In this document: piece by piece, positions 1 through 30,310 of the stretch
Numbering within the stretch: position 1 is the first letter of the stretch
How the letters are laid out: every line of letters begins with the position of its first letter
Virus record (IMG/VR): IMGVR_UViG_3300012920_000166
Coordinates: 1-30,310 of that record
Reading direction: 5' to 3' (one strand)
From: a virus
DNA: 30,310 nt
The notes under the pieces: generated by a model
What the model saw: only the letters and a program-made list of their open reading frames with translations
Told to the model about the DNA's origin: nothing
The model's database searches: none
Translations under genes and position numbers: made by a program

Positions 1-22
1 ACCCAGAATAAGAGATTAGCTA

Positions 23-214
23 ATGGATAAACGAACAGTAGCATCAGCGCATGAGCGAATAGATGAATTGCAGATACAAGTTGCGGAGATAAAGACTGAG
101 ATGAAGATACAATTTAAAGACCTCTACAACCGTATCAAAAGACTTGAAGCAATCATGATTGGTATTAGTGGCGCGAGTTTACTGTTGCTATTACGAATGA
201 CATTTCTGAGCTAG
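23..214 (+). CDS. Small coiled-coil, single-TM protein (XhlA-like topology)
   Basis: A 63-residue protein. Residues ~8-43 form a charged amphipathic helix with heptad-like spacing, likely a coiled coil. A hydrophobic stretch at ~45-58 ending in LLLLL is a probable membrane segment. This topology (coiled coil, then one C-terminal membrane helix) is that of haemolysin XhlA-like and other small phage membrane proteins that sit beside lysis genes. It heads the chain of overlapping plus-strand genes leading to the holin and muramidase, which supports a role in lysis or membrane anchoring. The upstream AAGAGA is a weak ribosome site. Function is inferred from topology and context only. Confidence 0.6.
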   Translation: MDKRTVASAHERIDELQIQVAEIKTEMKIQFKDLYNRIKRLEAIMIGISGASLLLLLRMTFLS

Positions 215-218
215 GGCA

Positions 219-695
219 ATGGACCCAGTTAGCTGTGTAGCATTAGCAACAGGGGCGTATAAAACCCTCAAAGCTGCAATAAGCACTGGGAAAGATATTC
301 AAGAAATGACAGGAACTTTGTCACAATGGGGCAAAGCTTTCTCTGATTTTACTAACTTAGAAGAACGAGAAAAGAACCCACCATTCTGGAAGAAAACATT
401 TCGAGGTTCTGATGAAGAAACAGCCTTAGAAATTTTTGCAAATAAAAAAAAGATGGAGCAGATGCGCCAAGAAATTAAGGATCATATTTCTTGGAACTAT
501 GGCCCGGCTGCTTGGAAGGAGGTTCTTGCGATAGAGGCCCAAATGCGTAGGCGTAGAAAAGAAGAACTTTACAAAAAGCAAGAACGTATAGATGCAGCTA
601 TTAATTTTAGTATTGGCGCTGTTATTTTTATAGTTAGTGGTGGGATATTGTTTCTTGGCTTTTATGCTCTTGGCAAATGGCAAGGGCGTTGGTGA
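219..695 (+). CDS. Conserved phage protein with C-terminal membrane helix
   Basis: A 158-residue protein. The N-terminal ~25 residues are mildly hydrophobic and alanine-rich (starting MDPVSCVALATGAYK). The middle (~60-125) is helical and very rich in K, E and R. Residues ~128-152 form a strong membrane helix, followed by a short basic tail. I recognise the overall pattern from uncharacterised proteins of marine tailed phages but can give no function. It starts 4 bases after the preceding gene, and its stop overlaps the start of the next (TGATG), so it belongs to the same translationally coupled late/lysis chain. A spanin-like or other envelope role is possible but not shown. Confidence 0.7.
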   Translation: MDPVSCVALATGAYKTLKAAISTGKDIQEMTGTLSQWGKAFSDFTNLEEREKNPPFWKKTFRGSDEETALEIFANKKKMEQMRQEIKDHISWNYGPAAWKEVLAIEAQMRRRRKEELYKKQERIDAAINFSIGAVIFIVSGGILFLGFYALGKWQGRW

Positions 696-856
696 TGTGG
701 GTGTTGCTTTGGTTACAATTAGTCAGTGGAGAGTTTAGTCATTATCACGTAGGAAGTTATAGCAGTGAGGAAGCTTGCAAAGCAGCCAGGGCGGAAGCTA
801 AAGTGTTAGTTACCAATACAAATAGTAAAGTGGTGTGTCTTAAAATTGAACGGTGA
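695..856 (+). CDS. Tiny exported-looking protein with two cysteines
   Basis: A 53-residue ORF read directly from the bases. It starts MWVLLWLQLVSG, a short hydrophobic leader, followed by a small polar domain with SYSSEEAC near residue 27 and a second Cys near the end (VVCLK). The pattern suggests a secreted or periplasmic mini-protein with one disulfide. The ATG overlaps the previous stop (TGATG) and the stop overlaps the next likely start (GTGA). These overlaps are the strongest argument that it is a real gene. The convergent gene at 2710-2922 encodes a protein of similar design. Function is unknown; a role in lysis or superinfection exclusion is possible. Confidence 0.6.
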   Translation: MWVLLWLQLVSGEFSHYHVGSYSSEEACKAARAEAKVLVTNTNSKVVCLKIER

Positions 857-981
857 TATTACAGGAACGGCGTAACAAATATATTATCTATGACAAAAAT
901 GGAAAAGTTGTTATAATTACAAGAGACAAACGAGTAGCCTTACATTTTGCGAGGAAACAATATGGTACAAATTACCGCTAG
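853..981 (+). CDS. Tiny basic protein, GTG start
   Basis: A 42-residue ORF with a GTG start overlapping the upstream stop (GTGA). It fills the gap between two better-supported genes and ends inside the next. The translation alternates polar and hydrophobic residues (IIYDKNGKVVIITRDKRVA), as in a beta hairpin, and ends in a basic tail. There is no separate ribosome site, so translation would depend on coupling. I recognise no family. The evidence is position and protein-like composition, so it could be a chance open frame. Confidence 0.4.
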   Translation: MILQERRNKYIIYDKNGKVVIITRDKRVALHFARKQYGTNYR

Positions 982-1216
982 TTATATTGATGAATTAAAA
1001 ATTTTACCGCGCCTGGCATTTTTGTGTCAGATTATTTTAACCTGGAAAGTTTGTATGTGGTACATGACATTGCCCGATCCGAGTGTTGCTCAGAGTTCGT
1101 TCGTATCGATTGTTACGGCCATGCTTTCAGCGTCGTTCGCATTATGGTTAGGTAAAGAAGCTAAGACAGATAGGGGAACAAACAATGCTACAGACACTTA
1201 TAGGTCCGATAACTGA
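962..1216 (+). CDS. Holin-like small membrane protein (two TM helices)
   Basis: An 84-residue protein. I chose the ATG at 962 over the in-frame 947 start because GAGGAA lies six to eight bases upstream of it. There are two membrane helices, at about residues 16-36 and 47-65, separated by a short polar loop containing LPDPS and followed by a charged tail. This hairpin topology is typical of class II holins, and the pattern is familiar from small proteins next to phage lysozymes. It overlaps the next membrane protein by 32 bases and lies ~450 bases upstream of the muramidase. Probable role: pore formation in the inner membrane. The assignment rests on topology and neighbourhood. Confidence 0.6.
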   Translation: MVQITASYIDELKILPRLAFLCQIILTWKVCMWYMTLPDPSVAQSSFVSIVTAMLSASFALWLGKEAKTDRGTNNATDTYRSDN

Positions 1217-1571
1217 ACTAGCTGGAGGTTGGTTAAATGCCAAAACGCAAGCCCAACAAGCAAACGCAAAGCTCAAGCTTACCGAAGCCGAAGCCAAAGC
1301 CAAAATCCTCGTCTCAAAAGAGACCTCAGTCCAAGACTGGGAAAGGATTATGGCACAAGGTTCTCAAAATTCTTGGAAGGACGAATGGTTAGTTTTATTA
1401 TTTTCAATTCCTCTCATACTAGTATTCACTGGGGAACAAGGCCGGACAATTGTTGCAGAAGGGTTTGCAGCATTGGAACAAATGCCTGAGTGGTATCAAT
1501 ACACGTTAGGCGTAATCGTAGCCAGTAGCATTGCAGTGCGTTCAGCAACTAAGTTTTTTGGGAGAAAGTAA
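1185..1571 (+). CDS. GTA-type 3TM holin-like protein
   Basis: A 128-residue protein. The amphipathic N-terminus carries an Ala/Gln/Lys-rich helix (~15-45), then a linker with VQDWERIMAQGSQNSWKDEW. Hydrophobic segments follow at ~68-83 and ~103-120. The linker motif and layout match what I know of the three-TM holin family first described from gene-transfer agents (Pfam GTA_holin_3TM). Two segments are clear here; the third would be weak. AGGGGA precedes the ATG by seven bases. It lies immediately upstream of the muramidase with one tiny gene between, as expected in a lysis cassette. It could be the main holin, with the 962 protein as antiholin, or the reverse. Confidence 0.7.
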   Translation: MLQTLIGPITELAGGWLNAKTQAQQANAKLKLTEAEAKAKILVSKETSVQDWERIMAQGSQNSWKDEWLVLLFSIPLILVFTGEQGRTIVAEGFAALEQMPEWYQYTLGVIVASSIAVRSATKFFGRK

Positions 1572-1663
1572 TGGAAATGTGGCAATGGATAATGCTGTTC
1601 TCAGCGGTAAGTTTAAACACGTTAGTTAATTGTTGGCGTTTATACCTGGAGGCAAAGAGATGA
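1571..1663 (+). CDS. Tiny single-TM protein between holin and muramidase
   Basis: A 30-residue ORF whose ATG overlaps the holin stop (TAATG) and whose stop overlaps the muramidase start (ATGA). It is almost entirely one hydrophobic helix (WQWIMLFSAVSLNTL) ending in a basic tail (RLYLEAKR), giving an N-out/C-in membrane mini-protein. Its exact end-to-end fit between two lysis genes supports it, and translation could couple the holin to the muramidase. No family is recognised. Confidence 0.5.
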   Translation: MEMWQWIMLFSAVSLNTLVNCWRLYLEAKR

Positions 1664-2208
1664 AAGAGAACTATGATATCTTTTTTGACAAGCTGCTAAA
1701 AGTTGAGGGCGGATTTACGGATGATGAACATGATCCAGGCAATGCGCGTGGCGATGGGCATGGCAACCAGGGATCAACTAACCTGGGCGTAACGGCTAAG
1801 GTTTGGGCTGAGTACACAGGCAAACCAGCTCCGATCGAGGTCATGAAAAAATTAACAAAAGATGATGTCAAGGAAATGTATCGAGAGTTATACTGGCGGA
1901 AAGTAGGCGCGGACCAATTACCTAGCGGGATTGATATTTCGGTTGCAGATTTTGGAGTTAATTCTGGACCAGGAACCGCTGTTATGAAGTTACAACGTGT
2001 GATTGGGGCATCCCAGGATGGTTCGGTGGGGCCACAGACTATACGCATGGCCCATGATATGGAGACTTCAGATGTTCTTAATGGCCTGGCTACACAGCGA
2101 GAAATGTATTTACGTAGTCTAAATAAATTTGAACGCTATGGAAAAGGTTGGTTAAATCGTAACCAGGACGTTTTGAAAAAAGCAATGGAAGTAGCCTATG
2201 AAACGTAA
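1660..2208 (+). CDS. Endolysin, GH108-type muramidase with peptidoglycan-binding C-terminus
   Basis: A 182-residue cell-wall hydrolase expected to cleave the MurNAc-GlcNAc bonds of peptidoglycan at lysis. Residues 14-30 (KVEGGFTDDEHDPGNAR) with TNLGVT at ~40-45 form the signature of the glycosyl hydrolase 108 family. Glu16 in the EGG motif is the expected catalytic acid. The C-terminal half (DFGVNSGPGTAV, the LQRVIG and DGSVGPQT region) fits the paired peptidoglycan-binding domain common in this family. ATG 1660 is preferred because GGAGG lies 8-12 bases upstream and its ATGA overlaps the preceding stop. There is no signal peptide, so export would need the holin. Length is normal for the family. 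Confidence 0.9.
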   Translation: MKENYDIFFDKLLKVEGGFTDDEHDPGNARGDGHGNQGSTNLGVTAKVWAEYTGKPAPIEVMKKLTKDDVKEMYRELYWRKVGADQLPSGIDISVADFGVNSGPGTAVMKLQRVIGASQDGSVGPQTIRMAHDMETSDVLNGLATQREMYLRSLNKFERYGKGWLNRNQDVLKKAMEVAYET

Positions 2209-2383
2209 GTTTAAACCAGTTCCCAAAGATAAGAAGTCAGGCATTCCCAAGAAGTATGTGAAGGGTTCCAAAGATCCAGACGCAACGCGAAGGGAAATCC
2301 TACGGACCAGGGCGCTGTATAAAATGGGTAAGCTTACTCCCGAAATGATGGATCGTATCAGCAAGCAAAGGAGTAAAAGATAA
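2198..2383 (+). CDS. Small basic phage protein
   Basis: A 61-residue, very Lys/Arg-rich protein (starting MKRKFKPVPKDKKSGIPKKY) with a short helix ~33-55 containing a KMGKLTPEMMDRI-like end. It overlaps the muramidase by 11 bases; GGAAG upstream can serve as ribosome site. It is the first of three consecutive basic mini-proteins. I recognise the general pattern from phage genomes but know no function. Nucleic-acid binding or a virion-associated role is possible from charge alone. Confidence 0.65.
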   Translation: MKRKFKPVPKDKKSGIPKKYVKGSKDPDATRREILRTRALYKMGKLTPEMMDRISKQRSKR

Positions 2384-2586
2384 TGGCAGCACCTGAGAAA
2401 TATAAAAAAATGTTTGGCGCAGCTAGAGCCGAAAAAATATATAAGCGTGGCCTGGGCGCTTATTACTCGAGCGGATCACGTCCGAAAATGTCAGCTCATC
2501 AATGGGCTGTTGCCAGGTTAAAAGCTCACGCAAAAGGAAAAGCCACAGTTAAAAAAGCTGATGGTGATTTATTTAGGAGAAGTTAA
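2383..2586 (+). CDS. Small basic phage protein
   Basis: A 67-residue basic protein. It has an N-terminal helix with YKKMFGAARAEKIYKRG and a central YYSSGSRPKMSAHQWAVARL segment, then a Lys/Ala-rich end finishing ADGDLFRRS. The 'SSGSRP..SAHQWA.AR' pattern recurs in small uncharacterised phage proteins. A good ribosome site (GGAG) precedes the ATG, which overlaps the previous TAA. Function unknown; its place after the lysis genes makes it late-expressed. Confidence 0.65.
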   Translation: MAAPEKYKKMFGAARAEKIYKRGLGAYYSSGSRPKMSAHQWAVARLKAHAKGKATVKKADGDLFRRS

Positions 2587-2709
2587 ATGCCAAAAGGACC
2601 AGGAACATACGGATCACAGGTTGGTCGACCACCAAAAAAAGATAAAAAAAAGCCAGATTTAAAAAAGGTAGCCATGAAAAAAATGATGGCTACCAAAAAA
2701 AGTAATTAG
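2587..2709 (+). CDS. Lys-rich mini-protein at the convergent junction
   Basis: A 40-residue ORF starting directly after the previous TAA. It opens PKGPGTYGSQVGRPPKK, a GRP-containing sequence seen in small marine phage proteins and resembling an AT-hook core (GRP flanked by basic residues). It ends in a Lys/Met-rich tail. The codons for that tail also form the hairpin that terminates the opposing operon. Its stop touches the stop of the convergent gene with no gap. AT-rich DNA binding is a guess from the GRP core. Confidence 0.6.
   Translation: MPKGPGTYGSQVGRPPKKDKKKPDLKKVAMKKMMATKKSN
2661..2694 (-). terminator. Intrinsic terminator of the leftward early operon
   Basis: On the plus strand, GGTAGCCAT (2667-2675) and ATGGCTACC (2686-2694) form a perfect 9-bp stem with a 10-base loop. 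Read leftward, the hairpin is followed at once by six T (plus-strand A 2661-2666). That is a textbook rho-independent terminator for transcripts leaving the stop at 2710. Read rightward it is followed by A, so it should not stop plus-strand transcription. It lies wholly inside the 2587-2709 coding region. Confidence 0.8.
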
Positions 2710-2922
2710 TTATGGTCGAGGCATAGGCTTCACGATTTGATTAGAAGCCACCTGAGTGCCTTTACAATAAATATGAACTTTATCCTGGTGAGGGATCATT
2801 ATGGCGTACATAGCGGCCTTAGAATGGCTGCAAGCGTCATATGATGGGAATAATATATTGTGAGTTAGCTGTTCGCCCTGGGCAAAGTAACTCAGTACCA
2901 TGAATGTGTAGTATTTAAGCAT
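2710..2922 (-). CDS. Small exported-looking protein with two cysteines
   Basis: A 70-residue protein, last gene of the leftward operon. It has an N-terminal hydrophobic stretch (~4-15, YYTFMVLSYFAQG), a likely signal or anchor. A small domain follows with FPSYDAC and, about 22 residues later, YCKG, so one disulfide is plausible in the periplasm. The C-terminal end is basic and proline-containing. It overlaps the upstream HTH gene by 8 bases. Its layout resembles the 53-residue protein at 695-856. Function unknown; small exported early proteins often alter the host envelope. Confidence 0.6.
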   Translation of the reverse strand: MLKYYTFMVLSYFAQGEQLTHNILFPSYDACSHSKAAMYAIMIPHQDKVHIYCKGTQVASNQIVKPMPRP

Positions 2923-3274
2923 CGTTTAATTCCTTCTCTCTACCATCAACAAATTTAATTCTATGCTTCTTAGCCATGTAATCGACGGTGTTGAAATGAA
3001 CACCGAGTAACCTGGCTGTTTTGGTTTTACTGAACCCGGCCTCAGCTAGATCCATATAGTTTTTTGCTACGTGTCCCCGGCGTCCCTCTGATCCTGATAG
3101 TTTAACAGGCCAATTGAGATTATATTTCTTAACCATATTAGTTATGGATGAAGTATTTTTCCCCAACAACTGAGCCGCCTGGCAACGAGAGTACCCGGCA
3201 TCTGCAAGCCTCTGCATATACTTGGCAATCTCTTTGTCATGTCGAGCTTTCATTTTGTGATATTCCTCAATCAT
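2915..3274 (-). CDS. Protein with two helix-turn-helix repeats
   Basis: A 119-residue protein with an internal repeat: MQRLADAGYSRCQAAQLLGKNTSSI (~19-43) and MDLAEAGFSKTKTARLLGVHFNTV (~74-97), seen as two related stretches of shape [LA.AG.S...AA.LLG]. Each looks like a helix-turn-helix, and each is followed by a basic segment (KKYNL; KKHRI). Two DNA-reading heads on one chain suggest binding to a repeated or palindromic site, or a transposase-N-terminus-like fold. It overlaps the recombination gene by ATGA. Probable role: transcriptional regulator or DNA-binding accessory of the early operon. Confidence 0.65.
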   Translation of the reverse strand: MIEEYHKMKARHDKEIAKYMQRLADAGYSRCQAAQLLGKNTSSITNMVKKYNLNWPVKLSGSEGRRGHVAKNYMDLAEAGFSKTKTARLLGVHFNTVDYMAKKHRIKFVDGREKELNDA

Positions 3275-4035
3275 TTTTGTGACATCCTTTTGTTGGCCTT
3301 AAATTTCTGATCGACCAGGGCCATGTTTTCTTCACCGAGCTGGTCAATCAAATTAAAGTTTGCTTTCCAGAGTTTATCCATCGTCACTTGTGACTTGCCG
3401 CTGAGTTGGTATTTCCTAAAGATCTCTACAAGCTTTTCGCTATAGTCCTCGGGTGTATTGAGTGCGTGGCCGCAAGGTTCGCCGTTGTGCCAGTAAGGTT
3501 GCCATACCGGCATTTGTCCAAGTAATTCCTGTTCTGGTTCTTCTGGCGTCTCTGGTTCTATTGGATGCACACTCACATCTATCTCTTTTTTTTGAGGCTC
3601 CTCTTTCTTTTTTTCTGCAAGCTCTTTGTCTTTTTGTTTTTTGATTGCATCCCAGTCGGCCTCATCTTGTGAATAAGCACCATACAAACCAACAAGCTTT
3701 ATAATTACTCGATCCTTTGCACGTTTCTCAGCCATTGCATAAGGATAGCTTTGTTGGTTCTTACCTCGATCGATGTTGATTGGCATAGCCTCACCGATGG
3801 ACCATTCAACTTTATCGCCAAGCCTACCAGTTACGCAAAGAACACAGATCCTTTCTTGTGCATTTGACTCTACAATTACCGGGGCATCAAACGTTACACC
3901 CTTACTTGCTGCAATTTTTTCTAGTGTTTTGTGTAATAACACATAAGAACCGTGACAATTCCAACCATCTTTTTTTGGATCTAGGCCAAGTTCTTTAAAT
4001 ACTTCGATTACATTTTGCGGTATGTCGTGTTTCAT
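3271..4035 (-). CDS. Probable single-strand-annealing-type recombination protein
   Basis: A 254-residue protein. The N-terminal domain (~1-130) contains SYPYAMAEKRAKDRVI at ~96-111 followed by KLVGLYGAYSQDEAD. In my experience this pattern occurs in uncharacterised phage proteins placed with ERF/Rad52-like annealing proteins. A Lys/Glu/Pro-rich low-complexity linker follows (~130-170), then a small helical C-terminal domain, an arrangement common in phage annealing proteins. It is coupled (ATGA) to the Gp157-family gene, a frequent partner of phage recombination genes, and RusA is encoded nearby. The role (annealing complementary single strands during replication-linked recombination) is inferred from pattern and context, not from a decisive motif. 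Confidence 0.45.
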   Translation of the reverse strand: MKHDIPQNVIEVFKELGLDPKKDGWNCHGSYVLLHKTLEKIAASKGVTFDAPVIVESNAQERICVLCVTGRLGDKVEWSIGEAMPINIDRGKNQQSYPYAMAEKRAKDRVIIKLVGLYGAYSQDEADWDAIKKQKDKELAEKKKEEPQKKEIDVSVHPIEPETPEEPEQELLGQMPVWQPYWHNGEPCGHALNTPEDYSEKLVEIFRKYQLSGKSQVTMDKLWKANFNLIDQLGEENMALVDQKFKANKRMSQK

Positions 4036-4517
4036 TTTACCCTCACAGTTACGCCAGGTTGACCGGCTCTAAGTTCAGCACCAGGAACAAACTCCCTGGC
4101 CTCTAGTTGTTGTTTGATTGCAGCCAGGTCGGGAGATTTTTTTACTCGCATCAGCTGAGTTGGTATTTCTTCCGGGTCTACTATGCAGACGTTTTGCCTG
4201 GCTTTTGTTCTGCTTACCGTCGCAAGTGGATGCTGTACTTTCTTTGATCCTATCGCGTCAAGCAAGTGACCGATTGTTTGAGATATTGCATCAGCCTTAT
4301 CATTCAGTCGTGCCGCTCGATCCTGGTAAGTTTTAGCCAGGGCTTTCACCGCTTCCTCGTTTGCCTTTACTTCCTGGCGCTCTTGGATCAGTTGACCCAG
4401 GACATCCATTGCATCCGTCTCACCGTCGAGCGTGTCCAGGAAACAATCCTCATCGTCTCCGACCATTGCCCGAATGTTATCGGCCATACGCCTGATTTCT
4501 TCATAGTTAATCAACAT
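4032..4517 (-). CDS. Siphovirus Gp157-family protein
   Basis: A 161-residue protein of the Gp157 family. It has the family's layout: LDGETDAMDVL at ~29-39, a long coiled coil with many K/E/A residues (~45-90), then a beta-rich end with PLATVSRTKARQNVCIVDPEEIP. It closes with PDLAAIKQQL and FVPGAELR, matching the conserved 'PDK.AIK..L...VPGA' end. Members are widespread in phages beside single-strand annealing genes and SSBs. A link to phage resistance in Streptococcus has been reported for the founding member, but the biochemical role is not settled. It overlaps both neighbours, showing one translationally coupled operon. Confidence 0.85.
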   Translation of the reverse strand: MLINYEEIRRMADNIRAMVGDDEDCFLDTLDGETDAMDVLGQLIQERQEVKANEEAVKALAKTYQDRAARLNDKADAISQTIGHLLDAIGSKKVQHPLATVSRTKARQNVCIVDPEEIPTQLMRVKKSPDLAAIKQQLEAREFVPGAELRAGQPGVTVRVK

Positions 4518-4827
4518 ATTTGTGGCCCTCCCCAGTTACCTTCCAGACAATTTCAGAGTTTCCCCATTGATTTTTTTTACGTGTCTCTGTGTCCTGGATT
4601 AAATTCATTTCTTGCAATTCTGTTAGTCTTGGCCGTATCATCAAAAGCGATAGGCCCGATTTGTTTGCAATGTCGGTTCCAGAACCGTCCTCCATCTTTG
4701 CTAACACTTCGAGTACCTCCCGACGCCGGCCTGTCACAACAGGGGCCACTTTATGCGCCGCCGCTCGTTCTGTGTCAGGTCCGTCGCGGTGGTGCATTTT
4801 TTTGATTTCAACTTTATCAATCTTCAT
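4507..4827 (-). CDS. Winged-helix DNA-binding protein
   Basis: A 106-residue protein. Its first third contains DGPDTERAAAHKVAPV, a pattern common at the start of small phage winged-helix proteins. Residues ~34-98 read as a winged helix: REVLEVLAKM, then TDIANKSGLSLLMIRPRLTELQEMNLI as helix-turn-helix plus recognition helix, then a wing with VWKVT. It has no partner-binding extension. It probably binds DNA as a local regulator or replication accessory. It overlaps the Gp157 gene by 11 bases and the upstream gene by 11 bases. Confidence 0.75.
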   Translation of the reverse strand: MKIDKVEIKKMHHRDGPDTERAAAHKVAPVVTGRRREVLEVLAKMEDGSGTDIANKSGLSLLMIRPRLTELQEMNLIQDTETRKKNQWGNSEIVWKVTGEGHKYVD

Positions 4828-5032
4828 TTGTTTTCCTTCCTATTATTTCGTCATACTCTGCTATGACCTGGTTTAATCTTTCGATAGACATCGATAGAAA
4901 CGCCTCATCCGTGCTGTGATACCCGGAACGTACACCAGTTGGGATATCATTTAGCTCTGCTTCCTTCCGCTCCTTGTAACGCTTTGTATCGTCTCGGAGC
5001 TTAATCATTTGTTCCAGGGATAACTCAACCAT
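4817..5032 (-). CDS. Small coiled-coil protein
   Basis: A 71-residue acidic protein with two amphipathic helices (~4-28 and ~43-66), rich in E, K and R, joined by a loop with GVRSGYHSTD. A helical hairpin or short coiled coil is likely. It sits between a tiny membrane protein and the winged-helix gene and overlaps both. No family is recognised. It may be a protein-binding accessory of the early operon. Confidence 0.6.
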   Translation of the reverse strand: MVELSLEQMIKLRDDTKRYKERKEAELNDIPTGVRSGYHSTDEAFLSMSIERLNQVIAEYDEIIGRKTNED

Positions 5033-5147
5033 AGATCAACGCCAGGAATAAACCGCCATACAACATAACGACTAAAGCTAGAGCGCCTATGATATCGCCC
5101 AGGGTAATTGACTTAAGCGTTTTGATAAAATCCTCAAAGCTATCCAT
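5025..5147 (-). CDS. Tiny early single-TM protein
   Basis: A 40-residue ORF read from the minus strand. It starts MDSFEDFIKTLKSITLGD, an amphipathic acidic start, then one strong membrane helix (~19-38, IIGALALVVMLYGGLFLALI). The ribosome site is excellent: GGGAGGTG about five bases before the ATG. The stop overlaps the next gene's start. The strong ribosome site plus coupling argue that it is real. Early phage membrane peptides of this kind can inhibit host envelope functions or exclude other phages; no specific role can be assigned. Confidence 0.65.
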   Translation of the reverse strand: MDSFEDFIKTLKSITLGDIIGALALVVMLYGGLFLALIYG

Positions 5148-5149
5148 TG

Positions 5150-5356
5150 TTACACCTCCCAGAACAATAATACATTACCGATTACTTTACTCTTAAACTG
5201 GGTTACTCCCCACAAGTAATTGATAAAGAAATTTTCTAAACTCATTAAGTTTTCTTCATATCGATAGTAGACCTTGCCCTCGTCGTTGGTACAGGTCTCG
5301 ACTATCCCATCCTTAATCATGCTGTGTATATCTAACACTTTGTATAGATCCTCCAT
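5150..5356 (-). CDS. Hypothetical early protein
   Basis: A 68-residue protein with MEDLYKVLDIHSMIKDGI at its start, then a likely beta hairpin (ETCTNDEGKVYYRYEEN) and a hydrophobic, aromatic C-terminal half. GAGGT five bases before the ATG is a good ribosome site. It is the first gene after a GC-rich hairpin in the intergenic gap. No family is recognised; the size and mixed fold suggest a small soluble early protein. Confidence 0.6.
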   Translation of the reverse strand: MEDLYKVLDIHSMIKDGIVETCTNDEGKVYYRYEENLMSLENFFINYLWGVTQFKSKVIGNVLLFWEV

Positions 5357-5380
5357 TTTTTACCTCATTGAACCAGGAAC

Positions 5381-5396
5381 GCGCCCCGGAGGGCGC
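5381..5396 (-). other. GC-only intercistronic hairpin
   Basis: GCGCCC (5381-5386) and GGGCGC (5391-5396) form a perfect six-pair GC stem with a four-base loop in the 49-base gap between the 5406 and 5150 genes. No T-run follows in the leftward direction (the next bases are GTTCCTGG), so it is not a standard terminator. It could stabilise the upstream mRNA or act as a pause or processing site. Confidence 0.45.
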
Positions 5397-5405
5397 TAAC
5401 CAAGC

Positions 5406-5681
5406 TTAATGATAAGACACACTCACAAACATTACCTGGGGAATGTGGTCGTTCATGTTAGTGAACTCATAGATATCTTCCATCCCATTAAATCGTCCGT
5501 ACTGGTGAACCATTGCAGCCTTGTCAATCTCATCTTTTTTGCTCATGTCGGCCTCGTTACACCAAACATAAACACCATTACATCCAGCCGCCTGGTAACT
5601 CTTGACCTGGGCTTTGACACCGATCGCCTTTAACTTGCTTTTGATTTGTGCCGCTGCTTGTGCTTGAACTGATTTACCCAT
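5406..5681 (-). CDS. Small protein resembling LPD29-type domains
   Basis: A 91-residue protein: helix QAQAAAQIKSKLKAIGV, strand KAQVKSYQ, a VYVWCNEADM strand, and YGRFNGMEDIYEF at ~62-74. The order of helix, strands and the 'F.GM.D.Y/F' motif resembles the large polyvalent protein-associated domain 29 found in phage and plasmid accessory proteins. That match is from memory of the pattern and is tentative. A strong AGGAGG precedes the ATG. It lies in a run of small accessory genes between the DpdA-like gene and the recombination genes. Function unknown; such domains are linked to conflict or host takeover. Confidence 0.6.
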   Translation of the reverse strand: MGKSVQAQAAAQIKSKLKAIGVKAQVKSYQAAGCNGVYVWCNEADMSKKDEIDKAAMVHQYGRFNGMEDIYEFTNMNDHIPQVMFVSVSYH

Positions 5682-5690
5682 TGTTTCCTC

Positions 5691-5906
5691 CTATTGGTAT
5701 TTGTAGTGATGAGCGCCAGAGCTATCCTGGTATTGCTCATTCCAGGCCATTTTATCCTGGTTATTAAGTTGCATGGCATGGCCAAATGATTCGCTTAAAT
5801 TTCGAAACTTACCGCACACCTGGTTATCTCGCATATCCACAACCTGGTAATCCATGTATCCAACGTGATGCACTGCAAAATGACCTGATTTAACTTTGAT
5901 TGACAT
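5691..5906 (-). CDS. Hypothetical early protein
   Basis: A 71-residue protein with an N-terminal beta-type region (VKSGHFAVHHVGYMDYQVVDMRDNQ as alternating strands), then a helix (~36-60) and a polar His/Tyr/Gln-rich tail. AGGTAGG precedes the ATG by about seven bases. It ends nine bases before the next gene. No family is recognised. The fold looks like a small alpha/beta protein of the kind common in early accessory clusters. Confidence 0.6.
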   Translation of the reverse strand: MSIKVKSGHFAVHHVGYMDYQVVDMRDNQVCGKFRNLSESFGHAMQLNNQDKMAWNEQYQDSSGAHHYKYQ

Positions 5907-6161
5907 TTATATACCTACCTTTTCTAATGCCTTAACAGTTGCTTTTGCGCTTGTGCATATTCCAAACAGCCATTTATCGAAGCTGCCCATGTCCCACATA
6001 TCAGAGTAATACACAGCGTCCTCTTTTAACTCTGAAAGGTGAGGGTCGTTTGCGTTGACCCAAACGTGGGTTTTAGTTTCTTTGACAACAACAGGTGTAT
6101 CAAGATCTCGCTCTTGATGATCCTGGAAAAATCGTTTTGGTAACTTTATTAAACCAACCAT
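5907..6161 (-). CDS. Hypothetical early protein
   Basis: An 84-residue protein: a basic start (LIKLPKRFFQDHQERD), strands VVVKETKTHVWVNAND, an acidic middle (SELKEDAVYYSDMWDM), and a C-terminal helix with SAKATVKALEKVGI. The ribosome site is AGGAGG inside a leader (AGGAGGATAATGTA) that also precedes two neighbouring genes in near-identical form. It sits directly downstream of the DpdA-like gene. I recognise no family. Confidence 0.6.
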   Translation of the reverse strand: MVGLIKLPKRFFQDHQERDLDTPVVVKETKTHVWVNANDPHLSELKEDAVYYSDMWDMGSFDKWLFGICTSAKATVKALEKVGI

Positions 6162-6173
6162 TACATTATCCTC

Positions 6174-6923
6174 CTAAGCTGCTATTTCAAATAATGGTAA
6201 GGGAGCTAACTCCTGATGATTAACTTTTGCGTTAATTCGATCGTTAAACTGTTGAACATGATTAACGTACTTGTTTTTACTGTAACACTGATTGATTGCT
6301 AAGTTACAGCTGTCGGCGCTATCCCATCCCCAATTTTGTAACTGGCCTAACCCTCGCATCATGTGAACCCAGGGTCGTTCCTGGCCACTTTGCAAAGCCA
6401 ACCAATCAATTCTTGCCAACGCAGTCTTGGCTCGTAAATGCCAAGCGCTACCCTCTTTTGCTTTTGATATGTCAAACTCACCGCAGCTGCCCCAACCAAC
6501 AAAGTTAAACATCATGCACAACTTATCTAATTGCTCAAAACTTTCATTCATGTGCCATATTGCCATTGCTCGTTCCGGGTATTTAAGCTTGTTACCTCTG
6601 ATGCACTCAGCAATAAGCATTAAGTTATCTTCCTCAGAGCCGCCGATAACGTCGGGAATAACAGCAACAGCTTGTGGGCATCGCTCCATTGCAGCGTTCG
6701 CCCAACTGTAAAAACCATCCCACCATTCCGCATTAAGCTCGATGCCTTTTTTCCAAGCAGTAAAAGCTCCGTTGTCTAAAATTAATATTTGATCGTCACC
6801 AACAAGATCAATGCACTCGTCAAGTTGCTCGGGGTGCATATAGCTAACACAGAAGCTACAGCCTTTAAGCTGTGGCAATAATCTTTTGGGAGTTATCGGA
6901 GTTCCGTGAACAATTCTTTTCAT
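6174..6923 (-). CDS. DpdA-like / tRNA-guanine transglycosylase-fold enzyme
   Basis: A 249-residue protein with features of the TGT/DpdA TIM barrel. LDNGAFTAWKKG at 49-60 corresponds to the DSGG-F region, with Asp50 as candidate catalytic acid. IPDVIGG follows at 89-95, FVGWGSCGEF at 141-150, and HMMRGLG then WDSADSC at 187-206, where the second catalytic Asp of TGTs lies. Phage DpdA enzymes exchange guanine in DNA for 7-deazaguanine bases, blocking restriction. It is shorter than bacterial TGT and lacks an obvious Cys-rich zinc site, as in phage DpdA. No queC, queD, queE, folE or precursor transporter is visible here, so the base donor would come from the host. An RNA-directed or other TIM-barrel role remains possible. 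Confidence 0.6.
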   Translation of the reverse strand: MKRIVHGTPITPKRLLPQLKGCSFCVSYMHPEQLDECIDLVGDDQILILDNGAFTAWKKGIELNAEWWDGFYSWANAAMERCPQAVAVIPDVIGGSEEDNLMLIAECIRGNKLKYPERAMAIWHMNESFEQLDKLCMMFNFVGWGSCGEFDISKAKEGSAWHLRAKTALARIDWLALQSGQERPWVHMMRGLGQLQNWGWDSADSCNLAINQCYSKNKYVNHVQQFNDRINAKVNHQELAPLPLFEIAA

Positions 6924-6935
6924 TACATTATCCCC

Positions 6936-7115
6936 CTAATCGAAAAAATTACCTTTAACCCAGTGATACTTACCAGGCTTACTCTCATACCAGACACCCT
7001 CAGGTTTTGACCTGGTCATTTCATTGGCCTCATTCATGGCCTCACTTAAAGTAACACCCTCAAAAACCATATGCTCATGTTCGTATCTAAATTCGAAAAT
7101 ATCTACACCGTACAT
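6936..7115 (-). CDS. Hypothetical early protein
   Basis: A 59-residue protein. I chose ATG 7115 because it is preceded by GAGGATAATGTAATT, the leader shared with the two genes downstream; a longer frame begins inside the upstream gene. The sequence reads as strands (VDIFEFRYEHEHMVFEG), an acidic helix (SEAMNEANEM) and a basic-aromatic end (GVWYESKPGKYHWV). This looks like a small double-stranded-RNA-binding-like or LPD-type alpha/beta fold, but I cannot name a family. It ends 12 bases before the DpdA-like gene. Confidence 0.55.
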   Translation of the reverse strand: MYGVDIFEFRYEHEHMVFEGVTLSEAMNEANEMTRSKPEGVWYESKPGKYHWVKGNFFD

Positions 7116-7117
7116 AA

Positions 7118-7297
7118 TTACATTATCCTCATTACTTCGCCGGCTTTTGCCCTGGCAACCCAATCATCCTGACCGTCCTTGTCACCGGCCTGGACCTTAG
7201 CCAACAAGCTTTCCTCATAGGCTATCATTTCTTCTAACTCGCATTGTCTCTCACCAGCTCCCCTGGCTTCCTTCTGGTCAAACAAGTCAAACTGCAT
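7118..7297 (-). CDS. First gene of the leftward operon, small acidic protein
   Basis: A 59-residue protein starting MQFDLFDQKEARG. ATG 7297 is chosen because AGGAGGG lies seven bases upstream. The remainder is one or two acidic helices (ECEEM-like, with EESLLAKVQAGDKDGQDDW). The opening QFDLFD resembles a beta-clamp binding peptide (QxxLF type: QFDLF), as found at protein ends that dock on the host sliding clamp. It is first after the early promoter, so it would be made soonest and most. The clamp-binding idea is inference from five residues. Confidence 0.6.
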   Translation of the reverse strand: MQFDLFDQKEARGAGERQCELEEMIAYEESLLAKVQAGDKDGQDDWVARAKAGEVMRIM

Positions 7298-7333
7298 TCT
7301 TTTCCCTCCTATAAAAAACAAATCACATATTGC

Positions 7334-7370
7334 AATCTAATTACTGATATCACAATGTCAAGTGGTATCA
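7334..7370 (-). promoter_or_regulatory. Leftward early promoter with overlapping inverted-repeat operator
   Basis: On the minus strand a perfect -35 TTGACA (7361-7356) is followed after 16 bases by TAGATT (7339-7334), so transcription would start near 7327, about 30 bases before the first gene. The -35 is bracketed by TGATATCAC (7345-7353) and GTGGTATCA (7362-7370), an inverted repeat with one mismatch and an 8-base centre. A dimeric regulator bound there would block the promoter. The adjacent ribbon-helix-helix gene (7390) or the early HTH proteins are candidates. No equally good rightward promoter is seen. Confidence 0.65.
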
Positions 7371-7389
7371 CTACAAAAAGGTAAAAAAA

Positions 7390-7662
7390 ATGAAAAAAAG
7401 GCGTCAAAGTTTAGGAAATCATGACAAATTAGTAACGTTTGTTGTTCGATTACCTGGTGCATTAAAGAAACGGTTAGAAGATTACAGCGATCGATCTGGG
7501 CAATCCCAAGCATCTATTATTACAAGCCTGGTGGCCGATCACATTCCAAATGATGGGGATGATGCGATTACATTGCCGGAGCCACCAGTTCGGGATGATT
7601 TAGATCTATCGGACAACAGGGTTGATTTAAAAAAATGGTTAGCTGAACATGGCAAGAGTTGA
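7390..7662 (+). CDS. Ribbon-helix-helix (Arc/CopG-like) regulator
   Basis: A 90-residue protein. Residues ~13-50 fit a ribbon-helix-helix: strand VTFVVRLP, helix ALKKRLEDYSDRSG, then helix QSQASIITSLVADHI. Such proteins bind DNA as dimers through the paired strand in the major groove. The acidic C-terminal part (~52-90) is probably flexible, ending in a short helix. It is the first gene of the rightward transcript and lies beside the inverted repeat in the divergent promoter, so it likely controls that region, including itself. A weak AGGT precedes the ATG. It overlaps rusA by 14 bases. Confidence 0.8.
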   Translation: MKKRRQSLGNHDKLVTFVVRLPGALKKRLEDYSDRSGQSQASIITSLVADHIPNDGDDAITLPEPPVRDDLDLSDNRVDLKKWLAEHGKS

Positions 7663-8062
7663 TTTCTGGTTAACAGGTCAACCAGTCGGCAAGGGCCGAC
7701 CCAGGTTCACCAGGCAAGGACGAGCATACACACCGGCCAAAACAAAAGCATACGAAATGAAACTGGCCGCCGCTGCATCAAACGCAATGCAAGAATTAAA
7801 GCTGGAACCAACGACCAAAAGATGCGAGGTTCATATCTTAGCACAGTTCGAGATACCTAAATCATGGTCTAAGAAGCGCAGAGACGCCGCTGTGATGGGG
7901 GAAGTGTTCCCTGGTAGGCCAGACATCGATAATATTGTTAAGGCTGTCCTGGACGCTTGTAACGGCGTTACGTTCGAGGATGATGCCCAGGTATTCAGAG
8001 TAATGGCGACCAAAAGATACGGAGATCCAATGATCCTGGTAACGGTGGAGTGGGATGAATGA
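7649..8062 (+). CDS. rusA: RusA-family Holliday junction resolvase
   Basis: A 137-residue endonuclease that cuts four-way DNA junctions. The family signatures are clear: GKGRPRF at 14-20; FPGRPDIDNIVKAVLD at 87-102, giving Asp92 and Asp94; and NGVTFEDDAQV at 105-115, giving Asp111/112. These are the metal-binding acids of RusA, followed by a conserved-type Lys near 122. Length is normal. It acts on recombination or replication intermediates before packaging and fits the annealing-type recombination genes on the opposite strand. It overlaps both neighbours (14 bases upstream, ATGA downstream). Confidence 0.93.
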   Translation: MARVDFWLTGQPVGKGRPRFTRQGRAYTPAKTKAYEMKLAAAASNAMQELKLEPTTKRCEVHILAQFEIPKSWSKKRRDAAVMGEVFPGRPDIDNIVKAVLDACNGVTFEDDAQVFRVMATKRYGDPMILVTVEWDE

Positions 8063-8898
8063 AGCCACCAATGGCTAAAAACAAAGACCTGAGAAACTTC
8101 GCCGTGATACCCATCGAAGCTTGCCGGGACCACAGATTGCATGGAACATCTGCATTCTCAGTCCTGGCTCTGATCTGTAGCTATTGCGATTACCTGGGCG
8201 TAACCTGGGTAAGCCAACAAAGAATTGCTAATGAACTGGGCGTCTCAAGACCAGCTGTTGCCAGGCAAATCAAAAAACTGAAAGATTACGGATACATCAA
8301 AAACGCCATGCCTCTCAATAAATGGCAAAAGACCAGGTCAATGCGTGTCATATTCAAAAGAGCGCCAGAAGATCTGGATGAGGCCAAAGCAAACCTCACA
8401 GCTGCACAACAGATAGGTGTCGAGGAAGGACGTAGAAAGGCAGCTGATGAGTTCAAAGCCAGGGCAAAATCTAAACCTCAGCCTGTGGATAACTCTCAAC
8501 CAGGTGTAACATCAGAGGTTACGTCAGGTGTAACACCATTAGGTTACACAACCACACCATATAACAATATAGATATAAGTATTAATAGTGATGAAGCTAG
8601 ACAGTTTTGTGTTATGTTTTTGAGATCTGCTGAAAGCTTTGGAACTCCAAGAGTATTGAATGATCGAGACATCACAGTGATGGAAACCTGGATTAGAAAC
8701 GGATTAACCAGGCAAAAATGGGCTGATATACTCCAAAATCACTGGGATTATTGCAGAAACAACCATCGTGACTACGCTAGAGGCATCGGATACTTTGCAA
8801 ACCCGGTCGATCGGGTAACAACCGGCAGAACAAAAGCCCAGGGAAAAACTGCAAAAAGTATTCTAAAAGCGACATCGAGCCGTTTAAAATACCGATAA
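8059..8898 (+). CDS. Replication initiator-like protein (N-terminal HTH, lambda O-like layout)
   Basis: A 279-residue protein. The N-terminal domain (~10-95) is a helix-turn-helix/winged helix: VSQQRIANELGVSRPAVARQ at ~51-70, then KKLKDYGYIK. It matches the N-terminus of phage replication proteins that bind the origin. A charged helix (~103-140) and a Pro/Gly/Thr/Val linker (~145-170) follow. The C-terminal domain (~178-260) with RNGLTRQKWADIL and DYARGIGYFANP is DnaD-like in pattern and could contact the host helicase loader. The linker codons contain short inverted and direct repeats followed by AT-rich DNA, as in lambda O. No phage helicase or polymerase is present, so it would recruit host replisome proteins. 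It could instead be only a regulator. Confidence 0.7.
   Translation: MKPPMAKNKDLRNFAVIPIEACRDHRLHGTSAFSVLALICSYCDYLGVTWVSQQRIANELGVSRPAVARQIKKLKDYGYIKNAMPLNKWQKTRSMRVIFKRAPEDLDEAKANLTAAQQIGVEEGRRKAADEFKARAKSKPQPVDNSQPGVTSEVTSGVTPLGYTTTPYNNIDISINSDEARQFCVMFLRSAESFGTPRVLNDRDITVMETWIRNGLTRQKWADILQNHWDYCRNNHRDYARGIGYFANPVDRVTTGRTKAQGKTAKSILKATSSRLKYR
8502..8590 (+). repeat. Candidate replication origin: repeats plus AT-rich stretch inside the initiator gene
   Basis: Four related 7-mers alternate in orientation: GTGTAAC (8504-8510), GTTACGT (8518-8524), GTGTAAC (8528-8534) and GTTACAC (8543-8549). Same-direction copies are 24-25 bases apart. Directly after comes a roughly 35-base AT-rich run (8556-8590) with almost no G or C. 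Iterons followed by an unwinding element inside the initiator gene is the lambda/P22-type origin layout. The repeats also encode a repetitive linker peptide, so protein-level repetition is an alternative. Confidence 0.5.
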
Positions 8899-9097
8899 TC
8901 TGCTAAGTCATTGATTTTGCTAGATTCTAGATTCGCATAACATATATTATGTTAACAAACGCACAAACGCGCCAAAAAATCGATACCTTTCCCCTCCCCC
9001 CTCGCGCCTGTATGTACGGTCCCCCACAAAAATATTTTCTGGAATTTTCCCAAAACGTATGCGATACCATTAAGATAAACTTAGGAAGGAGTTTAGA
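8899..9097. promoter_or_regulatory. Non-coding gap before packaging genes: palindrome, C-rich tract, strong ribosome site
   Basis: This 199-base gap holds a tandem TAGATTC pair (8921-8934). A palindrome TAACATA/TATGTTA with a 3-base centre (8938-8954) follows, with weak -10-like TATATT inside it. Next is a C-rich tract (8991-9008: CCCC T CCCCCC T CGCGCC) with a second C5 run at 9021-9025, then the 10-bp palindrome AAAATATTTT (9029-9038). AGGAAGGAG before 9098 is the ribosome site of the next gene. The gap could carry the late promoter with an operator and the cos/pac packaging site; neither is proven. Confidence 0.45.
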
Positions 9098-9358
9098 ATG
9101 AAACGAACATTAAGAGTTGTCCAGGGACAGAAGCGTAGGAATGATCCTAATAAGACGGATTGGGTTCGATTGGGCATTGGGTGGTCTGACAGCAAGGGAA
9201 CCAGGATTAAGTTGAATGCGTTACCATTACAGGATGAGAATGGTGAGGTATGGATTAATCTGTTTGAGGACGATGGGTCTGACAAGGGACAGGGACAATC
9301 TTCTCAGCAAAATAATTCTGATGGTGGGAATGATTTGGATGATGAGGTTCCATTTTAA
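9098..9358 (+). CDS. Small protein with SSB-like acidic C-terminal tip
   Basis: An 86-residue protein with a strong ribosome site (AGGAAGGAG). The first ~55 residues are beta-rich (WVRLGIGWSD, TRIKLNALPL, VWINLFED), compatible with a small OB-like or other beta domain. A Gln/Asn/Gly/Ser-rich flexible stretch follows and ends in DLDDEVPF. That end closely resembles the SSB C-terminal tip (DDDIPF type), which recruits host replication and repair proteins. It could be a minimal phage SSB or a decoy that uses the tip. The core domain is too small and diverged for me to assign an OB fold. It overlaps TerS by TAATG. Confidence 0.6.
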   Translation: MKRTLRVVQGQKRRNDPNKTDWVRLGIGWSDSKGTRIKLNALPLQDENGEVWINLFEDDGSDKGQGQSSQQNNSDGGNDLDDEVPF

Positions 9359-9771
9359 TGGCTAGAACCCGGCAAACGCCTATTGGTCGGTTTGGTGGTA
9401 TTCGTGTTGCACAGCGTCGTCTTAGGACGAGTGAGACATTGGAGAACCATAAAGAAGCGGTTGCCCAGGAGCTGATTGCCCTGGGTACGACATCGATTAC
9501 TGAGATTATGAATTTAGACGGTACGATGAAGGATGAGAAGGATATTCCTGATTATGCGCTGAGATCGATTAAAAAGATTACGCCTATGCCTGATGGTCGG
9601 GTAGCGATTGAGTTACATGATAAGGTTGCGGTGTTGAGGGTATTGGCTAAGGCAGCTGGGTTTTTGGATAATCCTGATCGTGAGAATGACAAACCGTCGA
9701 TTGTTGGGATCAACATGAAGGGTCCGGCCACAACGGAGTATGCTGAGGTAATTGATGATGAAGGATCTTAA
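9358..9771 (+). CDS. terS: Terminase small subunit
   Basis: A 137-residue protein just upstream of the large terminase. It starts basic (RTRQTPIGRFGGIRVAQRR), has a helical region with helix-turn-helix-like TSITEIMNLDGTM, and a C-terminal part reading RVAIELHDKVAVLRVLAKAAGFL at ~89-111. The 'ELHDK..AL..LAK..G' pattern is familiar from small terminase subunits, which recognise the packaging site and regulate the large-subunit ATPase. A short acidic tail ends the protein. Position and motif together support the call; a recognition site would be expected nearby, possibly in 8899-9097. Confidence 0.7.
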   Translation: MARTRQTPIGRFGGIRVAQRRLRTSETLENHKEAVAQELIALGTTSITEIMNLDGTMKDEKDIPDYALRSIKKITPMPDGRVAIELHDKVAVLRVLAKAAGFLDNPDRENDKPSIVGINMKGPATTEYAEVIDDEGS

Positions 9772-9913
9772 TAATAGGATAAAAGATCTTGAGGCTTGTC
9801 TTGAGGAGATCGAGCGTGTTGCCCTGGTAAGTGAGGGTGTTGAGTTTTATGCAATGTTAGCTCGTAAAGGATTGGATGGTAAATATGTCCGAGATCCCCA
9901 GCCTCGATCTTAA
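9755..9913 (+). CDS. Small helical protein between terminase subunits
   Basis: A 52-residue ORF starting at tandem ATGs (9755/9758) inside the end of terS and ending 38 bases into terL. It is almost wholly helical and acidic: NNRIKDLEACLEEIERVA is a coiled-coil candidate. A helix with FYAMLARKGLDG and a basic tail follow. It fills the gap between the two subunits exactly, with overlaps at both ends, which supports translation. A weak ribosome site lies in terS. It may be a packaging accessory or a translational coupler; function unknown. Confidence 0.45.
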   Translation: MMKDLNNRIKDLEACLEEIERVALVSEGVEFYAMLARKGLDGKYVRDPQPRS

Positions 9914-11408
9914 TTTTGAGAACAGTCCTACTGTTTGGAAGTTTTTACATGATGATAGTTTCGTTAGGGGGTTGATGGGTCCAGTAGGATCGGGTAAGTC
10001 TTATGGCTGTGCAGCTGAGATAATGCTTAGGGCGGTGAGGCAACAACCCAGTCCACGCGACGGTATTCGTTACACTCGTTTCGTTATTGTTCGTAATACT
10101 TATCCTGAGCTGCGCACGACCACCATTAAGACCTGGCAAGAGTTATTTCCAGAAGATACTTGGGGATCAATGCGTTGGCAGCCACCGATATCGCATCATA
10201 TTAAGATCCCTACTCGGGGGGATATACCTGGTATTGATTGTGAAGTGATATTCATGGCGCTTTCATCGCCTCAAGACGTTCGTAAGTTATTGTCGCTCGA
10301 GCTTACCGGCGCTTGGGTAAATGAGGCTCGGGAGCTTCCTAAAGCAGTAATCGATGGATTAACGCATCGGGTTGGCCGGTATCCTGTAAAATCTGATGGT
10401 GGTCCGACCTGGTACGGCATTTGGATGGATACCAACCCTCCAGATAACGATCACTGGTGGCATGAACTGGCGGAGAAAAATCCAATCGGCGGAAAGTTTG
10501 CCTGGTCTTTTTTCAGACAGCCTGGTGGTGTGCTGCAAGTGAAACCTGATGAAGTCCCAAAGGAGAACGCTGATGCACAAGGATTTTTATTCTCTGGTGG
10601 TAAGTGGTGGAAAGTTAATGACGATGCGGAAAATAAAAACAATCTCCCACCAGGATACTATCAACAGCTACTTGGCGGTAAGAATGTCGACTGGATACGG
10701 TGCTATGCCCAGGGTATGTATACATTTGTCCAAGAGGGCCGGCCTGTTTGGCCGGAATACGATGATGAGCTTATGTCTGGGGATGTCGAGGTAGATCCAT
10801 ACTATCCGATACAGATCGGTGTGGACTTCGGTTTAACCCCAGCTGCAATCTTCGGCCAAAGAACAACAGCCGGGGCCTGGCGAATATGTGACGAGCTAGT
10901 AACGTTTGATATGGGCCTGGAACGATTTGGCCAGGAGTTACTTGGGAGAATAGCCGAGCGATATTCTAAGCATGAAATAATGATATGGGGCGATCCAGCC
11001 GGTAACAAACGAGACGAGATCTATGAAGTTACGGCCTTCGATCATTTGAGATCGATCGGATTTAAAGCACAGCCGACGGAAAGCAATGCCTTCCAGGTAC
11101 GTCGAGAGGCTGGAGCTAGTCCAATGTCACGCCTGGTTAATGCAAAACCTGGATTGATGGTCGATAAAAAATGTATTCGTCTAAGAAAATCTTTAAGCGG
11201 TGGATATTTCTTCAAACGCCAGTCCCTGGGCGCTGGACAGGAAAGATTTAAAGATATGCCTGTCAAGAACGAACATTCGCACTGTGGGGATGCTTTTGGC
11301 TACTTAATGCTAGGTGGCGGCGAACAACGGCGATTACGCCGGGGATCTTATGGTCAAACGTTTCAAAACAGCGTTGCACAAGCACAAACTGAATTTAATA
11401 TATTCTAA
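9876..11408 (+). CDS. terL: Terminase large subunit (ATPase-nuclease)
   Basis: A 510-residue packaging motor. Walker A is GPVGSGKS at 35-42. The Walker B/catalytic region is LTGAWVNEARE near 148-158. The C-terminal RNase H-like nuclease shows its three acidic motifs: IGVDFGLTPAA, MIWGDPAGNKRDE and HSHCGDAFGYLML. It drives ATP-powered DNA translocation into proheads through the portal and cuts the concatemer. Length is normal for the T7-like/N-terminal P-loop type. The 9876 ATG has AGGA upstream; ATG 9885 is an alternative. The stop overlaps the next start. Confidence 0.95.
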   Translation: MVNMSEIPSLDLNFENSPTVWKFLHDDSFVRGLMGPVGSGKSYGCAAEIMLRAVRQQPSPRDGIRYTRFVIVRNTYPELRTTTIKTWQELFPEDTWGSMRWQPPISHHIKIPTRGDIPGIDCEVIFMALSSPQDVRKLLSLELTGAWVNEARELPKAVIDGLTHRVGRYPVKSDGGPTWYGIWMDTNPPDNDHWWHELAEKNPIGGKFAWSFFRQPGGVLQVKPDEVPKENADAQGFLFSGGKWWKVNDDAENKNNLPPGYYQQLLGGKNVDWIRCYAQGMYTFVQEGRPVWPEYDDELMSGDVEVDPYYPIQIGVDFGLTPAAIFGQRTTAGAWRICDELVTFDMGLERFGQELLGRIAERYSKHEIMIWGDPAGNKRDEIYEVTAFDHLRSIGFKAQPTESNAFQVRREAGASPMSRLVNAKPGLMVDKKCIRLRKSLSGGYFFKRQSLGAGQERFKDMPVKNEHSHCGDAFGYLMLGGGEQRRLRRGSYGQTFQNSVAQAQTEFNIF

Positions 11409-11890
11409 TGGGACTAATACAGCTACCGACATTTAAAATGCGGCCAGATGAACAAATAGTTCCTCTAACTTACGAACATTTGCTTGCTTTAAAGCTTGGA
11501 CCGCATGAACAGGAGTATGCAAAGAATATTCCCGGCTATTTAGATTATCTTTGGGAAAATTCAGAGTTTGGATGGTCCTGGAGCGCGATCGGCAAAGGTC
11601 GTATCATTTGTTGCTTTGGTGTTAGACATATCTGGGCGAACGTCGTTGAGTGTTGGTTTTTGCCCGGAGAAGGGCTAAATGAACACGCAAGATCGACTTT
11701 AGTGGGTGCAAGAGCTATTTTACAGGACGTTATGGACAGTTATGATATCACTAGGATGCAAATAACTGTAAAATGTGACCATCCGATAGCAGTAAGGTTT
11801 GCCAAATCACTATATTTTGATGTAGAATGCAGATTAAGGAAGTACGGTCCAGAGGGGGCCGACTATTATTCAATGGCGAGGTTTGATTAA
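11408..11890 (+). CDS. GNAT-like protein, T7 gp13-type internal protein
   Basis: A 160-residue protein resembling the GNAT acetyltransferase fold. It has EHLLALKLGPHEQEYA near the start, and a central strand pair with SWSAIGKGRIICCFGVRHIW and VVECWFL. Next come a helix (NEHARSTLVGARAILQDVM), strand MQITVKC, and a last part AVRFAKSLYFDVECRLRKYGPEG that fits the GNAT end. T7-like phages place such a protein among virion genes (gp13 type). The acetyl-CoA loop is not clear, so it may be structural rather than catalytic. It overlaps both neighbours. Confidence 0.65.
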   Translation: MGLIQLPTFKMRPDEQIVPLTYEHLLALKLGPHEQEYAKNIPGYLDYLWENSEFGWSWSAIGKGRIICCFGVRHIWANVVECWFLPGEGLNEHARSTLVGARAILQDVMDSYDITRMQITVKCDHPIAVRFAKSLYFDVECRLRKYGPEGADYYSMARFD

Positions 11891-12219
11891 TGTCTGGTCT
11901 TTTAAAAAGAAAAAAGAAAGCGGCTCCAGTAGAAGAAACTCCAGCGGCAGCAACTCCAACAGTTACAGCTCCAACTCCAGCTCCGGCTCCACCTCCAAAA
12001 CCAAAACCAGCTCCGAAACCATCAAAGTCTTTTATTGCTGAAAAGAAACGCGAAGAAAGAGCCGAACGTGAGGAAGCGCGTGTTGAGGCTGAGGAATTGG
12101 CTGAGAGTGAAAGATTGGCAAAAAGAAAACGTTTGAGACGTATAGGAGGAATGAGAATGTTATTCTCTCCATTGCGTCGTGAGGGACCGGGATACACACG
12201 AACCTTGCTAGGGGTTTAA
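11890..12219 (+). CDS. Pro/Ala-rich and basic helical protein
   Basis: A 109-residue protein of three parts: a basic start (LLKRKKKAAP), a Pro/Ala/Thr linker (~13-45, repeated AP and PKP), and a long charged helix (~47-85, KKREERAEREEARVEAEELAE). A conserved-looking end follows (RMLFSPLRREGPGY, LLGV). The C-terminal signature resembles short ends seen in marine podovirus small proteins placed before the portal. It is first of four Lys-rich genes. It may be a virion or assembly linker; no enzyme motif. Confidence 0.6.
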   Translation: MSGLLKRKKKAAPVEETPAAATPTVTAPTPAPAPPPKPKPAPKPSKSFIAEKKREERAEREEARVEAEELAESERLAKRKRLRRIGGMRMLFSPLRREGPGYTRTLLGV

Positions 12220-12220
12220 T

Positions 12221-12700
12221 ATGTCAAATTTTTTCTCACGTTTTTTTAAAAAGAAAACCACAAAGCCCAAGCCTAAACCACGCCCAACAAGAACTTATAC
12301 TGATACCAGTAGTTTAGCTGGTATTGAAAAGGCATCCAGAACAAGTAAGCCGACGTTTTTCGGGGATCTTGCAATGGGTCTTGGTCTGAAAAAGAAAGAT
12401 ACTTCTTTTAAGATTAGAACTCTCCAAACGATAGAAAGAAATAAACGAAAGAAGAAAAAAGAAGAAGAACTAAGAAAATCAGGAATTGGTGATAAAGGAA
12501 AAAAGAGCGGCTCAAGAAAAACAGCATCAGCACCGCCACCGCCGAAGAAAAAAACGGATGAAGAACTTTATGCTGAAATGATGGCGCGTGAATTAGAGAA
12601 GCGTCGAAAAGCCGGGCAAGAGGCGCGGCAAAAATACGAGCGTCGAGTGGGCGCTGAAGTTGCTGCAAGACGTAAAAAAGTTCAATTATTACTTTTGTAA
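12221..12700 (+). CDS. Lys-rich phage protein
   Basis: A 159-residue protein with about 30% Lys/Arg. It starts FFSRFFKKK, a basic amphipathic opening, followed by PKPKPRPT. A short less-charged stretch (SLAGIEKAS, FGDLAMGLGLKKK) precedes a charged coiled region and a Pro4 run, and it ends in a long basic helix. AGGGG lies ahead of the ATG. It is probably disordered apart from helices. It could bind packaged DNA or membrane; composition is the only clue. Confidence 0.6.
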   Translation: MSNFFSRFFKKKTTKPKPKPRPTRTYTDTSSLAGIEKASRTSKPTFFGDLAMGLGLKKKDTSFKIRTLQTIERNKRKKKKEEELRKSGIGDKGKKSGSRKTASAPPPPKKKTDEELYAEMMARELEKRRKAGQEARQKYERRVGAEVAARRKKVQLLLL

Positions 12701-12709
12701 GGAGTAGAT

Positions 12710-12910
12710 ATGACAAAAATTAAAGAAGATGATCGAGTTTACCGTAAAGTTATCGAAGAACCTAAACGCGCTCGAAATGATAAAGGTCAATTGGTTGCCG
12801 ATGATCCATCAACTCCCGACGTAAACGAAGCCTGGGAAGGTGGTAAAGCTCCGAAAACAACTAAAAAGAAAGCTGCAACTCGTGGTAAAAAAAGCACATC
12901 AAAATCCTAA
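12710..12910 (+). CDS. Small charged protein with Lys-rich tail
   Basis: A 66-residue protein with a strong ribosome site (AAGGAG). It begins MTKIKEDDRVYRKVIEEPKR, has an acidic middle (DDPSTPDVNEAWEGG), and ends in a Lys/Thr/Ser-rich tail. Its last codons run through seven A (12887-12893) and overlap the start of the next coding region in another frame. Slippage there would join the two proteins. Function unknown. Confidence 0.6.
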   Translation: MTKIKEDDRVYRKVIEEPKRARNDKGQLVADDPSTPDVNEAWEGGKAPKTTKKKAATRGKKSTSKS

Positions 12911-13163
12911 AGGTGGGTTAAATGCCGCTGGACGCGCCTTTTTTAAACGGCAAGGCTCGAACCTCAAGCCGCCAGTAAAGAAAGGTGATAATCCTCGTCG
13001 GGCATCCTTCCTTGCTCGAATGGCGGGGAACCCTGGGCCGGAGCGTGACAACCAGGGTAGACCTACCCGGCTCCTCCTGTCCCTCCGAGCCTGGGGTGCT
13101 TCATCAAAAGCAGATGCCAGGAAGAAAGCTAGAGCAATAAGCGCGAGGAATCAAAATGCCTAA
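12882..13163 (+). CDS. DUF6321-like small protein, start uncertain
   Basis: A 93-residue protein if started at GTG 12882. The core reads NPKGGLNAAGRAFFKRQG, NLKPPVKKGDNPRRASFLAR and LLLSLRAWGASSKADARKKA. This 'KGGL.A.GR...NLKPPV...RR.SF.AR' pattern is a small basic phage domain that I know as DUF6321. No in-frame ATG exists upstream of the conserved core, and no ribosome site precedes the GTG. It could be made by a +1 (or -2) shift on the A7 run from the 12710 frame. It overlaps the portal start by 8 bases. Confidence 0.7.
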   Translation: MVKKAHQNPKGGLNAAGRAFFKRQGSNLKPPVKKGDNPRRASFLARMAGNPGPERDNQGRPTRLLLSLRAWGASSKADARKKARAISARNQNA

Positions 13164-14709
13164 ATTAAATGTTAAAGAAGTAATGGGCCGTGAGGCTAAA
13201 GCGCAAGCTCGAAAAGATGAATGGCGGACAATCTATGAAGATTGTTATGAGTTCGCACTTCCTCAGCGTAATCTTTATAATGGATACTATGAAGGCAAAG
13301 TTCCTGGAAAAGCAAAGATGCAACGTGTTTTTGATTCCACTGCAATGTCCTCAACTAAACGTTTTGCCAACCGTTTGCAGTCAGGCTTGTTCCCACCTAA
13401 TCGACATTGGTGCAGACTAGAGCCTGGATCTGGAATACCAAAAGAACAACGCGGTCAAGCGCAAGAAATTCTAGATGCTTATACAGATATTATGTTCGAC
13501 CAATTGCGGCAAACAAGCTTTGACCTGGCAATGGGAGAGTTTTTGTTAGATCTTTGTGTCGGTACAGCCGTAATGATGATTATGCCAGGGGATGAAGTCA
13601 CGCCCCTTAGATTTATAGCCATACCGCAATACCTGGTCGCAGTTGAGGAAGGCGCTTATGGTATTGTCGATAATGTCTATCGTAAGCTTAGAATTAAGGC
13701 CGAAGCGATCACAAGAGAGTTTCCAGACGTAAATATTACAACGGAACTACAAGACGCTATCGATCAAAGAGGTAATGAGGAGCTAGATCTTTTTGATGCT
13801 ATCATATTCGACCAGGAAACTGGGCGGTATCATTATCATGTTATCTGGCCGTATAAGTCCCAGGAATTAGTTTATCGTGAAATGACATCTAATCCTTTTA
13901 TTGTTGCTCGTTTTAGTAAAACGGCTGGTGAAATATATGGTCGCGGTCCCTTAGTAGATGCAATTGCAGATATAAAAACATTGAATAAAACGGTTGAGCT
14001 TGTGCTGAAAAACGCAAGTCTTTCAATCTCTGGTGTATTCCTTGCGGCTGATGATGGTGTGTTAAATCCTCAAAACGTTAAAATCCAACCAGGTGCAATC
14101 ATTCCAGTTGCGCGTAACGGTGGGCCACAAGGAGCGTCCCTAGCCCCTCTCCCCCGGGGTGGGGACTTTAATACAAGTCAGATTGTAATGAATGATTTAC
14201 GCATGAATATCAAAAAAGTCTTAATGGACGATACATTACCGCCTGATACAATGTCGGCTCGATCTGCGACAGAAATCGCACAGCGCCAGGCCGAGCTTGC
14301 TACAAACTTGGGTTCTGCATTTGGTCGATTAATGACAGAAATAATGAACCCTTTAATCGCAAGAATATTAACTGTTCTTGATCGCCAGGGGCTTATTAAT
14401 ATGCCCTTAAAGGTTGATGGAGTACAAATTAAAATCACTCCTATCTCTCCTTTGGCAGAAGCGCCAAAAATGGAGGAAGTTAATAAAGTTCTAAACTTTA
14501 TGCAGATTGCTAATGCTATGGGTCCAGCTGGACAAATGGCGATTAATGTTCAAGAAGCGGTATCATTCATAGCGGAAAAAATGGGTGTGGATCAAAGTAT
14601 TCTAAACGATCCTCAAGAAGTTGAAATGATGATGATGCAGCAACAAATGATGGCACAACAGCAAGCTCAGTTGCCAGGTGACGAGCAAGTTGCGGAGGCC
14701 ATGCAATGA
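13156..14709 (+). CDS. Portal protein (T7 gp8-type head-tail connector)
   Basis: A 517-residue portal of the podovirus head-tail connector family. The N-terminal region has EWRTIYEDCYEFALPQRN and AMSSTKRFANRLQSGLFPPN (~60-80), both typical. The wing and crown region has IAQRQAELATNLGSAFGRLM (~373-392), and the C-terminal end is rich in Met and Gln (MMMMQQQMMAQQQ). It forms the 12-subunit ring at one capsid vertex, through which the terminase pumps DNA and to which the tail binds. GAGGA lies eight bases upstream of the ATG. Length is close to T7 gp8. Confidence 0.93.
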   Translation: MPKLNVKEVMGREAKAQARKDEWRTIYEDCYEFALPQRNLYNGYYEGKVPGKAKMQRVFDSTAMSSTKRFANRLQSGLFPPNRHWCRLEPGSGIPKEQRGQAQEILDAYTDIMFDQLRQTSFDLAMGEFLLDLCVGTAVMMIMPGDEVTPLRFIAIPQYLVAVEEGAYGIVDNVYRKLRIKAEAITREFPDVNITTELQDAIDQRGNEELDLFDAIIFDQETGRYHYHVIWPYKSQELVYREMTSNPFIVARFSKTAGEIYGRGPLVDAIADIKTLNKTVELVLKNASLSISGVFLAADDGVLNPQNVKIQPGAIIPVARNGGPQGASLAPLPRGGDFNTSQIVMNDLRMNIKKVLMDDTLPPDTMSARSATEIAQRQAELATNLGSAFGRLMTEIMNPLIARILTVLDRQGLINMPLKVDGVQIKITPISPLAEAPKMEEVNKVLNFMQIANAMGPAGQMAINVQEAVSFIAEKMGVDQSILNDPQEVEMMMMQQQMMAQQQAQLPGDEQVAEAMQ

Positions 14710-14963
14710 GTTCAGCGGATGGGTGGGCAGGATTAAGCCAGGCATTCGCAGAACCGCCAAAGGCGGATGACATAGATCTTTTATATGGTCGTGTCTTTAA
14801 ATCTGAGGAAGGCCAAAAAGTGCTAAGTCACTTGAGGCAGATAACAATAGAACAACCCTCCTGGTATCCAGGTGAAGATTCCAGTCATGGATTTGTACGA
14901 ACTGGTATGTCTGAACTGGTGCGATTAATCGAGCGTAGGGTAGAAAGGTCAAATAATGTCTGA
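14706..14963 (+). CDS. Bbp19-like small structural protein
   Basis: An 85-residue protein with DLLYGRVFKSEEGQKVLSHL at ~24-43 and GFVRTGMSELVRLIERRV near the end. The pattern '..F.S.EGQ.VL..L...... G..E.V..I' is that of the Bbp19-like family found beside portal or scaffold genes in podoviruses. It is coupled to the portal by ATGA and overlaps the scaffold by 8 bases. Likely a minor virion or assembly protein. Confidence 0.65.
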   Translation: MSSADGWAGLSQAFAEPPKADDIDLLYGRVFKSEEGQKVLSHLRQITIEQPSWYPGEDSSHGFVRTGMSELVRLIERRVERSNNV

Positions 14964-15735
14964 AGAAACACAAGTAGCAGAAGCTCCCCAGGAACAGGAA
15001 AGCCTGGTTAATCTAGCTCCAGAGCAAGAGGAAGTGGTGCAAGAAGCGCCTATGAGAGTTCAAGAGCCGGATGAAAGTGAAGAAATTAATATTGACGAGG
15101 ATGTTGAATACGAGCGTCCAGATTATTATCCAGAAAAGTTTTGGGATGAGGATGGGCCAGATGTTGAAAAACTTGCAAAGAGCTATGCAGAACTTGAGAA
15201 AGCCTTTAAGCAAGGTAAACATAAAGCCCCAGAAGATGGTTACGAAATGCAAGATTTGGTTGATCGAGGTCTCGATCTGGAAGATCCGAGCGTTGAGATG
15301 TATCAAGAATGGGCAAAGAAATATGGCATCTCTCAGCAAGCGTTTACAGAATTGGCTGGTGGCATCCTGGAGCTTACTGGTGAACAGGAAGAAGCTATAG
15401 AGTATGATCGTAGAGAGGAAATGAATAAGCTAGGTGAACGCGCCCAGGAAAAAATTTCATATCTGGAACGTCATATCAAACGAGCAAATCTTAATAATGC
15501 CGAGCAACAAGCTTTAGCAGCCGGACTTAATAGCGCTGATACAATCAATGCAATGATAAAATTTATCCAGGGATACACCAATGAGGGCATTCCAACTAGC
15601 CCGGTTGTTGCTACTCCTGAGATGGGTGTTGAGGATTTACGCCAGGCGATTGCAGATCCCCGGTGGCAGTCAGATCCAGTGTGGCGCAGTAAGATAGAGC
15701 GACAATGGGAAGCGGCTAACACGGCTAGTAACTAG
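14956..15735 (+). CDS. Capsid assembly scaffolding protein
   Basis: A 259-residue, strongly acidic and helical protein placed just before the capsid gene. The first ~55 residues are Glu/Gln/Pro-rich. Next comes PDYYPEKFWDEDGPDVEKLAKSY, familiar from podovirus scaffolds, then a long helical region. The end (LRQAIADPRWQSDPVWRSKIER, ~230-252) is the conserved-type C-terminal helix that contacts the capsid protein. It templates the procapsid and leaves before or during packaging. AAAGG upstream serves as ribosome site. Confidence 0.85.
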   Translation: MSEETQVAEAPQEQESLVNLAPEQEEVVQEAPMRVQEPDESEEINIDEDVEYERPDYYPEKFWDEDGPDVEKLAKSYAELEKAFKQGKHKAPEDGYEMQDLVDRGLDLEDPSVEMYQEWAKKYGISQQAFTELAGGILELTGEQEEAIEYDRREEMNKLGERAQEKISYLERHIKRANLNNAEQQALAAGLNSADTINAMIKFIQGYTNEGIPTSPVVATPEMGVEDLRQAIADPRWQSDPVWRSKIERQWEAANTASN

Positions 15736-15741
15736 ATTTAG

Positions 15742-15770
15742 TTGCCAAATCATTTTAAAGTGTGTATATG
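15742..15770 (+). promoter_or_regulatory. Candidate promoter for the capsid transcript
   Basis: TTGCCA (15742-15747; five of six to TTGACA) is followed after exactly 17 bases by TATATG (15765-15770; four of six to TATAAT). The predicted start near 15777 is at the base of the structured leader. The capsid needs the highest output, so a dedicated host-type promoter here is sensible. The call is by eye. Confidence 0.5.
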
Positions 15771-15778
15771 TTGTTTTA

Positions 15779-15877
15779 ACGGCTAACCGTAGGCGCGGCC
15801 CGTTGATGTGGTAAACCACTGGTTGGCGCGGCCATATTCGCGCAAGCGACCGCCCGAACATCGGCTAACGGTATGCG
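15779..15877 (+). ncRNA. Structured GC-rich leader element before the capsid gene
   Basis: About 100 GC-rich non-coding bases in an otherwise AT-leaning genome. Stems: ACGG/CCGT (15779-15782, 15787-15790); GTGG/CCAC with loop TAAA (15808-15819). A long hairpin pairs TTGG plus GCGG (15823-15831, one bulged C) with CCGC plus CCGA (15850-15857), enclosing TCGC/GCGA capped by a GCAA tetraloop. CCGA (15854-15857) can instead pair with TCGG (15861-15864), giving a possible switch. Direct repeats: GGCGCGGCC twice (15792, 15825) and a 13-of-15 repeat starting GGCTAAC (15781, 15863). It is not a tRNA. The best guess is an mRNA-stabilising or translation-controlling leader. Confidence 0.55.
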
Positions 15878-15909
15878 ATCAATGTGAAACCTAAATAGGA
15901 GGTTCTGCA

Positions 15910-16743
15910 ATGGCGCAGAGTATTACCAATGCCTTTGTGACACTCTTTGATGAAGAAGTTAAACAGGCATATCAAGGCGAAAGCCTACTAAGAGGCACTA
16001 TGCGATCACGTACTGGTGTCCAGGGCAACACTGTAAAATTCCCGAAAATCGGAAAAGGTGTTGCAACTGTTCGCGTTCCACAAACCGACGTTACTCCGTT
16101 GAACGTGACATATTCACAAGTAACAGCAACAATGACAGACTATATTGCTGCGGAATACTCAGACATATTCCATCAGTCACACGTAAACTTTGATGAGCGT
16201 CGTGAGCTGGTGCAAGTTGTGTCTAAGTCAATTGCGCGTCGTATGGATCAGATTTGTATTGATGCTCTTAATGCAGCTGCATCACCATCGACTGTTGCTA
16301 CAGGAGTTGGCGGATCTGCATCGAACATGAATATCGATAAGCTACGTGCAGCGGCAAAAGCATTAAATGATAATAACGTACCAGCTGAAGGTCGTTATTT
16401 GTTGATGCACTCATCACAGCTTGACGCTTTGCTAGGTGAAACTGAGACAACAAGCTCAGACTTCGCAACGGTAAAAGCTCTTGTTCGCGGTGAAATCAAC
16501 GCATTTATGGGCTTCAACATCATTACAATGGGTGATCGTGATGAAGGTGGTGTTCCAAAACCATCAACACGTTCGTGCTTTGCATGGCATCAAGATTCTG
16601 TTGGTTATGCTGAGTCAATGTCTCAAAAGTCGGAAGTTAATTACATCCCAGAGAAAACATCGTTCTTAGTAAGTTCAATGTTCTCAGCTGGTGCGATTGC
16701 GATCGACGATGAAGGCATTGTAAAAATCTCATGTACTGAATAA
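15910..16743 (+). CDS. Major capsid protein
   Basis: A 277-residue capsid protein. The start AQSITNAFVTLFDEEVKQAYQ and the FRGTVR-like 'LLRGTMRSRTGVQGNTVKF' region, then RMDQICIDAL (~110-119) and the C-terminal SMFSAGAIAIDDEGIVKI, fit podovirus capsid proteins of the HK97 fold. It is shorter than T7 gp10A (about 345) and has no obvious insertion domain. AGGAGG lies seven bases before the ATG, the best ribosome site in the late region. The dedicated promoter, structured leader and downstream hairpin frame it as its own expression unit with the next gene. Confidence 0.92.
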   Translation: MAQSITNAFVTLFDEEVKQAYQGESLLRGTMRSRTGVQGNTVKFPKIGKGVATVRVPQTDVTPLNVTYSQVTATMTDYIAAEYSDIFHQSHVNFDERRELVQVVSKSIARRMDQICIDALNAAASPSTVATGVGGSASNMNIDKLRAAAKALNDNNVPAEGRYLLMHSSQLDALLGETETTSSDFATVKALVRGEINAFMGFNIITMGDRDEGGVPKPSTRSCFAWHQDSVGYAESMSQKSEVNYIPEKTSFLVSSMFSAGAIAIDDEGIVKISCTE

Positions 16744-16755
16744 GGAGACTTAACA

Positions 16756-17034
16756 ATGGCTTTCGATAAAACAGGTTTAGGAACTGGTGGCCCATCCAAA
16801 AAAGGTAATGCCCCTGTTATCTATACATATCAAACCGCTGATACTATTGCGACGGTAAACACAGAAGGTTATTTCAACGACTTGTCAGATACCCTGGCAG
16901 TTGGCGATTTGCTTTACGTTGTTTCGTCTACTGGTGGCACTCGTGTTAGTACCTTAACACAAGTTCTATCAAACACTGGTGGCGTTGTTGATGTGGCTGA
17001 TGGAACAACATTAGCAGCAACAGACGGTGACTAA
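16756..17034 (+). CDS. Small virion protein, likely capsid decoration
   Basis: A 92-residue beta-rich protein directly after the capsid gene. It opens with a Gly/Lys-rich arm (~1-20), then IYTYQTADTIATVNTEGYFND, LAVGDLLYVVSS and VSNTGGVVDVADG-type strands. This 'YTY.T.D..ATV.T..YFND....L.VGDL..V' pattern recurs right after capsid genes of many phages and is taken as decoration or head-stabilising. AAGGAG precedes the ATG. Its short length and high likely expression fit a per-capsomer protein. Host binding through head fibres is an alternative. Confidence 0.7.
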   Translation: MAFDKTGLGTGGPSKKGNAPVIYTYQTADTIATVNTEGYFNDLSDTLAVGDLLYVVSSTGGTRVSTLTQVLSNTGGVVDVADGTTLAATDGD

Positions 17035-17045
17035 TTGTCCCCAAC

Positions 17046-17067
17046 TAGGGCCAGGCAACTGGCCCTA
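17046..17067 (+). terminator. Hairpin after capsid genes, possible partial terminator
   Basis: TAGGGCCAG (17046-17054) and CTGGCCCTA (17059-17067) form a perfect 9-bp stem closed by a GCAA tetraloop, in the gap between the decoration-like and tail tubular A genes. Only ATTCT follows, so the T-run is poor and termination would be partial. T7 places its terminator at the same point, just after the capsid gene, to favour capsid mRNA. Protection of the capsid mRNA 3' end is the alternative. Confidence 0.6.
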
Positions 17068-17087
17068 ATTCTACACGGAGGATTATA

Positions 17088-17705
17088 ATGGCCGTAGGCG
17101 ATACAGACCTTTCAATTTGTTCAGATGCTTTGATCCTCTTGGGCGCTTCGCCCATTTCTTCATTTACAGAAGGCAGTGACGCGGCTCAGGCTTGTGATCG
17201 TTTATATCCCGATTTACGCGATACTATGCTCAGTACCTATGTGTGGTCCTGGACATTAAAGAAATCCCAAATTGCTAGACTATCAGCAGATCCTATTAAT
17301 GAATGGGAATATGCTTATCAGCTTCCTGGCGATATGCTTTCTGGAGTTTTAGCAGTCTTTGAAACGAGCGGTACTAATGAAAGATCCAGGCGTTACGGAT
17401 GGGAAGTGTACGGCGATCAATTATACACCAATATGGAAACGGCTTTTATTGATTACCAGGCTACGATTTCTGAAACCAAAATGCCTAATTATTTCGTTAG
17501 ATTATTAAGAACTGCACTAGCTGGTGAATTAGCTATTGTAGTAACAGATCAAGCGGCAAAGGCTGATTATTTCAGAGCGCAAGCATTCGGAAGTCCTGGC
17601 GAAAATGGTCGTGGCGGATTAATGCGAGAGGCAATGAATATTGACGCTAGAGGGCAATCAACACAAATTGTTGAGGATTATTCTTTAATTGAAGTGAGAA
17701 ACTAA
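17088..17705 (+). CDS. Tail tubular protein A (gp11-like)
   Basis: A 205-residue T7 gp11-type protein, the upper tail ring that binds the portal. The start is diagnostic: SICSDALILLGASPISSF (~9-26), then DRLYPDLRDTMLSTYVWSW (~37-55) and a YQLPGDML stretch. The C-terminal region has LAGELAIVVTDQAAKADYF, also typical. GGAGG precedes the ATG. It ends directly against tail tubular B, as in T7 relatives. Confidence 0.9.
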   Translation: MAVGDTDLSICSDALILLGASPISSFTEGSDAAQACDRLYPDLRDTMLSTYVWSWTLKKSQIARLSADPINEWEYAYQLPGDMLSGVLAVFETSGTNERSRRYGWEVYGDQLYTNMETAFIDYQATISETKMPNYFVRLLRTALAGELAIVVTDQAAKADYFRAQAFGSPGENGRGGLMREAMNIDARGQSTQIVEDYSLIEVRN

Positions 17706-19907
17706 ATGCGCGTTACACAGTTTCAGACTAATTTCTCTGTTGGCGAACTTGATCCTTTATTACGCGCTAGAACGGATTTAGCTCAATATCAAAACGCATT
17801 AGAGCAAGCTCAGAATGTACTTGTGCAGCCACAAGGCGGCATAAAACGCCGGGACGGATTAAAGTTTATTCATAACTTTGGTGGTACTTTTACAGATTTC
17901 AAACTCATTCCATTTGAATTTAGTGTTACAGATAGCTATCTGTTAGCGTTTGTTGCCGGGCGTATTTATGTTTTTAAAGATGGTGTTTTGCAAACAAACA
18001 TAAATGGATCTGGCAATGATTATCTAGCAGCCTCATCAATTACAGCGGCCATGCTTGATGAGCTTCAATACACACAAGCGGTTGATACCTTAATTCTATG
18101 TCATGAGGATTTACAAACGAAACGCCTGGTTAGAAACTCTGATACAAATTGGACGTTAGAAAACTTACCTCTGCTTAACTTACCTCAATATCCTTACGGA
18201 TTTAGTACACACTCTCCGAATTTTACTATTACTCCGAGCGCAACTACAGGTAACATAACGGTTACGGCATCAGGCGTTACAACGGATACTGGTACGGCTC
18301 AGGCCGGCGGTGCTGATACTATTACACTAAAAGCAGCTAGTAGCTACACAAGCGACGATCAGCCCAATGGAATGTTTATTACTTTAACATCTGGAACTGG
18401 ATCGGGACAAACCCGACACGTCGAGGATTATGTTGCGTCAACAAAGGTACTTACAGTGTACCCAGCGTGGGATACTCCGCCAAATAGTTCTACAGGTTAT
18501 AAGGTAGAGGCATTTGCTCCATCTACGGTAAATGAATACTTACAAGTCTTATCAACATTTGGTCGAGCTAGATATGTTGAATATGTAAGCGCAACTGTAA
18601 TGAAAGCATTTGTGGAAGTTCCATTTTTTGACACAGGCGCGATTGTAGCTGGTGAGTGGGAAAGTGAACATGGGTATGAGGACGTTTGGTCAAATAATCG
18701 AGGGTGGCCGAGATCAGCAACATTTCATGAGGGGCGCTTATATTTTGGTGGGTCAAAGTCTCGACCCAATACTATCTGGGGATCTAGGGTAATTGATTAC
18801 TTTAACTTTGATCCTGGTACTGCTCTTGATGATGAAAGTGTAGAAGCCACAATCAACACTAATCAATTGAATGCAATTGTTGGGATTGTCGCTGGTGCAG
18901 ATCTTAGGATCTTTTCAACTGGTGGTGAGTTTGTTGTTGTTCAATCAGAAGATTCGCCAATTACACCCGCTAACTTTTTAATCCGTCCACAAACAAGACT
19001 CGGTACTAAACCAGGTGTTCCGATTGAAGATCTTAATGGTGCATCAGTATTTGTGCAGCGCCAGGGTAAATCTCTCAATGCGTTTCAATATGGTGACACA
19101 ACCAGATCATATCAGGTTCAACAGGTTTCAGTATTATCGTCACATTTGATAAAAACGCCAGTAGACCTCGCGGCACGTCGATCAACCTCAACAGATGAGG
19201 CCGACCGTTTATTTCTTGTAAATGGTGATGATGGATCAATGGCAGTTTATTCAATCCTGGTGGGACAACAGGTTATTGCTCCAAGCGAGTTTATAACGGA
19301 TGGTGAATTTATTGCGGTAGCGGTTGAGTTGTCCGATGTGTATTGCATTGTAAAACGTACCGTAAATTCAGCAACTATTTATACATTAGAAAAATTTGAT
19401 AGTTCTTTGACCTTAGATAGCGCTAAGACTGGCGGAGCGGCCTCCTCAGTAACGATGGATCACCTTCAAGGGGAAACGGTCCATATCGTGCGAGATGATG
19501 TTGTGGAGCCAACACAGACAGTACCAGCGTCACCTTTTACAATTACATTTGCAACGGCGGCTACTTCTAGTTACCAGGTTGGGTTGGATTATACAGTGTC
19601 GGCTAAAACAATGCCAACTGAGCCAACACTTTCAACCGGGTCTGTTCAAGGTGTTAAGAAAAGAATTGTTCAGATTGATGCGTTGCTACATGAAACGAAA
19701 AATCTTTCTTTAAATGGCAAACAAATTTCTTTTCGTAATTTTGGTGAGGATGTCTTAGATACAGCTGTTCAGCCATTTACTGGCTTAAAAACTGCACATG
19801 GTATTCTTGGATATAGTGCAACAGGACAAATTACTATAACTCAAACGGTTCCATTACCTATGACGGTATTAGGATTGGAATATAAACTTAGCGTGGGGAC
19901 TTCCTAA
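17706..19907 (+). CDS. Tail tubular protein B (gp12-like nozzle)
   Basis: A 733-residue T7 gp12-type nozzle protein. The N-terminus QTNFSVGELDPLLRARTDLAQYQNALEQAQNV is characteristic, as are the PQGGIKRRDGLKFI segment, SHSPN-type loops and FFEGRLYFGGSKSRPNTIWGS-like 'FHEGRLYFGGSKSRPN' near 340. The middle holds Thr/Gly/Ser-rich beta segments (~175-250), a local insertion of the kind that varies between phages. Six copies would form the conical tail nozzle. It overlaps the next gene by one base. Confidence 0.92.
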   Translation: MRVTQFQTNFSVGELDPLLRARTDLAQYQNALEQAQNVLVQPQGGIKRRDGLKFIHNFGGTFTDFKLIPFEFSVTDSYLLAFVAGRIYVFKDGVLQTNINGSGNDYLAASSITAAMLDELQYTQAVDTLILCHEDLQTKRLVRNSDTNWTLENLPLLNLPQYPYGFSTHSPNFTITPSATTGNITVTASGVTTDTGTAQAGGADTITLKAASSYTSDDQPNGMFITLTSGTGSGQTRHVEDYVASTKVLTVYPAWDTPPNSSTGYKVEAFAPSTVNEYLQVLSTFGRARYVEYVSATVMKAFVEVPFFDTGAIVAGEWESEHGYEDVWSNNRGWPRSATFHEGRLYFGGSKSRPNTIWGSRVIDYFNFDPGTALDDESVEATINTNQLNAIVGIVAGADLRIFSTGGEFVVVQSEDSPITPANFLIRPQTRLGTKPGVPIEDLNGASVFVQRQGKSLNAFQYGDTTRSYQVQQVSVLSSHLIKTPVDLAARRSTSTDEADRLFLVNGDDGSMAVYSILVGQQVIAPSEFITDGEFIAVAVELSDVYCIVKRTVNSATIYTLEKFDSSLTLDSAKTGGAASSVTMDHLQGETVHIVRDDVVEPTQTVPASPFTITFATAATSSYQVGLDYTVSAKTMPTEPTLSTGSVQGVKKRIVQIDALLHETKNLSLNGKQISFRNFGEDVLDTAVQPFTGLKTAHGILGYSATGQITITQTVPLPMTVLGLEYKLSVGTS

Positions 19908-20365
19908 TGTCAGCAGCTCCATTATTTTTTGCCGGTGCTTCAATGTACTTATCAGCCAGGCAAGCTAAAGCGCAAAGAGAAGCGGCTAAAATGCAAGCCG
20001 AGGCATATGATGAGCAAGCGGCAGAAGCTTTACTGAAAGGGCGTTTTGAGGCTCTTGAGTACAGACAGCGCGGTGTCGATGCGTTGCGAAGGTTAAATGA
20101 GGTATTAGCGGCCAGTCTTGCTAGAGCGGCAGCTGGTGGTATTGATCCAACAAGTGGATCGGCGGCTGTAATTGATATGGCTAGTCAGGCAGAAGCAATC
20201 AGAGAAAAGAATATTTCTGAAAGTAATGCGCTCATGGCAGAAGGGGACGCGGCATTTCAAGCGGATCAATACAGACGAGCTGGGCAGATAGCTATTAAAA
20301 CTGGAAACGTACAAGCCGCATCAACAGTAGCAGCCGGCCTTATTAGAGTTGGTCAATTAGTGTAG
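19907..20365 (+). CDS. Internal virion protein B-like (gp14-like)
   Basis: A 152-residue, Ala-rich helical protein. It has a hydrophobic opening (APLFFAGASMYLSA), then charged Ala/Glu/Gln helices (AKAQREAAKMQAEAYDEQAAEA, ~20-41) and SLARAAAGGIDPTSGSAAVI at mid-length. This composition and position (after tail tubular B, before the large internal proteins) match T7 gp14, which is ejected and forms an outer-membrane pore in infection. The 'GGIDPTSGS' loop is common in gp14-like proteins. Confidence 0.75.
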   Translation: MSAAPLFFAGASMYLSARQAKAQREAAKMQAEAYDEQAAEALLKGRFEALEYRQRGVDALRRLNEVLAASLARAAAGGIDPTSGSAAVIDMASQAEAIREKNISESNALMAEGDAAFQADQYRRAGQIAIKTGNVQAASTVAAGLIRVGQLV

Positions 20366-20374
20366 GGTTAAGAT

Positions 20375-22930
20375 ATGGGACGAGCGCCAAGATATGAAAG
20401 AATGGGTGTAAGGGTTCGACAGCCCAGAGGCACAAGGTTTGCAGCGCAAGCTGAGGCTGTTCAATATCAAGAGGCCGTTTCCCAAGCTCTAGGCACAATG
20501 AGCGATTTTCTCTTTGAAAAGGGCGCTGAGGTTGCAGAACAAAGAGGTTTAGAACGTGTTAAGCAAGAAGGTGCTATTCCTATTCTTGAGGAGTTACAGC
20601 AACAAGGTGGTCCTAGAACAATAGAAGAAAAAACAGCGTATGAAGCGGCTAATAAATTAGCAGTTGCTGAAATCCAAACTGAAGCTGAGTTAGATATCAC
20701 AAAGGTTTTAGATGAGGGTCAGGCAAATAAAACCTCTTATAATGCAATACAATCAAAGCTATCTGATATCACTGATGGGTATTCTTCAGCTCTTTCATCT
20801 ATTGATCCGATATCAGCCGGTCTCTTACGACAGCGCTTAATTGAGGCAACCGGCAAAGCAGATATGCGTTATGCAAAGTGGTGGTCGGGAGAGCAAGAAA
20901 CAATACGGCGTGAAAAGCAAAATGTTGTAGCCGGAAACGCAGCTCAAACAATCCTTCAAAATGCTACAATGCCAGGCGCAACTACTTTGATGATTGACGC
21001 TGAGATTGCGGCTAGTGCTGATACTCTTAAAGATCTGGGTGTTGATGAGAAGGCACTTCAAGATTGGCAAGATGAAGTTAAGGCAAGCGCATATAAAAAC
21101 AATTATCTTTTCTCTTTTAATCAGCTCAGTGTAGAGGAGCAGGGTGAGGCAATAGAGCGTATTCTGGGCGGTGAGGCAAAAGATCTTTTACCTGGTATGG
21201 ATTACGAGGATAGTGTTCGTTTTGTAAATGGAATTTTGCGGCCCGAATATAACAGAAATGTATCTGTTTTAGGTTCTCAATCTAAATACGTTGTTAATAA
21301 AGTTTCGGATCAAAGTAAAATATTAGAAAGTGGTGGTCGCGTTAGCCAGGATGTTATCCAGGAAATGCGTAATCGAGCGATCGAAGTTGAGCAATATGAT
21401 GGTGGTGCAGCGGTACAAGCTGTTAATGAATTAGAGGGAGATACAAATATATACAGCGGCTTTCGTGCAATGAGCCTGGCAGAAATGGAAGCAACGGTTC
21501 GATTATATGCGGAAGGTATCGAGGGCGTCGGTATTGAAGGGAGAGACACTCCGCTTGAGGTAAAACGTTATGAGCAAGCTTCTAAGTTTTTTGAAAAGAT
21601 GCAAACTCAAATTGACCAGGACGCAATGGGATATGCCGAGCGTGTTGGGTTTATTGAGCGTAAACAGATTGTATCAATAGATGAGCAAGGCGCTTTGCAA
21701 CTTGATGATGTAGCTTTATCAGAACGTGCATTACAAGCCCAGCAAGTCGCTGATTACTATGGTTTGCCACAACCTAAAATGTTGTTTGCTGATGAAACAA
21801 GACAATTAGCGCTTGTTTTAGAAAGAGCTGAGGGCGCTGCAAAATTAAATATATTAGGTACGTTATCGAGCTTTGACCAGGCATCCGGCCAGGTTCTAAC
21901 AGATCTTGCTGATTATAATCCAGATCTTGCTTTGGTTGGTGCATTAATAAACAACGGATCAACTGAAACAGCGCTTTTAGCAATTGCCGGTCTTGAGAGA
22001 ATGAAAGCTGGAGAAAAACCAGCTTATTTTTCAGATCAAAACATAAGACCTGTATATGAAGAAGTTTTTGAGAGAGCGGTTACAACCCCAAGAGCAGCGC
22101 AAGCAATTAAGGGTGTTGCTAAAGCAATATATTTAGAATTAACAAGTAGGCGTGGAGTAAGTGGAGCAGTCTATGGACAAGCAACTGAAGATTTAGATGC
22201 GGAGTTGTATAAAGAGGCGCTACAGCTTGCCGCTGGTTATCGTTTAATAAACGGTAAAGAATATGGTGGAATCCAAGAAGTTCGGGGCGTCAAGACATTT
22301 ATCAATCCAAACTTAGATGCCGGAGCATATGAACGAATGCTAAATGAGCTAACGCCAGAGGCTCTTGCAAGTGTAACAGGATTAGATATTAGCCCGGCAT
22401 TGGCATCATCAATAAACGAAACAGATGATTATAAACTTCGTAATATTGGCGGTGATAAATACGTTATAGAGTATGGCAAGAATGGCGATGTTGCTGCTGC
22501 GGATAAAGAAGGTCGGCCAATAATATTTAATTCTCAAGAATTGTTTGAGGCATTAATTCCACAGCCACAAGCTTCACAAGACAGGTTTGGTAGTCTTTCA
22601 TCTATTTTCGGCACAAACGAATTACCAGAAAATATTACACAACCAGAGTTAGATTTTGAGGAAGCTATTGCTCCAGAAGTTCCGACAGAAAGCCCACCAT
22701 TATTAACAGCCGGTCAGTTGCCAGATAGACGTTTAAATAAAAAACAAACTAAGTTTTTAAGAAAACAAGTTGAAGCTGCAAAAATACCAGCGTCTGAATA
22801 TGAAACACGCATTAAGCCGTTTGCTGATAAAGTGCCAAATGAAGCGACAAATGATGAATTTGTTGATTATCTTGATGCGCTTTTTAAAGGTTTTAATAAA
22901 TCGTTTGAAGATTGGAAAGCTACACAATGA
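20375..22930 (+). CDS. Internal virion protein (gp15-like position)
   Basis: An 851-residue, mostly helical acidic protein with no enzyme motif that I can see. It starts GRAPRYERMGVRVRQPRGTR, then a long run of Glu/Gln/Ala helices. The last ~130 residues are Pro/Gln-rich (PQPQASQDRF, EVPTESPPLL) and then a helical end. The gene order (gp14-like, this, very large internal protein) equals T7 gp14-gp15-gp16, so it is probably the ejected core protein that builds the periplasmic tunnel. Sequence similarity to T7 gp15 is not evident by eye. The stop overlaps the next start (ATGA). Confidence 0.7.
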   Translation: MGRAPRYERMGVRVRQPRGTRFAAQAEAVQYQEAVSQALGTMSDFLFEKGAEVAEQRGLERVKQEGAIPILEELQQQGGPRTIEEKTAYEAANKLAVAEIQTEAELDITKVLDEGQANKTSYNAIQSKLSDITDGYSSALSSIDPISAGLLRQRLIEATGKADMRYAKWWSGEQETIRREKQNVVAGNAAQTILQNATMPGATTLMIDAEIAASADTLKDLGVDEKALQDWQDEVKASAYKNNYLFSFNQLSVEEQGEAIERILGGEAKDLLPGMDYEDSVRFVNGILRPEYNRNVSVLGSQSKYVVNKVSDQSKILESGGRVSQDVIQEMRNRAIEVEQYDGGAAVQAVNELEGDTNIYSGFRAMSLAEMEATVRLYAEGIEGVGIEGRDTPLEVKRYEQASKFFEKMQTQIDQDAMGYAERVGFIERKQIVSIDEQGALQLDDVALSERALQAQQVADYYGLPQPKMLFADETRQLALVLERAEGAAKLNILGTLSSFDQASGQVLTDLADYNPDLALVGALINNGSTETALLAIAGLERMKAGEKPAYFSDQNIRPVYEEVFERAVTTPRAAQAIKGVAKAIYLELTSRRGVSGAVYGQATEDLDAELYKEALQLAAGYRLINGKEYGGIQEVRGVKTFINPNLDAGAYERMLNELTPEALASVTGLDISPALASSINETDDYKLRNIGGDKYVIEYGKNGDVAAADKEGRPIIFNSQELFEALIPQPQASQDRFGSLSSIFGTNELPENITQPELDFEEAIAPEVPTESPPLLTAGQLPDRRLNKKQTKFLRKQVEAAKIPASEYETRIKPFADKVPNEATNDEFVDYLDALFKGFNKSFEDWKATQ

Positions 22931-25900
22931 TCCAATTCGATCGATCAGATGTTTATGATTTGACAGGCGTTCCTACTATTTCGGAGCCTGTATCAGATTT
23001 TGCTGCGAATTTTTTTGCGGCGAGAGAAAGCATGAAGCTTAACGATCAATCTCAAAGTAGAGACAAAATACTTAAAGAACTATGGGGTCCAATTGTAGAG
23101 GAGTTAAATGAAACGTTCCCTAACCAGGGCTTTCTTGGCCGTGACTTTGAAAACCCTGGAGACTTCTTAAACATTGGTTTGGGCATATACAGCACACAAG
23201 GCGGTCCAGAGGATCGTTATAACTTCGCAGTAAACAATATTATGAAGTTTATGAATACGAACCAGGAGAGCCTTCCTGATAGTCTCAAGGGGATTACAAT
23301 CGATAGCCTAGAGCAAATTGCAAAAGAACGAGCGCAAGCGGCAAGAAAACTAAATGAAGAAATAGCTTCAAGAAACTTAGATTTTAGTGGAACGCTAGGT
23401 CAGTTTACTGGCGGAGTTACTGGCATCATAGATGATCCAGTCAATGCTTTTGGGATTATGGGCGCTTCAGCTAAAACATTGTGGCGATTTGCACTTACTG
23501 AGGCTGTGATTGGCGCTGGCGTGGGCGCAATGGCTGAGACCGGCGTAAAAGAATGGTATGATGAATTAGGTTATGATTACACGTATCAAGATTTTATTCG
23601 CAATGTTGGTTTAAATGCGGTCGGTGGCGCTGTCTTTGGCACAGGCATAAAGATTGGAGCTGATGGAATACGGAAAGGTTGGGATGCTTTAAGTAAATCT
23701 GGTCGTGCAAATGATGATAGTAAAACCTTAGCGGATGCAGCTGAGGCAGCTGAGGAGTTTGAGGCAGATAATCCGTTTACTGAACCAGATCTTCCTCCGG
23801 CCCAGGCAGAACATAACAGCCGGGCAATCGCGGCAGAGGCAGCTGTTGAGAACAACAAAGCGCCGGTTATGCCTACAGAAACAACAATTCAGCCTAAAGA
23901 ATATGAAGGCGATAATTTAGATGGTATGGTTTTTAAAATCCCAGCTAAAAATATTTTAGTCGATGCAAAAAGATTTCAGTTTAAATCTGGTGGTGATGAG
24001 TTTGGAGTGACTGAGCGTTTGCAAGGCGTCACTGAATGGAATCCCGACTATGCTGGTACTATTATGGTTTGGGAAGATATAGATGGTAAAGTATTTGTTG
24101 CAGATGGACATCAGCGTGTAGGTTTAGCAAAGCGCATAATGTCAAATGATCCGTCGCAGCAAATAAATCTTATTGCTCGTAAGTTTCGTGAAGTTGATGG
24201 TGTAACCGCAGAACAAGCAATGATAAGAGCCGCTGGTGCTAATATCGCAGCCGCAGATCCTAAAGTTCAAAAAAGTTTATTAGTTGATGCTGCTAAAGTT
24301 TTGCGAATTGATCCCAACAAAATTGATGAATTAAATTTACCGCCAAAATCTGTTTTAGTACAACAAGCGAGAGATCTTGTTGTTTTAAATGATAATGCTT
24401 TTGGTGCAATTATAAATGAAGTTATCCCGGCAAACTATGGGGCTATTGTTGGTAGGCTAATTGATGATCCTGATTTACAAGACGCTGCTATAAAAGTGTT
24501 ATCAAAATCAGATCCACAAAATGTATTTCAAGCTGAAGCAATTGTTCGCCAGGTACGTGAAACCGATTTAATAAAAGAAACCCAGGTTTCTCTGTTTGGT
24601 GATGAGGATGTAGCCACAAGTTTATATAGTGAACGCGCCAAAGTCCTGGATCGCACTGTAAAATTATTAAGGGCAGATAAATCATCTTTTGAAAACCTCA
24701 GCAAAAATGCAGAACGTATTGAAGCAGAGGGAAATAAATTAGTTAAAGATCAAAACCAAAGGAGGGCCGACCAAGATGCCCAAGCGATCACGTTACTCCA
24801 AGCGCTTGCGAACCGAAAAGGAACGCTCAGTGATGAACTCTCAGCCGCAGCCAGAAGCGCAAAAGAACAGGGATATGCAGACGCAGCCCGAAACTTTGCC
24901 GAGGCTGTCAGACGAGGAGTTGAACGAGGAGATTTTGATAGGGCGGCAACTGGCGATGTTGGACGCGCTGTCGATGTTGCGCCGCAAAGCCGCAAGGATG
25001 CGATCGAGGACGAACCAACCCTAGAGGGATTTGACGAGCCTACAGGACCAGCTGCTGAAGCCCAGGCAAATCAAATGGCTCTAGATACATTTAGAACTCT
25101 CGAGGAGGTTACAGAAGCCAGGCCTGTTTTGCAGTCACTAAAAGATAGACAGCCTGTTGAGACTGTTGATGATATATATAAGATTGCCCAGGAATCCCAA
25201 GACTTCATTGTTAATATTGCTAAAAATATAGAAACAGATTTAGGCGTTAAAGTAGAAAATCCTGGTCTAAAAAAAATTGATGCAGCAAAATCTAAAATGC
25301 AACGTAAGGCATATCAATCTGCTAAAGAACTAACAGATATTTCTAGGGTTGGATTTATTACTAACAAAGCTGCTGATGCTGATGCAATTTCTAAACGCTT
25401 GGCTCAAAGTGCAGAAATATTAGATGAAGGATGGGGCGTTACACCAGCTGGTTATTTCGATCGTAAAATTTTAGTTCGTACACCCAATGGGATCGTTTCA
25501 GAAATTCAAATATGGTCTCCAAAGCTAATAGAAGCAAAGACTACAAAAGGTCACAAGTTATACAAACAACAAGATAAATCTAATGATCCTAAAGAAATTG
25601 AACGATTAGAAACAGAGCAAAGAAAGCTTTATTCAAAAGCGTTATCTGAAGAAGATGCTTCTTTTAAAAATTTAGTCGGTATGGAAAAAGGTCCGAAAGT
25701 ACTTTCAAATGTAGACATAAAAGCGCTTTCATCCGCAATCACACGGCCAGAGTTACGAACATCCAGGCCGTCAACAGCTGTCCAGGAACCGCCTGGTGTA
25801 AGTATTGCCAGGGCTTCCGAAGGTGAAAAAGATATAGCTGGACGTCCGTCCCAGGAAACTAGAAAAGTATCAGACATAGATATTACTCCTGAGCAAAGAG

Positions 25901-26076
25901 TAACTGATATCGCTGAAGAAATCAAGCCCGAGGATTTTGATTTAGAAATCCCACTTGCATCGACGCTTGATGATGAAGGAAACCCAGTCGCAATAACCAG
26001 GACATTGCGTGACATCAAGTCCGATATTGATGCAGAGGACGCGCTAATTAATCGTTTGGGAGTTTGTGGGCTATGA
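22927..26076 (+). CDS. Giant internal/ejection protein with ParB-like and RelA/SpoT-like domains
   Basis: A 1049-residue protein; ATG 22927 (ATGA overlap) is preferred to an upstream TTG. Residues ~1-180 are helical. ~180-245 are hydrophobic and Gly/Ala-rich (TLWRFALTEAVIGAGVGAMA and GGAVFGTGIKIG), fit for membrane insertion as in T7 gp16. ~320-560 is ParB-like: VADGHQRVGLAKR at 391-403, as in DdrB-type ParB domains of polyvalent phage proteins. ~560-760 is charged linker. ~780-880 resembles a RelA/SpoT nucleotidyltransferase: TDISRVGFI (Asp804), GYFDRKI at 842-848, EIQIW (Glu859) and GHKLY at 875-879. No lysozyme or transglycosylase motif is seen. It likely enters the cell with the DNA. Activity of either domain is inferred. 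Confidence 0.75.
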   Translation: MIQFDRSDVYDLTGVPTISEPVSDFAANFFAARESMKLNDQSQSRDKILKELWGPIVEELNETFPNQGFLGRDFENPGDFLNIGLGIYSTQGGPEDRYNFAVNNIMKFMNTNQESLPDSLKGITIDSLEQIAKERAQAARKLNEEIASRNLDFSGTLGQFTGGVTGIIDDPVNAFGIMGASAKTLWRFALTEAVIGAGVGAMAETGVKEWYDELGYDYTYQDFIRNVGLNAVGGAVFGTGIKIGADGIRKGWDALSKSGRANDDSKTLADAAEAAEEFEADNPFTEPDLPPAQAEHNSRAIAAEAAVENNKAPVMPTETTIQPKEYEGDNLDGMVFKIPAKNILVDAKRFQFKSGGDEFGVTERLQGVTEWNPDYAGTIMVWEDIDGKVFVADGHQRVGLAKRIMSNDPSQQINLIARKFREVDGVTAEQAMIRAAGANIAAADPKVQKSLLVDAAKVLRIDPNKIDELNLPPKSVLVQQARDLVVLNDNAFGAIINEVIPANYGAIVGRLIDDPDLQDAAIKVLSKSDPQNVFQAEAIVRQVRETDLIKETQVSLFGDEDVATSLYSERAKVLDRTVKLLRADKSSFENLSKNAERIEAEGNKLVKDQNQRRADQDAQAITLLQALANRKGTLSDELSAAARSAKEQGYADAARNFAEAVRRGVERGDFDRAATGDVGRAVDVAPQSRKDAIEDEPTLEGFDEPTGPAAEAQANQMALDTFRTLEEVTEARPVLQSLKDRQPVETVDDIYKIAQESQDFIVNIAKNIETDLGVKVENPGLKKIDAAKSKMQRKAYQSAKELTDISRVGFITNKAADADAISKRLAQSAEILDEGWGVTPAGYFDRKILVRTPNGIVSEIQIWSPKLIEAKTTKGHKLYKQQDKSNDPKEIERLETEQRKLYSKALSEEDASFKNLVGMEKGPKVLSNVDIKALSSAITRPELRTSRPSTAVQEPPGVSIARASEGEKDIAGRPSQETRKVSDIDITPEQRVTDIAEEIKPEDFDLEIPLASTLDDEGNPVAITRTLRDIKSDIDAEDALINRLGVCGL

Positions 26077-28541
26077 GTACATTTAAGAAATGTGTAGAAG
26101 ATGGAGTGGCCGCCAAAGAGATTACCCAGGAACAAGCGGATGAATATAGCAATTTGTTTGATGATCTTGTTGAGCAATACAATAAACAGTTAGGCCCAGG
26201 ACCGGCAGAAACAAAAGCTGGAATTGATGCGGCTCAAGCGGTGCGTAAAAAAGCTATTGAACGCAAACGTCAAACAATGCTCCAGGCAAAAACTTGGAAG
26301 CAAATAATGCTTGATATGGAAAACTATAGATCAATTACTGGTCAACAAAATATGAACCGGGCAGCCCTGGCGTTTTTTGAACAGGATTCAACATCTAGAT
26401 TTGCAAGTATAACACAGCTTCAGCAAACGATCGAGCGTAGTGCAACGCGAAAAATGGATAAGTTTTTAGCAACATTTCGCCGGGATCTTATTGGACGTAC
26501 TCGTAATAAAGCTCAACTAAAGAATATGATTAAAGAAGTGTTTGGCGAAAATACAGGGGATGCTTCAGCTAAGGAATTATCATTAGCCTGGAAAGAGGCA
26601 GCTGAGTATTTACGAAAACGTTTCAATGCAGCTGGTGGCGCTATACCGATAAGATCAGACTGGGGTTTGCCACAGCAACACAGCACATTAAAAGTACGTG
26701 AAGCGAGTTTTGAGGAATGGCGTGAGTTTATCTTTGCACGTCTTGACCTGGAAAAAATGAAAGATATGGAAACCGGGTTACGTTTTTCATCGGAAAAACT
26801 TGAGACTGTTTTATTTGATGTTTATGAAACAATCCGAACTGAAGGGTATAGTAAAGTTAAGCCAGGCGGTAGGCCAGTTGGCGGAAAGTCTTTAGCAAAC
26901 CGTAATGCAGATCATCGTTTTCTAGTATTTAAAAATGCCGATGCCTGGATGGAATATCAACAGAAGTTTGGTAATGATAATCCTTTTGACACTATGATGG
27001 GCCATATTAGCAATATGTCCAGGGACATTGCATTTATGGAACGCCTGGGGCCGAACCCTATGGCAACAAAAAACTTTATCAAACAAACGTTATCTAAATC
27101 AGCGGCCGGTGATGCAAAAGCAGAAAGCGCAGCTAGGTCCGCAGTTAGAAAAATAGATCAGCTTTACAATATTTTACAAGGAACTCATAATACGCCAGTC
27201 AATCGTTTCTGGGCAACAACGTTTGCTGGAACCAGGCAATTGTTACAATCAGCTATGCTTGGATCAACTGCAATAACAGCAATTACAGATGTAAACTTTA
27301 GCCGTATCGCTCGACGTATGAACGGATTGCCGCAAACAAAAACTCTTAATCAGTATTTAAAATTATTGCAGCCATTAGGCGCTGAGGAAAAGGGTAAGTT
27401 AGCTATTCGTTTAGGGCTTACAGCTGAAACATGGTCAACTTTAGCGGCTGCACAAATGCGTTATGTGGGTGATATATCAGGCCCAGAGGTTACACGTCGA
27501 ATTGCTGATTTTGTAATGAGAGCGTCATTTTTATCTCCAATGACACAAGCCGGACGGTGGGCGTTTGGTATGGAGTTCCTGGGAACACTAGCTGATAATG
27601 TGGGTAAGTCGTTTGATGAGCTTGATCCAATGTTCCGTAAAGCTATGGAGCGTTACAATATTAACGGCGATCGATGGGATATTATTCGTCAAACAGAACT
27701 TTATGACTACAAAGGTTCTAAGTTTTTAAGAGCTGAGGATATTGAGTTTCGTACTGATATTGATCCCCGGCTTGCCAGGGAAATGGCTACAGACATTATG
27801 CGTATGGTCGAGACAGAAACAAATTATGCAATTCCATCTACATCAGTACGTGGTCGAGCGGCATTAACTGGCGATATTCCTCCAGGTACTATTATGGGTG
27901 AACTGGCTCGCTCATTTGCTATGTATAAAAACTTTGGAGTTACCCTGGTAAATACTCATATTATGCGTGGGGCTGGTGAAAAAGGAGTAAAAGGTAAAGG
28001 TCGTTATTATGCAGATTTATTGATAAGTACCACCATTATGGGGGCGTTAGCCTTACAGCTTAAAGAAATGGCTAAAGGTAGAGATCCGCGCCCAATGGAT
28101 GATCCAGAATTTTGGGGAGCAGCATTTTTGCAAGGCGGTGGCCTAGGTATTTATGGAGATTTTCTATTCGCAGATCTTAATCGTTTCGATCGAGGGCTTC
28201 CCACAACGATAGCTGGCCCAGTTGTTGGCTTTGCCGATGATGTAAAGAATTTAACATTAGGTAATATAATCGAAGCAGCTCAGGGAGAGGACACAAAAGT
28301 AGCTAGTGAAATGATTGGTTTTACCCAACGTTACGCGCCAGGTGGAACAATATGGTATGTTCGTTTAGCTCTTGAAAGAATGCTATTTGACCAGGCAAAA
28401 CTATGGGCTGATCCTGATGCTGGAAAGAAAATAAGAAGGACAAAACGTAAATATGCGCGTGAATATGGGCAAGATTTTTGGTGGGAGCCTGGTAAAATGA
28501 CACCGAAACGAACGCCAAATATAGAAAACATCTTTAGGTAA
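26073..28541 (+). CDS. Large internal/ejection protein (gp16-like C-terminal type)
   Basis: An 822-residue protein coupled to the previous gene by ATGA. N-terminal ~60-350 is helical and charged. The second half has features I know from large ejection proteins of mosaic podoviruses: RFWATTFAGTRQLLQSAMLG and SAITAITDVNF-like segments (~385-415), ELARSFAMYKNFGV, then DLLISTTIMGALALQLKEMA (membrane-like, ~645-665). FWGAAFLQGGGLGIYGDFLF (~682-701) and a basic C-terminal end (KKIRRTKRKYAREYGQDF) follow. With the preceding gene it seems to split or duplicate the role of T7 gp16. No catalytic motif is evident. Confidence 0.75.
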   Translation: MSTFKKCVEDGVAAKEITQEQADEYSNLFDDLVEQYNKQLGPGPAETKAGIDAAQAVRKKAIERKRQTMLQAKTWKQIMLDMENYRSITGQQNMNRAALAFFEQDSTSRFASITQLQQTIERSATRKMDKFLATFRRDLIGRTRNKAQLKNMIKEVFGENTGDASAKELSLAWKEAAEYLRKRFNAAGGAIPIRSDWGLPQQHSTLKVREASFEEWREFIFARLDLEKMKDMETGLRFSSEKLETVLFDVYETIRTEGYSKVKPGGRPVGGKSLANRNADHRFLVFKNADAWMEYQQKFGNDNPFDTMMGHISNMSRDIAFMERLGPNPMATKNFIKQTLSKSAAGDAKAESAARSAVRKIDQLYNILQGTHNTPVNRFWATTFAGTRQLLQSAMLGSTAITAITDVNFSRIARRMNGLPQTKTLNQYLKLLQPLGAEEKGKLAIRLGLTAETWSTLAAAQMRYVGDISGPEVTRRIADFVMRASFLSPMTQAGRWAFGMEFLGTLADNVGKSFDELDPMFRKAMERYNINGDRWDIIRQTELYDYKGSKFLRAEDIEFRTDIDPRLAREMATDIMRMVETETNYAIPSTSVRGRAALTGDIPPGTIMGELARSFAMYKNFGVTLVNTHIMRGAGEKGVKGKGRYYADLLISTTIMGALALQLKEMAKGRDPRPMDDPEFWGAAFLQGGGLGIYGDFLFADLNRFDRGLPTTIAGPVVGFADDVKNLTLGNIIEAAQGEDTKVASEMIGFTQRYAPGGTIWYVRLALERMLFDQAKLWADPDAGKKIRRTKRKYAREYGQDFWWEPGKMTPKRTPNIENIFR

Positions 28542-28587
28542 TAAACAATATCTGGTATATAAGGGCAAAGATTGGAGTTAAAATAGC

Positions 28588-30310
28588 ATGGCTGATATCC
28601 CAATTAATGAAGTAACTCGCCGAGTTCAATTTACTGGCAACACGACTACAGGTCCATTTGCCTTTACATTTAATATATTAAGCGATGATGATATAATCGT
28701 TTATAAGAACTTTGTTCTTCAAACAATCACAACGCATTATACAGTTTCAACGAATGCAAACGGAACCGGATCAATAACTTTAACGTCACCGTTAGTAGCG
28801 TCGGATGTTTTGACTATTATCGGTGGCCGTGCTCTTGAACGTACAACTGATTTTGTAACCGCTGGAGATCTTTTAGCGTCAAGCTTGAATGAGCAACTTG
28901 ATAGCCAGGTTATTATGACTCAACAGTTAGACGAGAAGCTTGATCGATCTTTGAAGGTAGACATAGGAGATCAATTTACAGATCTATCTTTACCATCTAA
29001 AGCTAATCGCCTGGGTACTGTTTTGGCGTTCAACGCGACATCAGGAGATCCAGAGGCTGGTCCACAGATTGCAGACGTTTCTACACTTGCAGCAATAACG
29101 GCTGATATTGCTACACTTGCTGATATTGAGGATGGTACTGATGCAACAGACGCTATTCAAACGGTTGCCGGGATATCAAGTAATGTTTCAACAGTAGCCG
29201 GGATAAGTGGGAATGTTTCAACAGTAGCTGGTATATCAGGCAATGTGACTACAGTTGCTGGTATATCTGCGAATACTACAACAGTGGCCGGTATATCAAG
29301 TGATGTCACAACGGTTGCTGGTATATCTTCAAACGTTTCAACGGTTGCTGGTATCTCTAGTAATGTAACAACAGTCGCTGGAGATAGTGCAGACATCCAA
29401 GCATTAGCCGCAAAAACTACAGAACTAGGATTGCTTGGTACAGCTGATGCAATCGCTGATATGAATACGTTAGCTACGTCTGCAATTGTTACTGATCTCG
29501 ATGCTCTTGCTAATTTAACAACAGAGATTGATGCTCTTGGTGATATCACATCTGCTATTTCAACTGTTTCTGGAATAAGTGCAAACGTTACTACAGTTGC
29601 AGGTATTTCTGCTAATGTTACTTCTGTTGCAGGTAATTCTACGAATATAAATGCTGTTGCAGGGAACTCAACAAATATTAACGCTGTTGCTGCTGATGCA
29701 ACAGATATAGGAACTGTTGCTACTAATATTTCTAATGTAAACACAGTTGCAGGTAATAATACCAACATAAATACTGTTGCAGGTATTAGTTCTAATGTAA
29801 CCACAGTTGCAGGTATTAGCGCGAATGTAACAACTGTTGCAGGTGACACTACAAACATTGGAACGATTGCCACAAACTTAAACGGTACTGATACTATTGG
29901 AACAGTGGCTGGATCAATCAGTAATGTTAATACTGTTGGTGGCTCTATTACAAATGTTAATACTGTTGCAAGTAGCATTAGTGATGTTAATAGCTTTGCA
30001 GAGCGTTATCGTATTGGTGATACTGATCCAACAACTAGCCTTAATGCTGGTGATTTATTTTTCAACACAGCAGATAATGGTTTTAAATTTTACCATGCGG
30101 GTGATACTGAATGGAAAACGGTAAATGTTTCTGGTATTGGAAATGTTGTTGAGGATACAACTCCACAGCTTGGAGGTGTATTACAGTCAAATGGAAATAA
30201 TATAGAGTTTCCTGATAGTAGTGGCGCTGAAAACAATAGACTAAAGTTTGGCGCTAGTGATGATTTGGAGATTTATTTTGATGGGACTGACAGCAATATA
30301 GTTGCTGCTG
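28588..30310 (+). CDS. Tail fibre, T7 gp17-type N-terminus (3' end beyond window)
   Basis: A 574-residue open frame with no stop before the right edge, so it is partial. TTGGAG lies about ten bases before ATG 28588. The N-terminal ~150 residues fit the T7 tail fibre anchor: INEVTRRVQFTGN, GPFAFTFNILSDDDIIVYKN, and ALERTTDFV with SSLNEQLDSQV. Two blocks of 10-residue repeats (TVAGISSNVT type) form the shaft. Then FAERYRIGDTDPTTSLNAGDLFF, a common fibre joint, and DTTPQLGGVLQSNGNNIEF with LKFGASDDLEIYFDGT, typical of marine phage fibres. It binds the nozzle and recognises the host surface; the receptor tip is outside the window. Confidence 0.9.
   Translation, partial: MADIPINEVTRRVQFTGNTTTGPFAFTFNILSDDDIIVYKNFVLQTITTHYTVSTNANGTGSITLTSPLVASDVLTIIGGRALERTTDFVTAGDLLASSLNEQLDSQVIMTQQLDEKLDRSLKVDIGDQFTDLSLPSKANRLGTVLAFNATSGDPEAGPQIADVSTLAAITADIATLADIEDGTDATDAIQTVAGISSNVSTVAGISGNVSTVAGISGNVTTVAGISANTTTVAGISSDVTTVAGISSNVSTVAGISSNVTTVAGDSADIQALAAKTTELGLLGTADAIADMNTLATSAIVTDLDALANLTTEIDALGDITSAISTVSGISANVTTVAGISANVTSVAGNSTNINAVAGNSTNINAVAADATDIGTVATNISNVNTVAGNNTNINTVAGISSNVTTVAGISANVTTVAGDTTNIGTIATNLNGTDTIGTVAGSISNVNTVGGSITNVNTVASSISDVNSFAERYRIGDTDPTTSLNAGDLFFNTADNGFKFYHAGDTEWKTVNVSGIGNVVEDTTPQLGGVLQSNGNNIEFPDSSGAENNRLKFGASDDLEIYFDGTDSNIVAA
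29161..29400 (+). repeat. Tail fibre repeat block 1 (eight 30-bp units)
   Basis: Eight consecutive in-frame units of 30 bases, each coding TVAGIS[S/G/A][N/D][V/T][S/T] or close, starting at 29161, 29191 and so on; the last unit is diverged. The phase is perfect, so growth is by whole units. Codons vary silently (GCC/GCT, GGG/GGT), which shows age and not a recent slip. Confidence 0.9.
29563..29991 (+). repeat. Tail fibre repeat block 2 (about fourteen ~30-bp units)
   Basis: A second run of 10-residue units (TVAGNSTNIN, TVAGISSNVT and relatives) after 54 non-repeat residues. It uses GCAGG where block 1 mostly uses GCTGG or GCCGG, and contains more Asn and a few indels. The two blocks probably expanded separately. 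They would form a long trimeric shaft. Confidence 0.85.

Follow-up and report, generated by a model that had tools for sequence, protein, structure and literature searches.

The 5'-terminal stabilisers of the papA type are simple stem-loops. RppH and RNase E, according to part of one report (PMC3997798), need single-stranded 5' ends. In bacteriophage T7, the sole phage terminator is placed after gene 10 in an excerpt of PMC5592923, with genes 11 and 12 expressed through read-through, and a portion of PMC9378689 presents putL of phage HK022 as a structured RNA of about 70 nt whose first base lies at about +3 in a phage transcript of the sigma70 type. The structured RNAs manA, wcaG and PhotoRC-II of cyanophages are tied to marine phage genes in a section of PMC2864571. 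Searches of the open-licence literature for structured RNAs beside the capsid gene of a phage listed none, which is weak evidence of absence.

The window analyzed here, meaning the whole stretch of 30,310 bases, is the IMG/VR virus record IMGVR_UViG_3300012920_000166, in which the genes are arranged in the order terminase, portal, scaffold, major capsid, small gene and tail genes. Among cultured phages, the closest relative in capsid protein (60.6% identical) is Methylophilales phage MEP301, a phage on a Methylophilales/OM43 bacterium, which is reported in a portion of PMC8024684 as encoding no RNA polymerase. The gap between the scaffold and capsid genes (15736-15909) was found to contain a leader RNA of ∼105 nt (core 15778-15877) built of four helices, P1 to P4; a pseudoknot at P3 is probable. 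As the preliminary description had noted, the leader is much richer in GC than its surroundings (62% vs 42.8% for the whole window), and a GC content of at least 60% was reached by just 145 of the 30,211 100-nt windows of the record. The 100-nt window with the highest GC content (68%) was located at 12996-13095, just 5' of the portal gene. A queuine tRNA-ribosyltransferase-like gene (PHROG 887) was also observed on the minus strand at 6174-6923, as was a Mu Gam-like gene at 4032-4517, likewise on the minus strand. The features of the locus are as follows.

9876-11408: terminase gene
13156-14709: portal gene
14956-15735, plus strand: scaffold (capsid assembly) gene of T7 type, upstream of the leader (Pfam PF05396, 2e-16)
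15742-15747, plus strand: predicted -35 element TTGCCA, by sequence; TTGC[A/C/T]N is commonest at the same place in homologues
15765-15770, plus strand: predicted -10 element TATATG, by sequence and homologue spacing; predicted start at about 15777
15778-15804, plus strand: helix P1, AACGG/CCGTT and CCGT/GCGG, where the internal loop CUAA (15783-15786) faces C15799
15808-15819, plus strand: helix P2, GTGG/CCAC hairpin with loop URAA; compensatory change in 4/4 pairs
15820-15834, plus strand: probable pseudoknot, in which UGG (15820-15822) would pair with the P3 loop bases CCA (15832-15834)
15826-15843, plus strand: helix P3, GCGCG/CGCGC hairpin; 97.2% paired, compensatory change in 4/5 pairs
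15846-15876, plus strand: helix P4, GC/GC, CCG/CGG, C15853 opposite CUAA (15865-15868), and CC(GA)/(UC)GG
15897-15902, plus strand: Shine-Dalgarno sequence AGGAGG, outside the fold, by sequence
15910-16743, plus strand: major capsid gene, to which the leader belongs (Pfam PF19821, 6.5e-72; PHROG 3437)
16756-17034: small gene after the capsid gene (small partner gene)
17046-17067, plus strand: GC-rich hairpin at the end of the capsid unit, with the start codon of the tail gene 20 nt downstream (fold z -4.57)

The capsid search yielded 80 loci, four of which (L067, L068, L079 and L080) were without all or most of the leader at contig ends. With the window included, 77 sequences kept the junction; 53 of these were distinct, 48 distinct crops were obtained, and 43 were aligned, five near-copies (L002, L010, L021, L023 and L049) being left out. 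In type A, the form found in the window, every complete gap measured was 166-185 nt long and followed a common pattern. The type A alignment (43 sequences) contained 28 pairs including the pseudoknot, with 95.5% of the cells paired. Sixteen pairs changed on both sides, giving 114 such cells compared with 29.1 ± 4.7 after shuffling. When the partners were slid, pairing dropped to at most 39.1%.

The loci of the MEP301 type carry a diverged form of the leader, designated type B. The 98 type B loci were reduced to 61 by removal of sequences more than 93% identical, and to 59 without L246 and L282. A first MAFFT alignment, whose register was wrong in P1 and P4, was rejected and replaced both by a best-complementarity parse, which is biased, and by an alignment of 14 of the 59 sequences picked for consistent register. 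The latter, which is independent of type A, showed the same architecture, with 96.7% of the cells paired and changes on both sides in 14 of 28 pairs. A joint alignment of the two types, in which 64 of 65 sources were matched (L015 was missed), was fitted to the structure of the model and so leans toward it; within it, changes on both sides were observed in 22 of 26 pairs (393 cells vs 106.6 ± 9.5 shuffled), and at most 38.5% of the cells were paired in the slid-partner controls. Comparison with shuffles overstates the significance because the sequences are related; the slid-partner controls retain the relatedness, yet are favored by a structure drawn from the same sequences. The compensatory changes in homologues, on which the preliminary description had made its proposal depend, were thus present in these 22 pairs, and the leader is almost certainly a conserved structured RNA.

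The outer pairs of P1 showed compensatory change in 3/5 pairs of the type A alignment, and when types A and B were taken jointly the two parts of P1 showed it in 3/4 and 4/4 pairs. For P4 (helices 6-8 of the type A alignment), 100% of the counted cells were paired, and compensatory change was observed in both P4a and P4b in the joint alignment. P1 and P4 share a C × NUAA internal loop, in which four bases ending in A stand opposite a single C. The recurrence of the P1 loop in P4, with the order of the strands reversed, explains the direct repeat CGGCTAAC at 15780 and 15862; this repeat and GTWGGCGCGGCC (15789 and 15822) are the two pairs that had been pointed out before, and the former can now be regarded as structural. 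A third copy of CGGCTAAC lies at 15713-15720, within the end of the scaffold gene, so that the window holds 3 copies compared with 0.59 expected. Unpaired bases are also conserved, namely NNNA in P1 and P4, URAA, and AAG. The pseudoknot was paired in 93.0% of the cells in type A (43 sequences) and was swapped to UAG:CUA in L040 and L071. Since its outer pair fails in 3/43 and its inner pair in 6/43 sequences, and since an invariant CG:CG is its sole remnant in type B, the pseudoknot is considered probable and not proven.

By folding energy, the leader was indistinguishable from shuffled sequences (z = -0.24 for 15778-15912 and -0.39 for 15777-15883). The best single-sequence fold of the window (-37.8 kcal/mol, compared with -34.6 kcal/mol when the consensus was enforced) is not the conserved one, and in only 19 of 43 homologues did the energy of the enforced consensus differ from that of the best fold by no more than 3 kcal/mol. 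Two structural proposals made from the single sequence were not supported by the homologues. A long stem capped by GCAA kept all four pairs in 7/43 homologues, compared with 37/43 for the competing P3. Mutually exclusive pairings at CCGA (15854-15857), which could have formed a switch, were unsupported, as conservation backs a single partner, UCGG (15861-15864), with the two pairs beside the internal loop held in 43/43 sequences.

Two covariance models were built, one from type A alone and one from the 14 type B sequences. The type A model detected the type B leader in 43 of 80 loci at E ≤1, each time ∼30-40 nt before the capsid start, and left MEP301, HTVC010P, a Vibrio phage, SI2 and Hodr unmatched. 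The type B model matched all of the 75 further type B sources, among them the isolate MEP301 (E 2e-17), as well as 25 of 29 type A sources. Its match in the window, one of these 25, spans 15777-15880 (E 2.4e-7); the four type A sources missed were L015, L070, L071 and L077. It matched none of 17 other sources, consisting of HTVC010P, the Vibrio phage, SI2, Hodr and 13 SI2-type or distant loci. One copy of the leader was present in each of 10 out of 10 type A records; among six type B records, the type A model overlooked four. A search of Rfam 15 (4227 families) gave no match in the window at the gathering threshold and none at E ≤10 within 15700-15950. When 13 relatives were searched at E ≤1, just three sub-gathering matches were obtained, all of them in L289 at 106-216, ∼150-260 nt before the capsid gene, and no leader match was found in the type A or B loci tested. 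The leader is therefore an RNA family new to Rfam 15, a structured leader with a T7-like layout, a predicted host-type promoter and an elaborate fold.

Gene-blind pattern scans, the patterns of which favor near-consensus members, returned at least 114 and at least 120 viral matches (at least 234 together). Among the matches listed, 227 (113 + 114) were directly upstream of the capsid gene, 6 (1 + 5) were cut by contig ends, and one (L372) abutted a truncated capsid gene without a start. In L372 (2872-2947), the type B leader meets the capsid gene near residue 28-36, the ribosome site and start being absent, which represents an assembly variant or a deletion. Five pattern matches in bacterial genomes (four in Nostoc and one in Wenzhouxiangellaceae) were taken as chance: the fold was absent (best 16.4 bits, E 0.16), no capsid gene lay downstream, and an open frame ran over three of the five. 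The covariation, the lack of an Rfam match and the position upstream of the capsid gene alone, among the matches listed, agree with the earlier suggestion of a new cis-acting phage RNA; the accompanying idea, that it raises or times capsid synthesis, fits these observations.

The leader of the SI2-type phages (type C) differs from types A and B, has the same placement and was found by neither model, and RNAalifold on a rough alignment gave no convincing fold. In these phages (L085 800-1018; L286-L332), a conserved leader stands at the same junction, preceded by a terminator and a TTGCCA-type promoter, and by eye its ends may pair (AAGAU..AUCUU and AAAAC..GUUUU). Long gaps before the capsid gene were observed in L343 and L344, more distant capsid relatives, with several hairpin-like repeats, by eye, around UUAACCGC and CCUAAUC motifs; this is perhaps another leader type.

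A σ70-like promoter of the host type is predicted in the scaffold-capsid gap, and transcription from it would start at the foot of P1. The pair TTGCCA-17-TATATG that had been proposed is present in the window with its 17-nt spacer, but its 9/12 consensus bases are a level of match not above chance from one sequence; it was not listed by the promoter scan because the scan demands a T ending the -10 element. The argument for the promoter comes from the homologues. A 17-nt spacer was found in 40 of 52 type A loci, and the -10 element ended 6-7 nt short of P1 in 39 of the 52; among 59 type B loci the corresponding distance was 5-6 nt in 41, although the mean promoter score was only moderately higher than that of shuffled sequences (9.41 vs 8.11, sd 1.06). 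With the -10 element standing 5-7 nt before P1 in most loci, the mRNA would start base-paired, and the previously suggested RNA start at about 15777 remains the best placement by sequence. We infer that the promoter is used.

Terminator-like hairpins before the promoter were found in 0/52 type A, 40/75 type B and 26/29 type C loci, which indicates that the capsid unit is separate in those type B and type C loci; in type A, which has no such terminator, a read-through mRNA would not have the fold at its 5' end. At the other end of the unit, a conserved hairpin separates the small post-capsid gene from the tail gene. GC-rich hairpins ∼20 nt before the tail start were found in 49/52 type A (at least 6 GC pairs in those counted), 49/67 type B and 26/26 type C gaps. 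T runs after the hairpin were common in type C alone, with a median of 3/9 T in type A.

Based on these results, it is tentatively proposed, as the leading possibility, that a transcript for capsid dosage carries a folded 5' end, which protects or boosts the capsid mRNA in a T7-like layout read by the host polymerase. The sigma70 host-type promoter in the gap would produce a separate capsid mRNA, the first ∼100 nt of which would fold from the extreme 5' end, with P1 at about +1 or +2. Downstream of the compact four-helix RNA with its probable pseudoknot, a strong ribosome binding site would lie open. The fold would act mainly by hiding the 5' end and insulating the leader, so that the mRNA resists 5'-end-dependent decay, initiates translation steadily and gives more capsid, and the hairpin that follows the capsid gene with its small partner would mark or weaken the 3' end of the unit. 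This reading is favored because of the single-stranded 5' ends that RppH and RNase E need; stabilization by the RNA, with capsid dosage as its purpose, is what we infer. It ranks ahead of an antiterminator resembling put, which comes next, and of autoregulation by a protein, which is third. The conserved loop bases exceed the needs of a plain protective stem and point to a specific partner or a tertiary fold.

By analogy with put, the nascent leader might bind the host RNA polymerase and cause it to read past the post-capsid hairpin and later stops, so that one promoter would serve ∼13 kb of tail genes. The structure begins at +1/+2, right after a predicted sigma70 promoter, as in putL; the hairpin ∼20 nt before the tail gene leaves no room for a later promoter, and in type C the hairpins there are terminator-like in 23 of 27 loci. 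However, the few T residues after the type A hairpin leave little to overcome, and type C, with the strongest terminators, carries the different leader that neither model found, so this explanation is judged unlikely. If it were true, the leader would be a candidate second class of put-like RNA, forming a family of nascent phage RNAs that modify the host RNA polymerase at a late sigma70 promoter, and phages without their own polymerase would read the whole late operon past terminators with no protein antiterminator needed.

Control by a protein is slightly less likely: the capsid, scaffold or another phage protein would bind the leader and tune capsid translation to assembly. The occurrence of the RNA solely at the capsid gene, among the matches listed, is in keeping with such control, as are the conserved unpaired bases, which suggest a specific partner, but the Shine-Dalgarno sequence lies outside the fold after a ∼20-nt spacer, and by eye no conserved pairing to it was observed. 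Trimming of the capsid mRNA at the leader, by ribozyme action or by a nuclease, is improbable, although the leader is a compact RNA with invariant unpaired bases and a probable pseudoknot, since no Rfam ribozyme match was obtained in the window (E ≤10) or in the type A and B leaders tested (E ≤1). A metabolite riboswitch, for which the size and conserved loops might speak, is very improbable: no poly-U terminator was found 3' of the fold and AGGAGG falls outside of it, hence no expression platform or off-switch is evident, and the element serves the capsid gene alone. Least probable of all is a DNA element (operator, packaging or recombination site), which the direct repeats might suggest, because the compensatory changes track RNA pairing, which falls to ≤39.1% when the partners are slid.

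Under the preferred reading, a stabilizing folded 5' end, the leader provides a concrete, testable case of how capsid dosage could be set in phages apparently without their own RNA polymerase. Many environmental phage contigs carry it, as does one cultured phage, MEP301, and it is tied to the major capsid gene. The arrangement resembles phi10-gene 10-Tphi of T7 in having a promoter, here predicted, between the scaffold and capsid genes and a leader on the capsid mRNA. The T7 gene 10 leader is simpler. Where T7 has the stop signal Tphi after its capsid gene, a hairpin occurs here in 49 of 52 type A gaps, few of them with a T run; unlike T7, which reads with its own polymerase, the predicted promoter here is of the host type. 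In HK022, too, a sigma70 transcript opens with a structured RNA, putL (the start is predicted here), whereas put belongs to early genes and consists of two stem-loops in a V-shaped fold plus a triplex, compared with four helices, plus a probable pseudoknot, before a late capsid gene. The manA, wcaG and PhotoRC-II RNAs serve other genes, and the present leader has no Rfam match. As in the 5'-terminal stem-loops of the papA type in E. coli, where a paired 5' end shields from RppH and RNase E (PMC3997798), the 5' end here would be paired, since in most loci the +1 position is predicted to lie on P1; compared with that type, the fold described here is conserved in sequence as well as in pairing.

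What the first reader, a model, noticed from the sequence alone, without database searches (positions are those of the whole stretch)
22927..26076. Ejected virion protein carrying ParB-like and RelA/SpoT-like domains
At the T7 gp16 position, this 1049-residue protein has a membrane-type Gly/Ala segment, a ParB-like ADGHQR motif (392-397), and near its C-terminus Asp804 (TDISR), GYF at 842-844, Glu859 (EIQI) and GH at 875-876. These are in the order and rough spacing of RelA/SpoT synthetase motifs. If it enters the cell with the DNA, it could make or sense an alarmone, or modify RNA like related toxins, before any phage gene is expressed. T7 gp16 has a transglycosylase instead; none is seen here.
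Basis: partly seen in the sequence, partly recalled or inferred. Interest (0 to 1): 0.72.

Follow-up and report, generated by a model that had tools for sequence, protein, structure and literature searches.

The report
Alarmone-synthetase domain on phage ejection protein
A short-tailed phage carries, on a protein that is probably packed in its particle and pushed into the bacterium with the DNA, an enzyme domain related to bacterial alarmone makers, so the virus may be able to trigger a starvation-like signal or drain the cell's energy at the moment of infection.

Summary
Every motif is at the stated coordinates, and residues 733-928 fold confidently (pLDDT 92) into an alarmone-synthetase (SYNTH) domain. 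The family profile matches the solved toxin Tas1/Apk1 at E=4e-24, and Foldseek's 50 best PDB matches are all alarmone synthetases. Asp804 and Arg807 are invariant in 93 distinct relatives, as is Glu859. The ParB-like domain is also supported: the fold resembles ParB/Noc, and ADGHQR is invariant apart from its first Ala.

(2) Its acceptor-site motif is GYFDRK, neither the RSH (SxH) nor the Apk (GxN) form, so the product is open. (3) The structural module resembles temperate Uetakevirus-type podoviruses, not only T7. (4) Residues 1-290 and a 45-residue C-terminal tail form a conserved scaffold; the middle is exchangeable cargo. One near relative is 66-90% identical outside the SYNTH domain and 24% inside it.

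Relatives occur in many viral contigs and alphaproteobacterial prophages, without a recognised immunity gene. RelA/SpoT domains in phage polyvalent proteins were predicted in 2017, so this is a new variant of a known kind. Activity and ejection are inferred, not shown.

The parts
22927..26076 (+). Ejection-type polyvalent protein, 1049 aa
   Evidence: ORF with ATGA overlaps at both ends; conserved gene order in viral contigs and prophages
22927..23802 (+). N-terminal scaffold (residues 1-292), mostly helical, Gly/Ala-rich amphipathic segments at about 155-245
   Evidence: Profile A6 also matches proteins with other or no cargo: L004, L030 (both in the profile), Vibrio phage ZCVPP1 (3.5e-24), virus SI2 (8.7e-11)
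23923..24366 (+). ParB-like domain (residues about 333-480)
   Evidence: Foldseek hits ParB/Noc at E about 2e-4; strand-loop-helix order in model; PHROG 10691 and 21
24100..24117 (+). ADGHQR motif (392-397)
   Evidence: D393-R397 invariant in the 31-sequence alignment A5, A392 nearly invariant
24367..25086 (+). Helical region following ParB (481-720)
   Evidence: Model; most conserved part between near relatives, up to 91% identity
25123..25710 (+). SYNTH alarmone-synthetase-type nucleotidyltransferase domain (residues 733-928)
   Evidence: AF2 pLDDT 92.2, pTM 0.85; PDB fold hits Tas1, SaEAS, small alarmone synthetases, Rel; profile vs Tas1 E=4e-24
25336..25347 (+). syn2: Asp804 (metal/catalysis) and Arg807 (ATP), D..R spacing as in SaEAS D121/R124
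   Evidence: Invariant 93/93; roles from PMC12691689
25450..25467 (+). syn3 region GYFDRK (842-847), acceptor side
   Evidence: GYFDRK in 63 of 93 domains, D845 92/93, K847 90/93 (collection partly biased by this pattern)
25501..25509 (+). syn4: Glu859 and Gln861
   Evidence: E 93/93, Q 92/93; equivalents of Apk1 E382 and the paired Gln
25939..26073 (+). Conserved C-terminal tail (1005-1049) ending RLGVCGL
   Evidence: Profile also matches relatives with other cargo or none: L004, L030, SI2
19907..20365 (+). gp14-like internal virion protein
   Evidence: phrog_418 E=3.5e-13; Pfam T7_gp14 E=0.027, below cut-off
20375..22930 (+). gp15-position ejection protein
   Evidence: Position and synteny; no informative family match
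26073..28541 (+). Virion structural protein directly downstream; leaves no room for an immunity gene
   Evidence: phrog_684 E=1e-173; nearest isolates SI2, ZCVPP1, Tyrion

Best explanation
This is a polyvalent ejection protein of a short-tailed phage. The scaffold (residues 1-290 plus the last 45) packs it in the capsid core and passes it into the cell. The cargo between them is a ParB-like domain with a helical region and a SYNTH domain of the Tas1/Apk1/exported-synthetase branch. Once refolded in the host cytoplasm, the SYNTH domain most likely moves pyrophosphate from ATP onto the 3'-OH of an acceptor, probably a purine nucleotide. That would yield an alarmone ((p)ppApp- or (p)ppGpp-like) and use up ATP at the start of infection, to hold host transcription, replication or purine synthesis while the phage genome, perhaps handled by the ParB-like domain, is installed. 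Shown: domain fold, conserved catalytic residues, purifying selection, cargo exchange, gene order. Inferred: packaging, ejection, activity, acceptor, benefit.
For: Profile to Tas1 4e-24 and SaEAS 1e-5. AF2 domain model pLDDT 92 with the 50 listed PDB hits all alarmone synthetases. D804, R807, E859 93/93, Q861 92/93, Y843 89/93. SYNTH domain dN about 0.12 with very high or saturated dS against same-type relatives L009 and L010. More than 100 viral stretches encode the domain, most in large phage-type proteins. Same gene order in prophages of Seohaeicola, Salipiger and Roseobacter. Neighbouring internal-virion and structural genes; T7 gp16-C is placed in the host cytoplasm, four copies in the core and six after ejection (PMC8954989). 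Related enzymes turn over about 1e5 per minute (PMC12691689), so even 4-6 copies could make around 5e5 molecules a minute, comparable to the ATP of a small cell (own estimate).
Against: No virion proteomics and no assay. The syn3 motif differs from both known acceptor classes, and two Apk1 ATP-site residues (K353, N370) align with S828 and K847 rather than being kept (my reading of the alignment). Pfam RelA_SpoT misses the window protein. The SYNTH domain of relative L001 has lost the syn3 Tyr and the syn4 Gln, so some members may be changed or inactive. ATP loss at once would also hurt the phage, so activity must be limited, transient or directed at something else.
Confidence: 0.7

Rival explanations
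1. RNA-directed toxSAS: the domain pyrophosphorylates tRNA 3'-CCA ends (as FaRel2 and CapRel do) and stops host translation, rather than making a free alarmone.
For: Same fold superfamily; the acceptor motif differs from the known nucleotide-accepting classes; several toxSAS target tRNA (PMC11782079).
Against: Closest relatives by profile are nucleotide-accepting Tas1 and SaEAS; FaRel2 binds adenine with R95, five residues after its D90, whereas here the Arg sits at D+3 as in SaEAS. Stopping translation would also stop the phage.
Confidence: 0.15
2. The domain acts against competitors or defences: it blocks superinfecting phage or an alarmone-type host defence, and is of little use in a normal single infection.
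For: Cargo swaps between near relatives, as expected under conflict; Iyer et al. 2017 read such cargo as conflict weapons (PMC5512222).
Against: No target system is seen; the enzymatic core is unchanged throughout the family.
Confidence: 0.2
3. Nucleotide-sensing or purely structural domain: a catalytically dead or slow SYNTH fold used to bind nucleotide or to assemble the ejection channel.
For: Non-canonical syn3; divergent member L001; ejection proteins of this scaffold tolerate very different inserts.
Against: Strict conservation of Asp, Arg, Glu, Gln and two Lys in 89-93 of 93 sequences, which a structural role would not demand; relatives without the domain exist (L004, SI2).
Confidence: 0.1

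Closest known systems
Tas1/Apk1 (type VI effector (p)ppApp synthetase, PDB 6OX6)
   Same: Best profile and fold match; Asp, Arg (D+3), Glu, Gln and trailing G-H-x-x-Y region shared
   Different: About 18% identity; syn3 GYFDRK instead of GxN; K353/N370 not kept; carried by a phage ejection-type protein, with no adjacent immunity gene found
Exported alarmone synthetase SaEAS (PDB 8VX3)
   Same: Second-best match; D121/R124 and E182/Q184 equivalents kept; made for export without adjacent immunity gene
   Different: Sec signal peptide and single domain; here a 1049-residue virion-type protein
MuF polymorphic toxins Apk2 of temperate phages
   Same: Alarmone-synthetase domain on a phage virion-type protein (PMC12226406)
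   Different: MuF head-protein carrier, with IapK and Aph1 immunity genes; none found here
Phage polyvalent proteins (Iyer et al. 2017, PMC5512222)
   Same: Large multidomain phage protein joining ParB-like and RelA/SpoT-type domains; alphaproteobacterial relatives carry ddrB-ParB, one with a lysozyme
   Different: The 2017 paper placed RelA/SpoT in spirochaete and epsilonproteobacterial prophages and MuF proteins; here a subfamily with its own syn3 in alphaproteobacterial prophages and uncultured podoviruses, on a shared scaffold
T7 gp16
   Same: Large ejection-position protein after gp14- and gp15-position genes
   Different: No transglycosylase in this chain and no family match to gp16; nearest structural genes are of SI2, ZCVPP1 and Uetakevirus phages

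Membership tests
SYNTH (RelA/SpoT-type alarmone synthetase) superfamily | SYNTH nucleotidyltransferase fold | tested here: met
   pLDDT 92 model; 50 of 50 listed PDB hits are alarmone synthetases
SYNTH (RelA/SpoT-type alarmone synthetase) superfamily | Catalytic Asp and Glu (syn2, syn4) | tested here: met
   D804 and E859 93/93
SYNTH (RelA/SpoT-type alarmone synthetase) superfamily | Match to Pfam RelA_SpoT above cut-off | tested here: not met
   Window: none; distant relative L145: 27.6 bits, cut-off 27. A limit of the Pfam model, since fold and profile evidence is strong
SYNTH (RelA/SpoT-type alarmone synthetase) superfamily | Pyrophosphate transfer from ATP | not testable with these tools
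   Needs biochemistry
Apk/Tas1-type adenosine 3'-pyrophosphokinases | syn2 Arg placed three residues after the Asp | tested here: met
   R807 93/93; SaEAS D121/R124 and the Apk signature RYT versus AVR. SaEAS also makes pppGpp, so this is not proof of adenosine specificity
Apk/Tas1-type adenosine 3'-pyrophosphokinases | syn3 GxN | tested here: not met
   GYFDRK
Apk/Tas1-type adenosine 3'-pyrophosphokinases | Adenine nucleotide as acceptor | not testable with these tools
   Needs biochemistry
Apk/Tas1-type adenosine 3'-pyrophosphokinases | Neighbouring immunity gene (Tis1/IapK/Aph1 type) | tested here: inconclusive
   None between this gene and the next structural gene; no HD_4 hydrolase above cut-off in 19 records, though these may be fragments
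Polyvalent proteins of phages | Several unrelated effector-type domains in one large phage protein, with orthologues in varied combinations | tested here: met
   ParB-like plus SYNTH here; ParB-like region without SYNTH in SI2, SYNTH only in L030, neither seen in L004; lysozyme plus ddrB-ParB plus SYNTH in L051
ParB superfamily | ParB N-domain fold with conserved polar motif | tested here: met
   Foldseek ParB/Noc E 2.4e-4, from a model of only moderate confidence; ADGHQR conserved
ParB superfamily | Detectable homology to ddrB-ParB (Pfam PF18763) of related prophage proteins | tested here: not met
   hhalign of A7 and A8 found nothing, with shallow alignments
T7 gp16 | Transglycosylase and sequence match to gp16 | tested here: not met
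   No match
T7 gp16 | Ejected into the cell | not testable with these tools
   Inferred from gene order

The most novel reading that the evidence does not exclude
A virion-delivered synthetase of a new acceptor class (GYFDRK syn3) makes an alarmone, possibly not one of the known ones, within the first minute of infection, so that the phage sets the host's stress state before any phage gene is expressed.
Probability: 0.3. Interest if true: 0.85.

Novelty: new variant of a known kind. Interest (0 to 1): 0.62.

Why it matters
Phage ejection proteins are mostly regarded as channel builders. Here a widespread family, 93 distinct domains in viral contigs and bacterial (mostly alphaproteobacterial) genomes, carries a conserved enzyme of the alarmone-toxin type, in many members on a shared scaffold with exchangeable cargo. 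That makes a prediction standing since 2017, that phages inject alarmone synthetases, testable on a defined domain and in cultured strains that carry the gene (Salipiger, Seohaeicola, Roseobacter). Pfam's RelA_SpoT model misses nearly all of these, so they are easily overlooked.

Tried and rejected
Single-sequence searches of Pfam and PDB found nothing useful; only profiles did. Cultivated phages show no tblastn match to the SYNTH domain, apart from a weak 21.6% match of the L001 version in Bordetella phage PHB04 (E=0.07). hhalign between the window ParB-like region and ddrB-ParB gave nothing, with shallow alignments. The T7 RNA polymerase search was uninformative because no control rang. An integrase above cut-off was found in one record only. 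The full-length model (pLDDT 66.6, pTM 0.31) is too uncertain for domain arrangement. Two key papers on Tas1 and on (p)ppApp hydrolases were not held. Considered and rejected: chance motif order (E=4e-24), and a RelA-type long RSH (no HD hydrolase match; profile far nearer Tas1).

Full report
Observation. The ORF 22927-26076 encodes 1049 residues; its ATG overlaps the upstream stop codon, and its own stop overlaps the next ATG. The window is a 30,310-base virus record. Upstream lie genes for the head-tail adaptor, major head protein, two tail proteins and a gp14-like internal virion protein; directly downstream is a virion structural protein of phrog_684, then a tail fibre.

The C-terminal domain. 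Alone, the sequence has no meaningful match in Pfam or PDB. Relatives from IMG/VR gave a three-sequence profile whose best PDB match was Tas1 (2.4e-11) and a 40-sequence profile matching Tas1 at 4e-24, SaEAS at 1e-5 and small GTP pyrophosphokinases at about 0.002. AlphaFold2 gave pLDDT 92.2 and pTM 0.85. Foldseek's 50 listed PDB hits are all alarmone synthetases, Tas1 and SaEAS first. Among predicted structures of viral proteins the best hits are uncultured phage proteins named RelA/SpoT, DdrB-like and ART-PolyVal-like.

Catalytic residues. Among 93 distinct domains, D804, R807 and E859 are invariant; K782 is kept in 92, Q861 in 92, K790 in 89, Y843 in 89. D804 and R807 were outside the patterns used to collect relatives; E859 and GYFDRK were partly inside them. 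From PMC12691689, D121A inactivates SaEAS, and R124, E182 and Q184 are ATP-binding residues; these correspond to D804, R807, E859 and Q861 (alignment). In the same alignment Apk1 N370 falls on K847 and K353 on S828, so those two contacts are not kept. PMC12226406 gives GxN at syn3 for adenosine and SxH for guanosine enzymes; this family has GYFDRK. The acceptor therefore cannot be read from the motif.

The ParB-like domain. The full-length model is moderate (pLDDT 66.6, pTM 0.31), yet Foldseek finds ParB and Noc (2.4e-4) and, separately, Tas1 and SaEAS. D393-R397 of the ADGHQR motif are invariant in 31 aligned sequences. A profile link to ddrB-ParB of related prophages was not found.

Modular architecture. 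Identity to the window in relative L001 is 84% (N-terminus), 66% (ParB-like), 90% (helical region) and 80% (tail) but 24% in the SYNTH domain; L040 shows 86% in the helical region and 30% in SYNTH; L009 the reverse trend, 59% N-terminal and 79% SYNTH. Profiles of the N-terminus and the last 45 residues also match L004 (no SYNTH match and no ADGHQR-type motif seen), L030 (SYNTH only) and SI2 (ParB-like region only); Vibrio phage ZCVPP1 matches clearly at the N-terminus and only weakly at the tail. L004 and L030 were themselves in the N-terminal profile, and L030 in the tail profile; SI2 and ZCVPP1 were in neither, and L004 was not in the tail profile. The conserved scaffold thus carries exchangeable cargo. 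L002 has an extra insertion before its SYNTH domain that reads like a second ParB-like domain (my reading of the translation; not tested).

Wider family. More than 120 viral stretches encode a relative. Bacterial genomes with the gene include Seohaeicola, Salipiger, Roseobacter, Albimonas and Pleomorphomonas; L051, L052, L054 and L101 carry ddrB-ParB, L051 also a phage lysozyme, and L054 a transglycosylase-like region. The downstream 840-residue structural gene is shared between the window and the loci from Seohaeicola, Salipiger, Roseobacter and others, and the upstream gp15-position gene with several of them. The structural gene's nearest isolates are SI2, ZCVPP1 and, further off, Uetakevirus Tyrion, which has an integrase. 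No immunity gene lies between this gene and the next structural gene in such loci, and no (p)ppGpp/(p)ppApp hydrolase family (HD_4) above cut-off was found in 19 records, unlike MuF Apk2. The host of the window phage is not known; the prophage relatives suggest Alphaproteobacteria (inference).

Mechanism. [quoted passage not shown] If this protein behaves alike and the domain works as fast as SaEAS or Apk1 (about 1e5 per minute, PMC12691689), a single particle could make around 5e5 product molecules a minute, comparable to the ATP of a small bacterium (own estimate). Effects on host transcription, replication and purine synthesis would follow as for known alarmones. Expression late in the phage cycle, or the need to refold after ejection, may explain the missing immunity gene. 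These steps are inference.

Novelty. Iyer et al. 2017 (PMC5512222) described RelA/SpoT domains in phage polyvalent proteins, including ones with ParB-like domains, and suggested alarmone-like host takeover. Ahmad et al. 2025 (PMC12691689) list MuF, T6SS, T7SS, T3SS and contractile-injection carriers for Apk1-like enzymes; 'polyvalent' does not occur in its main text. The kind is known; the GYFDRK branch, its scaffold and its spread in alphaproteobacterial prophages and uncultured podoviruses appear new in the literature that I could search.

Noticed in passing
window 25939-26073 (residues 1005-1049); L004, L030, L006 (SI2): A C-terminal tail, mostly ending in R-L-x-x-C, is conserved even where the cargo differs; it may be a packaging or ejection signal.
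   Followed up: partly
L002 10260-10480 (residues about 754-825 of P0003): An inserted stretch with VRDGNS looks like a second ParB-like domain between the helical region and the SYNTH domain.
   Followed up: no
L001 9388-9966: A near relative of the window protein has a strongly diverged SYNTH domain (DSYR, WGWR, VEWYL), perhaps another acceptor class or an inactive form.
   Followed up: partly
L056 2671-4887 and 4906-6579; L066: In Ancylobacter, a 558-residue protein with the domain lies just downstream of a gene with a Ser/Thr protein-kinase domain, and Xanthobacter has a similar gene pair; possibly a non-phage use.
   Followed up: no
L071 5974-6467: The domain is split over two overlapping frames in an alphaproteobacterial MAG; a pseudogene or an assembly error.
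   Followed up: no
window 6174-6923 (-): Match to phrog_887, queuine tRNA-ribosyltransferase; possibly DNA deazaguanine modification.
   Followed up: no
window 4032-4517 (-), 7649-8062, 8059-8898: Mu Gam-like end protection, RusA-like resolvase and replication-initiation (O-like) protein: replication genes more like temperate phages than T7.
   Followed up: partly
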